A stretch of DNA of 64,000 nt, taken from NCBI RefSeq assembly GCF_026240095.1, contig NZ_JAPIVG010000001.1, positions 682,001 to 746,000 on the forward strand. Reading direction: 5' to 3'. The translations under genes and the position numbers were made by a program. The notes beneath the pieces were generated by a model. It saw only the letters and a program-made list of their open reading frames with translations, was not told where the DNA came from and searched no databases. This DNA is from Pedobacter sandarakinus. GTDB taxonomy: Bacteria; Bacteroidota; Bacteroidia; Sphingobacteriales; Sphingobacteriaceae. This document shows, piece after piece, positions 1 to 64,000 of the stretch. Every line of letters begins with the position of its first letter. Positions within the stretch are counted from its first letter, which is position 1.

Positions 1-517
1 TACAGAGCCTATTATTCGCAATGCGAACATGATTAGTTTTGATATGGGCGCAATTAGGTCGGCTGATGCCGCAGCAAATGCCAATGGTACACCAAACGGG
101 TTCGACGGTGAAGAAGCCTGCAGAATTGCCCGCTATGCTGGTATGAACGATAAACTAACCTCTATCGGTTTTTACGAATTTAACCCCGCTTACGATAATA
201 ATGGCCAGACCGCATTTTTACTTGCGCAAATGATTTGGTACTTCGTTGATGGATTTTACGCCCGTAAAAAAGATTTCCCACTGACACCAAAATCTCAGTT
301 TATGATTTACAGAACCAGCCTAAAAGATGGATCTGGAGAGATGATGTTCGTGAAAAGCAAAAAATCCGATCGATGGTGGATGCAGGTGCCCTATCCATCT
401 GGCCAATCTAAAAACGAAAGGTATCATCTGGTGCCATGCCGATACGATGACTACCAAACAGCAGTTAATGGCGAAATGCCAGATCTTTGGTGGCGTACTT
501 ATCAAAAGCTATCATAA
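1..517 (+). CDS. Arginase/formimidoylglutamase-family protein, C-terminal part
   Basis: The frame is open back to the first bases of the window, so this is the 3' part of a gene that starts upstream; the ATG at 29 is internal. The protein resembles the ureohydrolase (arginase, agmatinase, formimidoylglutamase) family as found in Bacteroidota: a Ser-Phe-Asp strand, then the Gly-Phe-Tyr-Glu-Phe-Asn-Pro segment that ends the fold, then a lineage-type tail with Trp-Arg-Thr-Tyr. In arginases the strand reads Ser-Phe-Asp-x-Asp and both Asp bind manganese. Here it reads Ser-Phe-Asp-Met-Gly, so one metal ligand of the usual pair is not visible. The rest of the metal site lies outside the window. Substrate cannot be assigned. 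Confidence 0.75.
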   Translation, partial: TEPIIRNANMISFDMGAIRSADAAANANGTPNGFDGEEACRIARYAGMNDKLTSIGFYEFNPAYDNNGQTAFLLAQMIWYFVDGFYARKKDFPLTPKSQFMIYRTSLKDGSGEMMFVKSKKSDRWWMQVPYPSGQSKNERYHLVPCRYDDYQTAVNGEMPDLWWRTYQKLS

Positions 518-653
518 TTTTACACAGCAGTTTACGTTTTAGAAATTCTATTAATTACCTTTGAAAATATCACAATTAACCAAAAATGGTTTAACCGAAT
601 TTGTAAGGAATGAACCAAAATCTCGACTAAATTTATTATAAAACATTAAATCG

Positions 654-1808
654 ATGAAGAAAATATTAGTAGCTGCAATGGCATTTTTGCCATTAGCAAC
701 ATTGGCGCAGAAACCATTTACCTTAAATGGAAAAGTAAAGGGATTAAAGACTGGAGATAAAGTATATCTTATTTATAAAACAGATGGTACAAATATAACA
801 GACTCAACAACCGTAAAGGATGGTGCGTTTGCATTTAAGGGGGCTCTAACATCGCCTACTCAAGGCAGTTTGTACGTAAACCAAAACCCATTTGTTAACC
901 GCCCCGCAGAAGGAACAAAATTAGATGGTTTGCCACTGTACGTAGAACCAGGAAACCTGGTGTTAGCCTCTGCAGACTCGTTAAAAAATGCCACCATTTC
1001 GGGTTCGATGGTAAATGACGATGCTAAAAAACTGAAAGCCTTAACCAAATCAATTAACGATCAGTTAATGGCGATTAATAAAGAGTATAGTGGGTATACT
1101 GCTGAGCAAAAGAAAGACCCAAAAACAATGGATGCTTTGAGGGCCCGTTATGAAACAGCGTCTGCAGATTTGCCATCGATCATGTTAAAATTCGCAACCG
1201 ATAATCCAAAATCATATATTAGCTTAAATGCAATCGGCCAGGTAGCCAGCGACCCTGAGCAAGGTATGGCTGCAGAAAAGGCTTTCGCAACATTATCGCC
1301 AGACCTAAAGGAAACCGCTATTGGAAAGCAGCTTAACCAGATGTTTGAGGCTGGGAAGAAAACTGCGATTGGTGCAATGGCGATGGACTTTACTCAAACA
1401 GATACGGCAGGAAAGCCAGTAAAATTATCAGACTTTAAAGGAAAGTACGTATTGGTAGATTTTTGGGCCTCGTGGTGTGGTCCATGTCGCCAGGAGAATC
1501 CAAATGTAGTGGTAGCTTACAATAAGTTTAAAGATAAAGGCTTTACTGTTTTAGGCGTTTCTCTAGACGGTGGTAGTACCAGAACAACAAAAGATGCGTG
1601 GCAAAAAGCAATAGCTGCTGATCAGTTAACCTGGACACATGTATCTGACCTTAACGGATGGAGTAATGAAGTTGCCCAATTATATGGTATTCGTTCTATT
1701 CCCGCTAATCTTTTGATAGATCCAAATGGGAAAATTATTGCAAAAGGCTTAAGAGAGCAAGCCTTACAAGATAAACTGCAAGAGTTATTAGGCAGTAAAT
1801 CTAAATAA
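654..1808 (+). CDS. TlpA-type thiol:disulfide oxidoreductase with DUF4369-like N-terminus
   Basis: A 384-residue exported thioredoxin-fold protein. Residues 1-18 form a signal peptide ending Leu-Ala-Gln. Residues about 22-110 look like the DUF4369 beta domain common in Bacteroidota, about 110-235 are helical, and about 240-380 are an AhpC/TSA-TlpA domain. The redox motif is Trp-Cys-Gly-Pro-Cys (Cys275, Cys278), and an Ile-Pro near residue 353 supplies the usual cis-proline. It probably reduces or shuffles disulfides of exported proteins in the periplasm; the partner is unknown. It stands alone, separated from the convergent purD by a strong hairpin. The ATG at 654 puts the signal peptide exactly at the N-terminus. 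Confidence 0.88.
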   Translation: MKKILVAAMAFLPLATLAQKPFTLNGKVKGLKTGDKVYLIYKTDGTNITDSTTVKDGAFAFKGALTSPTQGSLYVNQNPFVNRPAEGTKLDGLPLYVEPGNLVLASADSLKNATISGSMVNDDAKKLKALTKSINDQLMAINKEYSGYTAEQKKDPKTMDALRARYETASADLPSIMLKFATDNPKSYISLNAIGQVASDPEQGMAAEKAFATLSPDLKETAIGKQLNQMFEAGKKTAIGAMAMDFTQTDTAGKPVKLSDFKGKYVLVDFWASWCGPCRQENPNVVVAYNKFKDKGFTVLGVSLDGGSTRTTKDAWQKAIAADQLTWTHVSDLNGWSNEVAQLYGIRSIPANLLIDPNGKIIAKGLREQALQDKLQELLGSKSK

Positions 1809-1826
1809 TACTGCCTTATTAACCAG

Positions 1827-1871
1827 AAAGCCGCAGGTTTGGAAGATCAAATTCTTCTAACCTGCGGCTTT
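1827..1871. terminator. Bidirectional hairpin terminator between the TlpA-like gene and purD
   Basis: A perfect 13-bp stem, 1827-1839 paired with 1859-1871, with a GC-rich core (gccgcaggtt) flanked by A-tract and T-tract. It lies between two convergent genes, so it can serve both. Confidence 0.85.
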
Positions 1872-1893
1872 TCTATTTTAGGGTATTTACTTT

Positions 1894-3165
1894 CTAGATC
1901 AAATCAAATCCGATATCCTCTCTAAAGTATTTGCCATCAAAGTAAATTCTTCCGGCATCTGCAGTTGCAGATTGTAATGCCGTAAACAAATCGTTTTGCA
2001 GACTGGTGATGGCGATCACACGGCCTCCATTGGTTTTAACTACATCGTTATCAAGCAATGTTCCGGCATGGAAGGCATCGGAGTGGCGTAAATTTTCAAT
2101 TCCGGTAATTGTTTTGCCTTTAAGGTAGTCTCCCGGGTATCCTCCGGCCACAATCATAACCGTAGCAGCGGTTTTCTCAGATACTTTGAGTGTTACTTTA
2201 TCGAGCTGTTTGTTGGCTGTTGCCGTAAAAAGTTCAACCAAATCATTTTCAATTCTAGGAATTACACTCTCCGTTTCGGGGTCGCCCATACGGGCATTGT
2301 ATTCGATTACGTAAGGCTCTTCGCCCACTTTTATCAATCCAAAAAATATAAATCCTGTATAATCGATATTATCTTGTTTTAAACCATTAACAGTAGGCTT
2401 AATGATTCTTTCTTCTACTTTTTGTAGAAACTCTGGGGTAGCAAATGGTACCGGAGACACAGAGCCCATACCTCCTGTGTTTAAACCCGTATCACCTTGG
2501 CCTATCCGCTTGTAATCTTTCGCCGAAGGCAGCGTGATGTAATTTGATCCATCAGTTAAGATAAAAACAGAAAGTTCTATTCCACTTAAAAATTCTTCTA
2601 TTACTACAGTGGCACCGGCAGCACCAAATTTGCCCCCAAGCATTAATTTCAATTCTTCCTGCGCTTCGATGGTTTCAGTACAAATCAGAACGCCTTTCCC
2701 TGCTGCTAAACCATCGGCCTTAAGCACTACTGGTAAAGCATGATTTTGGAGATAGGCTAAACCATCTTCTAAAGTTTCTGGTGTAAAAGATTTAGATGCT
2801 GCCGTTGGAATCCCGTGGCGATCCATAAACTGCTTTGAAAAATCTTTACTTCCTTCCAGAATGGCACCTTCCTTTTTTGGTCCTATTACCGGGATGTGCA
2901 TTAAAGCCTGATCAGCCAAAAAATAATCGTGAATGCCATTAACTAAAGGTTCTTCGGGGCCAACAACTACAAGCTCGATATTTTCTTTTAAAACTACCTT
3001 TTTAATGGCGTCGAAATCGTTAACATTAATGTTGATGTTAGTGCCATAAACGCCTGTACCGCCATTTCCTGGTGCAATAATTAATTTATCGCAGTGCGAA
3101 GACTGGCTAATTTTCCAAGCGAATGCACTTTCTCTGCCGCCTGAACCTAAAAGTAAGATATTCAT
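1894..3165 (-). CDS. purD: Phosphoribosylamine--glycine ligase
   Basis: ATP-grasp enzyme of de novo purine synthesis that joins glycine to phosphoribosylamine to give GAR. The 423-residue protein opens with the N-domain loop Gly-Ser-Gly-Gly-Arg-Glu and carries the family block Gly-Asp-Pro-Glu-Thr-Glu, where many homologues have Gln. The length matches other PurD proteins. The frame can be extended upstream to 3375, but that extension is low-complexity and overlaps the preceding gene. ATG 3165 is chosen because the homology begins there and because a perfect -7 box (TATCTTTG on the minus strand, 3171-3178) lies 5 bases upstream, which makes any longer start impossible from that promoter. No other purine genes are adjacent. 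Confidence 0.96.
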   Translation of the reverse strand: MNILLLGSGGRESAFAWKISQSSHCDKLIIAPGNGGTGVYGTNININVNDFDAIKKVVLKENIELVVVGPEEPLVNGIHDYFLADQALMHIPVIGPKKEGAILEGSKDFSKQFMDRHGIPTAASKSFTPETLEDGLAYLQNHALPVVLKADGLAAGKGVLICTETIEAQEELKLMLGGKFGAAGATVVIEEFLSGIELSVFILTDGSNYITLPSAKDYKRIGQGDTGLNTGGMGSVSPVPFATPEFLQKVEERIIKPTVNGLKQDNIDYTGFIFFGLIKVGEEPYVIEYNARMGDPETESVIPRIENDLVELFTATANKQLDKVTLKVSEKTAATVMIVAGGYPGDYLKGKTITGIENLRHSDAFHAGTLLDNDVVKTNGGRVIAITSLQNDLFTALQSATADAGRIYFDGKYFREDIGFDLI

Positions 3166-3170
3166 ATTGG

Positions 3171-3178
3171 CAAAGATA
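3171..3178 (-). promoter_or_regulatory. -7 promoter box of purD (predicted leaderless mRNA)
   Basis: The minus strand reads TATCTTTG, a perfect match to the Bacteroidota TAnnTTTG element, ending 5 bases before the ATG. By the usual geometry transcription would begin at or next to the start codon. No clear -33 TTTG was found. Confidence 0.6.
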
Positions 3179-3281
3179 ATAAATGAGTGATGGAAAAGGG
3201 AACAAGGTTTCGGGAAATTATAAAAAGGCAAATAGCGGAAGCATCCGCTGGTGCGCCATAAGGCATAAAAGATGCTTTCTG

Positions 3282-4157
3282 TTATTTTGCGCTTCTTGTC
3301 ATCTGCTCCAACATGTCCCACATCTCGTTTGGAATTGCCTCCAGGCCATTCATTTGTCCGGCACCTTGCAGCCACTCACCACCATCTATCGTGATGACTT
3401 CGCCATTAATATAACCAGAGAAATCGCTAACTAAAAACGCAGCTAGATTGGCCAATTCTTGGTGATCGCCGACTCTTTTAAGCGGTACACGGTTTTTGAA
3501 ATCGAACTTTTTGGCTAGATCGCCTGGCAACAAGCGTTCCCACGCCCCTTTTGTTGGAAACGGCCCGGGCGCAATGGCATTGGTACGGATGCCGTACTTG
3601 CCCCACTCTACTGCCAGCGACCTGGTGAGTGCCAAAACGCCACCCTTAGCGCATGCTGATGGAACAACGTAGGCCGAACCCGTAAAAGCATATGTGGTGA
3701 TAATGTTTAGTACCGTTGCCGTTTGTTTTTCTTTGATCCAATGTTTACCAAAAGTTAAAGTGCAATTAACGGTCCCTTTTAATACGATATCGATAATGGA
3801 TGAAAATGCATTAGCTGATAAGCGTTCTGTGGGAGAGATGAAATTTCCTGCAGCGTTATTTACTAAAACATCAACCGAGCCAAATTTTTCAAGAGCCTTA
3901 GCTAGTACATGCTCTACCTCTTCAACTGCTCTAACATCACAAGCAATAGCCAACACTTTTCCACCAGTTTTCTCCTCCATTTCATCGGCAGTTTTTTGGA
4001 GCACATCCTGCTTGCGACTGGTAATTACCAAATTGGCACCAAGTTTAAGGAAATAAATACCCATTGCTTTGCCCAGACCCGTGCCACCGCCAGTAATTAC
4101 AATTGTTTTGCCTTTAAGGGCATCTTCTTTTAACATTGGTGAATTGAAGTTGAACAT
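3282..4157 (-). CDS. 2,4-dienoyl-CoA reductase (DECR-type SDR)
   Basis: A 291-residue short-chain dehydrogenase. The NADP(H) loop is Thr-Gly-x3-Gly-x-Gly at 22-29 and the Asn-Asn-Ala-Ala-Gly block is at 100-104. It lacks the ordinary Tyr-x3-Lys motif: the residue four before Lys171 is Ser167. From memory of human mitochondrial DECR1 (Asn148, Tyr199, Ser210, Lys214), the corresponding residues are present with identical spacing as Asn105, Tyr156, Ser167 and Lys171. The flanking text is also close (Val-Val-Pro-Ser, then Glu-Trp-Gly-Lys-Tyr-Gly). It therefore most likely reduces 2,4-dienoyl-CoA during breakdown of polyunsaturated fatty acids. It lies 36 bp downstream of the enoyl-CoA isomerase gene and is probably co-transcribed with it. 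Confidence 0.87.
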   Translation of the reverse strand: MFNFNSPMLKEDALKGKTIVITGGGTGLGKAMGIYFLKLGANLVITSRKQDVLQKTADEMEEKTGGKVLAIACDVRAVEEVEHVLAKALEKFGSVDVLVNNAAGNFISPTERLSANAFSSIIDIVLKGTVNCTLTFGKHWIKEKQTATVLNIITTYAFTGSAYVVPSACAKGGVLALTRSLAVEWGKYGIRTNAIAPGPFPTKGAWERLLPGDLAKKFDFKNRVPLKRVGDHQELANLAAFLVSDFSGYINGEVITIDGGEWLQGAGQMNGLEAIPNEMWDMLEQMTRSAK

Positions 4158-4193
4158 AGTTAGTTTTTTGGTATAAAATATATGTTGCGAAAG

Positions 4194-4955
4194 TTACTTT
4201 CTTTGCAGGTTAGCGAGTATTGTTTTCAAGATGTGTCTGGTTGTTGGCGACCACCATTGGGCTAACATCTTTTCCAGGGTTTCAGTTTGATCGGCCTTCA
4301 TAACAGCAATCAAATCTTGCCTAATATTAAGCTTACTCTGCGACCAGGTATTGCTTTCCAATTCCATAAATTTCTTAATTTTCCTTTCTGCAGCTGTCAA
4401 AAGACTTTCTGTCTTCACTAATTCATCAACCAAACCAACTTTTAACGCTTCTTCTGGGTTATAAAGCTTACCTGTTAGCAAACTTCTTGTTGCTTCGGCT
4501 TTACCCAACCAAAAAGCATATAATTGAAATATACTATTGGGAACGATGATTCCTACGGGCACTTCATTTAAACCTATAATGTATTGTCCTTCGGCCATTA
4601 CCCTAGCATCACAAGCCAAAGCGATAACGCACCCACCGGCAGGGCTATGCCCGCTTATGGCTGCAACCATTGGCTTTTTAAAGGAAACAAGATTGGCTGT
4701 GAAGGCAAAAAAAGTTTCGAAAAATGACTTTGCTTCTTCTTCATTATAGTTGTAAAGCGCTACCAGATCTAAACCTGCAGAAAAGAAAGGAGCAGTTCCT
4801 GTTAATATTACACCGCCGATGTTTTCATCAGCGGCAATATTTTTAAGCATATCATCAAGCTCGGTAATAATATCCCGCCCGAGGGCGTTAGATTTACCTT
4901 TATCTAGCGTGATGGTTGCCAAGCGATCTTTAACGCTTACTCGTATTGTATTCAT
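4194..4955 (-). CDS. Delta3-delta2-enoyl-CoA isomerase-like crotonase
   Basis: A 253-residue crotonase-fold protein. The oxyanion-hole segment Pro-Ala-Gly-Gly-Cys is at 105-109. Enoyl-CoA hydratases need two Glu. The first (after the Gly-Gly-Cys) is Val110 here, while one acidic residue is kept at Glu131 in the motif Gly-Leu-Asn-Glu. That arrangement matches mitochondrial ECI1-type isomerases, which move a 3-double bond to the 2-position, rather than hydratases. The gene directly precedes the dienoyl-CoA reductase on the same strand, so the pair supplies the two auxiliary activities for unsaturated fatty-acid beta-oxidation. A simple hydratase role is less likely but not excluded. Confidence 0.82.
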   Translation of the reverse strand: MNTIRVSVKDRLATITLDKGKSNALGRDIITELDDMLKNIAADENIGGVILTGTAPFFSAGLDLVALYNYNEEEAKSFFETFFAFTANLVSFKKPMVAAISGHSPAGGCVIALACDARVMAEGQYIIGLNEVPVGIIVPNSIFQLYAFWLGKAEATRSLLTGKLYNPEEALKVGLVDELVKTESLLTAAERKIKKFMELESNTWSQSKLNIRQDLIAVMKADQTETLEKMLAQWWSPTTRHILKTILANLQRK

Positions 4956-4984
4956 GTAACTGCTATTAAATTTAAATAATTAAC

Positions 4985-4996
4985 TATGCTAGCATA
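4985..4996. promoter_or_regulatory. 12-bp palindrome upstream of the isomerase operon
   Basis: TATGCTAGCATA is a perfect palindrome 30 bases before the isomerase ATG on the minus strand. Its position suits an operator of a dimeric regulator, but no regulator gene is adjacent and a chance occurrence is possible. Confidence 0.3.
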
Positions 4997-5020
4997 ATAC
5001 TCAAATTTATTTATTTTTCC

Positions 5021-7723
5021 TTACTTCACATCATAAGTGTAAACTTTTCTTGCTAAGTGCCCAAGCGCATCCAAGCCTTCTATTACTACCCGGTATTGAC
5101 CTGGCTCATCGGCATTATAAAATTCGAATTTAGCCTTGCCATCTGCCGGAGCTACTACCTGCGGGTTCCAATAAATAGTGGTTCTAAGATCTTGGCGGCT
5201 GCTGTTTGTACTTTCCATATCGTACTTAGGTGAGTAAAACTGCCTGATAGCAGAAAAACCTTTAGGGTTGATGGTTAAAATTCCAGGAGCATAGCGATTG
5301 TAACTTGTTGCGCCACCACCACGTTTAGTAGTAATAACCAATACACCACCACCACCTTGCGATCCATAGATTGCGGTATTGCCCGGACTTTTCAACAACT
5401 CTATCGACTCAACATCAGATGGGGTAATATTATCTAAAAAATCAGCCTCTACCCGCATACCATCTAAAACTATTCCCATCGGCGTATTCTGACTTCTCAT
5501 TAAATAAGGAATGTTGCCTCTAAAAATAACACCGGGTAAGCGCCCCTGTAAACATTGCGACAATGTTACGCAGGTAGAAAGATCATCACCCGTTAAAACA
5601 AAATCGGCTCTGCCAGCGCCATTCAGATTGGCAGAGTTTTTTGCCGGGTTTTTCTTTTCGGTAATGGTAACTTCTTCAAGTTTGATGGTTTTTTCCAGCA
5701 AGCCTAGTCGTTGCATCTCATTAAAGTAACTGTCACTTTCTTTGATATATTTCATTAACGAATTATTTACGTTAATCTCCACGTCGCCAGCGTTTTTATT
5801 TTTTGTTACAACAAAGCCAGGAGCAACACTTTGAGGATCTACGCTGATATCAACAAACTTACGCTCTGTTTTTGTTCGCGCCTGCACTACAAATTTTGTG
5901 CTATCAGAAAATGTTAAGTTATCGAAAACAAATTTACCTTCTGCATTGGTTACGGTATCTAATATAAAGAATGAGCCTTTTGTGGCCATAAGCATTACCT
6001 TACCCCCTGCAACAGGTTTGCCGCCGCGTAATACCGTACCAGTAATAGATATGGAGTTTTCGACCTGATAAGTTATTGCAGGAGCCAGTCCATTGATAAC
6101 GTTTTTCCACAAAAACCTTCTCCAACCATGCGTAAGCAATAAATTATCAAGCTGTTTCTGGGTGTCTAAATCATCATTTAAAAAATAATGATTTGGCTTT
6201 TCGATGTAACCAGTAAGATCGGAAGTGAGGAGCAATGTAGTAAAGATATTTGTTTCATTTTCTTCATCGGGCACTACCTTAGTGGCATTTGTAACTGCAA
6301 CAGAAAAACTACCAAGCACAGGTTTATTTTGATTAGTAACATCGAAAGCAAAGCTTGCTTTTCCTTTCTTGCTGGTAGATACACCACTGGTATTTAAATT
6401 GATATCAAGGAAATCTGCAGGATGTTTTACGAAAATTAACCGCTCTGCAATTGGCTGGTTGGCGGCAGAAAAAAGTGTAAACTGTACAATGCCTGTAGGT
6501 AAATTTTTCTTTGGTACACTGGCACTTAAGACTTGTTTATCCATTTTGGCCTTAGAAACATAGAAAACATTTCCCGCTTGTTGAGCAACAACTTTCAATT
6601 CATCTCCGTTCACTAAATCTTCGGTAGCCATTATTTTCACGCTAACTTTAGCAGTGTCGGTGTTATTAATTGACAGGGCATAGCCACTTTTCTGAGCCAA
6701 TGGCATCCTTATATCCTTAGAAGATCCGTCCTTAAACTTAACTTTGGCTGTGTAAGTTTTACCAGGCTGCGTATTTAATACAAAGTTCCCCATACCTAAG
6801 TAAGGGGTTTCGAAACTGGTTATTTCAGCACCTGTTTCATCTACAATAGCGCCCGAGATGTTTTCTCCCTTACCATTTGCATTAACTGCTTTAATTGCAA
6901 TTTTTTGTGGCAGTCCTTCTACTAGCGCACCTCCCTCTGGCATAAACTGTACATCTATATCTGTAGAGGTAGATGTAATTGGAATAGATTTTACAACCTT
7001 TTCTTTATTGGGCAGTGTTAAAGTAGCAACGATTTTGCCCGACTTATTAGACAAGCCCTGGTTGTTGATAAAGTTAATTACGGCGTTGCCGGATAAATCC
7101 GTTTTGGTTTTTCCTTTGTCTACCGAACGAAAATCTAATTGAACATCATAGCTAACATCGCTTTCTTTATAAGCAACTCCATTCTTATCTTCGAAATGTA
7201 TGGTTGCAGTAACCTTACTTGCGTTATTATCTTTTGTATAAGTGTAGCTTGTATTGGTAAAAACCTTATTGGCCCAGCTGTTACCTATTCTAATGGTTTT
7301 GTCAAAGAAAAACTCCGAGCCGAAATTTTTCATATAATTGGTATAAGCCCTAATTCTGTAATTTCCTTCCGCCAGGGAATCGGTGAGTTTAAAATCGCCC
7401 CAGGTAATGCCTGCCATTAAAGGTAACTTAAGCTGTTTTTTGATAGAATCTTTCTCATTAATAAGCTCTACGTATATAATCTTACTCATCATAGAAGGTG
7501 CAGCAGTTTTCGCATCGATTACGTAAGTTTTAAACCAGATATCATCGCCTATGGCATAGTAAGGTTTATCTAAATGAATGTGGACCTTTTCTTGTGGATA
7601 TTTATTGGTATAATCTTCGAATTTTTTTAGGAGTTGTGCAAAAGGATCATCATCCATTTTAAAAGCAAAGAAACCGACAAGAAGAAATAAAAAACTGATG
7701 GTGAGCGTGATTTTGAGTTTCAT
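5021..7723 (-). CDS. MG2-type / carboxypeptidase-like / TonB-plug domain surface protein
   Basis: A 900-residue exported protein with an N-terminal hydrophobic signal (about 1-22). Residues about 45-145 resemble the macroglobulin MG2 domain (Pro-Gln-Glu-Lys-Val-His-Ile-His followed by Asp-Lys-Pro-Tyr-Tyr), followed by several further beta domains. Residues about 555-625 look like a carboxypeptidase-regulatory-like beta sandwich. A TonB-receptor plug with the SusC-like Ala-Ile-Tyr-Gly and Gly-Gly-Gly-Gly-Val-Leu-Val-Ile-Thr-Thr signatures lies at about 705-810. The chain then ends with a beta domain of about 90 residues and has no 22-strand barrel. It may act as an anchored envelope scaffold or a partner of a separate transporter. 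No function is assigned. It is transcribed toward the isomerase gene but is probably its own unit. Confidence 0.75.
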   Translation of the reverse strand: MKLKITLTISFLFLLVGFFAFKMDDDPFAQLLKKFEDYTNKYPQEKVHIHLDKPYYAIGDDIWFKTYVIDAKTAAPSMMSKIIYVELINEKDSIKKQLKLPLMAGITWGDFKLTDSLAEGNYRIRAYTNYMKNFGSEFFFDKTIRIGNSWANKVFTNTSYTYTKDNNASKVTATIHFEDKNGVAYKESDVSYDVQLDFRSVDKGKTKTDLSGNAVINFINNQGLSNKSGKIVATLTLPNKEKVVKSIPITSTSTDIDVQFMPEGGALVEGLPQKIAIKAVNANGKGENISGAIVDETGAEITSFETPYLGMGNFVLNTQPGKTYTAKVKFKDGSSKDIRMPLAQKSGYALSINNTDTAKVSVKIMATEDLVNGDELKVVAQQAGNVFYVSKAKMDKQVLSASVPKKNLPTGIVQFTLFSAANQPIAERLIFVKHPADFLDINLNTSGVSTSKKGKASFAFDVTNQNKPVLGSFSVAVTNATKVVPDEENETNIFTTLLLTSDLTGYIEKPNHYFLNDDLDTQKQLDNLLLTHGWRRFLWKNVINGLAPAITYQVENSISITGTVLRGGKPVAGGKVMLMATKGSFFILDTVTNAEGKFVFDNLTFSDSTKFVVQARTKTERKFVDISVDPQSVAPGFVVTKNKNAGDVEINVNNSLMKYIKESDSYFNEMQRLGLLEKTIKLEEVTITEKKNPAKNSANLNGAGRADFVLTGDDLSTCVTLSQCLQGRLPGVIFRGNIPYLMRSQNTPMGIVLDGMRVEADFLDNITPSDVESIELLKSPGNTAIYGSQGGGGVLVITTKRGGGATSYNRYAPGILTINPKGFSAIRQFYSPKYDMESTNSSRQDLRTTIYWNPQVVAPADGKAKFEFYNADEPGQYRVVIEGLDALGHLARKVYTYDVK

Positions 7724-7744
7724 GAGTAGCTAGATAAAATAAAA

Positions 7745-7776
7745 ATATGCCTCAAGGTACAAAACCCGAGGCATAT
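7745..7776 (-). terminator. Terminator downstream of dcd
   Basis: A 9-bp perfect stem (7745-7753 with 7768-7776, atatgcctc/gaggcatat). On the minus strand it is followed by a T-rich run, so it should end transcription from dcd before the next gene. Confidence 0.65.
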
Positions 7777-7804
7777 AATTGTGAAGGTAACGTGAATTTT
7801 AGTT

Positions 7805-8341
7805 TCAGAATTTGTTCTTCCACATCATGCTTTCTACGGGTCTTGTGGTTTTATTATTGTACTTGGCGTTGCCTTTAGAATTGTACATGGTTTCTATGTT
7901 ACCCTCTACAAGAAAATAAATTAACTGACCAATGGGCATACCTGCATAAATCCTTACGGGTTGCGCTACAGAAATCTCCAATGTCCATGTATTACAAAAC
8001 CCTACATCGCCTTTTCCTGCTGTTGCATGAATATCTATACCTAAACGCCCTGTACTACTTTTACCTTCTAAAAATGGCACATGGCTATGGGTTTCGGTGT
8101 ACTCTAGTGTTACCCCTAAGTACAATGTGCCAGGATGAAGAACAAAACCATCTTTTGGAATTTCGAAATGTTCAATTTCGTTATGTGCTTTAGCATCTAG
8201 CACGCGGCTTTTGTAGGTAGCCAAATATTTTCCAAGATGAACATCATAAGAATTCGTACCTAAACACTCCCTTTTAAATGGCTCTATGATAATGCTACCT
8301 TTATCAATTTCCTCTAATATCCTTTTATCAGATAATATCAT
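7805..8341 (-). CDS. dcd: dCTP deaminase
   Basis: A 178-residue trimeric nucleotide deaminase of the dUTPase fold that turns dCTP into dUTP, feeding dTMP synthesis. The segment Glu-Gly-Lys-Ser-Ser-Thr-Gly-Arg (92-99) and Glu122 of Thr-Leu-Glu-Ile match the family's active-site blocks. The spacing from Arg99 to Glu122 is the same as from Arg115 to Glu138 in the E. coli enzyme. The start at ATG 8341 gives the usual N-terminal Met-Ile-Leu-Ser-Asp. It is divergent from the phosphopantetheinyl transferase gene across a 72-bp gap. Confidence 0.94.
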   Translation of the reverse strand: MILSDKRILEEIDKGSIIIEPFKRECLGTNSYDVHLGKYLATYKSRVLDAKAHNEIEHFEIPKDGFVLHPGTLYLGVTLEYTETHSHVPFLEGKSSTGRLGIDIHATAGKGDVGFCNTWTLEISVAQPVRIYAGMPIGQLIYFLVEGNIETMYNSKGNAKYNNKTTRPVESMMWKNKF

Positions 8342-8382
8342 TTTAATGCGTATTTTTGGCCTAAATTATCAATAAATTAAGA

Positions 8383-8390
8383 TAATTTTG
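8383..8390 (+). promoter_or_regulatory. -7 promoter box of the sfp-type transferase operon
   Basis: TAATTTTG matches TAnnTTTG perfectly and lies 23 bases before the ATG at 8414, giving a leader of about 20 nucleotides. Confidence 0.5.
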
Positions 8391-8413
8391 CATGCTAATC
8401 GCCGATTTTATAA

Positions 8414-9055
8414 ATGCCTATAGTTTATAATAAAAATATTGATGACCATACGCTTCTATCCATTTGGAAGATTGAAGAGAACGAAGCAGAACTATTATCT
8501 GGCCTGCAGCTAAAACAGCATGAACTAGATATTGTCTCGTCTTTAAATAATGGAAAAAGACTCTTACACTGGTTAAGTACCCGTCTTTTACTAAGGACTA
8601 TGCTTAATACCGAAGAATATATCGACTGTCAGTTCGATGAAGATGGAAAGCCTTTCCTTGTTAATTTCGAATACCACATATCTTTAAGCCATTCTTACGA
8701 TTACGCAGCTGTGATGATTAGCAAGAACTTTGCAGTAGGCGTAGATATTGAGCTGATCAAACATAAGATAAAGAGTATTAAGCATAAGTTTTTAAGCGAT
8801 ATAGAACTGGCTCAGAAACAAATTGGCGACAATACCGAAGGGCTTTATGTGGCCTGGTGTGCAAAAGAAGCTATATACAAATGGCATGGAAAAAAAGGGT
8901 TAGAATTTAAGAAACATATCCACATTAAGCCTTTTAAACTGCGTACAGAAGGCGCATTAAATGCTATTGTAGAATTACCTAATGGCAAAAAAGAGCTTAC
9001 CGTAAACTACTTTAGAACAAAAGATGGTTATATGTTGGGCTACGTTGCAAACTAA
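8414..9055 (+). CDS. 4'-phosphopantetheinyl transferase superfamily protein
   Basis: A 213-residue Sfp-type enzyme that moves phosphopantetheine from CoA to a carrier-protein serine. The metal and CoA motifs are visible: Gly-Val-Asp-Ile-Glu at 109-113 and Trp-Cys-Ala-Lys-Glu-Ala at 148-153. An upstream Ser-Leu-Ser-His block at about 94-97 is also typical. The length fits the Sfp/Gsp class rather than the 120-residue AcpS class, yet no NRPS or PKS is nearby. It could serve fatty-acid ACP or a distant pathway. lipB follows after 9 bp, so the two genes are probably co-transcribed; both act on acyl-carrier chemistry. Confidence 0.88.
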   Translation: MPIVYNKNIDDHTLLSIWKIEENEAELLSGLQLKQHELDIVSSLNNGKRLLHWLSTRLLLRTMLNTEEYIDCQFDEDGKPFLVNFEYHISLSHSYDYAAVMISKNFAVGVDIELIKHKIKSIKHKFLSDIELAQKQIGDNTEGLYVAWCAKEAIYKWHGKKGLEFKKHIHIKPFKLRTEGALNAIVELPNGKKELTVNYFRTKDGYMLGYVAN

Positions 9056-9064
9056 AATTACAGT

Positions 9065-9784
9065 ATGAGTGGGTTGGAAGAAAAGAAAAAAGTTGAGACA
9101 CAGTTTATTGACTGGGGCTTAACCGATTATCAGGACGCCTGGGATAGACAGGAAGCGTTACTAAATAATACGGTAGCAATTAAAACGGCTAACAGGGTAA
9201 ATGGTACGCAATTACCAACCCCTAATTATTTAATATTCAACGAACATCCACACGTGTATACCTTGGGTAAGAGTGGTCACCAGGAAAACCTTTTGTTAGA
9301 TGAAGAAGGGTTAAAGCAGAAGCAGGCTACCTATTATAAAATTAACCGCGGCGGAGATATTACGTACCATGGGCCGGGGCAAATTGTAGGTTATCCCATT
9401 CTGGATTTAGATAATTTTTTTACTGATATACATTTATACCTACGCACCCTTGAAGAGGCTGTTATTCTCACCCTTAAAGATTATGGCATAGAGGCAGGAA
9501 GGTACCCGGGTTATACAGGTGTTTGGCTAGATCCAACTAATGACAAAGCCAGAAAGATTTGCGCCATGGGCGTAAGATGTAGTAGATGGGTAACTATGCA
9601 TGGTTTTGCCTTCAATGTAAATGTAGACTTAGCGTACTTTAAAAACATTGTACCCTGTGGCATAGATGATAAAGCTGTTACCTCTTTAGAAAAAGAACTT
9701 GGTTTTCCATTAGATATGGAAGAAGTAAAAGGCAAACTAAAAAGGCATATCGCCACATTATTTAACATGAGTTTGAATGCATAA
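9065..9784 (+). CDS. lipB: Lipoyl(octanoyl) transferase
   Basis: A 239-residue enzyme that transfers octanoyl from ACP to the lipoyl domains of 2-oxoacid dehydrogenases and the glycine cleavage system. Visible family blocks are Arg-Gly-Gly-Asp-Ile-Thr-Tyr-His-Gly-Pro-Gly-Gln (about 95-106), the catalytic Lys164 in Lys-Ile-Cys-Ala-Met-Gly, the substrate-channel Met-His-Gly-Phe-Ala-Phe-Asn (178-184) and the nucleophile Cys198 in Pro-Cys-Gly-Ile. The start at 9065, 9 bp after the transferase gene, gives about 13 residues before the conserved region. No lipA is in the window. Confidence 0.95.
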   Translation: MSGLEEKKKVETQFIDWGLTDYQDAWDRQEALLNNTVAIKTANRVNGTQLPTPNYLIFNEHPHVYTLGKSGHQENLLLDEEGLKQKQATYYKINRGGDITYHGPGQIVGYPILDLDNFFTDIHLYLRTLEEAVILTLKDYGIEAGRYPGYTGVWLDPTNDKARKICAMGVRCSRWVTMHGFAFNVNVDLAYFKNIVPCGIDDKAVTSLEKELGFPLDMEEVKGKLKRHIATLFNMSLNA

Positions 9785-9817
9785 AACCCCTGTATGCCAA
9801 TTTGCGTAAATATTGCT

Positions 9818-10543
9818 ATGAGGTTTTTATATACAGGTATTTTGTTTTGTTTGCTAACTTCGGCTTGCACAAAAGGCGCAAATATGTCGACACCAAATCA
9901 GCCAGAGAATTTACAACAGCAGCCATTAGACTCAACTCAAATCAGTTATCTGGCGCTCGGCGACTCTTATACTATTGGCGAAGCAGTGCCGATTAATGAA
10001 TCCTTTCCATTTCAACTTCAGCACCTACTGCAGGGCAAGCAGGTAAATGTGAATAAGCCAACCATTATTGCCAGAACCGGCTGGACAACCGATGAATTGC
10101 AAGGCGCTATTGTACAAGCTAACGTAAAGCAGAAATATGACATTGTAACGTTATTAATAGGTGTGAATAACCAATACCGGGGTTACCCTATAAGTACATA
10201 TAAGGAAGAGTTTTCGGCCTTATTGGAAACTGCAATTGGTTTTGCCAATGGGAAAAAGGAACGCGTTTTCGTTGTATCTATTCCAGATTGGGGCGCAACA
10301 CCGTTTGGCAAAAATGACGGAAGAGGCGCTCAAAGAATAGCCGCTGAAATCGACGCTTTCAACACCGCTAACCGTGAGATCACACTAGCGGCAGGAGTTA
10401 GTTATACCGATATTACGCCGACTTCGAGAAATGCAGCTCAGGATCTAGCGTTAGTAGCTTCAGATGGTTTACACCCCAGTGGTAAAATGTATGGTGAGTG
10501 GGCAAATGCATTATTACCAAAAATTTTGTTGGCTATTAAGTAA
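9818..10543 (+). CDS. SGNH/GDSL hydrolase, predicted lipoprotein
   Basis: A 241-residue protein from ATG 9818. This start is preferred over 9794 because it gives a standard lipoprotein signal with lipobox Leu-Thr-Ser-Ala-Cys and lipidated Cys17. Block I of the SGNH fold is Leu-Ala-Leu-Gly-Asp-Ser (nucleophile Ser50). An Ile-Gly-Val-Asn-Asn block gives the Asn, and Ser-Asp-Gly-Leu-His-Pro-Ser near the C-terminus supplies the Asp and His. It is likely a membrane-anchored esterase or lipase-like hydrolase; the substrate is unknown. It follows lipB by 33 bp. Confidence 0.85.
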   Translation: MRFLYTGILFCLLTSACTKGANMSTPNQPENLQQQPLDSTQISYLALGDSYTIGEAVPINESFPFQLQHLLQGKQVNVNKPTIIARTGWTTDELQGAIVQANVKQKYDIVTLLIGVNNQYRGYPISTYKEEFSALLETAIGFANGKKERVFVVSIPDWGATPFGKNDGRGAQRIAAEIDAFNTANREITLAAGVSYTDITPTSRNAAQDLALVASDGLHPSGKMYGEWANALLPKILLAIK

Positions 10544-10624
10544 GCAATGCAGTATGATTTTGCTGCTAAGAAAAAACTCGAACCCATACCGCTTTCTTTA
10601 ACAATTAGGTTGCTTTTATGAGAT

Positions 10625-11362
10625 TTAAACGGACACCGAAGTTAGGTATTTATAATCTTTCATTACAGTTTCTAAAAATTGTAGCTCATTCATTTCTGAT
10701 GGAAGTTTAATTGACAAATGCAGCTTAAGTTTTTCAGCCATCGCGTAAACGATTGTGGCATTTGCCGTTTGATAATATCCCGTTAACACCTCGTAAACCA
10801 ATTCGATTTCGCGATCGCTCAAATGGATTACTTCATTAAAAACAGGTTGATAACTATCTGGCAGTTGGAAATTGAAGGCTAAATTATCAAAACGCGTTCT
10901 CTGGGTCGTCTTTATCAATGTGGTTTTTGCAAGAATATCGCCTACACGCTGATGCTTCTCGGTAACGGCGACCGAAATGATAGCTACAATTCCCCAACCA
11001 ATGGGCGTAAAATCTACCAGTCTAAACACCCAGCGCAAGAGGTATTGACTAAAAGTCGGCTGGCCGCCGTCTATACTAATCACTTTAATTTTTAAGGCTT
11101 TCTTTCCGAAGGTTTGTCCGTCCATGGTCAGTTCGCATACCAAATCATAAAAAACAAAAACGACAGCGAAGATAATCGCTAAAATAGGAAAACCCCACAC
11201 AAAGTTGCCAAATGCAGCGGCTGCGCCCAGAATTATGCTAATGATATAAAGTACAAAAAAGCCTCCGAAATCTATACAACTTGCGGCAATGCGCTCGCCC
11301 AGACCTGCAACTTCATATTCAATATCTATATTTTGAGTAGTGCTAATTCTGATGGTTTCCAT
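10625..11362 (-). CDS. RDD family membrane protein
   Basis: A 245-residue inner-membrane protein. Three hydrophobic segments occupy about 30-75, 75-95 and 120-140. The RDD hallmarks are present: Ala-Ser-Cys-Ile-Asp-Phe-Gly-Gly at the start of helix 1, Gly-Gln-Thr-Phe-Gly-Lys-Lys between helices, and the Arg-Trp-x-Phe-Arg-Leu-Val-Asp block. A soluble tail of about 100 residues follows. It is divergent from a MoxR/DUF58/SpoIIM-type operon and is probably part of the same functional locus, since RDD, SpoIIM, MoxR and DUF58 genes often occur together. Molecular role unknown. Confidence 0.85.
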   Translation of the reverse strand: METIRISTTQNIDIEYEVAGLGERIAASCIDFGGFFVLYIISIILGAAAAFGNFVWGFPILAIIFAVVFVFYDLVCELTMDGQTFGKKALKIKVISIDGGQPTFSQYLLRWVFRLVDFTPIGWGIVAIISVAVTEKHQRVGDILAKTTLIKTTQRTRFDNLAFNFQLPDSYQPVFNEVIHLSDREIELVYEVLTGYYQTANATIVYAMAEKLKLHLSIKLPSEMNELQFLETVMKDYKYLTSVSV

Positions 11363-11503
11363 TAATCAAACATAATTTTTTTTTGATAAAAATTAATTCT
11401 TGAAGACATTATTTTTTCGCAAAAAAACGCTGTTCAACTAAAAATGAATTTTTAATCCTTAGAAATTTAACTATTTTAACCCGAGATTTGTTAACGCCTT
11501 AGC

Positions 11504-12448
11504 ATGAGAGAAGCACTGTTTGTAAAGCAAAATACCGAAAAGTGGAAGCGTTTCGAAACGGCGCAGTATGCTAATCCAGATCAAGTTGCAAATCACTTTA
11601 TCGAGGTTACAAATGATTTAGCATATGCTAAAACTTTTTATCCCAATTCTAAAACAACGGCCTACCTTAATGGATTGGCTTCAAAACTTCATCAAGCAAT
11701 TTATAAAAACAGGAAAGAGAAAACCAATCGTTTTATAACTTTCTGGAAAACCGAACTCCCTTTAACTTTTTATAAACACCGGCAAAAGGTTCTCTATAGT
11801 TTAGTTTTCTTTCTGATATCCTGCGCAATCGGCGCCCTTTCTGCAAAGTATGATGATACATTCGTGCGGCTAATAATGGGCGATGGATATGTAAATATGA
11901 CGAATGAAAATATTGCGAAAGGCGATCCATTTGGGGTTTACAAGCAGCAAAATGAATTCTTAATGTTTATTCAGATTGGTGCAAATAACATATTTGTGTC
12001 TATCTATACCTTCGTTTTAGGGATTATTTTTTCAATTGGCACCATAGTATCACTTTTTAGAAATGGCATTATGTTAGGTTCATTTCAGTACTTCTTTTTT
12101 AGTAAAGGGCTGGGCATAAAATCCATTTTGGTCATTTGGATACATGGCACACTTGAGATTTCGGCTATTGTTTTAGCTGGTGCTGCCGGCTTGGTTTTAG
12201 GCAATAGCTTTTTGTTTCCAAAAACCTTCACCAGAAAACAATCGATAGTAAAGGGTGCAAAAGAAGGAATGAAGATGGTTTTAGGTCTTATTCCAATTTT
12301 TGTTGTAGCTGCGTTTCTCGAAAGCTTTATTACCCGACATACTGAAATGCCATGGCCCATCAGCGCCGCAATTTTACTATCATCAGCAGCATTTATAGTT
12401 TGGTATGTATTAATTTATCCATCAAAAATTAACAGCAAGCAAATATAA
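11504..12448 (+). CDS. Stage II sporulation protein M (SpoIIM/DUF95)-like membrane protein
   Basis: A 314-residue protein. An N-terminal soluble region of about 90 residues includes Arg-Trp-like helices, and about six membrane segments follow between residues 95 and 310. The core motif Trp-Ile-His-Gly-x-x-Glu-Ile (near 210) is the strongly conserved SpoIIM signature. This organism does not sporulate by any sign in the window. In other bacteria the family is linked to peptidoglycan-remodelling complexes and to MoxR loci. It is first in a six-gene plus-strand block; the next gene starts 10 bp on. The 141-bp gap upstream separates it from the divergent RDD gene and should hold both promoters. 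Confidence 0.85.
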   Translation: MREALFVKQNTEKWKRFETAQYANPDQVANHFIEVTNDLAYAKTFYPNSKTTAYLNGLASKLHQAIYKNRKEKTNRFITFWKTELPLTFYKHRQKVLYSLVFFLISCAIGALSAKYDDTFVRLIMGDGYVNMTNENIAKGDPFGVYKQQNEFLMFIQIGANNIFVSIYTFVLGIIFSIGTIVSLFRNGIMLGSFQYFFFSKGLGIKSILVIWIHGTLEISAIVLAGAAGLVLGNSFLFPKTFTRKQSIVKGAKEGMKMVLGLIPIFVVAAFLESFITRHTEMPWPISAAILLSSAAFIVWYVLIYPSKINSKQI

Positions 12449-12458
12449 ATTAGTGCAC

Positions 12459-13340
12459 ATGGTTAGAAGAATTGAATTTAAGCAACGTAGGGACTTTGGA
12501 CAAGTAATTAATGATACCTTTACGTTTATACGCCAAAATTTAAAGCAACTCATAACCCTTTATTTTTTATTTTGCGGTTTATTTGTATTCTTAAGCATGG
12601 GAGCCATGTTAATTCAGCAATACAAATTAAGCGGTTTAATTACCAACTCAGGTTCAAGCATTAGATATTCTGGTTATCAGTTCGCCAATTATGGTATTGA
12701 ATACTATTTTTCACTTCTCTTTTCGCTGCTCAGCTATTGCAGCATGACGGTTGTAATTTTATCTTATATTTCCATCTATGTGCAAAAAGGTAATGAAAAG
12801 CCAACTATTGATGAAATATGGGTAGCCTTTAAACGCTATTTCTTTAGAACTTTTTGGGCATCGATAGTACTGGGTATATTATTATTGATTGGCTTTGTTT
12901 TATGTATTTTGCCAGGTTTCTGGCTATTCCCATTTATTGGAATGGTATTTCCAATTATGGTGTTAGAGGATGAAAGAATAGGATTTGCCTTTAACAGAAG
13001 CTTTGTGCTTATCAAAAACAATTTCTGGATTACATTTGCCACCTTACTTCTAATTTGGATCATTGTATATGCATGCATGTCTATGATCATTTTACCTACG
13101 ACTATACTGGGCATGGTGGGAATATTTTCTCAAAAAAGCACGCAGCTATCATTAACTTTCATGATGATTAGTACGGTTTTACAATCACTTTGCCAATCGT
13201 TTACTATTTTACCAGTTATTACACTTGCACTGCTATACTTCAATTTAACAGAGCAGAAAGAGCACCATGGATTATTAGAACGTATTTCAGATTTTGGAAA
13301 TATCGTAAAACCAGTTGATAGCCGACCAGAGGAATACTAA
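12459..13340 (+). CDS. Polytopic membrane protein of the MoxR/DUF58 locus
   Basis: About 293 residues from ATG 12459 (a GTG six bases upstream is possible). After an N-terminal Lys/Arg-rich amphipathic stretch there are about six hydrophobic segments (roughly 32-60, 85-115, 130-155, 155-175, 190-225, 235-265). No enzymatic motif is visible. It resembles the glycerophosphoryl diester phosphodiesterase membrane-domain type of unknown proteins, but this is weak. It sits between SpoIIM and DUF4129 genes with gaps of 10 and 1 bp and is therefore surely co-expressed with them. Confidence 0.75.
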   Translation: MVRRIEFKQRRDFGQVINDTFTFIRQNLKQLITLYFLFCGLFVFLSMGAMLIQQYKLSGLITNSGSSIRYSGYQFANYGIEYYFSLLFSLLSYCSMTVVILSYISIYVQKGNEKPTIDEIWVAFKRYFFRTFWASIVLGILLLIGFVLCILPGFWLFPFIGMVFPIMVLEDERIGFAFNRSFVLIKNNFWITFATLLLIWIIVYACMSMIILPTTILGMVGIFSQKSTQLSLTFMMISTVLQSLCQSFTILPVITLALLYFNLTEQKEHHGLLERISDFGNIVKPVDSRPEEY

Positions 13341-13341
13341 A

Positions 13342-14085
13342 ATGTACAAGACAATTTTAACCTATTTCTTATTCTTTGTTGTTTATTTAACACCCGCATA
13401 TGTTCTTGCCCAGGTAAAGACTCCGAAACCTAAGCCTGAAACTACGCAAATGAAGTTAGACAGTACGCAACTAACACCCAAAACATTCGATAAGCAAGCC
13501 ATCAGCGATTATAAAACCCAACCAGATTTTCAATATGATGAGGTTGGCGAAAGGCAATTATCACTTTGGGAAAGATTTTGGATAGGATTCTGGAATTGGG
13601 TTAGAAGAATCTTTAGCGGTGCTGCAACAAACTCAATATCAAGATATTTTTTTATCGGATTAGCGGTGGCAATTGTGCTTTTCCTGGTGATAAAAATCGT
13701 AGGAGCGCAAAATATATTTAGAAGAGACCCACCAGAGAGCGCTTTACCTTATGACGTTTTGAATGATAACATCCATGAAATAGATTACGAAACAGAGATA
13801 CAGCGGCTTGTAAGTGAGGGGAAATATAGGCTTGCCGTAAGATTGCTTTACCTACGCACGCTTAAAAAACTTAGCGATGCGCAAATTATCGAATGGCAAC
13901 CCGATAAAACCAATTATAATTATTTAATGGAGATTACCAGACCAGCATTAAAGGGAGACTTTGGCCAGCTTACCCTTCAATTCGATTATATTTGGTATGG
14001 CGATTTCCCTATAGACGAGCACAAATTCGAGCCCATTAAGCAATCCTTTAATCATTTTAACAAGCAGATAAATGAAAGGATATAA
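13342..14085 (+). CDS. DUF4129 domain-containing membrane protein
   Basis: A 247-residue protein from ATG 13342, one base after the previous stop. The signal peptide ends near Val-Leu-Ala-Gln. A linker region about 20-85 follows, a transmembrane helix lies at about 100-120, and the cytosolic tail contains the DUF4129 pattern: a Glu-rich start, Tyr-Arg-Leu-Ala-Val-Arg-Leu-Leu-Tyr-Leu, Lys-Lys-Leu, and Trp-Gln-Pro-Asp-Lys-Thr-Asn. DUF4129 often occurs as the C-terminus of transglutaminase-like proteins in MoxR loci; here it stands alone. The reading frame overlaps the next gene by 14 bp, a sign of translational coupling. Confidence 0.82.
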   Translation: MYKTILTYFLFFVVYLTPAYVLAQVKTPKPKPETTQMKLDSTQLTPKTFDKQAISDYKTQPDFQYDEVGERQLSLWERFWIGFWNWVRRIFSGAATNSISRYFFIGLAVAIVLFLVIKIVGAQNIFRRDPPESALPYDVLNDNIHEIDYETEIQRLVSEGKYRLAVRLLYLRTLKKLSDAQIIEWQPDKTNYNYLMEITRPALKGDFGQLTLQFDYIWYGDFPIDEHKFEPIKQSFNHFNKQINERI

Positions 14086-15259
14086 GCTTTACCTGGGCAT
14101 TGGGTTTATACTCGTTGCCATTTATTTAGTTGCACAATTCAATAAACCTACGCCTACCAATTGGGCACCCACCTACCTCGCTGAAGATAAAATACCCTAT
14201 GGCACCTACATTTTATCTAACAGAATAATCGACATTGTACCAAATGCCAGGGTCTCGCAATCTAGAAAATCGGTCTCTGATGCATTACAAAAACGATACC
14301 TACAAACCGCTTATCTGGTTGTGGCACAAAAGGTAGATGCAAGTAAGTATGAATTTTCCAAGATGAAGATTTTTATGGAGGCTGGAAACGACATATTCAT
14401 TGCGGCATACGACTTCGGGAATATGGAGAAACAATTAAAATTACGCCCTGCCGTTAGCTTTAACTCCAACCAGAACACACTTAATTTCACCAATCCGAAT
14501 TTAAAAACAGAGGCCAGTTATGGATTCGAGCGTGGCATTGGGAGCCAGTACTTTAGCCAAATCGATTATCAAAAGGCGATCGTTCTAGGGGTTAATGCAA
14601 GTAATCAACCCAATTTCTTAAAATATCAGTTTGGTAAAGGTGCGCTTTACCTGGTTGCAGAACCTGGCTTCTATACCAACTTTAATCTGCTAGATAAATA
14701 TGGCGCCGAATACGCATCAAAAACACTTAGTTACCTGCAAAATAACAAAGCCATTATTTTAGATCAGTATTTCTCGGGACAGAAAAATGAGGCAACAGAT
14801 GTACTTCGGGTTTTCTTTGCGCATCCGGAATTGAAATGGGCCTATTACCTCAGTATTTTTGGCTTGTTTATTTTTGTGATTTACGACATCAAGCGCCGCC
14901 AAAGAATAATTCCAATTCTCGATCCCATGACCAATTCTTCACTAGAGTTTGTAAATGTGGTAGGAAGCGTTTATTACCAGGAGCGAAACAACAAGGATAT
15001 TGCGCTCAAGAAAGTAAATTACTTTTTAGAATACCTTAGAACGCGGTACTTTTTAAAAACCAACGAAATTGACCGAAATTTTGCACAGATCCTGATGGAA
15101 AAAACCGGGATAAATGAGGCATCGGCAAAAACGTTGACCCGTTATTTTATCGAAATACCACTCATGGAAAGTTTAGGCGATCACGAATTGATCAACTTAA
15201 ATCAAAGTATAGAAAATTTTTATCAAACAACACAACCCAATGGAGCAAGAACAGTTTAA
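14072..15259 (+). CDS. DUF4350 domain-containing membrane protein
   Basis: A 395-residue protein with an N-terminal membrane helix (about 5-22), a large extracytoplasmic domain of DUF4350 type (about 30-255), a second membrane helix (about 257-275) with the Lys-Arg-Arg-Gln stop-transfer run, and a cytosolic helical tail. The same arrangement is typical of the DUF4350 members of MoxR-DUF58 clusters. It overlaps DUF4129 by 14 bp and the MoxR gene by 20 bp. Function unknown; the topology suggests a periplasmic sensing or binding domain tied to the cytosolic MoxR ATPase. Confidence 0.82.
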   Translation: MKGYKLYLGIGFILVAIYLVAQFNKPTPTNWAPTYLAEDKIPYGTYILSNRIIDIVPNARVSQSRKSVSDALQKRYLQTAYLVVAQKVDASKYEFSKMKIFMEAGNDIFIAAYDFGNMEKQLKLRPAVSFNSNQNTLNFTNPNLKTEASYGFERGIGSQYFSQIDYQKAIVLGVNASNQPNFLKYQFGKGALYLVAEPGFYTNFNLLDKYGAEYASKTLSYLQNNKAIILDQYFSGQKNEATDVLRVFFAHPELKWAYYLSIFGLFIFVIYDIKRRQRIIPILDPMTNSSLEFVNVVGSVYYQERNNKDIALKKVNYFLEYLRTRYFLKTNEIDRNFAQILMEKTGINEASAKTLTRYFIEIPLMESLGDHELINLNQSIENFYQTTQPNGARTV

Positions 15260-16217
15260 CCAACGTACAGATTTAACCATGCTAAACCAGGCGGTTGATC
15301 AAATTAGAAATGTGCTTGGCAATATCATCGTAGGCCAGAAACAGGTTATTGACTTTTTAATTGTGGGGCTTTTGGCCGATGGACACATCCTTATAGAGGG
15401 CGTTCCGGGAGTGGCTAAAACTCTAAGTGCAAAACTCTTGGCAAAATCTATCGACGCCCAATTTTCGAGGGTACAGTTTACACCAGATTTAATGCCGTCT
15501 GATGTGCTGGGAACACCTATCTTTAACACAAAAACTGGCGACTTCGAATTTAGAAAAGGGCCGATCTTTGGCAACCTTATCCTGGTAGATGAGATTAACC
15601 GTGCGCCTGCTAAAACCCAGTCTGCGCTATTCGAAGTAATGGAAGAACGCCAGGTAACTATCGACGGTGAAAGCTACCTAATGGATGAACCATTTATGGT
15701 ATTGGCTACTCAAAACCCTATTGAACAGGAAGGTACCTATCGACTGCCAGAAGCGCAATTGGATCGTTTTTTATTCAAGATTGAAGTAAAATATCCCACA
15801 CTTGAAGAAGAAGCGGCTATTTTAACCGCACAACACACTTTGGTAAATAAATCATTAGCCAATGATGTAAAACCGGTACTATCTGTGGCGCAAATTAAAG
15901 AAGCCAGAATCATTATCCGCAACCTTTTTGTAGAACCGAAGCTCATCGAATTTATCGCCCAGATTGTACACGAAACCAGAAACAATCCATCGCTTTATTT
16001 AGGTGCATCGCCAAGGGCATCGTTGGCAATTATTCACAGTGCCAAGGCATTGGCTGCCATTCAAAACCGCGATTTTGTAACGCCCGATGATATTATTGCC
16101 GTAGCAGTTCCGGTTCTGGCGCATAGAATTTTGTTATCTCCAGAAAAAGAAATGGAGGGGCTTACTTCCAGCGATATCGTACAACAAATCATTAAGAAAC
16201 TAGAAGTACCTAGATAA
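15240..16217 (+). CDS. MoxR-family AAA+ ATPase
   Basis: A 325-residue AAA+ protein. The Walker A Gly-Val-Pro-Gly-Val-Ala-Lys-Thr is at 54-61 and Walker B Leu-Val-Asp-Glu-Ile-Asn-Arg-Ala-Pro contains Asp117 and Glu118. Sensor 1 is the Thr-Gln-Asn-Pro motif, and the C-terminal lid holds Ser-Pro-Arg-Ala. MoxR ATPases act as chaperones for maturation of complexes, often with a von Willebrand-like DUF58 partner, which is encoded next. The 20-bp overlap with the DUF4350 gene suggests coupled translation. Confidence 0.93.
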   Translation: MEQEQFNQRTDLTMLNQAVDQIRNVLGNIIVGQKQVIDFLIVGLLADGHILIEGVPGVAKTLSAKLLAKSIDAQFSRVQFTPDLMPSDVLGTPIFNTKTGDFEFRKGPIFGNLILVDEINRAPAKTQSALFEVMEERQVTIDGESYLMDEPFMVLATQNPIEQEGTYRLPEAQLDRFLFKIEVKYPTLEEEAAILTAQHTLVNKSLANDVKPVLSVAQIKEARIIIRNLFVEPKLIEFIAQIVHETRNNPSLYLGASPRASLAIIHSAKALAAIQNRDFVTPDDIIAVAVPVLAHRILLSPEKEMEGLTSSDIVQQIIKKLEVPR

Positions 16218-16253
16218 TAGGTCAAAATTAGCTAAAACCTAAAATTATAACCT

Positions 16254-17600
16254 TTGAAAAAGTTATTTCAGCAGTATTACACCAACCTGTTTTTGAGTCC
16301 TCGGTTATTCATAAGCATGGGGTGCTGTATTTTGCTTTTTCTGCTTAAATTTTTCTTTCCCTGGCTAGGCGAAACGCCCTACATTGCGCTCGGAGCGCTG
16401 GTGCTCCTCGTGTTGCTAGACCTTATTATTCTTTATCGCCATAGTGCAGGAATCTTTGCGAAAAGATTAACTCCTAAACGATTAAGCAACGGCGATGAAA
16501 ACCCTATTCAGGTTGAAATTAAAAATAGCTATGGCTTTGCGGTAAACTTAAGGGTGATAGATGAGGTTCCATTCCAGTTTCAAGTGAGAGATAAAGACTT
16601 TAAGCTGAGCTTAAAGCCCGGTGAAATAAAATCTATCCACTATCATTTACGGCCAACAAAGCGAGGGGAGTACGATTTCGGGAATATCAGGGTATATATT
16701 GCTTCGCCGATTGGATTGGTTAATCGACGATATAATTTCGAAGCAGCAAAAGTGCTGGCTGTTTATCCTTCATTTATTAGCCTTGGCCAATACGAATTAA
16801 TGGCCGTTTCTAGGTACTTAACAGAGTTCGGCATTAAGAAAGTTAGAAAAATTGGGCAGAGTAGTGAGTTCGATCAAATAAAAAATTATGTCGGTGGCGA
16901 CGATATCCGCACCATAAACTGGAAAGCAACCGCACGTAAAAATAGCTTAATGGTTAACAATTATACCGACGAACGTTCTCAAAATATGTATTGCATTATC
17001 GATAAATCGAGGGTAATGCGGATGCCTTTTGAACAACTTAGTTTGTTAGATTATGCCATTAATGCCAGTGTTGCACTAGCGAAAGTGGCCATGCTTAAGG
17101 AAGACAAAGCGGGGCTAATTACCATTTCAGAAACCCTTGGAACCGTTGTACCTGCTGATAGAAAAGCGGGGCAATTAGGCAACATTATGAATGTGCTTTA
17201 CAAAGAGAAAACCCGCTATTTAGAAAGTAATTTAGAGGCATTATATAGCACCGTTCGTGCCGTGGTTAAACAACGTAGCTTGTTGGTATTCTTTACCAAC
17301 TTCGAAAGTTTAGCAGCACTTCAAAGGCAATTGCCTTATTTAAAGAAGCTAGCTAAATACCACCTTTTGCTAGTGGTATTCTTCGAAAACACCGAGCTTA
17401 AAAACATGGTTAATGAGCCCGCTAAAGACCTAGAAGAAATTTACCATAAAACCATTGCAGAGAAATTTATTTACGAGAAAAAGTTAATGGCTAAAGAGCT
17501 TACCAAGCATGGCATTCTTTCGGTGCTTACACCGCCCCAAAAATTAACCGTAAGCGTCATCAATCAATATTTAGCGCTTAAGGCACAACAGCGTATTTAA
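16254..17600 (+). CDS. DUF58 domain-containing protein
   Basis: A 448-residue membrane-anchored protein. Two adjacent hydrophobic segments lie at about 17-37 and 40-62, then a beta-rich region (about 70-185). The DUF58 signature Gly-Gly-Asp-Asp-Ile-Arg-Thr-Ile-Asn-Trp-Lys-Ala-Thr-Ala-Arg (about 217-231) follows, then a vWA-like segment with Asp-Lys-Ser-Arg in place of the classical Asp-x-Ser-x-Ser metal site. The start codon at 16254 is TTG; the nearest ATG (16314) would cut the first membrane helix. It is the last gene of the SpoIIM-to-DUF58 block and is convergent with the nucleoid protein gene only 19 bp away. Confidence 0.88.
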   Translation: MKKLFQQYYTNLFLSPRLFISMGCCILLFLLKFFFPWLGETPYIALGALVLLVLLDLIILYRHSAGIFAKRLTPKRLSNGDENPIQVEIKNSYGFAVNLRVIDEVPFQFQVRDKDFKLSLKPGEIKSIHYHLRPTKRGEYDFGNIRVYIASPIGLVNRRYNFEAAKVLAVYPSFISLGQYELMAVSRYLTEFGIKKVRKIGQSSEFDQIKNYVGGDDIRTINWKATARKNSLMVNNYTDERSQNMYCIIDKSRVMRMPFEQLSLLDYAINASVALAKVAMLKEDKAGLITISETLGTVVPADRKAGQLGNIMNVLYKEKTRYLESNLEALYSTVRAVVKQRSLLVFFTNFESLAALQRQLPYLKKLAKYHLLLVVFFENTELKNMVNEPAKDLEEIYHKTIAEKFIYEKKLMAKELTKHGILSVLTPPQKLTVSVINQYLALKAQQRI

Positions 17601-17619
17601 TCAACTCCCCTAAAAGCAT

Positions 17620-18678
17620 TTATTCCTCTTCCCTAAAATAGACTTTGTAGAAGTTCATCGATTTATCATCGTCGTAACCTTTTTCAATCATATCTTTATT
17701 CCCGTGGATGTAGATGTGAAAATTTTTATCCAGCTTAAGAACACTTTTATAAGCCCGAGCTTGTTTTTTTACAGCCGAATCGGCAATTTCAAAAGTATTG
17801 GCTATAGGTGCATCAAACTCCTCCTCATAACTCTTTTTGTAGTTTTTAAATGATGCTATCCCCTCTGCATTGCCAATTACTTCATTCCCGAACTCTTCCA
17901 TATCAAAGGTTTCTTTCTCCTTAAAATATTTCATCGATCGGTTTAGCAAGTCTATTTTATCAGCTTTGCTTATTTCATATTCATCATCCAGCTTCTGTGT
18001 TACAAAGTTTTTGTAAACACCCAACACGTTGTTCGTTTGATTGTAACTATCGTTTCTAACTTTCAATTTTAAAAACTCATCTCTCCAGTAAACGGCAGAG
18101 TCGTTACTGCTCTTAGATTGATCGATCACCACCACCTTAAACCCCTCTTGCTTATCAGTATTGAAAATTAAGCAGCCTTTATCTAGTTTGTTTATACTTA
18201 TGGCATCTTGCTCATAGCTCATATTAAAACCATCATCTTTCGGAAAAACCTTCAGATAAGTATCCTTCGTTTCTGATTTGAAAATACCAATTACCTCGAG
18301 CTGCTCGCCTTCGATTTGCACACGCTCGAAATAGGCCACATACATTTCTCCAGATTTTATTTTAGGATGGTTGGCTACATCGTATAAATACTTAGCCAGT
18401 TGCTGCGAATGCTCGTGAAAGGTTGCGTTGTTCTCAAAAATCTCCTTTGCAAAATGATAAACCTCGTTCAAGTTTAAATCATCATTGGGATGATAGAAAC
18501 GATACACTTCATTCACTTTTTCAAATGGCTTCAAAAAATACTGCATCAGCAGGTTGCTTAAAACTTCGTCGTCCATATTCAATGGCGCATCAGATAGTTT
18601 GTAATATTCTTCAACCAGTTTATTGCCGGTATGGTGTATAGAAAGTTGCTTTAGCGAGGCTTCAAAAAATGAAATCAT
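17620..18678 (-). CDS. Nucleoid-associated protein (NdpA/YejK family)
   Basis: A 352-residue acidic and lysine-rich protein of the 37-kDa nucleoid-associated family. Recognition rests on the N-terminal Glu-Ala-Ser-Leu-Lys-Gln-Leu-Ser-Ile-His-His region, the His-Pro-Lys-Ile-Lys-Ser-Gly-Glu block and the Gly-Cys-Leu-Ile-Phe-Asn segment. The frame extends to 18696, but ATG 18678 is chosen because a perfect -7 box lies 5 bases before it. It probably binds DNA in the cytoplasm; the detailed function in Bacteroidota is not established. Confidence 0.85.
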   Translation of the reverse strand: MISFFEASLKQLSIHHTGNKLVEEYYKLSDAPLNMDDEVLSNLLMQYFLKPFEKVNEVYRFYHPNDDLNLNEVYHFAKEIFENNATFHEHSQQLAKYLYDVANHPKIKSGEMYVAYFERVQIEGEQLEVIGIFKSETKDTYLKVFPKDDGFNMSYEQDAISINKLDKGCLIFNTDKQEGFKVVVIDQSKSSNDSAVYWRDEFLKLKVRNDSYNQTNNVLGVYKNFVTQKLDDEYEISKADKIDLLNRSMKYFKEKETFDMEEFGNEVIGNAEGIASFKNYKKSYEEEFDAPIANTFEIADSAVKKQARAYKSVLKLDKNFHIYIHGNKDMIEKGYDDDKSMNFYKVYFREEE

Positions 18679-18683
18679 AGCGG

Positions 18684-18691
18684 CAAAAGTA
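18684..18691 (-). promoter_or_regulatory. -7 promoter box of the nucleoid-associated protein gene
   Basis: The minus strand reads TACTTTTG, a perfect TAnnTTTG element, 5 bases before the ATG at 18678. It predicts a leaderless transcript. Confidence 0.55.
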
Positions 18692-18750
18692 AGCAAATAA
18701 TCAGCTTATCTTTTTGCTTTTCCGAAGTTTGCGAATTGTTTTGGAAAGCA

Positions 18751-18813
18751 AAAGCCCTGCTAATAGGATGCGAAAGCCCTGCTGTCTGCTTTATCCCGAT
18801 GAAAAATCGGGAT
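18751..18813. repeat. Intergenic REP-like element: 11-bp direct repeat plus hairpin
   Basis: The 11-mer aaagccctgct occurs at 18751-18761 and again at 18773-18783 (22-bp period). It is followed by a hairpin with an 8-bp stem atcccgat/atcgggat (18793-18800 and 18806-18813, 5-base loop). It fills the gap between the nucleoid gene's promoter and the end of the TlpA gene. It may be a dispersed intergenic repeat, or the hairpin may help terminate the TlpA gene. Confidence 0.4.
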
Positions 18814-18877
18814 GCTCGCTGCCCATCAGGTTTAAAAAATTCTGGCTGTGCAAGAAACTTACAACCCAATAACCAGC

Positions 18878-19450
18878 CTATTTTGCAGATTTTAGTTGAT
18901 TCAATAAACCAACGAACTTCTTATCATTATAATTTGCAATACCTTCATGCCTGAAAGATAGTCGCCCCTGTTTATCGAAAACAACAGTGGTAGGCAAAGC
19001 ACTTTCAAATATTTGCTTCGGCATAGCGCTTTCTACCTGGTACACCGGAAAGTTGTATTCCCGATCGATCATAAACTTAGTTGCCTTGGGCAAATTCGCA
19101 TCCGCATCGGCAAAAATGAATACAACCTGGTCATCGTCTTTAAATTGTGTAAATAGCTTCTTAATCGATGGCATTTCTGCCCGGCAAGGCGGGCACCATG
19201 TAGCCCAGAAATTTAAAAATATCACTTTCCCTTTTAAATCACCTAAGTCTACAACCTTACCCTTAACATCTTTAAACCTGATCCCACTTAAATCGCCCAT
19301 AGCAGTTGCCGGTGTTTCTACACTTGGCGCATAAAAACCCAAACCTATTATTCCTCTAATTAAAAAGGCTTTAGCATCAGGAACAAATATTACCACTATT
19401 AAAAAAACAATGAATAGGGTATTTACAATATTTTTTTTGATGATCTTCAT
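18878..19450 (-). CDS. TlpA/ResA-type membrane-anchored thioredoxin
   Basis: A 190-residue protein from ATG 19450; the upstream extension to 19537 is not conserved-looking and crosses the promoter. An N-terminal membrane anchor (about 8-28) is followed by a redoxin domain with Trp-Cys-Pro-Pro-Cys (Cys86, Cys89). The Cys-Pro-Pro-Cys motif is usual in TlpA/ResA-like reductants of periplasmic metalloproteins and cytochromes. It is divergent from a small His/Cys-rich exported protein and a TonB receptor, with an inverted repeat shared between the two promoters, so a common metal- or redox-linked signal is plausible. Confidence 0.87.
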   Translation of the reverse strand: MKIIKKNIVNTLFIVFLIVVIFVPDAKAFLIRGIIGLGFYAPSVETPATAMGDLSGIRFKDVKGKVVDLGDLKGKVIFLNFWATWCPPCRAEMPSIKKLFTQFKDDDQVVFIFADADANLPKATKFMIDREYNFPVYQVESAMPKQIFESALPTTVVFDKQGRLSFRHEGIANYNDKKFVGLLNQLKSAK

Positions 19451-19474
19451 TTTGTTTAATAAAAGCAATGTTAC

Positions 19475-19518
19475 GTGCCAAATATATAGAATTAGCCAAT
19501 AATTGCTACTTTTGGCAC
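19475..19518. promoter_or_regulatory. Divergent promoters within an 8-bp inverted repeat
   Basis: gtgccaaa (19475-19482) and tttggcac (19511-19518) are perfect inverted repeats 28 bp apart. Each half overlaps a perfect -7 box: TATATTTG on the minus strand (19479-19486) for the TlpA gene and TACTTTTG on the plus strand (19507-19514) for the small protein gene. The symmetry suggests either a joint operator or simply two promoters with the same discriminator GCAC. Confidence 0.5.
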
Positions 19519-19519
19519 A

Positions 19520-19852
19520 TTGAAAAAACATAGGCAATATATTAAACGATATTTTTCGGCATTTATGCTGTTCGCTTTTGCTATTGCCTTAACGCCATGG
19601 AGTGTTTTACACCATCATCAGGAAATTCCAGTTTCCAAAAAAGAAATCAATTGCCATCACGTTAGTCATGTACAAGCGCAGGGCGATACCTGTTTAATTT
19701 GCAAGGCAAGTTTCGAAAAAAACTTCGTACAAATTCATCACATTTACCGAATTTTTCTTGCTGCTAAAATTTTTAATCCAAAGCAGCCGCTTCTAAAAAG
19801 CAACTACGTAAACTTACTTCGTACAAGCTTACGCGGGCCGCCTGCCGCATAA
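19520..19852 (+). CDS. Small exported His/Cys-rich protein upstream of TonB receptor
   Basis: A 110-residue protein with a signal or anchor segment at about 10-28. After this come a His-His-His-Gln run, Cys-His-His-x2-Ser-His, and Cys-x2-Cys within the next 45 residues, which could bind a metal ion. The C-terminus ends Leu-Arg-Gly-Pro-Pro-Ala-Ala. That ending recalls small DUF2946-type proteins near copper or iron receptors, but the resemblance is weak. The start is TTG at 19520, only 5 bases after a perfect -7 box, so a leaderless message with a TTG start is predicted. The TonB receptor begins 102 bp downstream and is likely co-transcribed. Confidence 0.6.
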   Translation: MKKHRQYIKRYFSAFMLFAFAIALTPWSVLHHHQEIPVSKKEINCHHVSHVQAQGDTCLICKASFEKNFVQIHHIYRIFLAAKIFNPKQPLLKSNYVNLLRTSLRGPPAA

Positions 19853-19954
19853 TTACCACTATTTTGGCATTGCCATCTTCTTTAAGCTAAATCGAAACAA
19901 CTATTGTTTTTTTGATTTGGCTATTCTTATCGTTTACAAATTTTACTATATATT

Positions 19955-22273
19955 ATGAAACAATTACAGCTAATTGGCTTAGTAATTCTATATACATTAT
20001 TAGGCAGTACAGCCTTCGCAAATACATTAAAAGAAATTAGCGGGAAAGTTATTGATGCAAGCAATAACCAAAGTTTGCCTGGTGCCACCATCTATATCCC
20101 CGATTTAAAAGTAACTTCTATAGCCAATAACGATGGAGAGTTTACCCTAAATAATCTGCCCACCAAGGGCAGTTATTTGGTTGAGGTACATTACGTTGGT
20201 TATAGAACAGCCACCCAAATTGTAAACCTCGCATCTTCAGGCAGTTTAACCTTTAGCCTAAAGCCCACTGCAATAGAAACCAAGGAAGTTGTAATTACAG
20301 GTAGCATAATCAGCAGCACCAGTAAACGCAATAGCACTTCATCTGCGGTGTTGGGAAAAGATCAGCTGCTTGCACCATCTGCAAACTTAATTGATGCTTT
20401 AACTAGGATTCCGGGCGTATCGCAAATTACTACCGGCCCCTCTATTTCCAAACCAGTAATAAGAGGTTTAGGCTATAACCGCATTGTAACTTTAGATGAT
20501 GGTATTAAGCAACAAGGGCAGCAATGGGGCGATGAGCATGGCATTGAAATCGACCAATTTAAATCAGACAGGGTTGAAGTTTTACGGGGGGCAGCATCAT
20601 TAATTTATGGCTCTGATGCACTTGGAGGTGTAATTAACTTGTTAGAGCCCAGCACTGCGCCAGATGGCCAGGTTAAAGGCGAATTGATTAGCAACTATTC
20701 AACCAATAACGGTCTAACCGCTAATTCATTAATGTTAACAGGTAACGAAAACGGCTTTGTATGGAGGGCCCGTGGAACCTATAAAAATGCTTATTCTTTT
20801 AAAACGCCAACTGGCTATTTCCCAAATTCTGGCTTTAACGAAACCGATTTAAGTGGTATGGTAGGCTTAAACAAAAGCTGGGGCTATTCGCATTTAAATG
20901 TTTCCAGTTTCCGCAATAATATTGGTTTCTATGATCCATCTTTAGACGGTAATGGAAATTTTGTTAAGGAAAGTGGCGACCCTTTTACAAACGATGACTT
21001 TACGAACCGCAGCTTAGATTTTCCGCGTCAAGATATCAGACATTTCAAAATTGCGCTTAACAATAACTTTATTTTAGGCAATGGCAACCTAAAAGCAGAT
21101 TTTGGTTTCCAGCAAAACCAACGTCGCGAGTTAGAGGATGGTCCGGAACCTTCACTGTTTTTCGACTTAAAAACCTACAATGCCGATTTAAAATATTATC
21201 TACATGAAATGAATGGCTGGCAACCGGTTTTTGGCTTTAGTGCAGATGCCGGAAAGAGCCAAAACAAAGCTACAGAAGAGTTTCTTATTCCAGATTACAA
21301 TACTTACGGCGTTGGCGTTTTTGCTTACGCTAAAAAGAATTGGGAGAACAATACCTTTAGCATTGGTGCCCGTTACGACTACCGCAAAAACAATGGCAAA
21401 GAACTATTTATAGATGGCGAGGAGCAGTTTGCGGATTTTGAAAACAAGTTTTCTAATGTAAGCGGTGCTTTGGGCTTTACGCATCAGTTTAACGAAGAGT
21501 GGAACTTTAAGGCCAACGCTGGCTCGGCATTTCGTGCACCAAACCCTGCAGAATTAGCTTCAAATGGTGTACATGAAGGTACTTTTCGCTATGAAATCGG
21601 GAATTCTAATTTAAGCCCGGAACGCAGTTACCAGGTTGATGCGGCCCTGGAATATGAAGGCAAAATTGTAAGTGCCAGTGCCAGCATCTACAACAATTAC
21701 GTTCATAACTTCATATATGCATCTAATAATGGAGAAACCATAATGGCTGAAGGAGATGAGTACCCGGTTTACCGTTATGGGCAAGTTAATGCTAACCTTT
21801 ACGGCGCAGAGGCCAGCTTAACCATTCACCCCGTGCCGTTTATACATTTCGAAAATACTTTTGGTTATGTGCATGCACAAAACCAAACTTTAGGCAGACC
21901 ATTGGCATTTATCCCTGCCGGAACCTTGAGAAATGAATTACGCTTTGAGCCTAAAATTAAAGGAACAAACGACGCATATGTTTCTGTCGGGATTAATTCT
22001 GCCTTCAAGCAAACCAGGGTAGATGATGTTTTTGAAACACCAACCAGTGGTTATACGCTCTTGAATGCCGGAATTGGAGCCACTTTTAACTTGGGTAAAC
22101 AACCTGTTAAGTTTTCTGTATCTGCAAATAACTTGTTAGATCAGAAGTATTATGATGCATTAAGCAGGTACAAACCAGGCCGCTTCGATTCGGAAAATCC
22201 AAATTTAGGGGTTTACAACCCGGGTAGAAATATCACTTTCGGCCTATATGTACCCTTTACATTGGCCAAGTAA
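19955..22273 (+). CDS. TonB-dependent receptor
   Basis: A 772-residue outer-membrane receptor. The signal peptide ends near Ala-Phe-Ala. A carboxypeptidase-regulatory-like domain spans about 28-105, a plug about 118-228 (Pro-Val-Ile-Arg-Gly-Leu and Leu-Ile-Tyr-Gly-Ser-Asp-Ala-Leu-Gly-Gly-Val), and a beta-barrel follows to a C-terminal Phe-rich strand. It has the size and plug style of siderophore, vitamin or metal receptors rather than the 1000-residue SusC class, and no SusD gene follows. The small His/Cys protein just upstream hints at a metal substrate; this is inference. Confidence 0.88.
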   Translation: MKQLQLIGLVILYTLLGSTAFANTLKEISGKVIDASNNQSLPGATIYIPDLKVTSIANNDGEFTLNNLPTKGSYLVEVHYVGYRTATQIVNLASSGSLTFSLKPTAIETKEVVITGSIISSTSKRNSTSSAVLGKDQLLAPSANLIDALTRIPGVSQITTGPSISKPVIRGLGYNRIVTLDDGIKQQGQQWGDEHGIEIDQFKSDRVEVLRGAASLIYGSDALGGVINLLEPSTAPDGQVKGELISNYSTNNGLTANSLMLTGNENGFVWRARGTYKNAYSFKTPTGYFPNSGFNETDLSGMVGLNKSWGYSHLNVSSFRNNIGFYDPSLDGNGNFVKESGDPFTNDDFTNRSLDFPRQDIRHFKIALNNNFILGNGNLKADFGFQQNQRRELEDGPEPSLFFDLKTYNADLKYYLHEMNGWQPVFGFSADAGKSQNKATEEFLIPDYNTYGVGVFAYAKKNWENNTFSIGARYDYRKNNGKELFIDGEEQFADFENKFSNVSGALGFTHQFNEEWNFKANAGSAFRAPNPAELASNGVHEGTFRYEIGNSNLSPERSYQVDAALEYEGKIVSASASIYNNYVHNFIYASNNGETIMAEGDEYPVYRYGQVNANLYGAEASLTIHPVPFIHFENTFGYVHAQNQTLGRPLAFIPAGTLRNELRFEPKIKGTNDAYVSVGINSAFKQTRVDDVFETPTSGYTLLNAGIGATFNLGKQPVKFSVSANNLLDQKYYDALSRYKPGRFDSENPNLGVYNPGRNITFGLYVPFTLAK

Positions 22274-22298
22274 TGTTTGCTGATATTACAAAGATCAT

Positions 22299-22342
22299 AA
22301 CCGTCGATGGAAAGCATACATGTATGCATTCCATCGGCGGTT
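22299..22342. terminator. Bidirectional terminator between the TonB receptor and OYE genes
   Basis: A long hairpin: 14-base arms 22299-22312 and 22329-22342 with a single G-U pair, around an inner palindrome gcatacatgtatgc. A T-rich run follows on the plus strand. It lies between convergent genes. Confidence 0.75.
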
Positions 22343-22361
22343 TCTTTTTATGATGTGTTTT

Positions 22362-23432
22362 CTACTTTTCTCTTTTCGCCCGCACGTACTGATTGGGCCA
22401 GACAATATCATCTCCTAAAACCTGTGCCGCATGCGTAGGAAAATAGGCATCACGTAAGGACTCTCGTGCAATGAAAATGAGATCTGCTTTGCCTTCCTGC
22501 AAAATTTCTTCTGCCTGGTGTGCATCAACAATTATTCCTACAGCACCAGTGTGTATACCGATTTCATTCCTAATTTTATCAGCAAATGGAACCTGGTAAT
22601 TTGGTCCTGCCGGGATAAAAGCATCTGGGACATTGCCCCCTGAAGAGGTATCAATTAAATCTACTCCTTTATCCTTTAAAACGGCGCACAACTGCAACGA
22701 GTCATTTTCATTCCAACCGTTTTCTGTCCAATCTGTTGCCGAAATACGCACAAACAATGGGAGAGTTTCTGGCCAAACAGATTGTACCGCCTCAACCACA
22801 TCAATTACCAAACGAATGCGGTTTTCGAAACTGCCGCCATAAACGTCGGTGCGCTTGTTGCTTATCGGACTAAAGAATTGGTGAAGCAAATAGCCGTGAG
22901 CAGCATGAATTTCCATTACTTTGTAACCTGCTTCTAACGCTCGCTTTGCCGCAGCACGAAAAGCGAAAACAACATCCTGAATTTCTTTGATACTTAACTC
23001 ATGTGGTACTACCTGCCCGTTTTTGAAAGGGAGCGGCGACGGTGCTACTGGTGTCCAGCTGTCTTCCCCACTGGCAAGCTGCTCTCCACCATTCCAGGGC
23101 AAATCGCAACTGGCTTTTCTACCTGCGTGTGCCAATTGAATTCCTGCGACAGCGCCATTTGCATGGATAAATGAAACCATTTGCTGTAATTTTTCGATGT
23201 GTTCATCCTTCCAAATACCTAAATCGGCATGGGTTATTCTGCCATCTGGCGTTACTGCTGTAGCTTCCTGAATAATTAATCCGGCTCCGCCAACTGCTCT
23301 GCTACCCAAATGTACCAAATGCCAGTCGTTGGCAAAACCATCAACTGCAGAATATTGGCACATTGGCGAAATTACTATCCTATTTTTAAATGTAATATCC
23401 TTTAGGGTTAAAGGAGAAAATAATTTAGACAT
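22362..23432 (-). CDS. NADH:flavin oxidoreductase, YqjM/NamA-type Old Yellow Enzyme
   Basis: A 356-residue FMN enzyme of the OYE family that reduces activated C=C bonds. Features match the YqjM/thermophilic-like class: Ser-Pro-Met-Cys-Gln-Tyr with Cys25, the His-Ala-Gly-Arg block near 102-105, and the substrate-binding pair His176 and His179 in Glu-Ile-His-Ala-Ala-His-Gly-Tyr. The length is slightly above YqjM. It probably handles electrophilic enones or xenobiotics in the cytoplasm. An aldo/keto reductase gene lies 84 bp upstream on the same strand, so the two may form a carbonyl-detoxifying unit. Confidence 0.9.
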   Translation of the reverse strand: MSKLFSPLTLKDITFKNRIVISPMCQYSAVDGFANDWHLVHLGSRAVGGAGLIIQEATAVTPDGRITHADLGIWKDEHIEKLQQMVSFIHANGAVAGIQLAHAGRKASCDLPWNGGEQLASGEDSWTPVAPSPLPFKNGQVVPHELSIKEIQDVVFAFRAAAKRALEAGYKVMEIHAAHGYLLHQFFSPISNKRTDVYGGSFENRIRLVIDVVEAVQSVWPETLPLFVRISATDWTENGWNENDSLQLCAVLKDKGVDLIDTSSGGNVPDAFIPAGPNYQVPFADKIRNEIGIHTGAVGIIVDAHQAEEILQEGKADLIFIARESLRDAYFPTHAAQVLGDDIVWPNQYVRAKREK

Positions 23433-23516
23433 GATTATTAAATTTACCGCAAAGGACGCAAAGTTTTCGTAAAAGAAAAGATTGCACCAAACACTTTACT
23501 TATATATGTTAATGAA

Positions 23517-24506
23517 TTAAAATCCGGCGCTATATAGTTGGTTGTTGATAAATTCTATTTCATCGCTTGAAAGTTTAACGTTTATAGCTTTCGCATTCTG
23601 CACCGCTTGTTTTTCATTTCTGGCACCAACTAAAGCAATTGTTATCCCTGGGCGCTCTACCGTCCATCGTAAAACCAACTGTGACAGAGTGGCGTTCTTT
23701 TCATCGGCTAGTGGTTTAATTTTGGTCAAAAAAGCATTTGTTTTTTCGATGCTTTCTGGCTTAAAAAATGGGTTACCCTGGCGATGATCGCCTTGCTCAA
23801 ACTTATAGTCGGTTGCTATTTTCCCTGTTAATAATCCCCGCTCCATCGGGCTATAAGCCAGTACCGATTGATTGTTTTCGATGCAATAGGGAACCGTTTC
23901 ATCCTCAACTCCACGGTTAACCATGCTAAACGGAATTTGATTAGAGATGATATTGATTGTTTCCGCAGCCTCTTTCAACTGGGCAGCATTGTAATTACAT
24001 ACGCCGGCATAACGTACCTTACCTTGTTCAATTAATTTATTTACCGCTTCGAAAGTTTCGCTAATTGGCGTGGTTACATCTGGCCAGTGGATCTGGTATA
24101 AATCTATATAATCGGTACCTAACCTTTTTAATGATTGTTCACACTCGTAAATAACACTTTCTTTACCAGCGTATTTGTACACATCAATATCTTTGCCGCT
24201 GTTATCTTTAGATTTCATGGCAAGTTTGCCTTTGTCTAAATCCCAACGCATCCCAAATTTGGTAACAATTTGCAATTTGTCTCTCGAGATACCCTTAATC
24301 GCATCTCCAACAATCTCTTCGCTATCGCCCTGCCCATAAATCGGAGCAGTGTCTATAGAAGTTACGCCCAAATCAAACCCTGCTTTAATGGCATTTATGG
24401 CGTCGTTTCTGTCTGTGCTTCCCCACATCCAGCCACCTGCAGCCCATGCGCCAAAAGTAATTACCGAAAGTTCTAAATCTGAATTTCCAATTTTTCTGTA
24501 TTCCAT
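23517..24506 (-). CDS. Aldo/keto reductase
   Basis: A 329-residue NADPH-dependent TIM-barrel oxidoreductase. The catalytic tetrad is visible as Asp52 (Ser-Ile-Asp-Thr-Ala), Tyr57, Lys83 and His140 (Leu-Tyr-Gln-Ile-His-Trp-Pro). It resembles the AKR11/12-type bacterial group (YhdN/IolS-like). The substrate is not predictable. It is the first gene of a likely two-gene unit with the Old Yellow Enzyme. Confidence 0.9.
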   Translation of the reverse strand: MEYRKIGNSDLELSVITFGAWAAGGWMWGSTDRNDAINAIKAGFDLGVTSIDTAPIYGQGDSEEIVGDAIKGISRDKLQIVTKFGMRWDLDKGKLAMKSKDNSGKDIDVYKYAGKESVIYECEQSLKRLGTDYIDLYQIHWPDVTTPISETFEAVNKLIEQGKVRYAGVCNYNAAQLKEAAETINIISNQIPFSMVNRGVEDETVPYCIENNQSVLAYSPMERGLLTGKIATDYKFEQGDHRQGNPFFKPESIEKTNAFLTKIKPLADEKNATLSQLVLRWTVERPGITIALVGARNEKQAVQNAKAINVKLSSDEIEFINNQLYSAGF

Positions 24507-24736
24507 CTTTATAAATTTTTTATTTTATCTAACCCACAAAAATTTTCTGAGGATTTTTATACTGCTTATTTAATCAAGAAACCAGAATAGTAATCGCTAT
24601 TTCTCTTGATCAATTATTAACAAACATTTCTCTAAAACTACAATTCATAAATGCTGCTTGTTTTGCCCCGAACCTAATTCGATTTAAACTTTACAAAAGC
24701 GTTATAAAATCTTACAAGTTAAATAATGAAAAAATA
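24507..24736. other. Intergenic region between divergent AKR and ABC operons
   Basis: AT-rich sequence with no credible reading frame or structured RNA. It should contain the aldo/keto reductase promoter on the minus strand, but no perfect -7 box was recognised there. The ABC operon promoter begins just after this stretch. Confidence 0.5.
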
Positions 24737-24768
24737 TTTGGAGATATGAAAATAACATAATACTTTAG
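24737..24768 (+). promoter_or_regulatory. Promoter of the GntR/ABC operon
   Basis: TTTG (24737-24740) and, 20 bases later, TACTTTAG (24761-24768), one mismatch from TAnnTTTG. The spacing fits the Bacteroidota -33/-7 pattern. The predicted start point lies inside the operator that follows. Confidence 0.55.
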
Positions 24769-24788
24769 TGTATTATTTAACTAATACA
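24769..24788. promoter_or_regulatory. Probable GntR (YtrA-type) operator
   Basis: TGTATTA-N6-TAATACA, a perfect 7-bp inverted repeat ending 6 bases before the ABC ATPase ATG. The flanks extend the symmetry (tactttag on the left, the complement of gtaagta on the right, with a one-base offset). The encoded YtrA-like repressor is three genes downstream, and the site overlaps the predicted start point, so autorepression is likely. Confidence 0.6.
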
Positions 24789-24794
24789 GTAAGT

Positions 24795-25622
24795 ATGATA
24801 AAAATTAACAATCTAAATTTTGGTTACAGCAAGCATAAGCCACTATTTACAAATATGAGCATCCAATTAAGTGATGGTCATATATATGGCTTGCTCGGAA
24901 AGAATGGTGCAGGTAAGTCAACACTACTAAAGAATATTGCAGGCTTAGTTTATGCGCAGAGCGGTAGTTTAGAGGTTATGGGCTTTGACCCTGCCAAGCG
25001 AAAGCCTGCATTGCTAGAGCAAATTTGTTTCATCCCGGAAGAATTCTTCCTACCATCAGTTAAGATAGATGCCTATCTTAAGGCTAACGCACCATTTTAC
25101 AAAAACTTCAACCATCCATATTTTGCCGAGTTATTAAAGGAGTTTGATATTCCTGCAAGCAACAAACTCATTAACATGAGCTATGGACAGAAAAAGAAGT
25201 TCATCATCGCATTCGGACTTGCTACGGAAGCAAAGCTGATTATCATGGATGAGCCCACCAATGGATTGGACATTCCTTCCAAAGCACAGTTTAGGAAAAT
25301 TATGGCTTCGGCCATGACGGAAGATCGATGCATTATTATATCAACCCACCAGGTAAGAGATTTAGATAACCTGATTGATACGGTGATTATGCTCGATGAA
25401 AATGATGTGGCTTTGAAAGCATCAGTTGAGGAAATAACTCAGAAACTTACCTTCAAAAAGGTGAAAGAGATTGATGAAAGTATCATTTATGCAGAGGCAT
25501 CTTTGGCAGGTTACAATGCCGTAATGCCCAATTATCATAATGAAGAAAGTAAGCTGGATATAGAGCTGTTATTTAACGGAATCCTAGCCGAGAAAACAAA
25601 ATTTAAACCTCTTTTTAATTAA
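24795..25622 (+). CDS. ABC transporter ATP-binding protein (YtrB-like)
   Basis: A 275-residue ATPase from ATG 24795. The GTG at 24768 is rejected because it falls within the promoter and operator. Walker A Gly-Lys-Asn-Gly-Ala-Gly-Lys-Ser-Thr is at 35-43, the signature is Met-Ser-Tyr-Gly-Gln-Lys-Lys-Lys (a variant of LSGGQ), and Walker B is Ile-Ile-Met-Asp-Glu-Pro-Thr-Asn-Gly-Leu-Asp. The H-loop His is in Ser-Thr-His-Gln. It pairs with the permease encoded 3 bp downstream. In Firmicutes, YtrA-regulated exporters respond to cell-wall antibiotics; that link here is inference. Confidence 0.92.
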   Translation: MIKINNLNFGYSKHKPLFTNMSIQLSDGHIYGLLGKNGAGKSTLLKNIAGLVYAQSGSLEVMGFDPAKRKPALLEQICFIPEEFFLPSVKIDAYLKANAPFYKNFNHPYFAELLKEFDIPASNKLINMSYGQKKKFIIAFGLATEAKLIIMDEPTNGLDIPSKAQFRKIMASAMTEDRCIIISTHQVRDLDNLIDTVIMLDENDVALKASVEEITQKLTFKKVKEIDESIIYAEASLAGYNAVMPNYHNEESKLDIELLFNGILAEKTKFKPLFN

Positions 25623-25625
25623 GCC

Positions 25626-26441
25626 ATGAACAACACATTTAACATAAATAGATTTGGCCTGTTACTTAAAAGACAATGGTTAGACTTTGGAAAAATCTAT
25701 TTAATTACCCTAGGGGTAGTTATCGGCATTATTGTGGGGTTTTATGCCTGGTATGCACCTAGCCCATCAAAATTCAACAACTTTGATAGTGACGGGAATT
25801 TAGACCTCCGTTTTAGATATGGCTTGTTTTTAATATTGGGCTTTATTTTTATCAGTGTGGTGGCTAGCAGCTATTTTGCCTTGTTTGGTCAGAAAGCAAG
25901 AGCCATTATGGAACTGATGAACCCGGCATCGATCTTTGAAAAGTTTCTGAGTGGCGTTCTCTACACCGCCGTGCTTAGTGTGCTGTCGTACTTAATTTTG
26001 TTCTATCTGGTAGACTTAGCTTTTGTGAAGTACCTCAATGGGTATCTATCCGAATTTACTATGTCGGGAAACAAAGGCCTCGTGGTGAAGCCCGCCGAAA
26101 GCATTGCAGCACAATTTATCGATGATGCAAACTACAGAAACAATCTTTGGTATTTTACCGCTATTCCTTTTTTTATAACCAGTATTTTTCTTCTTGGATC
26201 TATTTACTTCAACAGGTTTCATTATATTAAAACAGCTATCTCAGTTATGATCTTTTTCGGTGCAGCGAGTTATATTATCTACAATGTAATAAACCGTTTA
26301 ACAAGAAACATGGTAAGCTTACATCATGGGGGCCAGAATAAAGAGGATATAGCACTAATACTGCTCTTCTCTATTACTGCGGGCTTAGCATTAATACTGT
26401 GGGCAATAACCTACATTCGACTAAAGGAAAAAGAGGTTTAA
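25626..26441 (+). CDS. ABC transporter permease subunit
   Basis: A 271-residue membrane protein with about six hydrophobic segments (roughly 18-42, 66-90, 110-137, 178-200, 205-225, 240-262). No catalytic motif. It starts 3 bp after the ATPase gene and is followed by the GntR gene after 18 bp, which fits a two-component exporter with its own regulator. The cargo is unknown. Confidence 0.85.
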   Translation: MNNTFNINRFGLLLKRQWLDFGKIYLITLGVVIGIIVGFYAWYAPSPSKFNNFDSDGNLDLRFRYGLFLILGFIFISVVASSYFALFGQKARAIMELMNPASIFEKFLSGVLYTAVLSVLSYLILFYLVDLAFVKYLNGYLSEFTMSGNKGLVVKPAESIAAQFIDDANYRNNLWYFTAIPFFITSIFLLGSIYFNRFHYIKTAISVMIFFGAASYIIYNVINRLTRNMVSLHHGGQNKEDIALILLFSITAGLALILWAITYIRLKEKEV

Positions 26442-26459
26442 ATTTTAACTGGTATAGAT

Positions 26460-26834
26460 ATGGAATTTAGAGATAATAAGGCGATATACCTTCAAATAGC
26501 AGATTATGTTTGCGAACATATTTTGTTGGGAAAATGGAAAGCCGATGAAAAAGTGCCTTCGGTGCGAGAGCTTGCAGTGGCAATGGAGGTAAATCCAAAT
26601 ACGGTGATGCGCACCTATGAGCTATTGCAAAGTAAAAACATTATCAACAACAAAAGGGGGATCGGATTCTTTGTTGATGAAAGCGCAACGGACAATGTGA
26701 AAAGCTACCGAAAATTGCAGTTTATAGAAGATGAACTACCTGTTGTATTCAGAAATATTTACTTGCTTAATATCAGTTTCGATGAGCTGAAGGCCAAATA
26801 TGAATCATTTGTTAAAGAAAATTTTAACGCTTAA
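26460..26834 (+). CDS. GntR-family transcriptional regulator, YtrA subfamily
   Basis: A 124-residue repressor: an N-terminal winged helix (about 1-72) with Val-Pro-Ser-Val-Arg-Glu-Leu-Ala and Asn-Pro-Asn-Thr-Val-Met-Arg-Thr-Tyr-Glu-Leu-Leu, followed by a short helical dimerisation tail. The short C-terminal part defines the YtrA class. It is encoded inside the ABC operon and probably binds the inverted repeat ahead of the ATPase gene. The next gene starts 4 bp after its stop. Confidence 0.92.
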   Translation: MEFRDNKAIYLQIADYVCEHILLGKWKADEKVPSVRELAVAMEVNPNTVMRTYELLQSKNIINNKRGIGFFVDESATDNVKSYRKLQFIEDELPVVFRNIYLLNISFDELKAKYESFVKENFNA

Positions 26835-26838
26835 AAAC

Positions 26839-27690
26839 ATGAAAAAAAGTAACAAACTATTAATTGCGCTGGCAATTTCACTCATTATTATACCCATTAT
26901 TGTTGTAGCTGTAAATGTAAAATTGAATTATAGAGACGAAAAAACATATAGAAGGGGAGAACAAATGCTCGATCACTTTGCAACAACTACTGAAGGATAT
27001 GCGAGCATGGCCATAGCTGAGCCATTTAATAACGTAGAAATTGCCGATGCAAAAGGAAGGTTTTTAAACATCCAGATTATCAAAGATTCGCAATCAGGTA
27101 TCAAAGTATCAGATTTGGATAAAGATGCTATAACATATAAAGTAGATGACCAAGGTACGTTGAGGCTGGATATTAAGGATGTACCTACAAGTGGTGGTTT
27201 CGGACTTTCGTTAATTATTTATGTGCATAACCTAAACCAGGTAAGCGTTGCAAAAGGATCGGGCTTGTCTTTAATTAGCACTGTAGACTCACTAACCTTA
27301 AATGCTAATGCACTCAATGTGGTAGAGGTTCAGTCGCCATCAAGAATGAATAAAATAACAATAATTGCTGATGGTGTTGCCAAATTACATTTTAGCAACA
27401 ACTTTAACATTTCAGAGGCTAATTTAGGCCTTAACAACACTAATTTTGAAACCGAATGGACATCATACGAGCAACTTCAAATTAACGCCACGGGGAATTC
27501 TAACCTTAACATTGCAGGTGAAGAACAGGATCAAAAGAAATTTCAAATTGAAAACCTATACATCAAAACAGAAGGAAAATCTGATGTTCGGGTAGAGAAC
27601 ATTCAAGTAAATAAATCATCAGGCAACCTATCAGATTCTACAGCTGTTTCCATGTCTGCATCGATTTTGAAAACAATGTTTAATAAATAA
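26839..27690 (+). CDS. DUF2807-like (head-GIN) exported protein of the ABC operon
   Basis: A 283-residue protein from ATG 26839; the longer frame overlaps the regulator gene. It has an N-terminal membrane anchor (about 5-27), then a right-handed-beta-like region rich in Asn, Leu and Val with repeating short strands (about 70-265). This resembles the putative auto-transporter adhesin head-GIN domain, which is common in Bacteroidota. Its presence in the same transcript as an ABC exporter and YtrA-type regulator suggests a shared envelope-stress role. Function unknown. Confidence 0.7.
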   Translation: MKKSNKLLIALAISLIIIPIIVVAVNVKLNYRDEKTYRRGEQMLDHFATTTEGYASMAIAEPFNNVEIADAKGRFLNIQIIKDSQSGIKVSDLDKDAITYKVDDQGTLRLDIKDVPTSGGFGLSLIIYVHNLNQVSVAKGSGLSLISTVDSLTLNANALNVVEVQSPSRMNKITIIADGVAKLHFSNNFNISEANLGLNNTNFETEWTSYEQLQINATGNSNLNIAGEEQDQKKFQIENLYIKTEGKSDVRVENIQVNKSSGNLSDSTAVSMSASILKTMFNK

Positions 27691-27709
27691 AATTTAAATT
27701 CATAGTCTT

Positions 27710-27745
27710 CGTCATTGCGATGCACCTGGCAACTTCGCAATGACG
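27710..27745. repeat. REP-like hairpin cgtcattgcga/tcgcaatgacg
   Basis: A perfect 11-bp inverted repeat (27710-27720 and 27735-27745) with a 14-base loop. The cgtcattgcga arm is characteristic of dispersed intergenic repeats seen in many bacteria, including Bacteroidota. It follows the ABC operon and could also end transcription. Confidence 0.6.
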
Positions 27746-27886
27746 ATCTCTTCTACGCATCATAGGGGAAATCTCACTTGATTGTAAATCGTTACCTGAA
27801 TAATTTAAAACAGGCATGATTTTTAAGCTAACTAATGGGTAAAAGTTTACCTTGCTCCCATTCGTTTTTCACCTTATTAACTTTTG

Positions 27887-28873
27887 ATGAAGAGATATTT
27901 CCTATTGTTGGCACTTAGCCTGTTTATCGCTCAAAAAACTATTGCTCAAAAAATCGATACTTTATCCATCACCTTAGAAAATGTAAAGTATCCTGCTCCC
28001 ATAAAGTTTTTCTCTATACATACTGAGGGGCAAGATCTAAGAATGGCATATATGGATGTTTCGCCAGTGGGTGCATACAATGGAAAAACGGCGATACTAT
28101 TCCACGGTAAAAATTTCGGAGGCTATTATTGGGGAAATGTTATTACGGCACTTACTAAAATTGGCTACAGGGTTATTGTGCCCGATCAAATTGGTTTCGG
28201 TAAATCTTCAAAAGCTTATATTCATTACAGTTTCCATCAACTGGCCAATTGGAATAAACAACTATTAGATACTTTAGGTGTACAAAAGGCTGTGGTTTTA
28301 GGGCATAGCATGGGCGGGATGCTGGCTACACGTTTCGCTTTGATGTTTCCTAATCAAACTGAAAAATTGTTGCTTGAAAATCCGATAGGTTTAGAAGATT
28401 ATAAAACATTTGTTCCCTATGTAACTACCGAGCAACAATATAAAACAGAATTGAAAACTACGGCAGAAAGTGTACGTAAATACTACCAGGGCTCTTACTT
28501 TACCTATTGGAAACCTGAATACGAGTACCTGGTTAACATTGCTGGCGGTGTTACCTATAGTGCAGATTACCCCAGGTGGGCAAAGGTTGCAGCAATGACT
28601 TTCACCATGATTTATGAACAACCAGTGGTTTACGAATTTCAAAACATTCGGGTACCAACGGTGCTCTTTATTGGCAAAGAGGATAAAACAATTGTGGGTA
28701 AAGCGCTGCTTACACCAGACCAACAGGCGATACACGGACAGTATCGACTGCTTGGAAAACAAACCGCTGCAAAAATACCCGGAGCAAAAATTATTGAATT
28801 TGAGGCCTGCGGACACATTCCGCACATTGAAATTCCGACAGAATTTTTAGTGGCATTAACAGGTAGCTTGTAA
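27887..28873 (+). CDS. Alpha/beta hydrolase, exported
   Basis: A 328-residue protein with a signal peptide ending Ile-Ala-Gln. The nucleophile elbow is Gly-His-Ser-Met-Gly-Gly (Ser141). The acid is probably the Asp in Gly-Lys-Glu-Asp-Lys, and the base the His in Ala-Cys-Gly-His-Ile-Pro-His. Lid residues fall between about 165 and 245. It resembles periplasmic epoxide-hydrolase or haloalkane-type hydrolases, but the substrate is not predictable. ATG 27887 is preferred to the TTG three bases before. Confidence 0.88.
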   Translation: MKRYFLLLALSLFIAQKTIAQKIDTLSITLENVKYPAPIKFFSIHTEGQDLRMAYMDVSPVGAYNGKTAILFHGKNFGGYYWGNVITALTKIGYRVIVPDQIGFGKSSKAYIHYSFHQLANWNKQLLDTLGVQKAVVLGHSMGGMLATRFALMFPNQTEKLLLENPIGLEDYKTFVPYVTTEQQYKTELKTTAESVRKYYQGSYFTYWKPEYEYLVNIAGGVTYSADYPRWAKVAAMTFTMIYEQPVVYEFQNIRVPTVLFIGKEDKTIVGKALLTPDQQAIHGQYRLLGKQTAAKIPGAKIIEFEACGHIPHIEIPTEFLVALTGSL

Positions 28874-28895
28874 TCCTGCTAAGCTTTTACAAAAG

Positions 28896-29816
28896 CTATT
28901 TAATGCCTTCTTGGGGAGTTTCCTGTGCGGTGATTTTATTGATTCCCTGAAGTTCGAAATCGATGTTCGTGCCCATGGTTTCTAACTTACCTACGAGCTC
29001 TATCCTTGAATGGCTTTTTGTAATTAACCCAGTTTTTAGGTCTAGTTCCGCATCGCCTGCGTTAGTTCCTGTAAGATTGGTTTGTATTTTATTGCCCATA
29101 CTTGAAAATTCCCCTTTAGAAACCAACGTACCATTGATGTTAAGGTAGGCGGTATTTCCTTTTACGTCTTTAAGGGTATATTTTGTAATGGTCTCTACTG
29201 GCATGGTCAGCTGTATCTTTGTATCAACAGTCCAGGTATCGCCAACTTTTACAGGTTGCTCGGGATAAATCTTCAATGATGATTCCATGGTATGTTTCAT
29301 CCCTTCGGCACTAAACTGTTGTTTAAGCATGGCTTTCATCTGGCTGGATTTAGCAGAATCGAGATTCATTTTTTTAACCATGTTGTCGACCATTTCTCCT
29401 ATACCAGTTAGCGATTGAATACCGCCATCGGGGAGCATTACCATGTTAAACCTCGCACCCTTCAATCCCCTAAACGAGTTTAATTTTGTCGTGTCAGGAT
29501 CATCAGAATCCATAGCCATAGTATTGCCCATTCCTAGCGATTTCATGAAAATGCGTTTGTAAACCACTTCAATGTTTTTTTCAGATTGATCGCCATTTCG
29601 GATATCAAAAGTGTAATCAGTGCCGATGGTTTGAGTCATGTTTATTTTTTGTCCGCCGATTTGCTGATTGATCACCTGGTCGGAAACTAGCGTGATATCA
29701 TATTTCTTCCCAATGGGGAAATTTTGCTTAATCACATATTTCTTTTGCGCCCCTGCATTAAGGGTTAGAAAAGAGAAAAAAAAGAGCGACGATAGTTTAA
29801 TGAACTTCAGTAGCAT
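28896..29816 (-). CDS. Exported DUF6263-like protein
   Basis: A 306-residue secreted or periplasmic protein. The signal peptide ends around Ala-Gly-Ala-Gln at residue 23. The rest is beta-rich with the pattern of a Bacteroidota family of unknown function (Thr-Gln-Thr-Ile-Gly, Val-Lys-Val-Gly-Asp-Thr-Trp, and a Leu-Asp-Leu-Lys-Thr-Gly-Leu near the C-terminus). No catalytic residues are recognisable. ATG 29816 lies immediately after the stop of the MtfA-like peptidase gene (1 bp gap), so the two are co-transcribed. Confidence 0.7.
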   Translation of the reverse strand: MLLKFIKLSSLFFFSFLTLNAGAQKKYVIKQNFPIGKKYDITLVSDQVINQQIGGQKINMTQTIGTDYTFDIRNGDQSEKNIEVVYKRIFMKSLGMGNTMAMDSDDPDTTKLNSFRGLKGARFNMVMLPDGGIQSLTGIGEMVDNMVKKMNLDSAKSSQMKAMLKQQFSAEGMKHTMESSLKIYPEQPVKVGDTWTVDTKIQLTMPVETITKYTLKDVKGNTAYLNINGTLVSKGEFSSMGNKIQTNLTGTNAGDAELDLKTGLITKSHSRIELVGKLETMGTNIDFELQGINKITAQETPQEGIK

Positions 29817-29817
29817 G

Positions 29818-30594
29818 TTATTCAGATATAGGATTTTGTGCGAAAATGCGACTAAGTGCATGGTACAAATCAGGGTGCTTGTCTTTTAAGATTTCTGGCT
29901 TTTCGAAAAAATACTCCGATACCACTGCAAAGAACTCGGCTTGGTTAGTAATTGCATAAGGATTAATGTCAGATTTATTATCTTCAATTTTCACCATTTC
30001 CTCATGCATCATCTTAATCCACGGCAAAGTATATTCGTGCGCCATTAAGTGTTCTGGCACACCGTCTGTTGCACCATCAGATTTATCTAGCAGGTGTACA
30101 AACTCATGAATGGCCGTGTTTTCCTTCCCGGCACTTTTAGAGAAGCCATGGCGCAATGCCGATCGAGAAAGAATCATTTGTCCGTTCATGAAGCCGCTGC
30201 CAACCATACCCATAATCTTCCGATCGCCGCCTTCAAACTGGAAATCCTTATCAAAAGTATCTGGATACAATAATACACTAGTTAAGTTTTTATACTGCCA
30301 ATCTCCAAAACCGAAAATAGGGATGACAGCGCTTGAAGCAATCAGGAGCTCATCAAGTGTAGTCATTTCCAAGCCAACAGGTTCTATTTTTACTGTACTA
30401 AAAAACTCAGCTACTTTTTGCTCAAATCTCAATTTCTCAGTAGAATCCAAATTATGATAGAAGCCAACGTAATCATCTAAAATTTTTTTATCTGTATCCG
30501 TTAGCGGCGTAATGGCAGGTTTTTTCTTCCGCAGGATGAAATACAGGGTTAATAAAAAAATAGGAACTAAATAGGCTAGCGGCAATGCATTCAT
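29818..30594 (-). CDS. Zinc-dependent peptidase, MtfA (M90) family
   Basis: A 258-residue protein with an N-terminal membrane helix (about 4-20) and a gluzincin-like motif His-Glu-Phe-Val-His-Leu-Leu-Asp (His163, Glu164, His167). It matches the MtfA/M90 family; in E. coli MtfA is a cytosolic aminopeptidase that binds the Mlc repressor. The membrane anchor here differs from E. coli MtfA. The third zinc ligand is probably a Glu in the later Ala-Glu-Phe-Phe-Ala-Val segment. It precedes the DUF6263-like gene with a 1-bp gap. Confidence 0.87.
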   Translation of the reverse strand: MNALPLAYLVPIFLLTLYFILRKKKPAITPLTDTDKKILDDYVGFYHNLDSTEKLRFEQKVAEFFSTVKIEPVGLEMTTLDELLIASSAVIPIFGFGDWQYKNLTSVLLYPDTFDKDFQFEGGDRKIMGMVGSGFMNGQMILSRSALRHGFSKSAGKENTAIHEFVHLLDKSDGATDGVPEHLMAHEYTLPWIKMMHEEMVKIEDNKSDINPYAITNQAEFFAVVSEYFFEKPEILKDKHPDLYHALSRIFAQNPISE

Positions 30595-30643
30595 GGTACG
30601 GCGTTAAATAAACTTCTCTTAAACAATAGCTAAACGACTGGCA

Positions 30644-31669
30644 TTAGGCTTCCAAAATCTCTAATTGAGCAATTACATCTTCACGAGAGATAGGATATTT
30701 TTCACCTGTTACAATCGCTTGATGAACGGCCTCAAAAAGCGGTAAATAATCTCCAATTTCTGAAGGAATAATTGTTTCAGTTTTATTTCCATCCCCATCA
30801 ATGGTAGTAAGCAAACCTTCCTTACCAGCCGGCTCGATACCAAACTGCGGATCGCCAAGTTTCTTACCTGCTAAGAGTTGCTCCTCCTGCGTATCGGCTC
30901 TTTGCTTAATAAAACTTCCCTCGGTACCATGCAGTACAAAAGAGGCTTGCGGATTCACGACCAATAAACTGGCTGTTAAGAATACATTTATGTCGTTTGC
31001 GTAATTGAGTTGAATTGTAAAATAATCATCTACTGCCGTATTATTCCTGTTTTTACCAAGCACTTTGGTAAAGCTTAGTGGTTTTCCAAAAATGCTAATG
31101 GCTTGGTCTAACAGATGCGGACCTAAATCGTAAAGCAACCCGCTGGCCTCAACAGCCTGTTCTTTAAAAGCTTTCGGACCAATTGTGCTTCTATATCGAT
31201 CGTAACGAATGTGCATCTCTACCAGTTTACCTAATTTTCCACTGGCTAAAACCTTTTTAACAGATACAAAATCGCTATCCCAACGGCGATTTTGATAAAA
31301 GAAAATTTGTTTACCTACCTGGTCTGCCAAATCGAAAAGCACTTTAGCCTGCGCAACTGTAGCCATAAAAGGCTTTTCGACCAAGATGTGTTTGTGATGC
31401 GATAAGGCTAACTTTGCATGTTCAAAATGCAAATTATTAGGTGTATTGATAATCACTAAATCAATCTGCTCATCGTTCACCAGTTCCGCCACACTTCTGT
31501 AACTCACAATTCCCGGATAATCTTTAACGGCATTTTGCTGCGTACGTTCAACAATAGCTTTTAAAAAGAACCCATCATGCGCAGTAACGAAAGGTGCGTG
31601 AAAAACCTTTCCAGACATGCCATAAGCCATTAAACCTACCGTAATTGTTGTATTCAGATCTGTATTCAT
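30644..31669 (-). CDS. Gfo/Idh/MocA-family oxidoreductase
   Basis: A 341-residue NAD(P)-dependent dehydrogenase. The Rossmann start is Val-Gly-Leu-Met-Ala-Tyr-Gly-Met-Ser-Gly at about 11-20. The Glu-Lys-Pro-Phe motif with the catalytic Lys is near residue 100. A His-rich Asp-Leu-Gly-Pro-His-Leu-Leu-Asp follows in the C-terminal domain. It resembles YdgJ/YvaA-type sugar or inositol dehydrogenases. The substrate cannot be assigned and no pathway genes are adjacent. Confidence 0.9.
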   Translation of the reverse strand: MNTDLNTTITVGLMAYGMSGKVFHAPFVTAHDGFFLKAIVERTQQNAVKDYPGIVSYRSVAELVNDEQIDLVIINTPNNLHFEHAKLALSHHKHILVEKPFMATVAQAKVLFDLADQVGKQIFFYQNRRWDSDFVSVKKVLASGKLGKLVEMHIRYDRYRSTIGPKAFKEQAVEASGLLYDLGPHLLDQAISIFGKPLSFTKVLGKNRNNTAVDDYFTIQLNYANDINVFLTASLLVVNPQASFVLHGTEGSFIKQRADTQEEQLLAGKKLGDPQFGIEPAGKEGLLTTIDGDGNKTETIIPSEIGDYLPLFEAVHQAIVTGEKYPISREDVIAQLEILEA

Positions 31670-31792
31670 ATGTTATAAATGTAATTAAATTTAATTTTTA
31701 TATGCGCTGAAAAATATAAATGCCCAAAGTTTTAACTTTAATGTGGCTATTTAACTGGAGGCTTACATGCAAAGCAAGCGTGATTTTTAACG

Positions 31793-31800
31793 TATCTTTG
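31793..31800 (+). promoter_or_regulatory. -7 promoter box, leaderless start of the next gene
   Basis: TATCTTTG, a perfect TAnnTTTG, ends 4 bases before the ATG at 31805, which predicts a leaderless transcript. Confidence 0.55.
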
Positions 31801-31804
31801 GGGC

Positions 31805-32149
31805 ATGAAACCGTCGGAGATTAATACCAAGTGGAAAGCGTTGCAGACGAAAATCTCATCAGAATTTGATTCGGATACGCCAGACATTAAAGTTATGCTT
31901 TTTTTAATTGGGGTGCAGGAGCTGGGCAAGGGACCAAAAAAATACAGCAAACGGCAAAAGGAAGAGTTGATGCATATTGCTACCTGCAGGCTGCTAAGCG
32001 AAATGGGCTTTTATGAACTAGAAGGATTAGACCAGGATGGCTGGCCACACTGGAAACTGATTAAAGCCATACCACCATATACCATGTTAGAACAAGAGAT
32101 GTTGATGAAATCGCTTATTGTAAGTTATTTCGAAGACATCTACTCTTAA
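31805..32149 (+). CDS. Small conserved-looking cytosolic protein of unknown function
   Basis: A 114-residue soluble protein with no signal or membrane segment. It has a Lys-rich N-terminus, a Leu-Phe-Leu-Ile-Gly-Val-Gln-Glu-Leu-Gly core and a Gly-Trp-Pro-His-Trp motif near residue 80. I do not recognise a named family. The codon pattern is uniform, a perfect -7 box lies just before the ATG, and it does not overlap other genes, so it is likely real. It is convergent with the methyltransferase gene 24 bp away. Confidence 0.65.
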   Translation: MKPSEINTKWKALQTKISSEFDSDTPDIKVMLFLIGVQELGKGPKKYSKRQKEELMHIATCRLLSEMGFYELEGLDQDGWPHWKLIKAIPPYTMLEQEMLMKSLIVSYFEDIYS

Positions 32150-32173
32150 AAATACGGATTACTGAAATGCTGT

Positions 32174-33358
32174 TTATAAAACCCGCAGCAGTAATCCTTT
32201 TAAATACTCTCCTTCTGGGAAAGAGATCCTAACGGGATGATCTTCGGGCTGACAAAACTGCTTAATAATTTGCACCTCTTTACCAGCATCTAATGCAGCC
32301 CAGGCAATAATCTGTTTAAAGGTTTCGATATCAACTGCTCCTGAACAAGAAAATGTTGCCAATAACCCGCCTTTTTCAAGGAGCAGCATGCCTAAGCGAT
32401 TTAAGTCTTTGTATGCTCTGGCGGCACGGTCTAAAGCAGATCTCGAAGGCGCATATTTGGGAGGGTCGAGCACAATCACATCGAATATTTCGCCTGATTC
32501 TTTAAAGGCACGAAGCTGCTTATTTACATCAGACTGGATAGTGGCTACTTTTTTGTCATCGAAACCGTTTAGCAATACATTTTGCTTCAATGTCTCTACT
32601 GCCAAGCCAGAGCTATCTACACTAGTAACCTGGGCTGCGCCCGCCGCCAGACTATTTAAGCTGAAACCGCCACTGTAACTGAAGCAATCTAATACCTTTT
32701 TATTTTGAGTATAGGCGGCTAGAATCTTCCTATTATCTCGTTGATCGCAGTAAAAGCCAGATTTTTGTCCTTCGGCTATGTTGATGTTATAAGTAATTCC
32801 ATTCTCTTTAACTGCTAAAAATTCTGGTGGGTTTTCTCCCCAAAGCAAACCATTTTCAACAGGCAAGCCTTCGTGCGTACGTGCTGTAGCATCACTTTTA
32901 TCAAAAATACCTTTAACCTGTAATTCTGCTCTCAGAATAGCAACGATATCACTTTTAACTTTCTCTATGCCCGAACTTAAGATTTGCAATGATAAAAATT
33001 CTGCATATTGATCTACAATCAAACCAGGCAGAAAATCAGCTTCGCTAAAAACCAAACGGCAAGTGTTGGTTTCTGGCCCGAGAATAAATTTGCGAGATGC
33101 AATGGCTTGCTGTAATCTGTTTTGATACCATTGATAATCGATATTTTGAGCTTCATCCCACTCTAATAAACGAACGGCCACACGAGAGTTACTATTGTAA
33201 TACCCATAGGCTAGAAATTCTTTATCAAAAGCGAAAACCTTTACCACATCTCCATCTTCGGGCTTGCCTTTTACTTTCTCTAAAGCACCAGAAAATACCC
33301 AGGGATGCCTTTGTAATGCAGCCCTTTCTTTTCCCTTTTTTAAAATGATTTCGATCAT
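32174..33358 (-). CDS. RlmI-like 23S rRNA (cytosine-C5) methyltransferase
   Basis: A 394-residue class I SAM methyltransferase with an N-terminal PUA-like domain (about 1-75: Arg-His-Pro-Trp-Val-Phe-Ser-Gly). Residues about 75-180 form the EEHEE insert. The SAM motif Val-Leu-Asp-Cys-Phe-Ser-Tyr-Ser-Gly-Gly-Phe is near 220, and Asp-Pro-Pro-Lys-Tyr near 302 is the catalytic loop. RlmI makes m5C1962 in E. coli 23S rRNA. ATG 33358 is chosen over 33406 because a -7 box lies 4 bases before it. Confidence 0.88.
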   Translation of the reverse strand: MIEIILKKGKERAALQRHPWVFSGALEKVKGKPEDGDVVKVFAFDKEFLAYGYYNSNSRVAVRLLEWDEAQNIDYQWYQNRLQQAIASRKFILGPETNTCRLVFSEADFLPGLIVDQYAEFLSLQILSSGIEKVKSDIVAILRAELQVKGIFDKSDATARTHEGLPVENGLLWGENPPEFLAVKENGITYNINIAEGQKSGFYCDQRDNRKILAAYTQNKKVLDCFSYSGGFSLNSLAAGAAQVTSVDSSGLAVETLKQNVLLNGFDDKKVATIQSDVNKQLRAFKESGEIFDVIVLDPPKYAPSRSALDRAARAYKDLNRLGMLLLEKGGLLATFSCSGAVDIETFKQIIAWAALDAGKEVQIIKQFCQPEDHPVRISFPEGEYLKGLLLRVL

Positions 33359-33362
33359 GCGG

Positions 33363-33370
33363 CAAAGGTA
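33363..33370 (-). promoter_or_regulatory. -7 promoter box of the RlmI-like gene
   Basis: The minus strand reads TACCTTTG, a perfect match, ending 4 bases before the ATG at 33358. Confidence 0.55.
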
Positions 33371-33492
33371 GCAATTTGTTGGCACTGTAAAGCCAGGTTT
33401 AGGCAATACCTATAATAGCCTATTAAGGTCGTAATTACCGCTACCACCACGAAAGAATACAATATTCGCTTGGAAAAACGATGGGAGTTTGG

Positions 33493-34932
33493 TTATGCCA
33501 GTTCGATAACTTTATATTTCGGCACAAGGGCTTTCATCACCACCCAACCAATTAGATAACAGACAGCACAAATCGAAAAGATGATGAAATATCCTGCTTC
33601 TTCCCCTTTGAAGCCCATAAACTCCACTTGACTTTTCCCGGTATAATCGAATAAAAGACCCGAACATTTGTTAATGATGAAAGCGCCAACGCCACCCGCC
33701 ATCCCGCCAATTCCGGTGATTGTTGCAATTGCTTTTTTAGGAAACATATCGCCAACTGTAGAAAATATATTGGCCGACCAAGCCTGGTGTGCAGCACCGG
33801 CAATACCGATAATAATAACCGGGATCCAGTAAGAGATATAACCCAAAGGTTGTGCTGCCAATGTTAATAATGGGAAGAAGGCAAAAATTAACATCGCCCG
33901 CATGCGTCCCTCATAAGGATTCATCCCCTTTTTATCGACGAAATAAGTTGGTAACCAACCCCCAATAATAGAAAGTAAAGTAATGAGGTATAATACAAAA
34001 AGTGGTAAAGCGCTCTGGGTAGAATCCATTCCGTAAACAGACTTTAGGTAAGCAGGTGTCCAAAACAGAAAGAACCACCATACGCCATCCGTCATAAATT
34101 TACCGAAAGCAAATGCCCATGTCTGTCTGTATTTAAAGCAAGCAGCGAAAGAAACCTTTTCCTTGGTCTCTTCAACATAATCTGCCAATTTACGGTCATT
34201 AATCAGATCTTGCTGAATGTAGGCTAACTCCCCTGCACTAATTCTTTTATGGAGTTCTGGCTTGTTGTACACAAATACCCACAATCCCATCCACACAAAT
34301 CCTAATGCGCCAATAATAATAAAAGACATTTCCCATCCATAAGCCTTTGCAATAAAAGGAATAGTAATAGGCGCCGCCAATGCACCAACAGTTGCGCCAG
34401 CGTTGAAAATACTCGTAGCAAAAGCCCTGTCTTTTTTTGGAAAGTACTCTGCTGTAGCCTTAATAGCAGCAGGGAAATTCCCCGCCTCGCCAATAGCTAA
34501 AACCAGTCTTGCAAAGATAAACAGCGTTACACTTACAGATACCACCATACCTGTATCATTTACCTGGGCAATGATTTCTTTGGCGCCGTCGAAGTCTACC
34601 AGCCAATTTCCATTGAGGATGCCCGCGGTAGCAATACCGCAAAAAGCATGTAAACATGCACCAACAGACCACACTCCAATTGCCCACAGAAAACCTTTTT
34701 TAGTATCCAGTTTATCTACCAAACGACCGGCAAAAAGCATCGATATTGCGTAAAATATAGAAAACAGCGCTGTTATGTTTCCATAATCATTGTTATCCCA
34801 ATGAAATTCAGGTTTAATGAAATCTGTCCAGGTTAAAGAAAGTACCTGTCTATCTAAATAGTTAATAGTGGTGGCGAGGAACAGGAGTAAACAAATGGTC
34901 CATCTGTAATTGCCTATTTTTGATTGGTTCAT
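33493..34932 (-). CDS. MFS hexuronate transporter (ExuT/ACS-like)
   Basis: A 479-residue permease of the anion:cation symporter family, with about 12 membrane helices. The start Asn-Tyr-Arg-Trp and the family loop Gly-Arg-Leu-Val-Asp-Lys between helices 2 and 3 are visible, as is Gly-Glu-Ala-Gly-Asn-Phe-Pro in helix 4, typical of ExuT and related sugar-acid transporters. It is the last gene of a uronate operon and follows eda by 21 bp. It most likely imports galacturonate or glucuronate. Confidence 0.88.
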   Translation of the reverse strand: MNQSKIGNYRWTICLLLFLATTINYLDRQVLSLTWTDFIKPEFHWDNNDYGNITALFSIFYAISMLFAGRLVDKLDTKKGFLWAIGVWSVGACLHAFCGIATAGILNGNWLVDFDGAKEIIAQVNDTGMVVSVSVTLFIFARLVLAIGEAGNFPAAIKATAEYFPKKDRAFATSIFNAGATVGALAAPITIPFIAKAYGWEMSFIIIGALGFVWMGLWVFVYNKPELHKRISAGELAYIQQDLINDRKLADYVEETKEKVSFAACFKYRQTWAFAFGKFMTDGVWWFFLFWTPAYLKSVYGMDSTQSALPLFVLYLITLLSIIGGWLPTYFVDKKGMNPYEGRMRAMLIFAFFPLLTLAAQPLGYISYWIPVIIIGIAGAAHQAWSANIFSTVGDMFPKKAIATITGIGGMAGGVGAFIINKCSGLLFDYTGKSQVEFMGFKGEEAGYFIIFSICAVCYLIGWVVMKALVPKYKVIELA

Positions 34933-34953
34933 TTTGGTTAGGTTGTATTGGTG

Positions 34954-35616
34954 CTACTTACTTTGCTGAATTAATCGAAGTGCTAGTCTGGTCTGATCTG
35001 CCAGCTCATCATAAAGCCCCTTATTCATAGTTTCTTTACTAATGAGTTTGCTGCCCATACCCACGGCACAAACGCCAGCCTTGAACCAGGTTCTCAGGTT
35101 ATCGGCATCTAATTCTACGCCACCTGTAGGCATAAATAGTTGTCCGGCAAATAAGTCTTTTATGGAGGATATGAATTCTGGCCCCAGAATGTTGGCAGGA
35201 AAAATTTTAATTAACATGGCCTTATGTTCTTGTGCGATGCTAATTTCAGTTGGCGTCATACATCCTGGAACCCAAAGCATGCCTATTTTATTGGCAATTT
35301 CTGCTACCGCAGGATTAACAATTGGGGAAACAATAAAATCTGTTCCAGCATTGATAAAAGCATTGGCATCAGCAACTGTTTTAATGGTTCCAATTCCTAA
35401 ATAAAGATCGGGCATTTCGGCATCGCGTATTTCTTTTAGCTTTTTAAAATTCGGCAGGGCAGATTTTCCGCGATTGGTATATTCAAAGATGCGAATGCCG
35501 GCGCTATATAAAGTACGTAATACCTCTACGCTCCCGCTTTCACTATCCTGATAGAAAAGTGGCAGCATGCCTTGCTCCAAAATGGCATCTAAAATTTTGT
35601 GTTTGTTGCTAATCAT
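34954..35616 (-). CDS. eda: 2-dehydro-3-deoxyphosphogluconate (KDPG) aldolase
   Basis: A 220-residue class I aldolase that splits KDPG to pyruvate and glyceraldehyde 3-phosphate. The Schiff-base Lys is Lys137 in Leu-Ile-Lys-Ile-Phe-Pro-Ala. Glu45, Thr47 and Arg49 in Phe-Glu-Tyr-Thr-Asn-Arg-Gly match the E. coli Eda positions Glu45 and Arg49. It overlaps kdgK by 8 bp on the same strand and provides the last step of uronate breakdown. The first 8 residues of the frame agree with the ATG at 35616. Confidence 0.93.
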   Translation of the reverse strand: MISNKHKILDAILEQGMLPLFYQDSESGSVEVLRTLYSAGIRIFEYTNRGKSALPNFKKLKEIRDAEMPDLYLGIGTIKTVADANAFINAGTDFIVSPIVNPAVAEIANKIGMLWVPGCMTPTEISIAQEHKAMLIKIFPANILGPEFISSIKDLFAGQLFMPTGGVELDADNLRTWFKAGVCAVGMGSKLISKETMNKGLYDELADQTRLALRLIQQSK

Positions 35617-36664
35617 GTTTTATCGTTCGTTTTTGTATATCCGCAACGGTGCTGGTTGTTGCATCGCTGGGAATGTATAATTTATCGTAGGCAGCGGCAG
35701 TAGCAAAATTTAAAGTTGCCGAAACAGGTAGCTTACTATAAAAGCCGTAAATTAATCCAGCCATAAAACAATCTCCACTGCCAACTTTATCTAAAATTTC
35801 GTCAGATATATATTCCTCAGATTTGGTTAGTTTTTCATCGCAATAAATAGTGGTATAATAGCTGATTCCCTTTCCTTTATCGAAACGAAAAGTATTTGCA
35901 ACAGCCTTACATGCTGGAAACAAACTTATTATTTCCTGAGAAGTATCTGCAGCTTGTTGCAGTAACGTTTCCTTTGCATAGCCGTGGTTGTGCGCTAAAT
36001 CCTGGTGCAAGGATGTGCCGAGCATTTTATGAGCTGCCCAAACATTACCCATAATAAGTGTGCAATGTTGCGCCAATTCAGGCAACACATCAATAGGTTC
36101 TTTACCATATTTCCAAAGCTTTGCCCTATAGTTTAAGTCTAATGAAATTGTGAGGTTTAGCCGCGTAGCAACCCGCAATGCTTCTAAGCATACATCAGCT
36201 ACAGCTTGGTTTATGGCCGGACAAATGGCGCTAAAGTGAAACCAGGTTACGCCTTCAAACACCTGATCCCAGTTAATTTCACCAACATTCAAATTGGCAT
36301 AAGAAGAATTCGCCCTATCGTAAATTACGCCTGCATTTTTTAAATCTTTACCTTTTGGAAGATAATAAAGCCCCAACCTGTCGCCACCAAAAATCATCTG
36401 TGAAGTATCTATATTCTTGGTATTGAGGTATTTTTCGATGTCTCTTGTAACCGAATTATCTGGCATTGCAGAAACATAAGTTGATGGAATATTCCAAAGT
36501 GCTAAAGCTGTTGCCACATTAAGCTCGGCTCCGCCCACATAAAACGGCAACTGATTTTCTTTAAGCCATAAACCATCTACATCCGGACAAATGCGCAGGA
36601 GAATTTCTCCAAAAGTTAGAACCTTTTTGCCCTTTATAGTCTGTGCTGCTATTTCGTTGCTCAT
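35609..36664 (-). CDS. kdgK: 2-dehydro-3-deoxygluconate kinase (PfkB family)
   Basis: A 351-residue ribokinase-type sugar kinase, from ATG 36664 (a GTG at 36688 is a weaker alternative). Residues near 28-50 carry Gly-Gly-Ala-Glu-Leu-Asn-Val-Ala of the PfkB start motif, and Gly-Ser-Gly-Asp-Cys-Phe-Met-Ala-Gly near 300 holds the catalytic Asp. The operon context (uxaC upstream, eda downstream with 8-bp overlap) identifies the substrate as 2-keto-3-deoxygluconate. Confidence 0.9.
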   Translation of the reverse strand: MSNEIAAQTIKGKKVLTFGEILLRICPDVDGLWLKENQLPFYVGGAELNVATALALWNIPSTYVSAMPDNSVTRDIEKYLNTKNIDTSQMIFGGDRLGLYYLPKGKDLKNAGVIYDRANSSYANLNVGEINWDQVFEGVTWFHFSAICPAINQAVADVCLEALRVATRLNLTISLDLNYRAKLWKYGKEPIDVLPELAQHCTLIMGNVWAAHKMLGTSLHQDLAHNHGYAKETLLQQAADTSQEIISLFPACKAVANTFRFDKGKGISYYTTIYCDEKLTKSEEYISDEILDKVGSGDCFMAGLIYGFYSKLPVSATLNFATAAAYDKLYIPSDATTSTVADIQKRTIKHD

Positions 36665-36736
36665 TATTTTTTTATGCTGCTGCGCCACCTTTATCTCGTA
36701 AAACAGTTATTTGCCACAGGTTGCTGATGCTATTGA

Positions 36737-38137
36737 TTAAAATTTAAAGTAATGCTTTGCATTAAAATAAGAAATGTCCTGGACTATTTTTCCTACCCAT
36801 TCTAAGTCGTTTGGCAATTCGCCATTCTCTATATCCTCGCCAAACAAATTGCAGACAATTCTTCTAAAATATTCATGTCGTGGAAACGACAAAAAACTAC
36901 GCGAATCGGTAAGCATACCTACCATACGACTTAAGAGGCCCATATTAGACAAGGCATTCAATTGTTTAATCATGCCGTCTTTCTGATCTAGAAACCACCA
37001 TGCAGAGCCAAACTGAACTTTTCCGGCAATAGAACCATCGTTAAAATTTCCAATCATAGTAGCAATGAGCTCGTTATCTGCAGGATTTAAATTATAGATA
37101 ATGGTTTTTGTTAACTGGTTTTCATTATCTAAGCGATTTAAGAACTTAGATAACATTCTGGCCTGACTAAAATCGCCCATGGAATCCCAACCGGTATCTG
37201 GCCCAAGCTGACGGAGCATCCGTTGATTGTTATTGCGTAAGGCACCTAGGTGATATTGCTGTACCCAGCCTTTCTGGTGATCCCATTGTGCGAAAAAAAC
37301 CAACATTGCCGATTTAAACTGGAGGTTTTCATGATGGGAAATATTTTGTTTGGCTCTTATCTTGGCAAAAATCGATGAAATCTCGTTTATCGTATAGTCT
37401 TCAGCATAGATTTGTTCTAAACCATGGTCGGAAACCGAGCAACCATTTTTAGCGAAGTAGTCGTGACGGTTTTTCAGGGCATCAATATAATCTGTGAAAG
37501 AAATAATGCTTTTGTCTACAACGGCCTCAAGCTTATCAATGTACTCATTCAAAGCTTGCACATCATCACTATGCATGGCTTTATCTGGCCGAAAGGCAGG
37601 AAGCATTTTCAGTTTAGTGCCCTCACTTGCAAACTGTTGATGAAAGTTTAAACTATCCAAGGGATCATCGGTAGTACAAACCACTTCGACATTCATTTTA
37701 TCGAGTAAGCCTCTAACATTATAGGCTGGCGTTTGCAACTGTGCAGAACATTCATCGAAAATTTTCCTAGCAGTTTTTCCAGAAAGCAAGTCGGTTATAC
37801 CGAAATAACGTTCCAATTCCAGGTGTGTCCAATGGTAGAGTGGATTTCGCAAGGTGTAAGGAACGGTTTCTGCCCACTTCTCGAATTTTTCGAAATCACT
37901 TGCATTACCTGTGATGTATTTTTCATCAACTCCATTAGCCCGCATGGCTCGCCATTTGTAATGATCGCCGGCAAGCCAAACTTGAGTAATATTTTCAAAT
38001 TGGGTATTATTGGCAATTTGTGATGGAATAAGGTGATTGTGATAATCTATTATCGGTAAAGATTTTGAATAATTATGATAGAGTTTTTCTGCGGTTTCGC
38101 TTTGCAACAGAAAATTTTCGTCTAAAAAGGGTTTCAT
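36737..38137 (-). CDS. uxaC: Glucuronate/galacturonate isomerase
   Basis: A 466-residue isomerase of the amidohydrolase-like uronate isomerase family that converts glucuronate to fructuronate or galacturonate to tagaturonate. The metal-binding Asp-Tyr-His-Asn-His-Leu is at about 32-37 near the N-terminus, and later blocks Thr-Asp-Ser-Arg-Ser and Arg-His-Glu-Tyr-Phe-Arg-Arg match the family. The length is usual. It lies 72 bp upstream of kdgK and 42 bp downstream of the GH105 gene. Confidence 0.95.
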   Translation of the reverse strand: MKPFLDENFLLQSETAEKLYHNYSKSLPIIDYHNHLIPSQIANNTQFENITQVWLAGDHYKWRAMRANGVDEKYITGNASDFEKFEKWAETVPYTLRNPLYHWTHLELERYFGITDLLSGKTARKIFDECSAQLQTPAYNVRGLLDKMNVEVVCTTDDPLDSLNFHQQFASEGTKLKMLPAFRPDKAMHSDDVQALNEYIDKLEAVVDKSIISFTDYIDALKNRHDYFAKNGCSVSDHGLEQIYAEDYTINEISSIFAKIRAKQNISHHENLQFKSAMLVFFAQWDHQKGWVQQYHLGALRNNNQRMLRQLGPDTGWDSMGDFSQARMLSKFLNRLDNENQLTKTIIYNLNPADNELIATMIGNFNDGSIAGKVQFGSAWWFLDQKDGMIKQLNALSNMGLLSRMVGMLTDSRSFLSFPRHEYFRRIVCNLFGEDIENGELPNDLEWVGKIVQDISYFNAKHYFKF

Positions 38138-38179
38138 AGCTTAATTAATGGTTTCAGAATCGATAGGAGATCAACATGG

Positions 38180-40099
38180 TTAACGCTGTTTGTTAGTCGG
38201 CACTTGATGGATCAACCAATTCACCAGATCGTTAGTTGCTTTAAAATTTTCGATATCTGCAGGCAATCTTCTTCCATCGATGTATTCGTTGTAAAACCAT
38301 GGGTCGCCAACAGCGAATACGGTTCCTTTGCCATATTTGGCTGTCGCAATGATCGTGTCTCCACCATCAGAAAGTGCTGATACTGCTGGCTTTTGAGCAA
38401 CAATTGTAGAGATTTCCTTGATATAAACCTTTCTTGCGGTTTTAAAAATAAGATTTCCTGGCGGGATTTTAAGAGCACCTTGTTCAAAATTGGTGCCTTG
38501 AACTTTGTTTCGGCTATCCTCATTAAAATGGATGCCGAACATTTCTGGAAGCACATTAAACTTATTTATTTCACAGTTGCCCACGTCGTTAAGTAATAAA
38601 ACCAGCACACCGCCAGCTTTTACCCAGTCGCTTATTTGTTTGGCATGTTCTGCATTCATAAAGTTGGGCTTTGCGGTTTCTTTCTCAGTATCAGGATCTA
38701 CGATAATGTAGATATCAGAAGCAGATAGATTTGCAACTGTAGGTGCAGATTTTAAGGTGCTGGTAATTACACCGGCATCATTAAAAATTTTGCCGAACAG
38801 GGAAAAACCATTGTTGTCATCTTCATTCCATAAATAATGAAAAGGGATTTTTTCGCCGGTGGGGCCATTCGTAAATTCATTATTGAAAAAATTATCTACG
38901 GTAACCGTCAATCCTTTTCCAGGTTTTGGCAGCGCGGCAATTTCCATTTCTGCGGCGGCACAGATAATGGTACCCGCAGCTTGTGGATGGTTGCTATTTT
39001 TCTTTTGGTTTTCATCTCGGGCACTGTTATTACTATTTTCTGATTTAACACCGAGGCTAGAAGCTGGTCGATTTGGAGCTCGATCAGCAAGCGAATGCTG
39101 CACCACATATTCCTTTAAACCTGCGTAACCTTTAGTGGCAGCAAGCATAAACTTCTGAGGAAGCCATCCATCATTCACGCCCTTTGCTAGTCCATATACT
39201 AACATGCCAGCGGCAGCATGATCCAGGTAATTACCTTTTTTCTGTGGGAAGCTTAAGGCATTGTACCAACCGCCAGATTTAACATCTTGATATTTTACTG
39301 TTGCCGTTGCGGCACGATTTAAAATGGCCACTAGTTCCTTTTGTTGGGGATGATTCTTTGGAAAATAATCAAGTACATCGACCAGTGCGGTAAGATAAGT
39401 ACCCATTGAGCCTGCCAAAAATTTTTGCGAGTCGCCAGTGGTTCCAGTTGAAGACAGCTCTTTGCTCACCGTGTTGCGGTAGTAAAGCAAACCTGTTTTT
39501 GTATCCCTGGCATCTCTTTCAATTTGTATGAATTGCTTAGCAACATCATCAAAAGCAGCATCTTTATTCATAAGTTGGGCATACGCTGTATAGAATGGTA
39601 CATTGTTACCTAATCCATCTACCCATGCCTTGTCTGCAGAGTTGCTTTTACCTACAAAAAGACCATCACTTGTACGAGATTGCTTCTGAAGCTGATTATA
39701 AAAATTTGTGGCAGCCAATAGATATTTTTGCTGGCCTGTCACTTTGTATAGTAACAGAAGTGCCCTGCCGTACTGAATCTCTGCATGGAAGTCTGAATGT
39801 TGCTGAATGCTCCCTTTACTTTTGTCTTCCAAATAGGTATCTATAATGGACTGGATATTTCTGAAATACCTGCCCTCGCCAGTGTTTCTCCACACTGCGG
39901 CAGTGCCTGCTAACAGCAGGTCAATATTGTAATCTTGATTTGACCGTGTAGCGCCTTTTGTAACCGTGCTGTCTTGAAGTAAATTATCCATCGCGGCACG
40001 TGTCAATTGCTCAGAAAGCTTCATTTGTCCAAATGCAGGTATAAGGAATGATGGAAGAAGCAGAGCAACCATCAGCGTATAAAAAAAAGGTCTCTTCAT
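38180..40099 (-). CDS. GH105/GH88-type unsaturated glucuronyl hydrolase with C-terminal GATase-like domain
   Basis: A 639-residue exported protein from ATG 40099. The signal peptide ends Ala-Phe-Gly-Gln. Residues about 25-370 form the (alpha/alpha)6-type unsaturated uronyl hydrolase fold, with Trp-Val-Asp-Gly-Leu near residue 163 supplying the likely catalytic Asp. Residues about 395-630 form a second domain with Ile-Tyr-Ile-Ile-Val-Asp-Pro-Asp and Gly-Gly-Val-Leu-Val-Leu-Leu, resembling DUF4350/GATase-like domains. It should release 4-deoxy-unsaturated uronate from polysaccharide-lyase oligosaccharides in the periplasm. It is first in the uronate operon. Confidence 0.82.
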   Translation of the reverse strand: MKRPFFYTLMVALLLPSFLIPAFGQMKLSEQLTRAAMDNLLQDSTVTKGATRSNQDYNIDLLLAGTAAVWRNTGEGRYFRNIQSIIDTYLEDKSKGSIQQHSDFHAEIQYGRALLLLYKVTGQQKYLLAATNFYNQLQKQSRTSDGLFVGKSNSADKAWVDGLGNNVPFYTAYAQLMNKDAAFDDVAKQFIQIERDARDTKTGLLYYRNTVSKELSSTGTTGDSQKFLAGSMGTYLTALVDVLDYFPKNHPQQKELVAILNRAATATVKYQDVKSGGWYNALSFPQKKGNYLDHAAAGMLVYGLAKGVNDGWLPQKFMLAATKGYAGLKEYVVQHSLADRAPNRPASSLGVKSENSNNSARDENQKKNSNHPQAAGTIICAAAEMEIAALPKPGKGLTVTVDNFFNNEFTNGPTGEKIPFHYLWNEDDNNGFSLFGKIFNDAGVITSTLKSAPTVANLSASDIYIIVDPDTEKETAKPNFMNAEHAKQISDWVKAGGVLVLLLNDVGNCEINKFNVLPEMFGIHFNEDSRNKVQGTNFEQGALKIPPGNLIFKTARKVYIKEISTIVAQKPAVSALSDGGDTIIATAKYGKGTVFAVGDPWFYNEYIDGRRLPADIENFKATNDLVNWLIHQVPTNKQR

Positions 40100-40114
40100 C
40101 GTATACATTAAGTT

Positions 40115-40134
40115 TATAATAGTTTGCTATTATA
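40115..40134. promoter_or_regulatory. Inverted repeat just upstream of the uronate operon
   Basis: TATAATAG-N4-CTATTATA, a perfect 8-bp inverted repeat 16 bases before the GH105 ATG. It could be an operator or a 5' leader hairpin. No adjacent regulator is present. Confidence 0.35.
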
Positions 40135-40755
40135 TCGCTACAACTGATAACCAACCCTTGGCTTAACCCATTTTCTTTAGGTCTGTTTATGGCTCGGGTT
40201 AACCTAATCGTAATTGCTTTAACGGATTTTCCATAAAACCTGCTGCTACAATTATGGCGATCAATCAGCTTATATTGACTTGCCACACGCCATAGGATGT
40301 TAGATGGTAGCCATTAATGCGATTTTGAAAAAGATCAAACCATTGACAATCAGTTTCATTTTGCGCCGGTACGTTATACTTGGTTGCTGTGTTAACAAGT
40401 GTACGTTATTTGCGGCTAAAACCGAAGAAAATCTGTTCTAAAATTGAAATAGCAAAACTGAAATGAATCGCATTAATAACGATTTATATTGTTGATTATT
40501 AGGTATTTGATTAATACACTTCAAACCGACTACTGATCAAGGAAAACGTTTTCCAAAATGCGATTTATAGCCAATACAGGTCGTAATAGGGCGGGATATA
40601 AGGTAAGCAGATTACTATTCATATTCCACAGGAAAGTACTAAAGCAGTAGCGGAATGAGTGGATGATGGATTAGAGAGAACTAACCTATCGCAGGTAAGA
40701 AAAAATGATTTGGACGATATGCAACATTCATTTGCACATCGCCCAAAAGTATTAT
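40135..40755. other. Intergenic region upstream of the uronate operon, no gene seen
   Basis: About 620 bp without a convincing reading frame. Short frames on both strands have no start context or family signal. It contains the LacI-type palindrome at 40541-40554. It may hold a long leader or a decayed gene, which cannot be settled by eye. Confidence 0.5.
40541..40554. promoter_or_regulatory. LacI-type operator palindrome
   Basis: GGAAAACGTTTTCC is a perfect 14-bp palindrome with the central CG typical of LacI/PurR-family operators. It lies about 440 bp upstream of the GH105 start, in the only promoter region of the uronate operon. The matching repressor is not in the window. Confidence 0.5.
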
Positions 40756-41535
40756 CTAGAGGGAGAATGCTTTAAAGATTGGGTGGGCGTACTCGCCCCA
40801 ATTCTTCATTGCAGACAGTAATATTGCTTTTAAGCCCTTATTATCTGTAGGTTTACCTTTTGTGGGGGGCAATAAATCTTTATCAGGTACGGCAGTTTCC
40901 GTAACTTTTGTAGCAAACCAGGTTACGTTTTCATGTGGCAAAGCCAGGCCTAAAATCATTCCAGGTAAACCAGTGAAAGATTCTGGTCCGCCAGAAACCG
41001 CAATCTGGTTAGAATAATACGCAACTACGTATACCGAATCCATAATGATGGCATTCGCTCTTCGGCATTCGTACCCGGCAATATCTCGGGTTTCGTCGGT
41101 AATCTTCCAGTTAATTTTACGTGTACTATCTTTTACCAAGTATACATCTTCATAAACGTTTTTTTGTGTGGTGCTTGTTTCGGTATTAAAATCTGTTGCG
41201 ATGGTATTTTTGAGATTGGCAAGCGCATCATCACTAATCCAGTTATTGCTTACTGTTTCTTCAACCGCAGGCCACTTGTACAAACTTTTGCCTTTTGTAA
41301 AAGTTAAGGTACTTTTAGTGGCTTTAAATTGTGGATTATTCTTTTTGTACGCATCGAACGCCTGATTCATATAAGACTCATTGTCTTTATTGATCTTTTT
41401 CTTGATCAAGGCGTACATATTAGATCGTTTTTCGAACTCAATTACACCATTTTGTACGAAATGGACATTTTGAGCAAATGCTTTACTGGTTAGAGTAGCA
41501 ATAAGGAGCGTAATGTATAAGAGGGTATTTTTCAT
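40756..41535 (-). CDS. GLPGLI family protein
   Basis: A 259-residue exported protein. The signal peptide ends Ala-Phe-Ala-Gln, and the name-giving motif Gly-Leu-Pro-Gly-Met-Ile-Leu-Gly-Leu lies near residue 190 after Gly-Gly-Pro-Glu-Ser-Phe. The family occurs mostly in Bacteroidota and its function is unknown; members usually follow genes for OMP-b-brl_3 type beta-barrels, as here (6-bp gap, same strand). It may be a periplasmic partner of that barrel protein. Confidence 0.88.
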   Translation of the reverse strand: MKNTLLYITLLIATLTSKAFAQNVHFVQNGVIEFEKRSNMYALIKKKINKDNESYMNQAFDAYKKNNPQFKATKSTLTFTKGKSLYKWPAVEETVSNNWISDDALANLKNTIATDFNTETSTTQKNVYEDVYLVKDSTRKINWKITDETRDIAGYECRRANAIIMDSVYVVAYYSNQIAVSGGPESFTGLPGMILGLALPHENVTWFATKVTETAVPDKDLLPPTKGKPTDNKGLKAILLSAMKNWGEYAHPIFKAFSL

Positions 41536-41541
41536 GATTCT

Positions 41542-44337
41542 TTATTTTTGAGTTTTAAGCCCGCCGCCCATTTTATTAAAATCCCAGATCACCGAGAACA
41601 TAAAATAGCGCATAATTGTGGTATAACTGCTTTGGGTAATGTTTCCATTATAGGCTGATCTATCGAAACCAACATTCTGATTTAAGATGTCATTTACCGA
41701 TAAGGAGAACTTAAGGTTTTCTGATTTGAAGAACTTTTTCGTTAGCGATGCATTCCAGAGTAAACGTTCGAAATTCTCGTTAAAGGTTTGTGTTTTTCCC
41801 CTAAATTCATATTGTGCATCTGTAGATAATTCTAGCTTTGCCGGAAGCTTCACATTGCCAGAGGCGTAGCCTGACCATCCCCAACCATCGCTATTACCAA
41901 ATTTACCTATGCTTGCTCTCGAAACATTATAAGTTGGCCCAAAACGTGAGTAGAAGCTATATTGTTTTTCTACATATTTATTTAGGTTGATACCAGCCTC
42001 GTATGTATAATTTTTGGTGTTATTTAGTTCATTGTTGATGTAATTGTAAGATGAGCTTCCATTGCTACTTAAACTTAGGCCAAGGTTCAGATCTATACCT
42101 TTTATTTTTCTACTTGCTTGTGAGTAAAAGTAGTAATTGCTAGACATTTTATCGGTAATATTAACCGATCTGTAAGTGCTTTTTGCGGTAGCGGCATCCG
42201 TAACCACATCACTCACAATCGGGTTTGCGGTAAAACTATAGGAACCATTTATCCAGATAGATTGATTGGTTAATACCTTATAAGAGTTATAGCTGGCACT
42301 AACATTACTTCTGAAAGATGGTTTCAAATCTGGATTTCCCAAAGAAATATTTAATGGATCGGTATTAACCCGAACTGGTTGGATCTGATCTAAGGAAGGT
42401 TGATTGGTATTGCCGTTATAGCTTAAACGAAATGACTTTTGTTGAGAGAAGCGGTATTGATAAGAGGCCTGCGGCATGTAATTAATAAAATTTCTGTTAT
42501 AGGCTATATCATTAAACAAATCTTTTTGTTTGAAATTTACACCACTAAACTTCGATCCGAAGTTGACGATCGTTTTCCCTTTTTTGTAGTTGAAGATTGC
42601 ACCTCCTTGGTTAATGATTTGGTTAAGTTCATAATCGTTACTAAAATCTTCGTCTAAAACATCATAATTTCCAGCTGCCGATTGGTTAAAAGATCTTCTG
42701 TCTGATCGTCCGTTCATCAGACTTAAACCATAATTAACAATAACCGTTAGCGTTTTAGATAAGGGTTCGGTATAAGCCAGATTTGTTCTGAAAGCGCTAT
42801 TAGTAATGTCGTTAACCTTATATTGATTGATTAAACTGTCTCTTACACCTGTTGTTTCGTAAAAGGTATTGGTAGAATTTAAGTAACCATTGCTATTACT
42901 TTTTCTAATCTCCTGATTCAAATTAAGCGAAAGTGTACGCCCTTTCTTTTTTAATCGTTTCGAAAACAACGCATTCATATTAAACTGTTGATCATCTACC
43001 TCATTATTTAAAGTTCTGTCGGTTTTGTTGAGCAAATTTCCGTTGCCATCTGTGCTCGAAGTATTGTACGTGTTTAGTGTGTTACTATTCTTAAGCGTTC
43101 CATCTACATTAACTTTTAGGGTTAAAGTTGTGTCTAATTTTATCTCGTAAGTTGCATCTAGCTTCTGCCTGAACATATCATTATCATTGAATTGATCTGA
43201 CCGATTATTGATTACGCCAGTGCTGAGGTTATTTTGGCTGATGGTATTCCGATCACCTTGAACCCTAATGGCACCGATTTTATAATTGGTATTTAACGAT
43301 TCTTTGTCTTTGTTCCATTTACTATCGAAATGCAACCCACCGGTTCTGGCTACAGGCAACCCCTGACCATTGTATTGTCCATCATAGCTATCAAAATCAT
43401 CCGATCCGCTGATGCTGAAATACATTCCGCCATCATCGCTCATGGTTAGTCCAGAAGAGCCGCTATATTTATCCCGGTCATCCCACCCAAGACCAACGGT
43501 TCCATTGTTTCCTAGAATTCCATAGGCAGAGAATTTTTTCTTGCCCCAGAATTTGTTAAACATTAATTGGCCGTTATAAAAATCATCCGTACCATAACCG
43601 CCCTGCACTTTACCGAAATATCCGTTCTTTTTATCTTCCTTCAGCTTAACATTTAACGTTGTCGACTTCTCGCCATCATCAATACCGGTAAAGCTTGCCT
43701 GGTCGCTTGCTTTATCGTAAAGCTGTACAGACTCTACCATATCTGCCCTTAGGTTTTTAGTAACCAGCGTGGGATCGTCGCCAAAAAACTCCTCACCATC
43801 AACCAACACCTTCTGTACAGCCTTACCCTGCGCTGTAATTTTACCGTCCTTATCAATTTGAACGCCTGGAAATTGTTTTATCAGGTCTTCTACCTTGGCA
43901 TTGGGCTCTATATTGTATGCTTTGGGGTCGAACTCTGTAGTATCACCTTTGATTTTTATGGCAGATCTATTTCCTTTGATAATTACATCTGCCAGGATTT
44001 TAGCCATCCCTGTTAAGTTTATTTTACCATAATCTACATCTTGCCTGGTAGAATCTAATGTTATAAAGTCTACGAAATCAGCATATTTAGGATATGAAAC
44101 CAAGAGGATAAATTTTCCATTTTTAATACCATTAATTTCAAATGATCCATTTTCGGCAGATCTTGTAAATTTTACTAAAGTAGAATCTTTCGCATTTAAT
44201 ACGGCGATTGAAGTTCCAGAAAGCAATGTGGTAGAAGCAGTGTCGATAGTGCGCCCTTTAATGGTATGGGTTGTTTGCGCCTTTGCAAAGCAAGAAATCA
44301 TCACAAGGATGCAAAGTGAGAGTAGATGTCGTTTCAT
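41542..44337 (-). CDS. Outer-membrane beta-barrel protein with carboxypeptidase-like and plug domains
   Basis: A 931-residue exported protein: signal peptide, a carboxypeptidase-regulatory-like domain (about 24-105), a plug with Asn-Ala-Lys-Val-Glu-Asp-Leu-Ile-Lys-Gln and Asp-Gly-Glu-Glu-Phe-Phe-Gly-Asp-Asp-Pro (about 115-215), then a large beta-barrel. It resembles the OMP_b-brl_3 proteins (TonB-dependent receptor relatives) that pair with GLPGLI proteins. Substrate unknown. The 6-bp gap to the GLPGLI gene indicates one transcript. Confidence 0.85.
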   Translation of the reverse strand: MKRHLLSLCILVMISCFAKAQTTHTIKGRTIDTASTTLLSGTSIAVLNAKDSTLVKFTRSAENGSFEINGIKNGKFILLVSYPKYADFVDFITLDSTRQDVDYGKINLTGMAKILADVIIKGNRSAIKIKGDTTEFDPKAYNIEPNAKVEDLIKQFPGVQIDKDGKITAQGKAVQKVLVDGEEFFGDDPTLVTKNLRADMVESVQLYDKASDQASFTGIDDGEKSTTLNVKLKEDKKNGYFGKVQGGYGTDDFYNGQLMFNKFWGKKKFSAYGILGNNGTVGLGWDDRDKYSGSSGLTMSDDGGMYFSISGSDDFDSYDGQYNGQGLPVARTGGLHFDSKWNKDKESLNTNYKIGAIRVQGDRNTISQNNLSTGVINNRSDQFNDNDMFRQKLDATYEIKLDTTLTLKVNVDGTLKNSNTLNTYNTSSTDGNGNLLNKTDRTLNNEVDDQQFNMNALFSKRLKKKGRTLSLNLNQEIRKSNSNGYLNSTNTFYETTGVRDSLINQYKVNDITNSAFRTNLAYTEPLSKTLTVIVNYGLSLMNGRSDRRSFNQSAAGNYDVLDEDFSNDYELNQIINQGGAIFNYKKGKTIVNFGSKFSGVNFKQKDLFNDIAYNRNFINYMPQASYQYRFSQQKSFRLSYNGNTNQPSLDQIQPVRVNTDPLNISLGNPDLKPSFRSNVSASYNSYKVLTNQSIWINGSYSFTANPIVSDVVTDAATAKSTYRSVNITDKMSSNYYFYSQASRKIKGIDLNLGLSLSSNGSSSYNYINNELNNTKNYTYEAGINLNKYVEKQYSFYSRFGPTYNVSRASIGKFGNSDGWGWSGYASGNVKLPAKLELSTDAQYEFRGKTQTFNENFERLLWNASLTKKFFKSENLKFSLSVNDILNQNVGFDRSAYNGNITQSSYTTIMRYFMFSVIWDFNKMGGGLKTQK

Positions 44338-44558
44338 AGTAGACGATTAGTTAGACGACTAAAATAAAACTAATTTTTTAGTTAGGAGGTACTTTAACCT
44401 TTTTTAACAAAAATAATACGCTGGGCCACCCACCGTATTATTTTAGAACAAATGCCTATTGTTATCTCAAGGTTTATCGTGTCGAGAATGTCTTAAAGAT
44501 CTTTTTTGTGCAAACCTGTTATTAACCCATTGCTGATGCAGTTTGCATTGAGAAATCA
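44338..44558. other. Intergenic region upstream of the beta-barrel/GLPGLI operon
   Basis: No gene seen. The heptamer tagacga appears twice with a 12-bp period (44340-44346 and 44352-44358), just before the beta-barrel ATG, and could be a direct-repeat regulator site. No perfect -7 box was found. Confidence 0.35.
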
Positions 44559-46100
44559 TTATAGGTCGAACTTTATACCTTGTGCAAGCGGTAAGGTATC
44601 TGAATAATTGATGGTATTGGTTTGTCTACGCATGTAAGCTTGCCAGGCATCAGATCCACTTTCCCTGCCACCGCCAGTTTCTTTCTCACCCCCGAAGGCA
44701 CCGCCAATTTCAGCACCCGAGGTGCCGATGTTTACGTTTGCTATGCCACAATCAGATCCTTTTACAGAGAGAAACAACTCTGCTTCCCTTAAGTTTAGTG
44801 TCATAATTGCAGACGACAAGCCTTGAGGGACACCATTCTGCAATGCAATCGCTTCCTCCAAGGTTTTATATTTAATCAGGTATAATATCGGGGCAAAGGT
44901 CTCATGTTGAACAATGTCAAAATGATTCTCTACTTCTGCAATACATGGTTTTACGTAACATCCGCTAGCATAATGGTCTCCCGTTAACACGCCACCTTCT
45001 ACAACGAAATTACCGCCTGCTGCTTTACATTTTTTGATGGAATCCAAGTAAGCCGTTACTGCATGTTGGTCGATCAGCGGACCGACATGATTACTTTGAT
45101 CCAATGGATTGCCAATTCGAAGTTGGTCGTATGCCCGCACTAACTTATCTTTAAAGGCTTCGTAAACATGCTCATGTATAATCAATCTCCTGGTCGAAGT
45201 ACATCTCTGCCCGGCAGTACCAACTGCACCGAAAACGGCGCCAATTAAACTCATATCTAAATCTGCGTGCTCAGAGATAATAATGGCATTGTTACCACCT
45301 AGCTCTAACAATGTTTTGCCTAAACGGCTTGCCACAGTAGCTGCAACTTCTTTACCCATCCTGGTAGATCCGGTTGCAGAGATAAGCGAAACCCTTGTGT
45401 CTTTTGTCATTAACTCGCCGATAGTTCTATCGCCAATAATTAAGTTAGATACCCCTTCATCAATGCCATTATTTTTAAAAACTTCGCCAATAATATGTTG
45501 GCATGCAATAGCAGTTAGGGGTGTTTTTTCTGATGGCTTCCAAATGCATACGTTACCACAAACCAGCGCCAAGGCAGCATTCCAGCTCCAAACGGCAACA
45601 GGAAAGTTAAATGCAGAGATAATGCCGACAATCCCTAGCGGGTGCCATTGCTCGTACATGCGGTGGCTCGGGCGCTCACTGTGCATGGTAAGGCCATACA
45701 ATTGTCTTGATAAGCCAACAGCAAAGTCGCAAATATCAATCATCTCCTGCACCTCACCGTAACCTTCCTGGAGACTTTTACCCATCTCGTAAGAAACCAA
45801 AGTACCCAATGCATCTTTGTTCTTTCTTAAAGCATCGCCAAACTGGCGAACGATATCTCCGCGTTTCGGTGCCGGAACCATGCGCCATGACACAAATGCT
45901 GATGCTGCTTTCGAAACTACCTGACCATAATCAGCATCGGTTGCCACTTTCGCTGTAGCAATATGCTTTCCATCAACAGGCGAAATACTTTCAAGCGTAG
46001 AATCATTCGAATCTCCTCCCCAATAATTTCCCGTACTGAATGCGGGGTTATTGGCTTTTATGCCCAATTGGTCTAAAACTGATTGAATATCTGTGTTCAT
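44559..46100 (-). CDS. Aldehyde dehydrogenase, ALDH7/antiquitin type
   Basis: A 513-residue NAD(P)+-dependent dehydrogenase. The catalytic Cys300 lies in Gly-Gln-Arg-Cys-Thr-Ser-Thr-Arg-Arg and Glu266 in Leu-Glu-Leu-Gly-Gly-Asn. The Pro-Leu-Gly-Ile-Val-Gly, Asn-Phe-Pro-Val-Ala-Val-Trp and Trp-Lys-Pro-Ser-Glu blocks match the ALDH7 class, whose human member (about 511-539 residues) oxidises alpha-aminoadipic semialdehyde in lysine breakdown. A role in lysine catabolism or as a general stress dehydrogenase is likely but not shown here; no other lysine genes are adjacent. Confidence 0.9.
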   Translation of the reverse strand: MNTDIQSVLDQLGIKANNPAFSTGNYWGGDSNDSTLESISPVDGKHIATAKVATDADYGQVVSKAASAFVSWRMVPAPKRGDIVRQFGDALRKNKDALGTLVSYEMGKSLQEGYGEVQEMIDICDFAVGLSRQLYGLTMHSERPSHRMYEQWHPLGIVGIISAFNFPVAVWSWNAALALVCGNVCIWKPSEKTPLTAIACQHIIGEVFKNNGIDEGVSNLIIGDRTIGELMTKDTRVSLISATGSTRMGKEVAATVASRLGKTLLELGGNNAIIISEHADLDMSLIGAVFGAVGTAGQRCTSTRRLIIHEHVYEAFKDKLVRAYDQLRIGNPLDQSNHVGPLIDQHAVTAYLDSIKKCKAAGGNFVVEGGVLTGDHYASGCYVKPCIAEVENHFDIVQHETFAPILYLIKYKTLEEAIALQNGVPQGLSSAIMTLNLREAELFLSVKGSDCGIANVNIGTSGAEIGGAFGGEKETGGGRESGSDAWQAYMRRQTNTINYSDTLPLAQGIKFDL

Positions 46101-46224
46101 ATAGCTAACGATTTACACAAAAAAACAAAAAATTAAGTTAAAGGAGGTTAAATTTGATGGTTTACTTTAACATATTATTTGATACCTTGGTTTAAAGTGA
46201 ATAGACTTACAAAATTTCATAAAG

Positions 46225-48735
46225 ATGACTAAAACATTTCTTAGCGCCAGTGCACTAATGGCTGCTATATTTGTCTCGAGCATTAGCTTTGCTCAAGAAA
46301 AACCCGTAGAACAAGCCAGCAATTTGTTGGCATATAGGGTAACTGCACCAAAAATTAACGACCTTATTCATACAAAGCTTGATGTAGCTTTTGATTATGG
46401 CAAACGCCATCTAATTGGGAAAGCCTGGATTACCCTGAAACCACATTTTTACGCTACGGATTCATTAACACTTGATGCGCAAGGCATGGATATCAAAACC
46501 GTTGCACTCGTTGGCGCAAAGGGGAATACACCTTTAAAATATACCTACAACGAAAATAAATTGTTCATCACCCTAAATAAAAAATATTTAAACACCGAAA
46601 AATATACCGTCTACATTGCTTACACCGCTAAACCAGACGAGTTGAAGGTGAAAGGAAGTGCGGCAATTACAGATGCAAAAGGCTTATACTTCATCAATCC
46701 GGATGGTACTGATCGGGATAAGCCTGTTCAAATCTGGACACAAGGTGAAACCGAATCTTCTTCAGCATGGTTTCCAACGATAGATAAACCAGATCAGAAG
46801 ACTACTCAGGAAATTTCGATGACGGTGCAAGCCAAGTATACAACCCTTTCTAATGGCAGATTGGTTAGTCAGAAGGCAAATGGAAATGGCACCCGAACCG
46901 ATACCTGGAAAATGGATCTTCCACATTCGCCTTACCTTTTTATGATGGCTGTGGGTGATTTCAAAATCACTAAAGATGCATATAAAGGCAAGGAAGTCAA
47001 CTATTACTTAGAGCCTAAATTCTCTCCTTACGCCAAGCAAATTTTCGGAAAGACGCCAGAAATGATGAAATTCTATAGCAATATTTTAGGCGTAGACTAT
47101 CCTTGGAACAAATATGCCCAGGTAGTTGCAAGAGATTATGTTTCCGGAGCAATGGAAAATACTACCGCCACCCTCCACGGCGAACAGGTACAAAAAACCG
47201 ACCGTGAATTACTGGATGGGAACGAAGAAGGCACCATTGCACACGAACTTTTTCACCAGTGGTTTGGCGATTACGTGACGGCAGAATCTTGGTCTAACCT
47301 CACCATGAATGAATCTTTTGCCACCTTTGGAGAAATCGTTTGGCACGGCCATGACGCGGGCAGAGATGCAGAAGACAAATCTCGATACGAAAAGCTACAA
47401 TCTTACATCAGCTCTACCAAAAATGGCGAAAGCCCAACTCTTGCTCGTTTTTATTATGGTGATAAGGAAGATATGTTCGATAATGTTAGCTATGCCAAAG
47501 GATCAATCATTCTGTATGCCATGAAGAACCAAATGGGTGACGACGCTTTCTATAAAGGCTTAAATAAATACTTAACCACAAACGCTTTTAAGAATGGCGA
47601 GACCCATCAATTAAGGTTGGCGATGGAAGATGTTACCGGGAGAGACTGGAGTCCATATTTTAACCAATGGTATTATAGCGGCGGCCATCCAATCTTAGCT
47701 GTTGATTATGGCTATAGCGGGGGGAAGGCAACCATTAAAGTGAAACAAACGCAGGATACCGGCGTACAAACCTTTACTTTACCTGTTAAAGTTGATATCT
47801 ATGTTGGCGGACAGAAGATCAGAAAAGAAATCATCATTAATAGCAGAACACAAGATTTTAGCTTCGACGTTGCCAGTAAACCAGACTTAATCGATTTCGA
47901 TGCTGATAAAATTATCGTAGGTGAAATCAATGATAATAAGGTTGCAGAAGATTATTATTTCCAATATAAAAATGCACCAAGTTATGCCAACCGCATAGAG
48001 GCTTTACAATTTATTATGCAAAGTAAAGCTAAGAGCGGACAGCAGGTTCTATTGAGCGGTCTGAAAGATAAATCAGGAGATTTGCGTGCTTTAAGTATTG
48101 CTGGGTTAAACTTAGAAGATACTGAAATTAAAACACAGGCTTTGCCAATATTAATGCAGCTGGCTAGAATAGATAAAGATACTGAAGTAAGGGCTGCAGC
48201 ATTAGCAAAGCTGGCCGAAACAGGAGATCAGGGCTACAAATCTTTGATGGTGGAGAGCATAAAAGACAGATCGTACCGAGTAATTGCTGCCGGTATTGGT
48301 GGATTAGCGAAATTGGCTCCACAAGAAAGTGCATCAGCACTGGAAGGCCTGGATGCTGACACTAAAGATCACATTGCTGCTTCGATAGCCGAAATTTATA
48401 TCAGCGACCCTAAAGACGATCATCAGCCCTTTTATTCGAACATCATGGCCAATGGCGATCGCAATAAAATCTTTGGTACCATTGGCCAATATTTCCAGTA
48501 CCTAAGAGCAAACACCAATCCAGTTACTACGCAAAAAGGCATTGACGATATTAACAATGCAATAAAACGATTGAAACTAGAAACCTATTTAAACAAGCAG
48601 CTATCTGGTGCTTATGCAAATACAGCTCAGGCGAAAACACAACAAGCTACATCTGCAAGCGGAACTAACAAAAGCAATCTAAATAAGCAGGCAGAAATAT
48701 TTAAAAATGCTGCTGCAGTCTTAAGCAAAGAGTAG
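46225..48735 (+). CDS. M1-family aminopeptidase with C-terminal HEAT-like region
   Basis: An 836-residue exported metallopeptidase. The signal peptide ends Ser-Phe-Ala-Gln. The substrate-binding Gly-Ala-Met-Glu-Asn is at 308-312, and the zinc motif is His340-Glu-x2-His344 with Glu363 in Asn-Glu-Ser-Phe. The domain order (N-terminal beta, catalytic, beta, helical) is complete to about 600. The last 230 residues form alpha-helical pairs with HEAT-like Ala-Leu repeats, longer than many M1 members. It likely trims peptides in the periplasm. Confidence 0.93.
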   Translation: MTKTFLSASALMAAIFVSSISFAQEKPVEQASNLLAYRVTAPKINDLIHTKLDVAFDYGKRHLIGKAWITLKPHFYATDSLTLDAQGMDIKTVALVGAKGNTPLKYTYNENKLFITLNKKYLNTEKYTVYIAYTAKPDELKVKGSAAITDAKGLYFINPDGTDRDKPVQIWTQGETESSSAWFPTIDKPDQKTTQEISMTVQAKYTTLSNGRLVSQKANGNGTRTDTWKMDLPHSPYLFMMAVGDFKITKDAYKGKEVNYYLEPKFSPYAKQIFGKTPEMMKFYSNILGVDYPWNKYAQVVARDYVSGAMENTTATLHGEQVQKTDRELLDGNEEGTIAHELFHQWFGDYVTAESWSNLTMNESFATFGEIVWHGHDAGRDAEDKSRYEKLQSYISSTKNGESPTLARFYYGDKEDMFDNVSYAKGSIILYAMKNQMGDDAFYKGLNKYLTTNAFKNGETHQLRLAMEDVTGRDWSPYFNQWYYSGGHPILAVDYGYSGGKATIKVKQTQDTGVQTFTLPVKVDIYVGGQKIRKEIIINSRTQDFSFDVASKPDLIDFDADKIIVGEINDNKVAEDYYFQYKNAPSYANRIEALQFIMQSKAKSGQQVLLSGLKDKSGDLRALSIAGLNLEDTEIKTQALPILMQLARIDKDTEVRAAALAKLAETGDQGYKSLMVESIKDRSYRVIAAGIGGLAKLAPQESASALEGLDADTKDHIAASIAEIYISDPKDDHQPFYSNIMANGDRNKIFGTIGQYFQYLRANTNPVTTQKGIDDINNAIKRLKLETYLNKQLSGAYANTAQAKTQQATSASGTNKSNLNKQAEIFKNAAAVLSKE

Positions 48736-48750
48736 AAACATTTATCGTGC

Positions 48751-48789
48751 AAAAAAGGTTGGCACGTTACATCGTTGCCAACCTTTTTT
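48751..48789. terminator. Bidirectional terminator after the M1 peptidase gene
   Basis: A 14-bp perfect stem (48751-48764 and 48776-48789; core ggttggca/tgccaacc) with A- and T-runs on its two sides, between convergent genes. Confidence 0.85.
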
Positions 48790-48807
48790 TATATTTAAAA
48801 TTTCTAA

Positions 48808-49263
48808 CTAGAACTTGCAGTCGTCTTTCCTTCGGGTATCTATTAAATAAACGATTTGCCAACCACCTTCTCCCTTAACCAATTGGAAAGAGTTTACGCC
48901 GCAATGGCTAAATTTCTCATCCACATAAAACTTATAATCCGTCCATACGCTTGCCAACGGACCATCTACCAATATTTTCGTAAACACAATGCGTTCATCG
49001 AATTTTTGCGGGTGTGGCGAACCAATCAACTTGATAAACCCATCTAACGACTCGTTCCGTACTACTGTTTTTCCATCTTTGTTGCCAACAGTTTGAAAGA
49101 TGCAGTCCTTTGCGAAAGCAGACCGGGCAAGTGTACTGTCACCGCTCTTCATACCGGCAAACAAGTTATTTACCACCATTTTTATCTCCTTTTCTTCATC
49201 CTGGGCAAATAAATTTACGCACATTCCTACCCAAAAAAGGACAAACAGTACTGGTTTTTTCAT
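48808..49263 (-). CDS. Exported NTF2-like (SnoaL-type) protein
   Basis: A 151-residue protein with a signal peptide ending Leu-Phe-Ala-Gln. The rest is the cystatin-like NTF2 fold: helical start, then Leu-Ala-Arg-Ser-Ala-Phe-Ala-Lys-Asp-Cys-Ile, and a late Trp-Gln-Ile-Val-Tyr-Leu-Ile-Asp-Thr-Arg-Arg. Such domains often bind small ligands or act as lumazine-like or isomerase enzymes; no catalytic set is evident. It carries conserved-looking Cys pairs near 50 and 130. Function unknown. Confidence 0.8.
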   Translation of the reverse strand: MKKPVLFVLFWVGMCVNLFAQDEEKEIKMVVNNLFAGMKSGDSTLARSAFAKDCIFQTVGNKDGKTVVRNESLDGFIKLIGSPHPQKFDERIVFTKILVDGPLASVWTDYKFYVDEKFSHCGVNSFQLVKGEGGWQIVYLIDTRRKDDCKF

Positions 49264-49512
49264 GACTTATACATTACCTTATTCGTATAAATTTATACTA
49301 TTTTTGTCATAGAAGTGAACAGGAACCGCGAAATTGAAAAAATCATTCGATTATTCACATAGTAAAAACACCTCCAACAAGGTTAATTTTCAGGTATTTA
49401 GGTTGTATTTGCATGTCTATGTTAATAATTATTTCTAAACATGTCTGTTAAAATTGCTAAACTTAGGAAGTATAAAGTGAGGATTTGGCACGGTTCTTTA
49501 ATTTAATAGTAT
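49264..49512. promoter_or_regulatory. Divergent promoter region with perfect palindrome
   Basis: GTATAAATTTATAC (49285-49298) is a 14-bp perfect palindrome 22 bases from the NTF2-like gene's ATG. A perfect plus-strand -7 box TATTTTTG lies at 49299-49306, about 200 bp before the TPR gene. A -24-like sigma54 half (TTGGCACG, 49485-49492) lies 20 bases before the TPR gene, but its -12 half lacks the GC. Confidence 0.35.
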
Positions 49513-50916
49513 ATGGAAGAAGACTTCTTTTTTGAATCCAACGAAGATGCACAACGTTCAGTAGAACGTTACGAAGAGATGCTCCGCAATCAGGATCAAT
49601 ACTTTTTTGATGCTGGAGCCTTTGAATATATTGTAGATTTTTACATTGAAAAAAATGATCCTGTAAAGGCCTTGCAAGTGGTAGACTATGCCATTAATCA
49701 ACATCCTTATGCAACAGTATTTTTAATTAAGCAGGCACATCTTTTCATTTTAACGAATAATCACGATCAAGCTTTTATTGCTTTGCAGAAAGCAGAGCTA
49801 CTAGAACCATCTGAGGCAGATATTTACCTGCTTCGTGGTAATATATTTCAAAATACCGAACGTTTTAGCGAAGCCTTAGAAAATTATGAAAAAGCATTAG
49901 GACTTGCCGAAAGCACAGATGAAATTCTACTGCAAATGGCCTATGTTTACCAAAGCATGGGCGACTATGAAAGCGCAATTACCTATATTAAGCTTAGCTT
50001 GGAGCAAAACATGGAAAACCAGGATGGTTTATATGAATTGGCTTTCTGCTATGACGTGTTAGATAAACAGGAAGAAAGCATTAAGTTTTATCAACAATAT
50101 ATCGATACCGATCCGTATTCTTATGCTGCATGGTACAACTTAGGAAACAGCTACCATAAACTTAATCTCTTTGAAAAAGCTATCGACGCCTATGATTATG
50201 CCATCTTAATTAAGGAAGATTTTAGTTCGGCCTATTTTAACAAGGGAAATGCTTTAGTGCAGCTAGATAAGTATGATGAAGCTATCGATGTTTATAAGCA
50301 AACTTTTGAGTACGAACAGCCCAATGCAGATACCTATTGTGCCATTGGCGAGTGTTTCGAAAAGCTCGAAAAAATGGACGAGGCCCGTTCTTATTATAAA
50401 AAATCGGTAAAAATGGACCCTAAAATGGCCGATGCCTGGTTTGGAATTGGCGTAACCTTAAACCATGAAGAACGCTATTTCGAATCGCTCCACTTTTACA
50501 AGAAAGCAATCGATTTAGAAGCAGAAAATGGTGATTTCTGGTTTGCAATGGCAGATGCCTACTATAAATTAGGGCAAATAGAAGAATCAATTGCGGCATA
50601 CGAAAAGGTTTTAGAATACAACCCAATGGATGTTGAGGCCTGGTTAGATTTTAGCACAGTACTTTATGAGCAGGGTAAGCTATTAGAAGCATCAGAAACC
50701 ATGGCCGAAGCGATAAAGAACAACCCAGAAGCCGCAGAACTTTATTATAGAATGGTTGCCTACCTTTTTGCACTTGGAAGTTATGCCGATGCACTTGGCT
50801 ACCTGGAAACTGCGTTAACTACCGATCCGGAGAAACATTATATACTGTTCGAATACTTGCCACAACTGCAAGACAACAGCGCAATTATAAACGTGATAAA
50901 CCGTTATATTCGCTAA
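49513..50916 (+). CDS. Tetratricopeptide-repeat protein
   Basis: A 467-residue soluble protein made of about twelve TPR units; the pattern Trp/Tyr-x2-Leu-Gly-x2-Tyr with Ala and Pro at fixed spacing is seen repeatedly from about residue 40 to 450 (for example Ala-Trp-Tyr-Asn-Leu-Gly-Asn, then Ala-Tyr-Phe-Asn-Lys-Gly-Asn). No signal peptide or enzyme domain. It is likely a cytosolic scaffold for protein interactions. A hairpin follows and separates it from the comA-like gene 60 bp on. Confidence 0.88.
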   Translation: MEEDFFFESNEDAQRSVERYEEMLRNQDQYFFDAGAFEYIVDFYIEKNDPVKALQVVDYAINQHPYATVFLIKQAHLFILTNNHDQAFIALQKAELLEPSEADIYLLRGNIFQNTERFSEALENYEKALGLAESTDEILLQMAYVYQSMGDYESAITYIKLSLEQNMENQDGLYELAFCYDVLDKQEESIKFYQQYIDTDPYSYAAWYNLGNSYHKLNLFEKAIDAYDYAILIKEDFSSAYFNKGNALVQLDKYDEAIDVYKQTFEYEQPNADTYCAIGECFEKLEKMDEARSYYKKSVKMDPKMADAWFGIGVTLNHEERYFESLHFYKKAIDLEAENGDFWFAMADAYYKLGQIEESIAAYEKVLEYNPMDVEAWLDFSTVLYEQGKLLEASETMAEAIKNNPEAAELYYRMVAYLFALGSYADALGYLETALTTDPEKHYILFEYLPQLQDNSAIINVINRYIR

Positions 50917-50923
50917 AACCGAC

Positions 50924-50964
50924 GTGAAAAAAATTTAATAAATAAATCTCAAAATTTTTTTCAC
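50924..50964 (+). terminator. AT-rich hairpin between TPR and comA-like genes
   Basis: A 13-bp perfect inverted repeat, 50924-50936 (gtgaaaaaaattt) with 50952-50964 (aaatttttttcac). A near -7 box CACTTTTG (50962-50969) overlaps its right arm, 7 bases before the comA-like ATG. Confidence 0.5.
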
Positions 50965-50976
50965 TTTTGTACACAT

Positions 50977-51744
50977 ATGAATTACCCATTATTAAACGTT
51001 CCCGAGCGTCCATCTAAACCACGCCAAAAAGGCTTAACAATGGTTATGGATAAGGGATTAAGCCTACGCCAGGTTGAAGATTTTATTGAAGTTGCCGGCG
51101 TTCATACAGATATTGTAAAGTTAGGTTGGGCTACATCGCATGTTACCCCTAATCTTAAAGAAAAATTGGCTTTGTATAAAAGCGCTGGCATTCCAACTTA
51201 TTTTGGTGGAACATTATTCGAGGCATTCATTATTCGTAATCAGTTTTCAGATTATCAACGGGTTTTAGAACAATATGGGATGGAATATTGCGAGGTTTCT
51301 GATGGATCTATCGAAATTGAACACGACCTAAAATGCAACTACATTAGCGAGCTATCTAAACAAGTAACAGTAATTTCTGAAGTTGGAAGCAAGGATGCGG
51401 CGAAAATTTTTGCTCCATATAAGTGGATTAAATTGATGAAAGCAGAAATTGAGGCTGGTTCTTGGAAAGTGATTGCTGAAGCACGCGAAGGCGGAAATGT
51501 TGGTATTTATAGGGGTAGTGGCGAAGTGCGTGAGGGATTGGTGGACGAAATTCTAACCCAAATTCCAGAAGAAACAATTATTTGGGAAGCACCCCAGAAA
51601 GAGCAGCAGGTATGGTTTATTAAATTAATCGGCACCAACGTTAACCTTGGCAATATTGCTCCAGCTGAAGTTATTCCTTTAGAAACAATTCGTTTAGGTC
51701 TGAGGGGAGATACCTTTGATTATTTTCTCAACCAAGTAAAATAA
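50977..51744 (+). CDS. Phosphosulfolactate synthase (ComA) family protein
   Basis: A 255-residue TIM-barrel protein. It closely follows archaeal ComA, which adds sulfite to phosphoenolpyruvate in coenzyme M synthesis: Met-Asp-Lys-Gly-Leu, Val-Lys-Leu-Gly-Trp-Ala-Thr-Ser, Gly-Gly-Thr-Leu-Phe-Glu, Glu-Val-Ser-Asp-Gly-Ser, Trp-Glu-Ala-Pro-Gln-Lys-x-Gln-Gln-Val, and Gly-Leu-Arg-Gly-Asp-Thr-Phe are all present. Coenzyme M itself is not expected in this lineage, so the product may feed another sulfonate, for example precursors of sulfonolipids; this is inference. It is followed by aroE after 77 bp. Confidence 0.88.
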   Translation: MNYPLLNVPERPSKPRQKGLTMVMDKGLSLRQVEDFIEVAGVHTDIVKLGWATSHVTPNLKEKLALYKSAGIPTYFGGTLFEAFIIRNQFSDYQRVLEQYGMEYCEVSDGSIEIEHDLKCNYISELSKQVTVISEVGSKDAAKIFAPYKWIKLMKAEIEAGSWKVIAEAREGGNVGIYRGSGEVREGLVDEILTQIPEETIIWEAPQKEQQVWFIKLIGTNVNLGNIAPAEVIPLETIRLGLRGDTFDYFLNQVK

Positions 51745-51821
51745 ATAAATTTGTTATTGCGGGTCGTGATTATTTTTAAACCAAGAAAATAATTGCGACT
51801 CGCATTCATGTTTATATGCAT

Positions 51822-52565
51822 ATGAAAACATACGGGTTAATCGGGTTTCCACTATCTCATTCATTCTCTAAAAAATATTTTAGCGAAAAATTCATCAATG
51901 AGGGCATTGCAAATCACCAGTACGAATTATTCCCTATTGAAGATATTAAGTCTTTGCCAGATTTATTAGAGAAAAACCCTTCACTTTGTGGCTTAAATGT
52001 AACCATACCACATAAAGTGAATGTGCTTTGTTATTTAAACGAAATTGAAGATGCCGCAGAGAAAATTGGAGCTGTAAATTGCATTTCCATTAAAAGTTTT
52101 GATGGTGAGAATTACTTGAAGGGGTATAATACTGATGCCTTTGGTTTTGAAGAATCTTTAAAACCCCTGTTACAACCTCAACACACCAAAGCGCTTATTT
52201 TCGGCGACGGCGGAGCAGCAAAGGCCGTTAAATATGTACTTGATAAACTTAAAATTAAATATTTGGTTGTAGTGCGTAAACCGCAACCCAATACAATTTT
52301 GTATGCTGAAATAACCGATGAAATTTTATCAACTCATCAATTACTAATTAATACCACCCCGCTGGGAATGTCTCCGAATATAGATAGCTATCCGGAAATC
52401 GACTACAACAGACTTGGACCTGCGTATTTGGCTTACGATTTAGTATACAACCCGCTAGAGACTATCTTTTTGCGCAAGGCAGCAGCTCGTGGTGCACAAG
52501 TAAAAGATGGCCTGGAAATGCTACATAAACAAGCTGAAAAAGCCTGGGCAATTTGGAATAAATAA
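51822..52565 (+). CDS. aroE: Shikimate dehydrogenase
   Basis: A 247-residue NADPH enzyme of the shikimate pathway. The substrate loop is Pro-Leu-Ser-His-Ser-Phe-Ser (about 8-14), followed by Leu-Asn-Val-Thr-Ile-Pro-His-Lys with the catalytic Lys near 66. Asn-Thr-Asp-Ala-Phe-Gly supplies the Asp near 105, and Gly-Asp-Gly-Gly-Ala-Ala-Lys-Ala is the NADP loop near 128. ATG 51822 is chosen over 51816 because it gives the usual N-terminus. It lies between comA-like and gldD genes on the same strand. Confidence 0.94.
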   Translation: MKTYGLIGFPLSHSFSKKYFSEKFINEGIANHQYELFPIEDIKSLPDLLEKNPSLCGLNVTIPHKVNVLCYLNEIEDAAEKIGAVNCISIKSFDGENYLKGYNTDAFGFEESLKPLLQPQHTKALIFGDGGAAKAVKYVLDKLKIKYLVVVRKPQPNTILYAEITDEILSTHQLLINTTPLGMSPNIDSYPEIDYNRLGPAYLAYDLVYNPLETIFLRKAAARGAQVKDGLEMLHKQAEKAWAIWNK

Positions 52566-52626
52566 TCAGTCTTAATCTCTTTGATTAGGCAAGTTTGAAG
52601 TATTCATGCGTTATGGTTAACATATT

Positions 52627-53214
52627 ATGAAAATAAAACAATTAGTTTTTCTTGCCTCGGTGTTTGTTTTATGTTTTGCTGCGTGTCAAAATAATGACTA
52701 TAGCCCTAAGCCTAAAGCTTATTTTCGAATTGTTTACCCAGAAAAAGCTTATCAGATTTTTGATGATAAAGCCCCCTTCAGCTTCAGCTACCCAGTTTAC
52801 GGGAGTGTTGAACCCTACAAGGGTAGAGATGCAGGACGCTATTGGTACAACCTTCATTTTAAACAGTTCAATGGATATCTTCATTTAACTTATTATGATG
52901 TTTCAGGAAAAGGCGCTTTCGATGAGATGGTGGAAGACGCCAGAAAACTTGCATTTAAACACACGATAAAGGCTAGTGCAATTGATCAGAAACTCATCAA
53001 TTATCCAGATAAAAAAGTATATGGAATTTATTATGCGATAGAGGGAAACACAGCATCCTCCATCCAGTTCTTTTTAACTGATAGTGCCAAGCACTATTTT
53101 AGAGGTGCGCTGTACTTTAATGAGCGTCCGCAGTATGACTCAATCGCTCCGGTAATTAATTTCATCAAAACAGATATAGACACCCTTATTTCTACGTTCA
53201 AGTGGAAAAACTAA
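52627..53214 (+). CDS. gldD: Gliding motility lipoprotein GldD
   Basis: A 195-residue lipoprotein with lipobox Phe-Ala-Ala-Cys and lipidated Cys20. The start Tyr-Ser-Pro-Lys-Pro-Lys-Ala-Tyr-Phe-Arg-Ile and the Tyr-Tyr-Asp-Val block are characteristic of GldD. In Flavobacterium GldD is needed for gliding and type IX secretion-linked surface motility. In Pedobacter relatives it can be kept in non-gliding strains, so motility is not certain. Six bp separate it from the MBL hydrolase gene. Confidence 0.9.
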   Translation: MKIKQLVFLASVFVLCFAACQNNDYSPKPKAYFRIVYPEKAYQIFDDKAPFSFSYPVYGSVEPYKGRDAGRYWYNLHFKQFNGYLHLTYYDVSGKGAFDEMVEDARKLAFKHTIKASAIDQKLINYPDKKVYGIYYAIEGNTASSIQFFLTDSAKHYFRGALYFNERPQYDSIAPVINFIKTDIDTLISTFKWKN

Positions 53215-53220
53215 TAAGAT

Positions 53221-53859
53221 ATGATTACGGTAAAAACCTTTACTTTTAATGCCTATAGCGAAAACACGTATCTTTTGTTCGATGAAACGAAAGCTTGTGT
53301 AATCATAGATCCCGGAATGTATGAGGGTTTTGAGGAAAATCAATTAGCATTTTTCATCAGGCAGGAAAGCCTTAACCCAGTTTTACTCTTAAATACACAC
53401 TGCCATATCGACCATGTTTTCGGAAATAGTTTCGTGTTCGATACTTACGGGCTTAAACCTCAATTTCATGCAGGAGAGTTACCAATTTTAAATGCAGTTC
53501 CAGGTTATGCGCCTGCGATGGGTTTTACCCGCTACCAACGCTCACCACTTCCAAATACCTTTTTACCAGAAACAGGTGAGGTTAAATTTGGCAATAGCGT
53601 GCTTTCAATCATTTTTTCGCCAGGCCATTCCCCAGCACATTTATGCTTTTACAGCGAAACTGATCACCTTTTAATTGGAGGAGACGTTTTATTCCAGGGC
53701 AGTATTGGCCGTACAGATTTGCCCGGAGGAAACCATCAGCAACTTATTCAAAACATTTCAGACAAAATCTTCGTTTTACCTGACGAGACTGTTGTTTATC
53801 CCGGTCATGGTCCAACAACCACCATTGGGTTTGAGAAACAGCATAATCCGTTTTTTTAA
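53221..53859 (+). CDS. MBL-fold metallo-hydrolase
   Basis: A 212-residue metallo-beta-lactamase-fold enzyme. The zinc motif is Asn-Thr-His-Cys-His-Ile-Asp-His (about 60-67). Further ligands are in Gly-His-Ser-Pro-Ala-His (about 138-143), Gly-Gly-Asp-Val-Leu-Phe (about 157) and Tyr-Pro-Gly-His-Gly-Pro (about 195-200). It resembles glyoxalase II-like hydrolases common in bacteria. The substrate is not predictable. It follows gldD with a 6-bp gap. Confidence 0.92.
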   Translation: MITVKTFTFNAYSENTYLLFDETKACVIIDPGMYEGFEENQLAFFIRQESLNPVLLLNTHCHIDHVFGNSFVFDTYGLKPQFHAGELPILNAVPGYAPAMGFTRYQRSPLPNTFLPETGEVKFGNSVLSIIFSPGHSPAHLCFYSETDHLLIGGDVLFQGSIGRTDLPGGNHQQLIQNISDKIFVLPDETVVYPGHGPTTTIGFEKQHNPFF

Positions 53860-53953
53860 GTGTAGCACACGCTGAGTTGTGAAGTGGTTTACATTTTAAT
53901 TTTACCTTTTAAACATCAGCATTAGCAAACTACATTTTAATTATATTTACCTT

Positions 53954-55180
53954 GTGAATACGCCGCTATACATTGCAAAACGTTATCTATTTGCTAAAAA
54001 GTCTACCAATGCAATTAATTTGATATCAGGCATATCTATGGTTGGGGTAATGGTAGGCAGTGCGGCGTTAATTATTATATTATCGGTTTTTAATGGTTTA
54101 GAAAATACCGTTTTAGGTATGTTTGACACCATGACGCCCGAATTGGCTATCAGCCCGGTAAAAGGTAAGACGTTCGACCCAAATGTGGGATATTTTAGTG
54201 CGCTGAAGAAAAACAAAGACATACATTCTTATACCGAGGTATTGCAAGAAAATGCGTTACTTAAATATAATGAAAAGCAAGCCGTTGGGATGGTTAAAGG
54301 TGTAAGTTTAGATTATTTAAAGAACGCAAAGCTAGATAGCACGATTATAGAAGGACGTTTTGTATTAAACAACCGAAGCGGTTACGCTGCAGTCATTGGC
54401 TCCGCTCTCCAAAGTCAGTTAGCAGTAAATACGGTAGATCCTTTTACTGAGATGGAAATCTTTTCTCCAAAGAAGACAATAGCGGTTAATAGCCTAAACC
54501 CTACCGATGATTTTGTAAACAAAAGCATTAGGGTAAGTGGCGTTTTCGAAGTGCAGCAAGAATTTGATGGAGGTATAATTGTACCACTCGAATTTGCCAG
54601 AACATTACTTGGTGAAGAAAAAAATGTTTCCCTAATTGAAATTAACCTGAATAAGGGCGTTGATATTGATCGTTTTAAAGAGGAAGTTGCTGCGAAACTA
54701 GGAAGTGAATTCGAAGTACTTAACCGGGCAGAGCAGAACCGGGCGCTTTACCATATTCTTAATACCGAAAAGTGGGCAGTGTACATTATCCTCACCTTTA
54801 TCTTGATCATTGCGATATTTAACATTATTGGCTCTCTTACCATGCTGGTAATTGATAAGGTAAAAGATATTGCCATATTGAGCAGCCTAGGCGCTAGTAA
54901 AACACTAATAAAACGGATATTTCTCTTCGAGGGCATGATGATAACGATGTCTGGATGTATTTTGGGGTTAATAATCGGGCTGGTTTTTTACTATATACAG
55001 CAAAATTATGGAATTATCAAAATGAGTGGAAATACCCTTTTAGATGCTTATCCAATTGGATTGAAATGGAAAGATTATGTATTGGTTTTTCTAACCGTCG
55101 GCATATTTTCATTTTTGGCATCCGCTTTGTCATCAAACTTAAGTGTTAAAAAAATAGACCAAATTAATCAAACAATATAA
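53954..55180 (+). CDS. FtsX/LolE-like ABC transporter permease
   Basis: A 408-residue membrane protein: an N-terminal helix (about 22-45), a large periplasmic domain (about 50-265), then three C-terminal helices (about 270-300, 318-348, 368-390). The Tyr-Ile-Ala-Lys-Arg-Tyr-Leu start, the Gly-Val-Met-Val-Gly-Ser-Ala-Ala block and Leu-Ser-Ser-Leu-Gly-Ala-Ser in the coupling region mark the MacB/LolC-E family. The start codon is GTG at 53954. The ATPase partner is not adjacent. It probably acts in lipoprotein release or export. Confidence 0.88.
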   Translation: MNTPLYIAKRYLFAKKSTNAINLISGISMVGVMVGSAALIIILSVFNGLENTVLGMFDTMTPELAISPVKGKTFDPNVGYFSALKKNKDIHSYTEVLQENALLKYNEKQAVGMVKGVSLDYLKNAKLDSTIIEGRFVLNNRSGYAAVIGSALQSQLAVNTVDPFTEMEIFSPKKTIAVNSLNPTDDFVNKSIRVSGVFEVQQEFDGGIIVPLEFARTLLGEEKNVSLIEINLNKGVDIDRFKEEVAAKLGSEFEVLNRAEQNRALYHILNTEKWAVYIILTFILIIAIFNIIGSLTMLVIDKVKDIAILSSLGASKTLIKRIFLFEGMMITMSGCILGLIIGLVFYYIQQNYGIIKMSGNTLLDAYPIGLKWKDYVLVFLTVGIFSFLASALSSNLSVKKIDQINQTI

Positions 55181-55184
55181 AGGG

Positions 55185-55568
55185 ATGAAGTTAGTTAAAC
55201 AAGGTTTTTTATTTGTTGTACTACTGGGTGTGGCTGTTACTGCATGTAATAGAAAAGATAATACCAGCGATAAAGAGAGTAACATCAAAACTGTTAAGGG
55301 TTTATATAGCTTTGGCCCTGAGATGAAATCTTTTACGCTATGCGATGATGGAAGAGAATTTTGGGTGGCCGATAGTGTAAAAAAGCTAGAATTGGCTTAC
55401 AGTAACCTGAATTTCGAAAAGCCTTATGAGCCTGTTTATGTAGAATTACAAGGCTACTTTGCAAAATCTGACACCTCTGCAGTTTCTGCTGATTTCGACT
55501 CTACGCTTGTAGTAACTAAATTAATAAAAATAAGCAAAACTATACCTGACGGACCTTGTGCGCAATAA
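55185..55568 (+). CDS. Small lipoprotein of unknown function
   Basis: A 127-residue protein with lipobox Ala-Val-Thr-Ala-Cys (Cys21), followed by a charged linker and a small beta-rich domain. Gly-Leu-Tyr-Ser-Phe-Gly-Pro-Glu and Phe-Thr-Leu-Cys-Asp-Asp-Gly recall the NlpE/META-like small envelope domains, but the match is weak. It starts 4 bp after the permease gene, so it is co-expressed with it. Confidence 0.75.
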   Translation: MKLVKQGFLFVVLLGVAVTACNRKDNTSDKESNIKTVKGLYSFGPEMKSFTLCDDGREFWVADSVKKLELAYSNLNFEKPYEPVYVELQGYFAKSDTSAVSADFDSTLVVTKLIKISKTIPDGPCAQ

Positions 55569-55667
55569 CCTAAGCCACATTTTAGGGAGCTGAGTTAAAG
55601 TAAGAACCTGGATGTAGAGGTTCTGCTATCAGGCATTAATCAAACGATAGCCGATTGGCATATAAAT

Positions 55668-55703
55668 AAAAGGCGCATATGGATTACCCATTATGCGCCT
55701 TTT
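55668..55703. terminator. Bidirectional terminator before the SSS symporter gene
   Basis: A perfect 11-bp stem (aaaaggcgcat, 55668-55678; atgcgcctttt, 55693-55703) followed by a T-rich run, between convergent genes. Confidence 0.85.
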
Positions 55704-55722
55704 ATTTATTTTTTGTTTTAGC

Positions 55723-57390
55723 TTACCAGAAGATAGAATATAGTGCTACTAAAATTCCGGTAACTAATAAAGATCCTACAGCAAATGACGGATGTACTTT
55801 AAACATGCTACTGTCTACTTCTAATCCATTTGACTTATCGCCTTTGCTATTTTCGAACATGCTAATTGCGTACATTACAATAATACAAATGATAAATACA
55901 AAACCCATTCTATCGATAAAAGGGATTTCGTAAACACCCTCTGCATTGGCAACTGAAAAACCAAATTGGTGTAAGAAAGATAAATCTACCATTCCAGGTA
56001 AGAATTTGAGTAAAACAGATATGGCAAAGCCACCAATAGTAGCAAACAGTGCCGCGTTTGACGTTGTCTTTTTCCAGAAAAAGCCTAAAATGAACATGGC
56101 AAAAATCCCCGGACTTACAAAACCTGTATACTCCTGTATAAATTCGAACCCACCTTTTTTATCGATACCCAAGAATGGTGAAATAGCTACGGCAATTGCC
56201 ATCGCCACGATAACAACTAACCTACCTGTTTTAACTAAATTTTTCTCGCTAGCCTCTTTATTAATGTGTTTTTTGAAAATATCTAAGGTGTAAATAGTAG
56301 AGATACTATTGATTTTACCTGCCAAAGATGCAACGATAGCAGCAGTTAAAGCAGCGAAAGACAAACCTTTTAGGCCTGTTGGCAAAATATTTAACAAAGT
56401 AGGGTACGCCCTATCTGGCCTTAATTCACCGCCAGGCATCATCGAGTTAACATCGATACCTGTTTTTTCTTGATACAACATGTAAACTGCAATACCTGGC
56501 AACACCACAATTAGTGGCATTAAAAGTTTTAAAAATGCTGCAAACAAGATCCCTGCTCTCGCAGTTTTTAGATCTGCCCCTAATGCACGCTGGGTTATGT
56601 ACTGGTTACAACCCCAATAATTTAGGTTCACAATCCACATACCACCTAGTAAAACTGTCATACCCGGTAATGAAGCGTAGTTTGCGCTATCTTTCTTGAA
56701 GATCATATGGAAGTGATCGGGTGCTTTTTTTCTTAAAAATGCAAGACCATCCAATACACCATTACCACCGAAATGATCGCTAACCAAGTTGAGTGCCAGA
56801 TAGGTGGTAGCTAAACCTCCAAAAATTAGAAACGCTACCTGAATTACATCTGTATAACCAATTACTTTCATTCCGCCCAATGCGATAATTACAGCAAAAA
56901 CGGCTAATCCCATCATACAATACCAAAACCCAATACCTGATATACTGCTTACGGCCAAGGCACCCAGATACAAAATAGATGTTAAGTTTACTATAACATA
57001 AAGTAATAACCAGAACACTGCCATAATCATAGCAACGGTACCATTGTATCGCTGGCTTAAAAACTGCGGCATGGTGTATATTTTATTTTTTAAATACACC
57101 GGAATAAAAAATGTGGCAACAATAATTAAAGTTGCTGCAGCCATCCACTCGTAAGTTGAGATAGCCAATCCCATTTTAAATCCGTCGCCACTCATGGCTA
57201 CAAATTGCTCTGCACTAATGTTAGATGCAATTAGCGATGTACCAATTGCCCACCATGTAAGCGACCCCTCGGCAAGGAAATAATCCTTACTACTCATTTG
57301 CGCCTGTTTCTTACGGTGATAGATCCAGAACCCATAGATTGCTACTACAGCAAAATAGGCTAGAAAAATAATGTAATCTGTAACTTTCAT
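55723..57390 (-). CDS. Sodium:solute symporter (SSS family)
   Basis: A 555-residue transporter with about 14 membrane helices. The start, Tyr-Phe-Ala-Val-Val-Ala-Ile-Tyr-Gly, and Asp-Tyr-Phe-Leu-Ala-Glu-Gly-Ser-Leu-Thr-Trp-Trp are typical of SGLT-like members, as are Ser-Leu-Ile-Ala-Ser-Asn-Ile-Ser-Ala-Glu-Gln and Tyr-Trp-Gly-Cys-Asn-Gln. The vSGLT-type sugar-binding residues suggest a sugar or related solute, but the substrate is not certain. The gene stands alone. Confidence 0.9.
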   Translation of the reverse strand: MKVTDYIIFLAYFAVVAIYGFWIYHRKKQAQMSSKDYFLAEGSLTWWAIGTSLIASNISAEQFVAMSGDGFKMGLAISTYEWMAAATLIIVATFFIPVYLKNKIYTMPQFLSQRYNGTVAMIMAVFWLLLYVIVNLTSILYLGALAVSSISGIGFWYCMMGLAVFAVIIALGGMKVIGYTDVIQVAFLIFGGLATTYLALNLVSDHFGGNGVLDGLAFLRKKAPDHFHMIFKKDSANYASLPGMTVLLGGMWIVNLNYWGCNQYITQRALGADLKTARAGILFAAFLKLLMPLIVVLPGIAVYMLYQEKTGIDVNSMMPGGELRPDRAYPTLLNILPTGLKGLSFAALTAAIVASLAGKINSISTIYTLDIFKKHINKEASEKNLVKTGRLVVIVAMAIAVAISPFLGIDKKGGFEFIQEYTGFVSPGIFAMFILGFFWKKTTSNAALFATIGGFAISVLLKFLPGMVDLSFLHQFGFSVANAEGVYEIPFIDRMGFVFIICIIVMYAISMFENSKGDKSNGLEVDSSMFKVHPSFAVGSLLVTGILVALYSIFW

Positions 57391-57628
57391 TTACAACGTG
57401 TTATTTGGTTTAGAAGGATAAATGTAATAAAATCAAAAATTAATTTTGCTTTTTTTTAAATTAAAAAATGTTAAAGTGACATTTATTATTTGTAAACGAT
57501 TATTTAAAGTTGAAATTTGAGTACCTCTAACGATTAAAGCTTCTAAGCGTGACTAAATTTTCTTGTTTCTAGAAACGAATAGCCGATAGAGACTGATTTG
57601 GTATCTTTGCGATTTAAGTACATAAGCA
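57391..57628. other. Intergenic region between divergent symporter and csaA genes
   Basis: AT-rich with no gene seen. It ends with a perfect -7 box TATCTTTG at 57602-57609, 19 bases before the csaA ATG. Confidence 0.5.
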
Positions 57629-57964
57629 ATGCAAGAAATAACTTGGAACGATTTTGAAAAAGTAGATCTACGGGTAGGAACTATAATCGAGGTTTTCGAA
57701 TTTCCGGAAGCGCGACGCCCGGCGTACAAAGTGAAGGTAGACTTTGGTGAATTTGGAATTAAAACCAGCAGTGCACAAATTACTACACACTATAGCTTAA
57801 CAGAATTGGTTGGCAAGCAAATTATTGGCGTAATTAATTTTCCAAAAAAACAGATAGGAAAGTTTATGTCGGAATTTTTAGTTACTGGTTTTGCTGATGA
57901 GCAGGGCAGCATTGTATTAAGTACTGTTGAAAGGCCTGTACCAAACGGAAGTAAATTGATTTAA
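57629..57964 (+). CDS. csaA: tRNA-binding protein CsaA
   Basis: A 111-residue single-domain protein of the EMAP-II/Trbp111-type OB fold. Asp-Leu-Arg-Val-Gly-Thr-Ile at about 13-19, Lys-Thr-Ser-Ser-Ala-Gln-Ile and the C-terminal Val-Pro-Asn-Gly-Ser-Lys-Leu-Ile are the CsaA signature. CsaA binds tRNA and in Bacillus has chaperone-like activity. A perfect -7 box lies 19 bases before the ATG. Confidence 0.93.
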   Translation: MQEITWNDFEKVDLRVGTIIEVFEFPEARRPAYKVKVDFGEFGIKTSSAQITTHYSLTELVGKQIIGVINFPKKQIGKFMSEFLVTGFADEQGSIVLSTVERPVPNGSKLI

Positions 57965-58014
57965 TATTTCTATGCTTTTAGCGCCGAAATAGTAGCACCA
58001 GCCTAGCCATTTAG

Positions 58015-58071
58015 CCCTGATTGCAATGGCAGCCTCCAATTTTCGCGAAAATTGGAGCTAAAATGTAAAGC
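58015..58071. repeat. REP-like imperfect hairpin
   Basis: The inner stem is a perfect 10-bp inverted repeat, ctccaatttt (58034-58043) with aaaattggag (58048-58057) around cgcg. Outer segments (agccctgatt and aaagcagg) can pair partly. The layout of agccctg at one end and gcagg at the other resembles dispersed intergenic repeats in Sphingobacteriales genomes. Confidence 0.5.
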
Positions 58072-58138
58072 AGGAAGACATTTCCCTACTTGCAGCAAAT
58101 TGCGCTTCTAAGAATAAATATACAGCTTAAAGTTTAGC

Positions 58139-58146
58139 TACCTTTG
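58139..58146 (+). promoter_or_regulatory. -7 promoter box of tadA, leaderless start
   Basis: TACCTTTG, a perfect TAnnTTTG, ends 4 bases before the ATG at 58151. Confidence 0.55.
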
Positions 58147-58150
58147 CGAT

Positions 58151-58618
58151 ATGAGTTTTTACAATTTTGAAGCTCCTAACCTGGAGGAAGAGGATATGCA
58201 CTACATGAAGCTGGCGTTGATAGAAGCAAAAAAAGCTTTGGAGGAGGATGAAATTCCGATTGGTGCTATTGTCGTTTGCAAAAACAGGATTATTGGACGA
58301 GGGTATAATTTAACAGAGAGATTTAATGATGTAACTGCCCATGCCGAAATGCAGGCCTTTACATCGGCTGCACAAACCATTGGCGGAAAATACTTGAGAG
58401 ATTGCACATTATACGTAACCATTGAGCCATGTGTAATGTGCGCTGGAGCAAGCTATTGGACACAAATCAGCCGGATTGTATATGGCGCAAGGGAAGAAAA
58501 AAGGGGATTTATTTCAAAGGAATCTAGTTTATTGCATCCTAAAACGGTATTAAAAGGTGGTGTATTGGCCGAGGAATGTGGCAAGCTTATGCAGGATTTT
58601 TTTGCCAAAAAAAGATAG
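58151..58618 (+). CDS. tadA: tRNA-specific adenosine deaminase-like protein
   Basis: A 155-residue zinc deaminase. The zinc motif is His64-Ala-Glu66 and Pro93-Cys94-Val-Met-Cys97. The Thr-Ala-His-Ala-Glu-Met-Gln, Tyr-Val-Thr-Ile-Glu-Pro-Cys and Ile-Val-Tyr-Gly-Ala-Arg blocks match TadA, which makes inosine at the tRNA-Arg wobble position. Guanine or cytosine deaminases have similar motifs, but the length and sequence style favour TadA. No neighbouring gene adds support. Confidence 0.85.
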   Translation: MSFYNFEAPNLEEEDMHYMKLALIEAKKALEEDEIPIGAIVVCKNRIIGRGYNLTERFNDVTAHAEMQAFTSAAQTIGGKYLRDCTLYVTIEPCVMCAGASYWTQISRIVYGAREEKRGFISKESSLLHPKTVLKGGVLAEECGKLMQDFFAKKR

Positions 58619-58724
58619 CTTGCAGGCTAGGAAATCGATTTGATGATAATAACATGAACAAATCTTAACCTACGAATGTTATATTTGCTCTAGAAACATT
58701 TTAAAATTTTTAAAACAAAAAACT

Positions 58725-59333
58725 ATGGCTTTTGAATTACCTGCGTTACATTACGCAACCGATGCATTAGAACCGCATATTGATAAAACTACCATGGAGA
58801 TTCACCATGATAAACACCACCAAGCTTATGTTACTAACCTGAATAAGGCTGTTGAAGGTAAGCCTGAGGCAAGTTTGAGCATCGAAGAAATTGTTAAAAA
58901 CATTTCTAAATATCCAGCAGCTGTAAGAAATAACGGCGGCGGACACTATAACCACTCTTTATTTTGGAATGTTTTAGGTCCTAATAAAGGGGGTGAACCA
59001 ACTGGCGATTTGGCTAAAGCCATAAACGAAACTTTTGGCTCTTTTGCAGAATTAAAAACTAAAATGCAAGAAGCTGGCGCTACACGTTTTGGCTCTGGTT
59101 GGGCTTGGCTATCTGTTAGTGCAGATAAAAAACTTCAGGTTTCTTCTACTCCAAACCAAGATAATCCGTTAATGGATGTAGCCGAAGTAAAGGGTACACC
59201 AATTTTTGGTATTGATGTTTGGGAACATGCTTATTACTTAAAATACCAGAACAAACGCCCTGATTATTTAGCGGCAGTTTGGAATGTGGTAAATTGGGAT
59301 GCTGTAGCTGAGCTTTATAAAAAAGCTTTATAA
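58725..59333 (+). CDS. sodA: Superoxide dismutase, Mn type
   Basis: A 202-residue dismutase. Metal ligands are His27, His77, Asp164 and His168 (Asp-Val-Trp-Glu-His). The Gly-Gly-Gly-His-Tyr-Asn-His and the Gln in Asn-Gln-Asp-Asn-Pro match the Mn-preferring class; some members are cambialistic. It protects the cytoplasm from superoxide. A perfect -7 box TATATTTG (58680-58687) lies 37 bases before the ATG. A short hairpin follows the gene. Confidence 0.95.
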
Positions 59334-59360
59334 TAGCCCTTTTCCAGACTATATTTATGG

Positions 59361-59385
59361 AAGTCTCGATTTAAAATCGGGACTT
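59361..59385 (+). terminator. Terminator downstream of sodA
   Basis: A stem with one G-U pair, 59361-59370 with 59376-59385 (core agtctcgat/atcgggact, 5-base loop), followed by a T-rich run. Confidence 0.6.
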
Positions 59386-59432
59386 TCGTGTTTTAAACAA
59401 ATTAAGTAACTTCGCTAACTAATCTATTTAAA

Positions 59433-59894
59433 ATGAAGAGGGTTGTATTTTTGCTTTTAATTTTAGTTGGCATATGTGGCACAGTGAACGCACAGCAGAA
59501 TAAAGTGCCTACGCCAGATGAAATAGCTAAAAAAAATGTGGATGATTTAGATAAGCGTTTGAAGCTAAATGACACACAGAAAAGTGTAATTTATCGGTTT
59601 ACTTTTAACCAGGCTAAAGAACAAGCAGAGCTGATAAAAAGACAGCAAGCGGGCAACTCCAGAGAAGAAGACGTAGATAAATTTTACAAACTTCAGAATG
59701 AAACCAGTAGGAACATTCGCAACGTGTTAAAGGGCGAACAACAGACTGAATACGATAAAGTTATTGAAGAGCGTTTAAGTGGAAAGAGTGCTAAAACCAA
59801 AAACAAGAAAAAGAAAAAAGGCGAAGAAGAGGAGGTAGAAAGCGACATTAAAGGTTTATTATCTGCCCCACCGTTAGAACCACAAAAACAGTAA
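59433..59894 (+). CDS. Small exported Lys-rich helical protein
   Basis: A 153-residue protein. The signal peptide ends Val-Asn-Ala-Gln. Residues about 28-105 are helical with a Leu-x6-Leu pattern (Leu-Asp-Lys-Arg-Leu-Lys-Leu-Asn-Asp-Thr-Gln), similar to Spy-like or LTXXQ periplasmic proteins, but this is weak. A Lys-rich tract lies at about 120-130. It starts 100 bp after sodA. Function unknown. Confidence 0.75.
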   Translation: MKRVVFLLLILVGICGTVNAQQNKVPTPDEIAKKNVDDLDKRLKLNDTQKSVIYRFTFNQAKEQAELIKRQQAGNSREEDVDKFYKLQNETSRNIRNVLKGEQQTEYDKVIEERLSGKSAKTKNKKKKKGEEEEVESDIKGLLSAPPLEPQKQ

Positions 59895-59904
59895 TACGCT
59901 GCAC

Positions 59905-60129
59905 ATGCCCGAAATTATTATAGGCAGTATTGTTTTAGCGCTATTATTATCTCCGCAAATTTTAGCGGGTTTTTTAGCCAAAAGAACAGGTCGTAAATTT
60001 TGGTTTTGGTTTTTAATTTCTTTTTTAATTCCCGTTATTTCTTTAATTATCTTGGTATTGCTGGAGGATAAAAATCCATCTGTAGCAAGCTACGAAAGGG
60101 CGCCCCATGTTGGCAACCGCGAAAGTTAG
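59905..60129 (+). CDS. Small membrane protein, two hydrophobic segments
   Basis: A 74-residue protein with hydrophobic segments at about 3-23 and 31-53 separated by Lys-Arg-Thr-Gly-Arg-Lys. No named family recognised. It starts 10 bp after the previous gene, so the two form one unit, and its 3' end overlaps the convergent oxyR stop by 4 bp. Confidence 0.65.
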   Translation: MPEIIIGSIVLALLLSPQILAGFLAKRTGRKFWFWFLISFLIPVISLIILVLLEDKNPSVASYERAPHVGNRES

Positions 60130-61058
60130 ATCCCCACAATATCTTTTTTCTTCTTCTGTTTCATTGCTTTCGGGATGATGGCTAAAATCTCTTCCTTTAA
60201 TGCATTAAGCATTCTTTTTTTGATAAAGTTTTTGTGCGTAACCAGGCTAATTTCCCTAACAGGCTCTGGCGACTTAAACTGACGGATTTTTGCAGTCTGC
60301 TTGGTGCTCAAATCTACAATTGCCAATTCGGGCAAAAGGGTTGCGCCACCATTTAAATCTACCATTCGTACTAATGTTTCTACACAGCCAGTATTGTATT
60401 CTAAACCTTGTAAGCGGCTATTTTTTGTAGATCTACAAATGTTTAATACCTGATTGCGCATGCAATGACCTTCGTTAAGTAGCCAGATATTTTCGTCATT
60501 TAAGTCTGCAGCATCTACAGCTTTCTTTTTATAGAGTTTACTATTCTTGCTGATATAGCTTACAAAATTCTCGTAATACAGGGGTACTTCGGCAATATTA
60601 GAATCGGTAAGGGGTGTAGCTAAAATACCACAATCTAATACACCTGTTTTTAAGTGATGTATGATATCTTCTGTTGTGTATTCCCAGATTAAGAGTTTTA
60701 AATCGGGATACTTTGCGAGCATGGCAGAGATTACCTGAGGTAACAAATAGGGTGCAACAGTAGGAATTACCCCAATCTTTAGCTCACCTAACACATCTTG
60801 TTGCTGGCTGTTGATTAATTCCTTTACCTTGCCACTCTCTTGTAGGATGATTCGGGCCTGGGCAATAACTTGACTCCCAATTTCGGTTGGAGAGACTGGC
60901 TGCTTACTCCTATCAAATATCTTCACACTCAAAAGCTCTTCTAGCTTTTGCACCTGCATGCTTAAAGTTGGCTGGGTTACAAAACATTTATCTGCAGCAA
61001 TTACAAAACTTCGGTAAGTATCTACAGCAACAATGTATTCTAGTTGAACTAAGGTCAT
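60126..61058 (-). CDS. oxyR: LysR-family peroxide sensor OxyR
   Basis: A 310-residue LysR regulator. The N-terminal winged helix has Leu-x-Tyr-Ile-Val-Ala-Val and Val-Thr-Gln-Pro-Thr-Leu-Ser-x-Gln-Val (about 28-40). The redox Cys pair is at Cys199 and Cys208 in Gly-His-Cys-Met-Arg-x6-Cys, the same numbering and spacing as E. coli OxyR. It should activate peroxide-defence genes. On the minus strand a perfect -7 box TATATTTG (61083-61090) lies 24 bases upstream of the ATG. Confidence 0.94.
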   Translation of the reverse strand: MTLVQLEYIVAVDTYRSFVIAADKCFVTQPTLSMQVQKLEELLSVKIFDRSKQPVSPTEIGSQVIAQARIILQESGKVKELINSQQQDVLGELKIGVIPTVAPYLLPQVISAMLAKYPDLKLLIWEYTTEDIIHHLKTGVLDCGILATPLTDSNIAEVPLYYENFVSYISKNSKLYKKKAVDAADLNDENIWLLNEGHCMRNQVLNICRSTKNSRLQGLEYNTGCVETLVRMVDLNGGATLLPELAIVDLSTKQTAKIRQFKSPEPVREISLVTHKNFIKKRMLNALKEEILAIIPKAMKQKKKKDIVGI

Positions 61059-61082
61059 ATAGGTATAATTTATTTATGTTCA

Positions 61083-61090
61083 CAAATATA
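61083..61090 (-). promoter_or_regulatory. -7 promoter box of oxyR
   Basis: The minus strand reads TATATTTG, a perfect TAnnTTTG, 24 bases before the oxyR ATG. Confidence 0.5.
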
Positions 61091-61253
61091 TCAATTATAA
61101 CTATACCATAGGTTGTGGATGATAAAATTAGCCTGAATTTAACCCGATGAGTGAATTTATTGAGGTGATTTAAATCGTGCTAAAGAATTACAACAATTAG
61201 CCATGCAGCAACATAATGTTGATGCCAAAACGACTTACATATTGATTTAATTG

Positions 61254-61261
61254 TATTTTTG
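61254..61261 (+). promoter_or_regulatory. -7 promoter box of trmB
   Basis: TATTTTTG matches TAnnTTTG perfectly and lies 13 bases before the TTG chosen as trmB start at 61275. This rules out the longer TTG start at 61251. Confidence 0.5.
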
Positions 61262-61274
61262 CACAAAAAAACTT

Positions 61275-61925
61275 TTGGGTAAAGATAAATTAAGACGATT
61301 TGCGGAGATTGAAACCTTTGCAAACGTATATCAACTAGATGAAGGAAAGGTACTAAAGGGAAATTGGGCGAAGAACCATTTCAAAAACAATAACCCTATT
61401 GTACTCGAATTGGCTTGTGGAAAGGGCGAATATGCTGTGAACCTTGCAAAATTATTTCCAGAAAAAAACTTTATAGGCGTAGATTATAAAGGGAACAGAA
61501 TTTGGCGAGGGGCTAAAACCGCCATCGATGAACATATCGGAAATGTAGCTTTTTTGAGAATTCAAATTGAAAACATGCTCGATTATTTTTCTGACGGAGA
61601 AATTGATGAAATCTGGATCACATTTCCAGACCCCCAGCCCCAAGATAGCAGAGAGAAAAAGAGGTTAACCTTTCCCGCATTTTTGAACCGCTACAAAATC
61701 GTATTGAAAGCTGGTGGTTGTGTTAATTTGAAAACTGATAACGACCAGCTATATGCTTATACCGTAGAAAAAACTACGGAACTAGGTCTCACTGTTCATA
61801 AAAACACCAGTCATTTATACACATCTGGTTTAACTGATGCTGTTTTATCAATCAAAACTTATTACGAGAAGAAATATTTGCTTCACGCCAAAAATATCAA
61901 CTATATTCAGTTTTCTTTTGAGTAA
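61275..61925 (+). CDS. trmB: tRNA (guanine-N7)-methyltransferase
   Basis: A 216-residue SAM methyltransferase that makes m7G46 in tRNA. Leu-Glu-Leu-Ala-Cys-Gly-Lys-Gly-Glu-Tyr near 45 is the SAM loop, and Phe-Pro-Asp-Pro-Gln-Pro with Lys-Arg-Leu-Thr near 125-140 is the family signature. The start is TTG 61275, which begins Gly-Lys-Asp-Lys-Leu as in relatives; the TTG at 61251 lies within the promoter. It overlaps the next gene by one base (TAATG). Confidence 0.9.
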   Translation: MGKDKLRRFAEIETFANVYQLDEGKVLKGNWAKNHFKNNNPIVLELACGKGEYAVNLAKLFPEKNFIGVDYKGNRIWRGAKTAIDEHIGNVAFLRIQIENMLDYFSDGEIDEIWITFPDPQPQDSREKKRLTFPAFLNRYKIVLKAGGCVNLKTDNDQLYAYTVEKTTELGLTVHKNTSHLYTSGLTDAVLSIKTYYEKKYLLHAKNINYIQFSFE

Positions 61926-62257
61926 TGGACAAAAACTTTTACGAACAGGTTTATGAGGTGGTTAGGCTTATCCCAAAGGGAAGAGTTTCCTCATATGGCG
62001 CCATCGCTAAAAGTTTAGGTGCAGCAAAATCATCTAGAATGGTGGGCCATGCCATGAGCTATGCTGGAGCGGCGCAACCTTACGTGCCTGCACACCGTGT
62101 TGTAAACAGTAGTGGTTTACTTACTGGTAAATTTCATTTTGATCCACCAGAAATGATGGAGAAATTATTGGCAAAAGAGGGTGTGCTGGTTAAAAATGAC
62201 AAGGTACAAGATTTTAAGCATTTGTTCTGGAATCCATTAGAAGAAATTACAGAATAA
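61925..62257 (+). CDS. Alkyltransferase-like (ATL) protein
   Basis: A 110-residue protein of the O6-alkylguanine-DNA alkyltransferase fold. Family blocks are Arg-Val-Ser-Ser-Tyr-Gly-Ala-Ile-Ala (about 20-28), Arg-Met-Val-Gly-His-Ala-Met (about 38-44, with the Arg finger) and Pro-Ala-His-Arg-Val-Val (55-60). The acceptor Cys of Pro-Cys-His-Arg is Ala56, so it cannot take the alkyl group. Such proteins flag O6-alkylguanine for nucleotide excision repair. It is translationally coupled to trmB. Confidence 0.9.
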   Translation: MDKNFYEQVYEVVRLIPKGRVSSYGAIAKSLGAAKSSRMVGHAMSYAGAAQPYVPAHRVVNSSGLLTGKFHFDPPEMMEKLLAKEGVLVKNDKVQDFKHLFWNPLEEITE

Positions 62258-62606
62258 CAGGGAGTGTTCGGTTATAATCCGTTATCATAAAAACGATTAA
62301 GATGAGCAAACTCGCTGTAGCGTAAAAAATTTCGTCGACCAGGTTACCTTTGAAGATGGTGAAAGCAAGTATAAGTAGAACAATGCTTACAACAAGTTCA
62401 ATCAAGCCGTGGAGCCTAAGGTTGATAATTTTGAAAATGCCGCCGCTAAAGTTAGTGGTAATGGTTAATAAAAAATGAACCACGCCAAGAATATAGGCTA
62501 ACGTAGATGCAACTGGCGAAAGTCCGAATAGATCAGGGGAGATTAATAGCAGCATGACAATAATATAGTCGAGTACTGCATGAGATTTGGGGGAAAGAAT
62601 TTTCAT
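62247..62606 (-). CDS. Small four-helix membrane protein (SPW-repeat-like)
   Basis: A 119-residue membrane protein with four hydrophobic segments (about 10-30, 33-53, 65-85, 90-112). The Ser-His-Ala-Val-Leu-Asp-Tyr start resembles small SPW-repeat membrane proteins. Its 3' end overlaps the ATL gene's end by 11 bp. Function unknown. Confidence 0.75.
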   Translation of the reverse strand: MKILSPKSHAVLDYIIVMLLLISPDLFGLSPVASTLAYILGVVHFLLTITTNFSGGIFKIINLRLHGLIELVVSIVLLILAFTIFKGNLVDEIFYATASLLILIVFMITDYNRTLPVIL

Positions 62607-62655
62607 AAACTATGTATTTACAGTTTTAACAAATAAATTTAAAAAAAGATTTCAA

Positions 62656-63000
62656 ATGGGAAAGTTAGTGGAAGAGTTTAATGGCTATCGCGAGAAAATG
62701 AACGATAGAATCATGGACACAGCAAATACGAATATCAAGCGATTCTTTGCACTAGATACCACTTCGTATGCTGATGGCGCATTGGATGTAAAAACTAAAG
62801 AAATGTTAGGTTTAGTGGCATCTATGGTACTCCGTTGTGATGACTGCATAAAATATCATTTAGGCAAATGCTATGATGCTGGCGTAAACAGTGATGAAAT
62901 GAATGAGATTTTCATGATTGCGAATTTAGTAGGCGGAAGCATTGTAATTCCACATTACAGACGAGCTGTAGAATACTGGGATGAATTATCTTTAGGTTAA
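62656..63000 (+). CDS. AhpD-like carboxymuconolactone decarboxylase family protein
   Basis: A 114-residue protein from ATG 62656; the extension to 62587 overlaps the membrane gene and is not homologous-looking. The redox motif is Cys61-Asp-Asp-Cys64 with His68 (Arg-Cys-Asp-Asp-Cys-Ile-Lys-Tyr-His), as in AhpD-type peroxidase partners. It likely reduces disulfides in peroxide defence. It lies near oxyR and sodA, which fits a stress role. Confidence 0.88.
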   Translation: MGKLVEEFNGYREKMNDRIMDTANTNIKRFFALDTTSYADGALDVKTKEMLGLVASMVLRCDDCIKYHLGKCYDAGVNSDEMNEIFMIANLVGGSIVIPHYRRAVEYWDELSLG

Positions 63001-63087
63001 CTTTAAGGTGATGTAACCTTGCTTTAACAGCATAAATTATCTTATCAGTAGCAATATCCCGCAGAAATTCCTCAAAATCTTAAATAT

Positions 63088-63924
63088 ATGAAATTGAATA
63101 TCTTCGGAGGTAAAACCTTAAAAGACAAAGTTAGAGCGCAATTAAAAAAGTTAAATTGGGAAGTTGACTTTAATATAGTTCTAGGATTACTTAAACCTAC
63201 TATTTCGATAAAAACAAAAAAAGCGACGGAAAAAATCAAAATTGGTGCATCCAAATTTGGCGGACTACCTGATTTGCCAAAAAAAACTCAATGGCCAAGA
63301 TTAAATGGTGCTCCATTTGCATTCATTGGCCAAATCAATTTAGAAGAAATAAGGTTTGATATTGAGAATAAATTACCAAAAAGAGGAATTTTATACTTTT
63401 TCCTTTCAACAAATCAATTCGACTACCAAATGGAACCGTTTGATAAAATCCATAAGGTTTTGTTTTTTAATGAAAAACTCGAGAATTTAAAAACTCAAGA
63501 CTATCCTGAAAATTTTAATGATTTAGCAAAGTTCAAAGAGTGTATAATTGAATATACCGAACATTACTCATTACCATCTTATCAAAACTATCAAATTGCT
63601 GAAAGTGGTTTTGGTGATGAAGATGAAAATCTACTTTTTGAAGCAAACGAATTAATTTGTGAAATAACTGGCGCTAATCAGGACGTTGGACATCAAATTT
63701 TAGGTAATGCCAATGCAGTTCAAGGTGATGTAAGTCGTTCGTGGGTAAACCAAAGTCATCTTAACAAAAAGGAAATTGTTCTTTTACTCCAAGTGGATAT
63801 GTTAGATGAAAACCCAGAGTTCAATAGATTCGGGGCAACTGGCGGGATATATTTTGGAATAACGATGCAAGATTTAGAGAATGGAAACTTTGAAAATACA
63901 AAGTTTGAGATTCAGAATTCTTAA
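63088..63924 (+). CDS. DUF1963 (YwqG-family) protein
   Basis: A 278-residue soluble protein of the DUF1963 family. Features are Ser-Lys-Phe-Gly-Gly-Leu-Pro-Asp-Leu-Pro, Pro-Phe-Ala-Phe-Ile-Gly-Gln-Ile-Asn-Leu, Gly-His-Gln-Ile-Leu-Gly and the C-terminal Phe-Gly-Ile-Thr-Met-Gln-Asp-Leu. Function is unknown. It has a somewhat more AT-rich style than its neighbours. Confidence 0.85.
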   Translation: MKLNIFGGKTLKDKVRAQLKKLNWEVDFNIVLGLLKPTISIKTKKATEKIKIGASKFGGLPDLPKKTQWPRLNGAPFAFIGQINLEEIRFDIENKLPKRGILYFFLSTNQFDYQMEPFDKIHKVLFFNEKLENLKTQDYPENFNDLAKFKECIIEYTEHYSLPSYQNYQIAESGFGDEDENLLFEANELICEITGANQDVGHQILGNANAVQGDVSRSWVNQSHLNKKEIVLLLQVDMLDENPEFNRFGATGGIYFGITMQDLENGNFENTKFEIQNS

Positions 63925-63942
63925 TAGCCAATAATAGTAGAT

Positions 63943-64000
63943 TTGAAAATACATTACACCCCAGATTTAAAAAGAGGCAAAACCAAATGGAAAATAAAGA
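63943..64000 (+). CDS. Possible 5' end of a gene running out of the window
   Basis: From TTG 63943 the frame is open to the window end and reads like protein (Lys-Ile-His-Tyr-Thr-Pro-Asp-Leu-Lys-Arg). The TTG overlaps a TAGATTTG box, so the real start may differ. Only 19 codons are visible. Confidence 0.2.
   Translation, partial: MKIHYTPDLKRGKTKWKIK

Follow-up and report, generated by a model that had tools for sequence, protein, structure and literature searches.

Genes and upstream DNA at the locus

The window that we analyzed is a 64,000-nucleotide stretch from Pedobacter sandarakinus. It includes a short ORF (the putative leader), the gene for a TonB-dependent receptor, and a divergent thioredoxin-like gene:

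18878-19450, - strand: tlpA-like thiol-disulfide oxidoreductase, the divergent neighbor (190 amino acids, with WCPPC; Pfam Redoxin, 7.6e-20; ResA in PDB, 1.6e-17)
19520-19852, + strand: putative leader ORF (110 amino acids, TTG start, predicted 1-nt 5' UTR; N-terminal hydrophobic helix; His, Cys, and RGPP motifs)
19955-22273, + strand: ZnuD-like TonB-dependent receptor (772 amino acids; Pfam CarbopepD_reg_2, Plug, and barrel; similar to ZnuD 4rdr, 3.2e-29, and by fold)

We studied 100 loci: besides the window, these are 89 of its 121 matches (the other 32 are mostly weaker) and 10 named loci, which are partly duplicates. A non-redundant set of 55 loci (<80% identity) leaves out L107, which has 27% receptor identity and KGPP instead of RGPP. 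(For the hutU assignments, urocanase L080 was checked by Pfam and the others by clustering.) All 100 loci have a TonB receptor gene on the same strand directly downstream of the small ORF. The gene adjacent upstream is tlpA at 29 loci; it is first or second upstream at 37 loci and is absent from the two upstream genes at the other 63. The earlier note had suggested that the three genes form a metal uptake or redox unit. With tlpA adjacent at just 29 of 100 loci, the thioredoxin is not supported as a core partner: the conserved unit is the small ORF and the receptor, and tlpA is a clade-specific neighbor. The link to metal uptake is supported, as the receptor is nearest to ZnuD and the His and Cys residues of the small protein are conserved (see below).

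The intergenic region contains these features:

19469-19474, + strand: TGTTAC element, a conserved upstream cis-site (40 of 55 non-redundant loci)
19475-19482, no strand: left arm of an inverted repeat, GTGCCAAA (not conserved)
19479-19486, - strand: -7 box TATATTTG in the tlpA direction, identified from its sequence
19507-19514, + strand: -7 box TACTTTTG in the leader-receptor direction (TAnnTTTG in 93 of 100 loci, or 51 of 55 non-redundant loci)
19511-19518, no strand: right arm of the inverted repeat, TTTGGCAC (not conserved)

The inverted repeat is as the earlier note described it: it is perfect, the arms are 28 bp apart, and both of them overlap -7 boxes that match TAnnTTTG perfectly, with TACTTTTG reading forward and TATATTTG reading from 19486 to 19479 on the reverse strand. 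The forward-strand box is commoner than chance, as all but seven of the 100 loci have it in the 60 nt before the small ORF (expected: 0.03 per locus). The palindrome is not supported as a common operator of the two divergent promoters. CAAA and TTTG are already part of the two boxes, and the four remaining bases match perfectly in just 1 of 57 scorable loci, which is the window itself (we left out 6 loci without the box and 37 without CAAA in range), so the perfection of the palindrome is due to chance. It is true that the 8-bp arms are perfect and that they are the only such pair (at a spacing of 20–36 bp) in the 4.09-Mb genome, as might be expected of an operator for a regulator common to tlpA and the operon. 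But given its absence from the other loci, and given that the conserved element, TGTTAC, sits just outside the palindrome, we find such an operator scarcely credible.

Searching 20–90 nt upstream of the start, we found TGTTAC at 42–72 nt in the 40 non-redundant loci (expected: 0.02 per locus). By eye, we recognized no Zur-type palindrome around it. Within the genome, GCAATGTTACN{2,12}CAAA was found once, and AATGTTACN5CAAANNTA (with up to 2 mismatches) had 57 matches per strand, while the reversed control had 69 and 55. Because these counts resemble the control, no regulon can be named for TGTTAC. Between the leader and the receptor, TAnnTTTG was found at 2 of 55 loci versus 4.7 sites expected, so -7 boxes are not enriched there.

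The small protein and the RNA downstream of it

The earlier note reported that the small protein contains His-His-His (residues 31-33), Cys-His-His (45-47), and Cys-x2-Cys (CLIC, 58-61), and we found all three. HHH, CxxC, and a near-invariant motif close to the C-terminus are encoded at:

19610-19618, + strand: codons for H31-H32-H33 (H31 and H33 in 100 of 100 members; H32 in 75 of 100)
19691-19702, + strand: codons for CxxC (C58 and C61, both in 100 of 100)
19832-19843, + strand: codons for RGPP (residues 105-108), predicted to arrest the ribosome and separated from the stop by two codons

The ORF is under coding selection, with dN of 0.14–0.26 in all seven comparisons and dS of 1.4–3.9 in the four comparisons that gave a value. 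Across the 100 aligned members, H31, H33, C58, C61, P107, and P108 are invariant. The C-terminal motif is RGPP in 98 members, RAPP in one, and KGPP in one (L107), and in the 99 members with RGPP or RAPP, 2–6 residues follow the PP. The spacer from CxxC to the arginine is 43 residues in 53 of the 55 non-redundant members and 44 residues in the other two. The length of this spacer is nearly invariant while its mean column identity is just 0.28. The linker between the motifs (residues 34-57) has a comparable identity of 0.27, yet it occurs in 10 different lengths. Outside of the family, we scored the motif spacing for 11 of 14 loci (L154, L155, and L157 were left out). The eight of these distant members that have CxxC have 42–45 residues between it and R[GS]PP. 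The other three (L160, L161, and L165) lack CxxC, and two of them precede ZnuA and ABC genes, not a TonB receptor.

An export signal is predicted solely from the N-terminal hydrophobic helix. Past this helix, the AlphaFold2 model of the small protein is mostly low-confidence, and its mean pLDDT of 61.4 is too low for a fold search. In a profile search against PDB, the best match was a eukaryotic zinc-finger protein (E = 0.048), which we treated as chance. R[GA]PP-x2-stop occurs 5 times in the genome, versus 9 for the reversed control, and the 5 matches include a single convincing small protein, the one encoded by this ORF.

The RNA between the two genes is structured. In the window, the folding z-score of the whole gap is -4.85, and the gap contains:

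19885-19922, + strand: RNA hairpin between the leader and the receptor (outer arms of 13 pairs; -15.6 kcal/mol)

Over the 55 non-redundant loci, the mean z-score of the gap is -2.17, with 30 loci below -2, versus -0.16 for upstream controls (3 of 55 below -2) and -0.30 for coding controls (2 of 55 below -2); gaps of over 160 nt were shortened to 160 nt. RNAalifold predicted no pairs in an alignment of 41 gap sequences, and for 17 close gap sequences it predicted just 6 pairs, two of them with double changes. A helix that would hide the start of the receptor gene is found in 16 of 17 close relatives but is absent from the window. Across the 55 loci, the mean z-score for such a helix is -0.48 (p = 0.095), and a locus's own partner and swapped partners pair equally well, so we rejected it as a general mechanism; it is seen at the level of a clade. 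We also rejected an intrinsic terminator in the gap, as T runs do not consistently follow the best hairpins.

Similarity of the receptor to ZnuD

By sequence, the closest protein of known structure to the receptor is the zinc receptor ZnuD of Neisseria meningitidis (PDB 4rdr, 4rdt, and 4rvw; E = 3.2e-29 for 4rdr; 5.5e-65 with a profile), which scores 223 bits versus 107 bits for the copper receptor OprC. The best NCBIfam model is also ZnuD (NF038289), at 162.6 bits, which is far below that model's curated cut-off of 950. The AlphaFold2 model of the receptor (pLDDT 87.3) has ZnuD structures as its top four Foldseek matches in PDB, with TM-scores by target of 0.79–0.90. In alignments to ZnuD, these codons correspond, or may correspond, to zinc ligands:

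20534-20539, + strand: E194-H195, aligned to Asp-99 and His-100 of ZnuD (of 36 receptors, E in 35 and D in 1; H in 36)
21128-21130, + strand: E392, a candidate for Glu-340 of ZnuD (E in 36 of 36; register uncertain)
21572-21574, + strand: H540, aligned to His-499 of ZnuD (H in 35 of 36)

The 36 receptors are 32 of 69 long enough plus 4 distant ones. Asp-99 is replaced by glutamate in the window's receptor. Glu-340 of ZnuD is at the edge of the alignment, where it opposes position 395, at which 25 of 36 receptors have E or D; E392 sits three residues before this start of the alignment, so either E392 or a neighbor may correspond to Glu-340. As judged from these alignments, the receptor keeps at least three of the four zinc ligands of ZnuD. 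The CxxxM motif of OprC was not found in the plug region of any of the 36 receptors. In contrast to ZnuD, to which it is 22–24% identical in the fold alignment, the window's receptor has an N-terminal CarbopepD_reg_2 domain before the plug. Overall, sequence and model indicate that the receptor is ZnuD-like and that its metal is probably zinc.

A proposed metal-responsive leader peptide

The RGPP beside the stop codon, the CxxC-RGPP spacer that is fixed in length but free in sequence, and the structured gap RNA together point to a regulatory sensor that acts as a nascent chain. The earlier note suggested that the small protein binds metal; to take it for a working part of the pathway is probably wrong in kind. 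We consider it likely that the small ORF encodes a metal-responsive arrest leader peptide that controls the ZnuD-like receptor, whichever metal is involved. More tentatively, at a little under even chances, we propose that this is a zinc-sensing arrest peptide, with HxH and a CxxC 43 residues from RGPP, that is translated from a leaderless UUG and controls a ZnuD-type receptor, and that is frequent in Pedobacter and scattered among other Bacteroidota.

In our proposal, a single promoter with its -7 box at 19507-19514 would give an essentially leaderless mRNA that begins at the TTG codon. The N-terminal hydrophobic segment would target the nascent chain to the membrane, and the ribosome would stall upon reaching RGPP. 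During the stall, CxxC would be about 43 residues back, near the exit of the tunnel, with the HHH region further out. If the metal (most likely zinc) is scarce, then the stall would persist, the leader-receptor RNA would be open or anti-terminated, and the receptor would be made. If metal binds the His and Cys residues, then folding or pulling would free the stall, the gap RNA would fold or transcription would end early, and receptor synthesis would drop. Control could act at termination or at initiation. Several results count against an arrest leader: the KGPP of L107, the lack of CxxC in 3 of 11 distant members, the few pairs predicted by RNAalifold, the start-hiding helix that is confined to a clade, and, as described below, the absence of a DUF2946 match, the copper response of CruR, and the different type of arrest candidate reported from the Bacteroidota. 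If the proposal is correct, then the metal site and the peptidyl-transferase center may be joined by a mechanical ruler, as the nearly constant length of the spacer suggests, and "hypothetical" small ORFs that precede TonB receptors would be regulators, not cargo binders. If the metal is zinc, this would be a post-transcriptional counterpart to the Zur control of zinc uptake.

We also considered that the leader might arrest as proposed while copper is sensed and transported. A studied leader of like architecture, CruR, lies upstream of a TonB receptor (BfrG) and is copper-responsive, and CxxC is termed a recognized copper-binding motif (PMC9426467). However, the window's receptor is nearer to ZnuD than to OprC, with three ZnuD ligands kept and no CxxxM in the plug, and the part of Fujiwara et al. 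(PMC12992588) considered here names the Bacteroidota among the groups without copper-related RAPP/RGPP uORFs. We think copper unlikely. Even less probable is a role for the mature small protein as a metal carrier, in the periplasm or anchored in the membrane, that serves together with the receptor. This would fit the His/Cys motifs and the co-occurrence with the receptor at all 100 loci, but the C-terminal RGPP, the spacer that is constrained only in length, and the structured gap would be unexplained, and most of the model past the N-terminal helix is low-confidence. We see very little chance that the leader senses thiol redox instead of metal, with TlpA keeping its CxxC reduced: the invariant histidines and the metal receptor would be left unexplained, and at most loci neither of the two upstream genes is tlpA, even if tlpA is adjacent at 29 loci and thioredoxin-domain genes follow some RAPP/RGPP uORFs (again in the part of PMC12992588 considered).

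Our proposal is modeled on known arrest peptides. CruR of Bordetella pertussis is a copper-sensing leader with CXXC and a C-terminal RAPP, separated by 45 residues; it controls bfrG through arrest and Rho, and is described as the first characterized uORF for a post-transcriptional response to a transition metal (PMC9426467). Like CruR-bfrG, the window has an export signal (here predicted), CxxC, R[A/G]PP that is followed by just a few residues, a near-identical fixed spacing between CxxC and that motif (43 versus 45 residues, a match to within 1–2), and a long gap followed by a TonB receptor gene. Unlike CruR, the window's leader has RGPP, an invariant HxH, and a predicted leaderless TTG start, and its receptor is ZnuD-like and its gap is rich in hairpins. 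Profile searches found no match that would place the leader in CruR's family, DUF2946 (PF11162): a search of the window's genome at E ≤ 10 gave none, and for the 55 members, the 25 Pfam families listed out of 28 at E ≤ 10 do not include DUF2946. DUF6769 (PF20558) had weak matches to 6 of 55 members (best E = 0.0086), and because none of the 118 Bacteroidota genomes searched had a match, it does not form a bridge. If our proposal is correct, then the Bacteroidota also have metal-responsive arrest peptides. These would belong to a family that profile searches do not assign to DUF2946, and their ligand would probably be zinc instead of copper.

The part of Fujiwara et al. (PMC12992588) considered here describes RGPP and RAPP as the robust arrest forms and reports seven newly identified arrest peptides, from Streptomyces lividans. 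The window's ORF has the layout of their RAPP/RGPP uORFs upstream of TonB-dependent receptors: a small protein with a predicted signal sequence and the motif near its C-terminus, ahead of a receptor gene. That part of the paper mentions neither a specific family from the Bacteroidota nor a fixed spacing from CxxC nor a link to ZnuD. Bacteroidota-restricted candidates for arrest peptides, from the part of PMC10987492 considered here, share the phylum and a proposed C-terminal arrest; unlike the window's leader, they precede secA or secDF, have proline at the very C-terminus (NSP or NAP before the stop) without RGPP, and are Sec-related, not metal-related. Finally, CutF, encoded upstream of cutO in Rhodobacter capsulatus (PMC9973294), resembles the proposed leader as an exported nascent metal sensor with a Cys motif, a proline-rich C-terminus, and a stem-loop before the next gene. 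Unlike the window's leader, CutF has a Cys motif of the form CxxxC, and it turns on a multicopper oxidase in response to copper; in its authors' test, the C-terminal proline motif alone gave no stall.

The conserved pair and its upstream region

The earlier note had suggested that a TlpA thioredoxin, a small His/Cys-rich protein and a TonB-dependent receptor may form a three-gene unit. We compared the window's locus (from a genome of 4.09 Mb) with 99 loci of relatives of the small ORF: 29 and 60 loci from a family-wide search, plus 10 named loci, all Pedobacter. The family-wide search gave small-ORF matches at E ≤ 0.01 in 115 of 301 genomes.

Features of the locus (window coordinates)
18878-19450, minus strand: tlpA, facing the small ORF and the receptor
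19469-19474, plus strand: TGTTAC, upstream element
19520-19852, plus strand: small ORF (leader), 110 aa
19885-19922, plus strand: RNA hairpin, from folding of the window's gap (the RNA between the leader stop and the receptor start)
19955-22273, plus strand: TonB-dependent receptor, 772 aa

The pairing of small ORF and receptor stands, as the receptor lies directly 3' of the small ORF on the same strand in 100/100 loci, but tlpA drops out, being the adjacent upstream gene in 29/100. The conserved unit is the small ORF plus the receptor. In 34/100 loci the adjacent upstream gene belongs to a urocanase (hutU) cluster (Pfam check on one representative, L080).

The hutU cluster is found in 35/100 loci with the leader-receptor pair alongside (L080:1350-3011). 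A cluster of aromatic amino acid lyases, probably histidine ammonia-lyase, lies beyond the receptor in 11/100 (L080:5913-7400). That is, in many relatives the pair sits in a histidine-degradation neighborhood, marked by hutU with or without the lyase gene.

The inverted repeat and both TAnnTTTG (-7) boxes are exactly where the earlier note placed them. However, the -7 box itself accounts for four bases of each palindrome arm, and the other four are perfect in 1/57 scorable loci, namely the window, so the palindrome is due to chance. The small-ORF promoter is real: a -7 box lies within 60 nt upstream of the small ORF in 93/100 loci, and in 51/55 loci whose small proteins are <80% identical (the non-redundant set), with 0.03 expected by chance per locus. 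Boxes that could serve the receptor showed no enrichment in the gap (2/55 loci, versus 4.7 sites expected). TGTTAC is kept in 40/55 non-redundant loci, 42-72 nt from the leader start (expected 0.02), whether the upstream neighbor is tlpA, hutU or another gene, and may be an activator or repressor site. The same hexamer, or TGTTAT, forms part of published Zur sites in Caulobacter (PMC4176598). By eye, no second half-site was evident around TGTTAC, and a search of the window's genome found no TGTTAC regulon.

A predicted arrest peptide and a structured gap

The small ORF is evidently translated, with TTG as its probable start codon. Between the window and seven relatives, dN is 0.14-0.26 and dS is 1.4-3.9 in four comparisons (the other three gave no value). 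The aligned first codon is TTG in 72 of 100 members, ATG in 14, GTG in 2 and another codon in 12. Leucine at this position is always encoded by TTG, a codon that accounts for 96 of the 647 leucines within the non-redundant set of 55 ORFs. Because the -7 box of Flavobacterium psychrophilum sigma-A lies at -12 to -5 (PMC9723704, in part), +1 is predicted at 19519, which would give the window a 1-nt mRNA leader. Similarly, box-to-start distances of 5-10 nt in 40/55 loci correspond to predicted mRNA leaders of 1-6 nt. In the Bacteroidota studied, leaderless mRNAs are rare, at a few percent, as far as the available excerpts go: they make up 5.5% in F. psychrophilum (PMC9723704), while in B. thetaiotaomicron 3.7% of 5' UTRs are shorter than 10 nt (PMC7366714). 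The conserved operon begins with a predicted leaderless TTG start at window position 19520.

In sequence, the small protein is built like an arrest peptide. H31, H33, C58, C61, P107 and P108 are invariant in 100 members; the C-terminal motif is RGPP in 98, RAPP in one and KGPP in one (L107), and 2-6 residues follow RGPP or RAPP in 99 members. The decisive pattern is a spacer whose length is conserved without its sequence: from CxxC to RGPP there are 43 residues in 53 of the 55 non-redundant members and 44 in two, with a mean column identity of 0.28, whereas linker 34-57 has similar identity (0.27) yet ten lengths, 21-30. At E ≤ 0.001, a profile of the 55 members matched 17 of 395 genomes across the phylum, of which 13 lie outside the family. 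Among 11 scored distant members, CxxC to R[GS]PP spans 42-45 residues in eight and CxxC is absent from three; by inspection, a TonB receptor follows most distant matches. In the structure model (overall pLDDT 61.4), only the N-terminal helix is well predicted. R[AG]PP is missing from all of the window's 60 ORFs with 100 aa or more (19,242 aa), a set that leaves out the leader, which is too short when read from its first ATG.

Fujiwara et al. describe RAPP and RGPP as robust arrest forms that are excluded from proteomes, and TonB-receptor uORFs with these motifs across Gram-negative bacteria (PMC12992588, in part). Bacteroidota-restricted arrest-peptide candidates have been published for Sec genes, with a different C-terminal motif (PMC10987492, in part). 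A profile search did not recognize the small-ORF family as DUF2946, so we consider it to work like CruR, the Bordetella copper-sensing leader of a TonB receptor, in which 45 residues separate CXXC from RAPP (PMC9426467), rather than to be a CruR member. A related case is CutF, which is also exported and senses copper (PMC9973294, in part). Among the literature matches listed, the available excerpts describe neither this family nor any metal-responsive arrest peptide from Bacteroidota. The general class is already published, and what would be new is the Bacteroidota metal-responsive variant.

The gap RNA is structured. Its mean folding z-score over 55 loci is -2.17, versus -0.16 upstream of the leader and -0.30 in receptor coding sequence, and z is below -2 in 30, 3 and 2 of the 55, respectively (Wilcoxon p = 1e-8, Mann-Whitney p = 2e-11, both optimistic because the loci are related). 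For the window, the z-score of the gap is -4.85. With RNAalifold, 41 gap sequences gave no pairs, and a set of 17 gave only six, two with double changes. In 16 of those 17 the receptor start pairs with the leader stop region, but the window lacks this pairing, and over the 55 loci it does not reach significance. These results argue against one simple conserved fold.

Zinc or copper

The receptor resembles ZnuD. ZnuD, the zinc receptor of Neisseria meningitidis, is its best PDB match (3.2e-29) and scores highest in profile searches (223 bits; PhuR reaches 138 and the copper receptor OprC 107). Among NCBIfam models ZnuD again ranks first, although the score falls far below the cut-off, and in a Foldseek search with a confident receptor model the first four hits are ZnuD. 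In alignments of 36 receptors, ZnuD Asp-99 corresponds to E194 (E in 35, D in 1), His-100 to H195 (36/36) and His-499 to H540 (35/36). Glu-340 falls at the alignment edge, where it is paired with position 395 (E or D in 25/36); because nearby E392 is E in 36/36, a counterpart is likely present, at a position that the alignment does not fix. OprC has a CxxxM motif in its plug region (PMC8610252, in part), and 0/36 receptors have such a motif there.

A 36%-identical paralogous receptor in the same genome (G000:C12 476118-482492; L035, L176) lies near genes for MerC and a Fur-family regulator, in a cluster that includes an ABC ATPase. We take the MerC and Fur-family setting as perhaps one of zinc uptake. 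Furthermore, two tentative distant relatives of the leader without CxxC (L160 and L161; E = 3e-4 and 8e-4) are encoded at the front of operons that also carry ZnuA and ABC genes (ZnuA match in L160, 1.5e-58). Together, the ZnuD-like receptor, its ligands, the absence of CxxxM, the paralog's setting and the ZnuA operons favor zinc over copper.

In L160 and L161 the leader-like protein retains RAPP, and an outer-membrane-like protein is also encoded in the operon. Beside other distant leaders or pairs are uncharacterized proteins that look by eye like lipoproteins (L158:7492-8358, L159:9971-10432, L168:7488-8039); they match no Pfam family above the cut-off and are possibly periplasmic metal binders.
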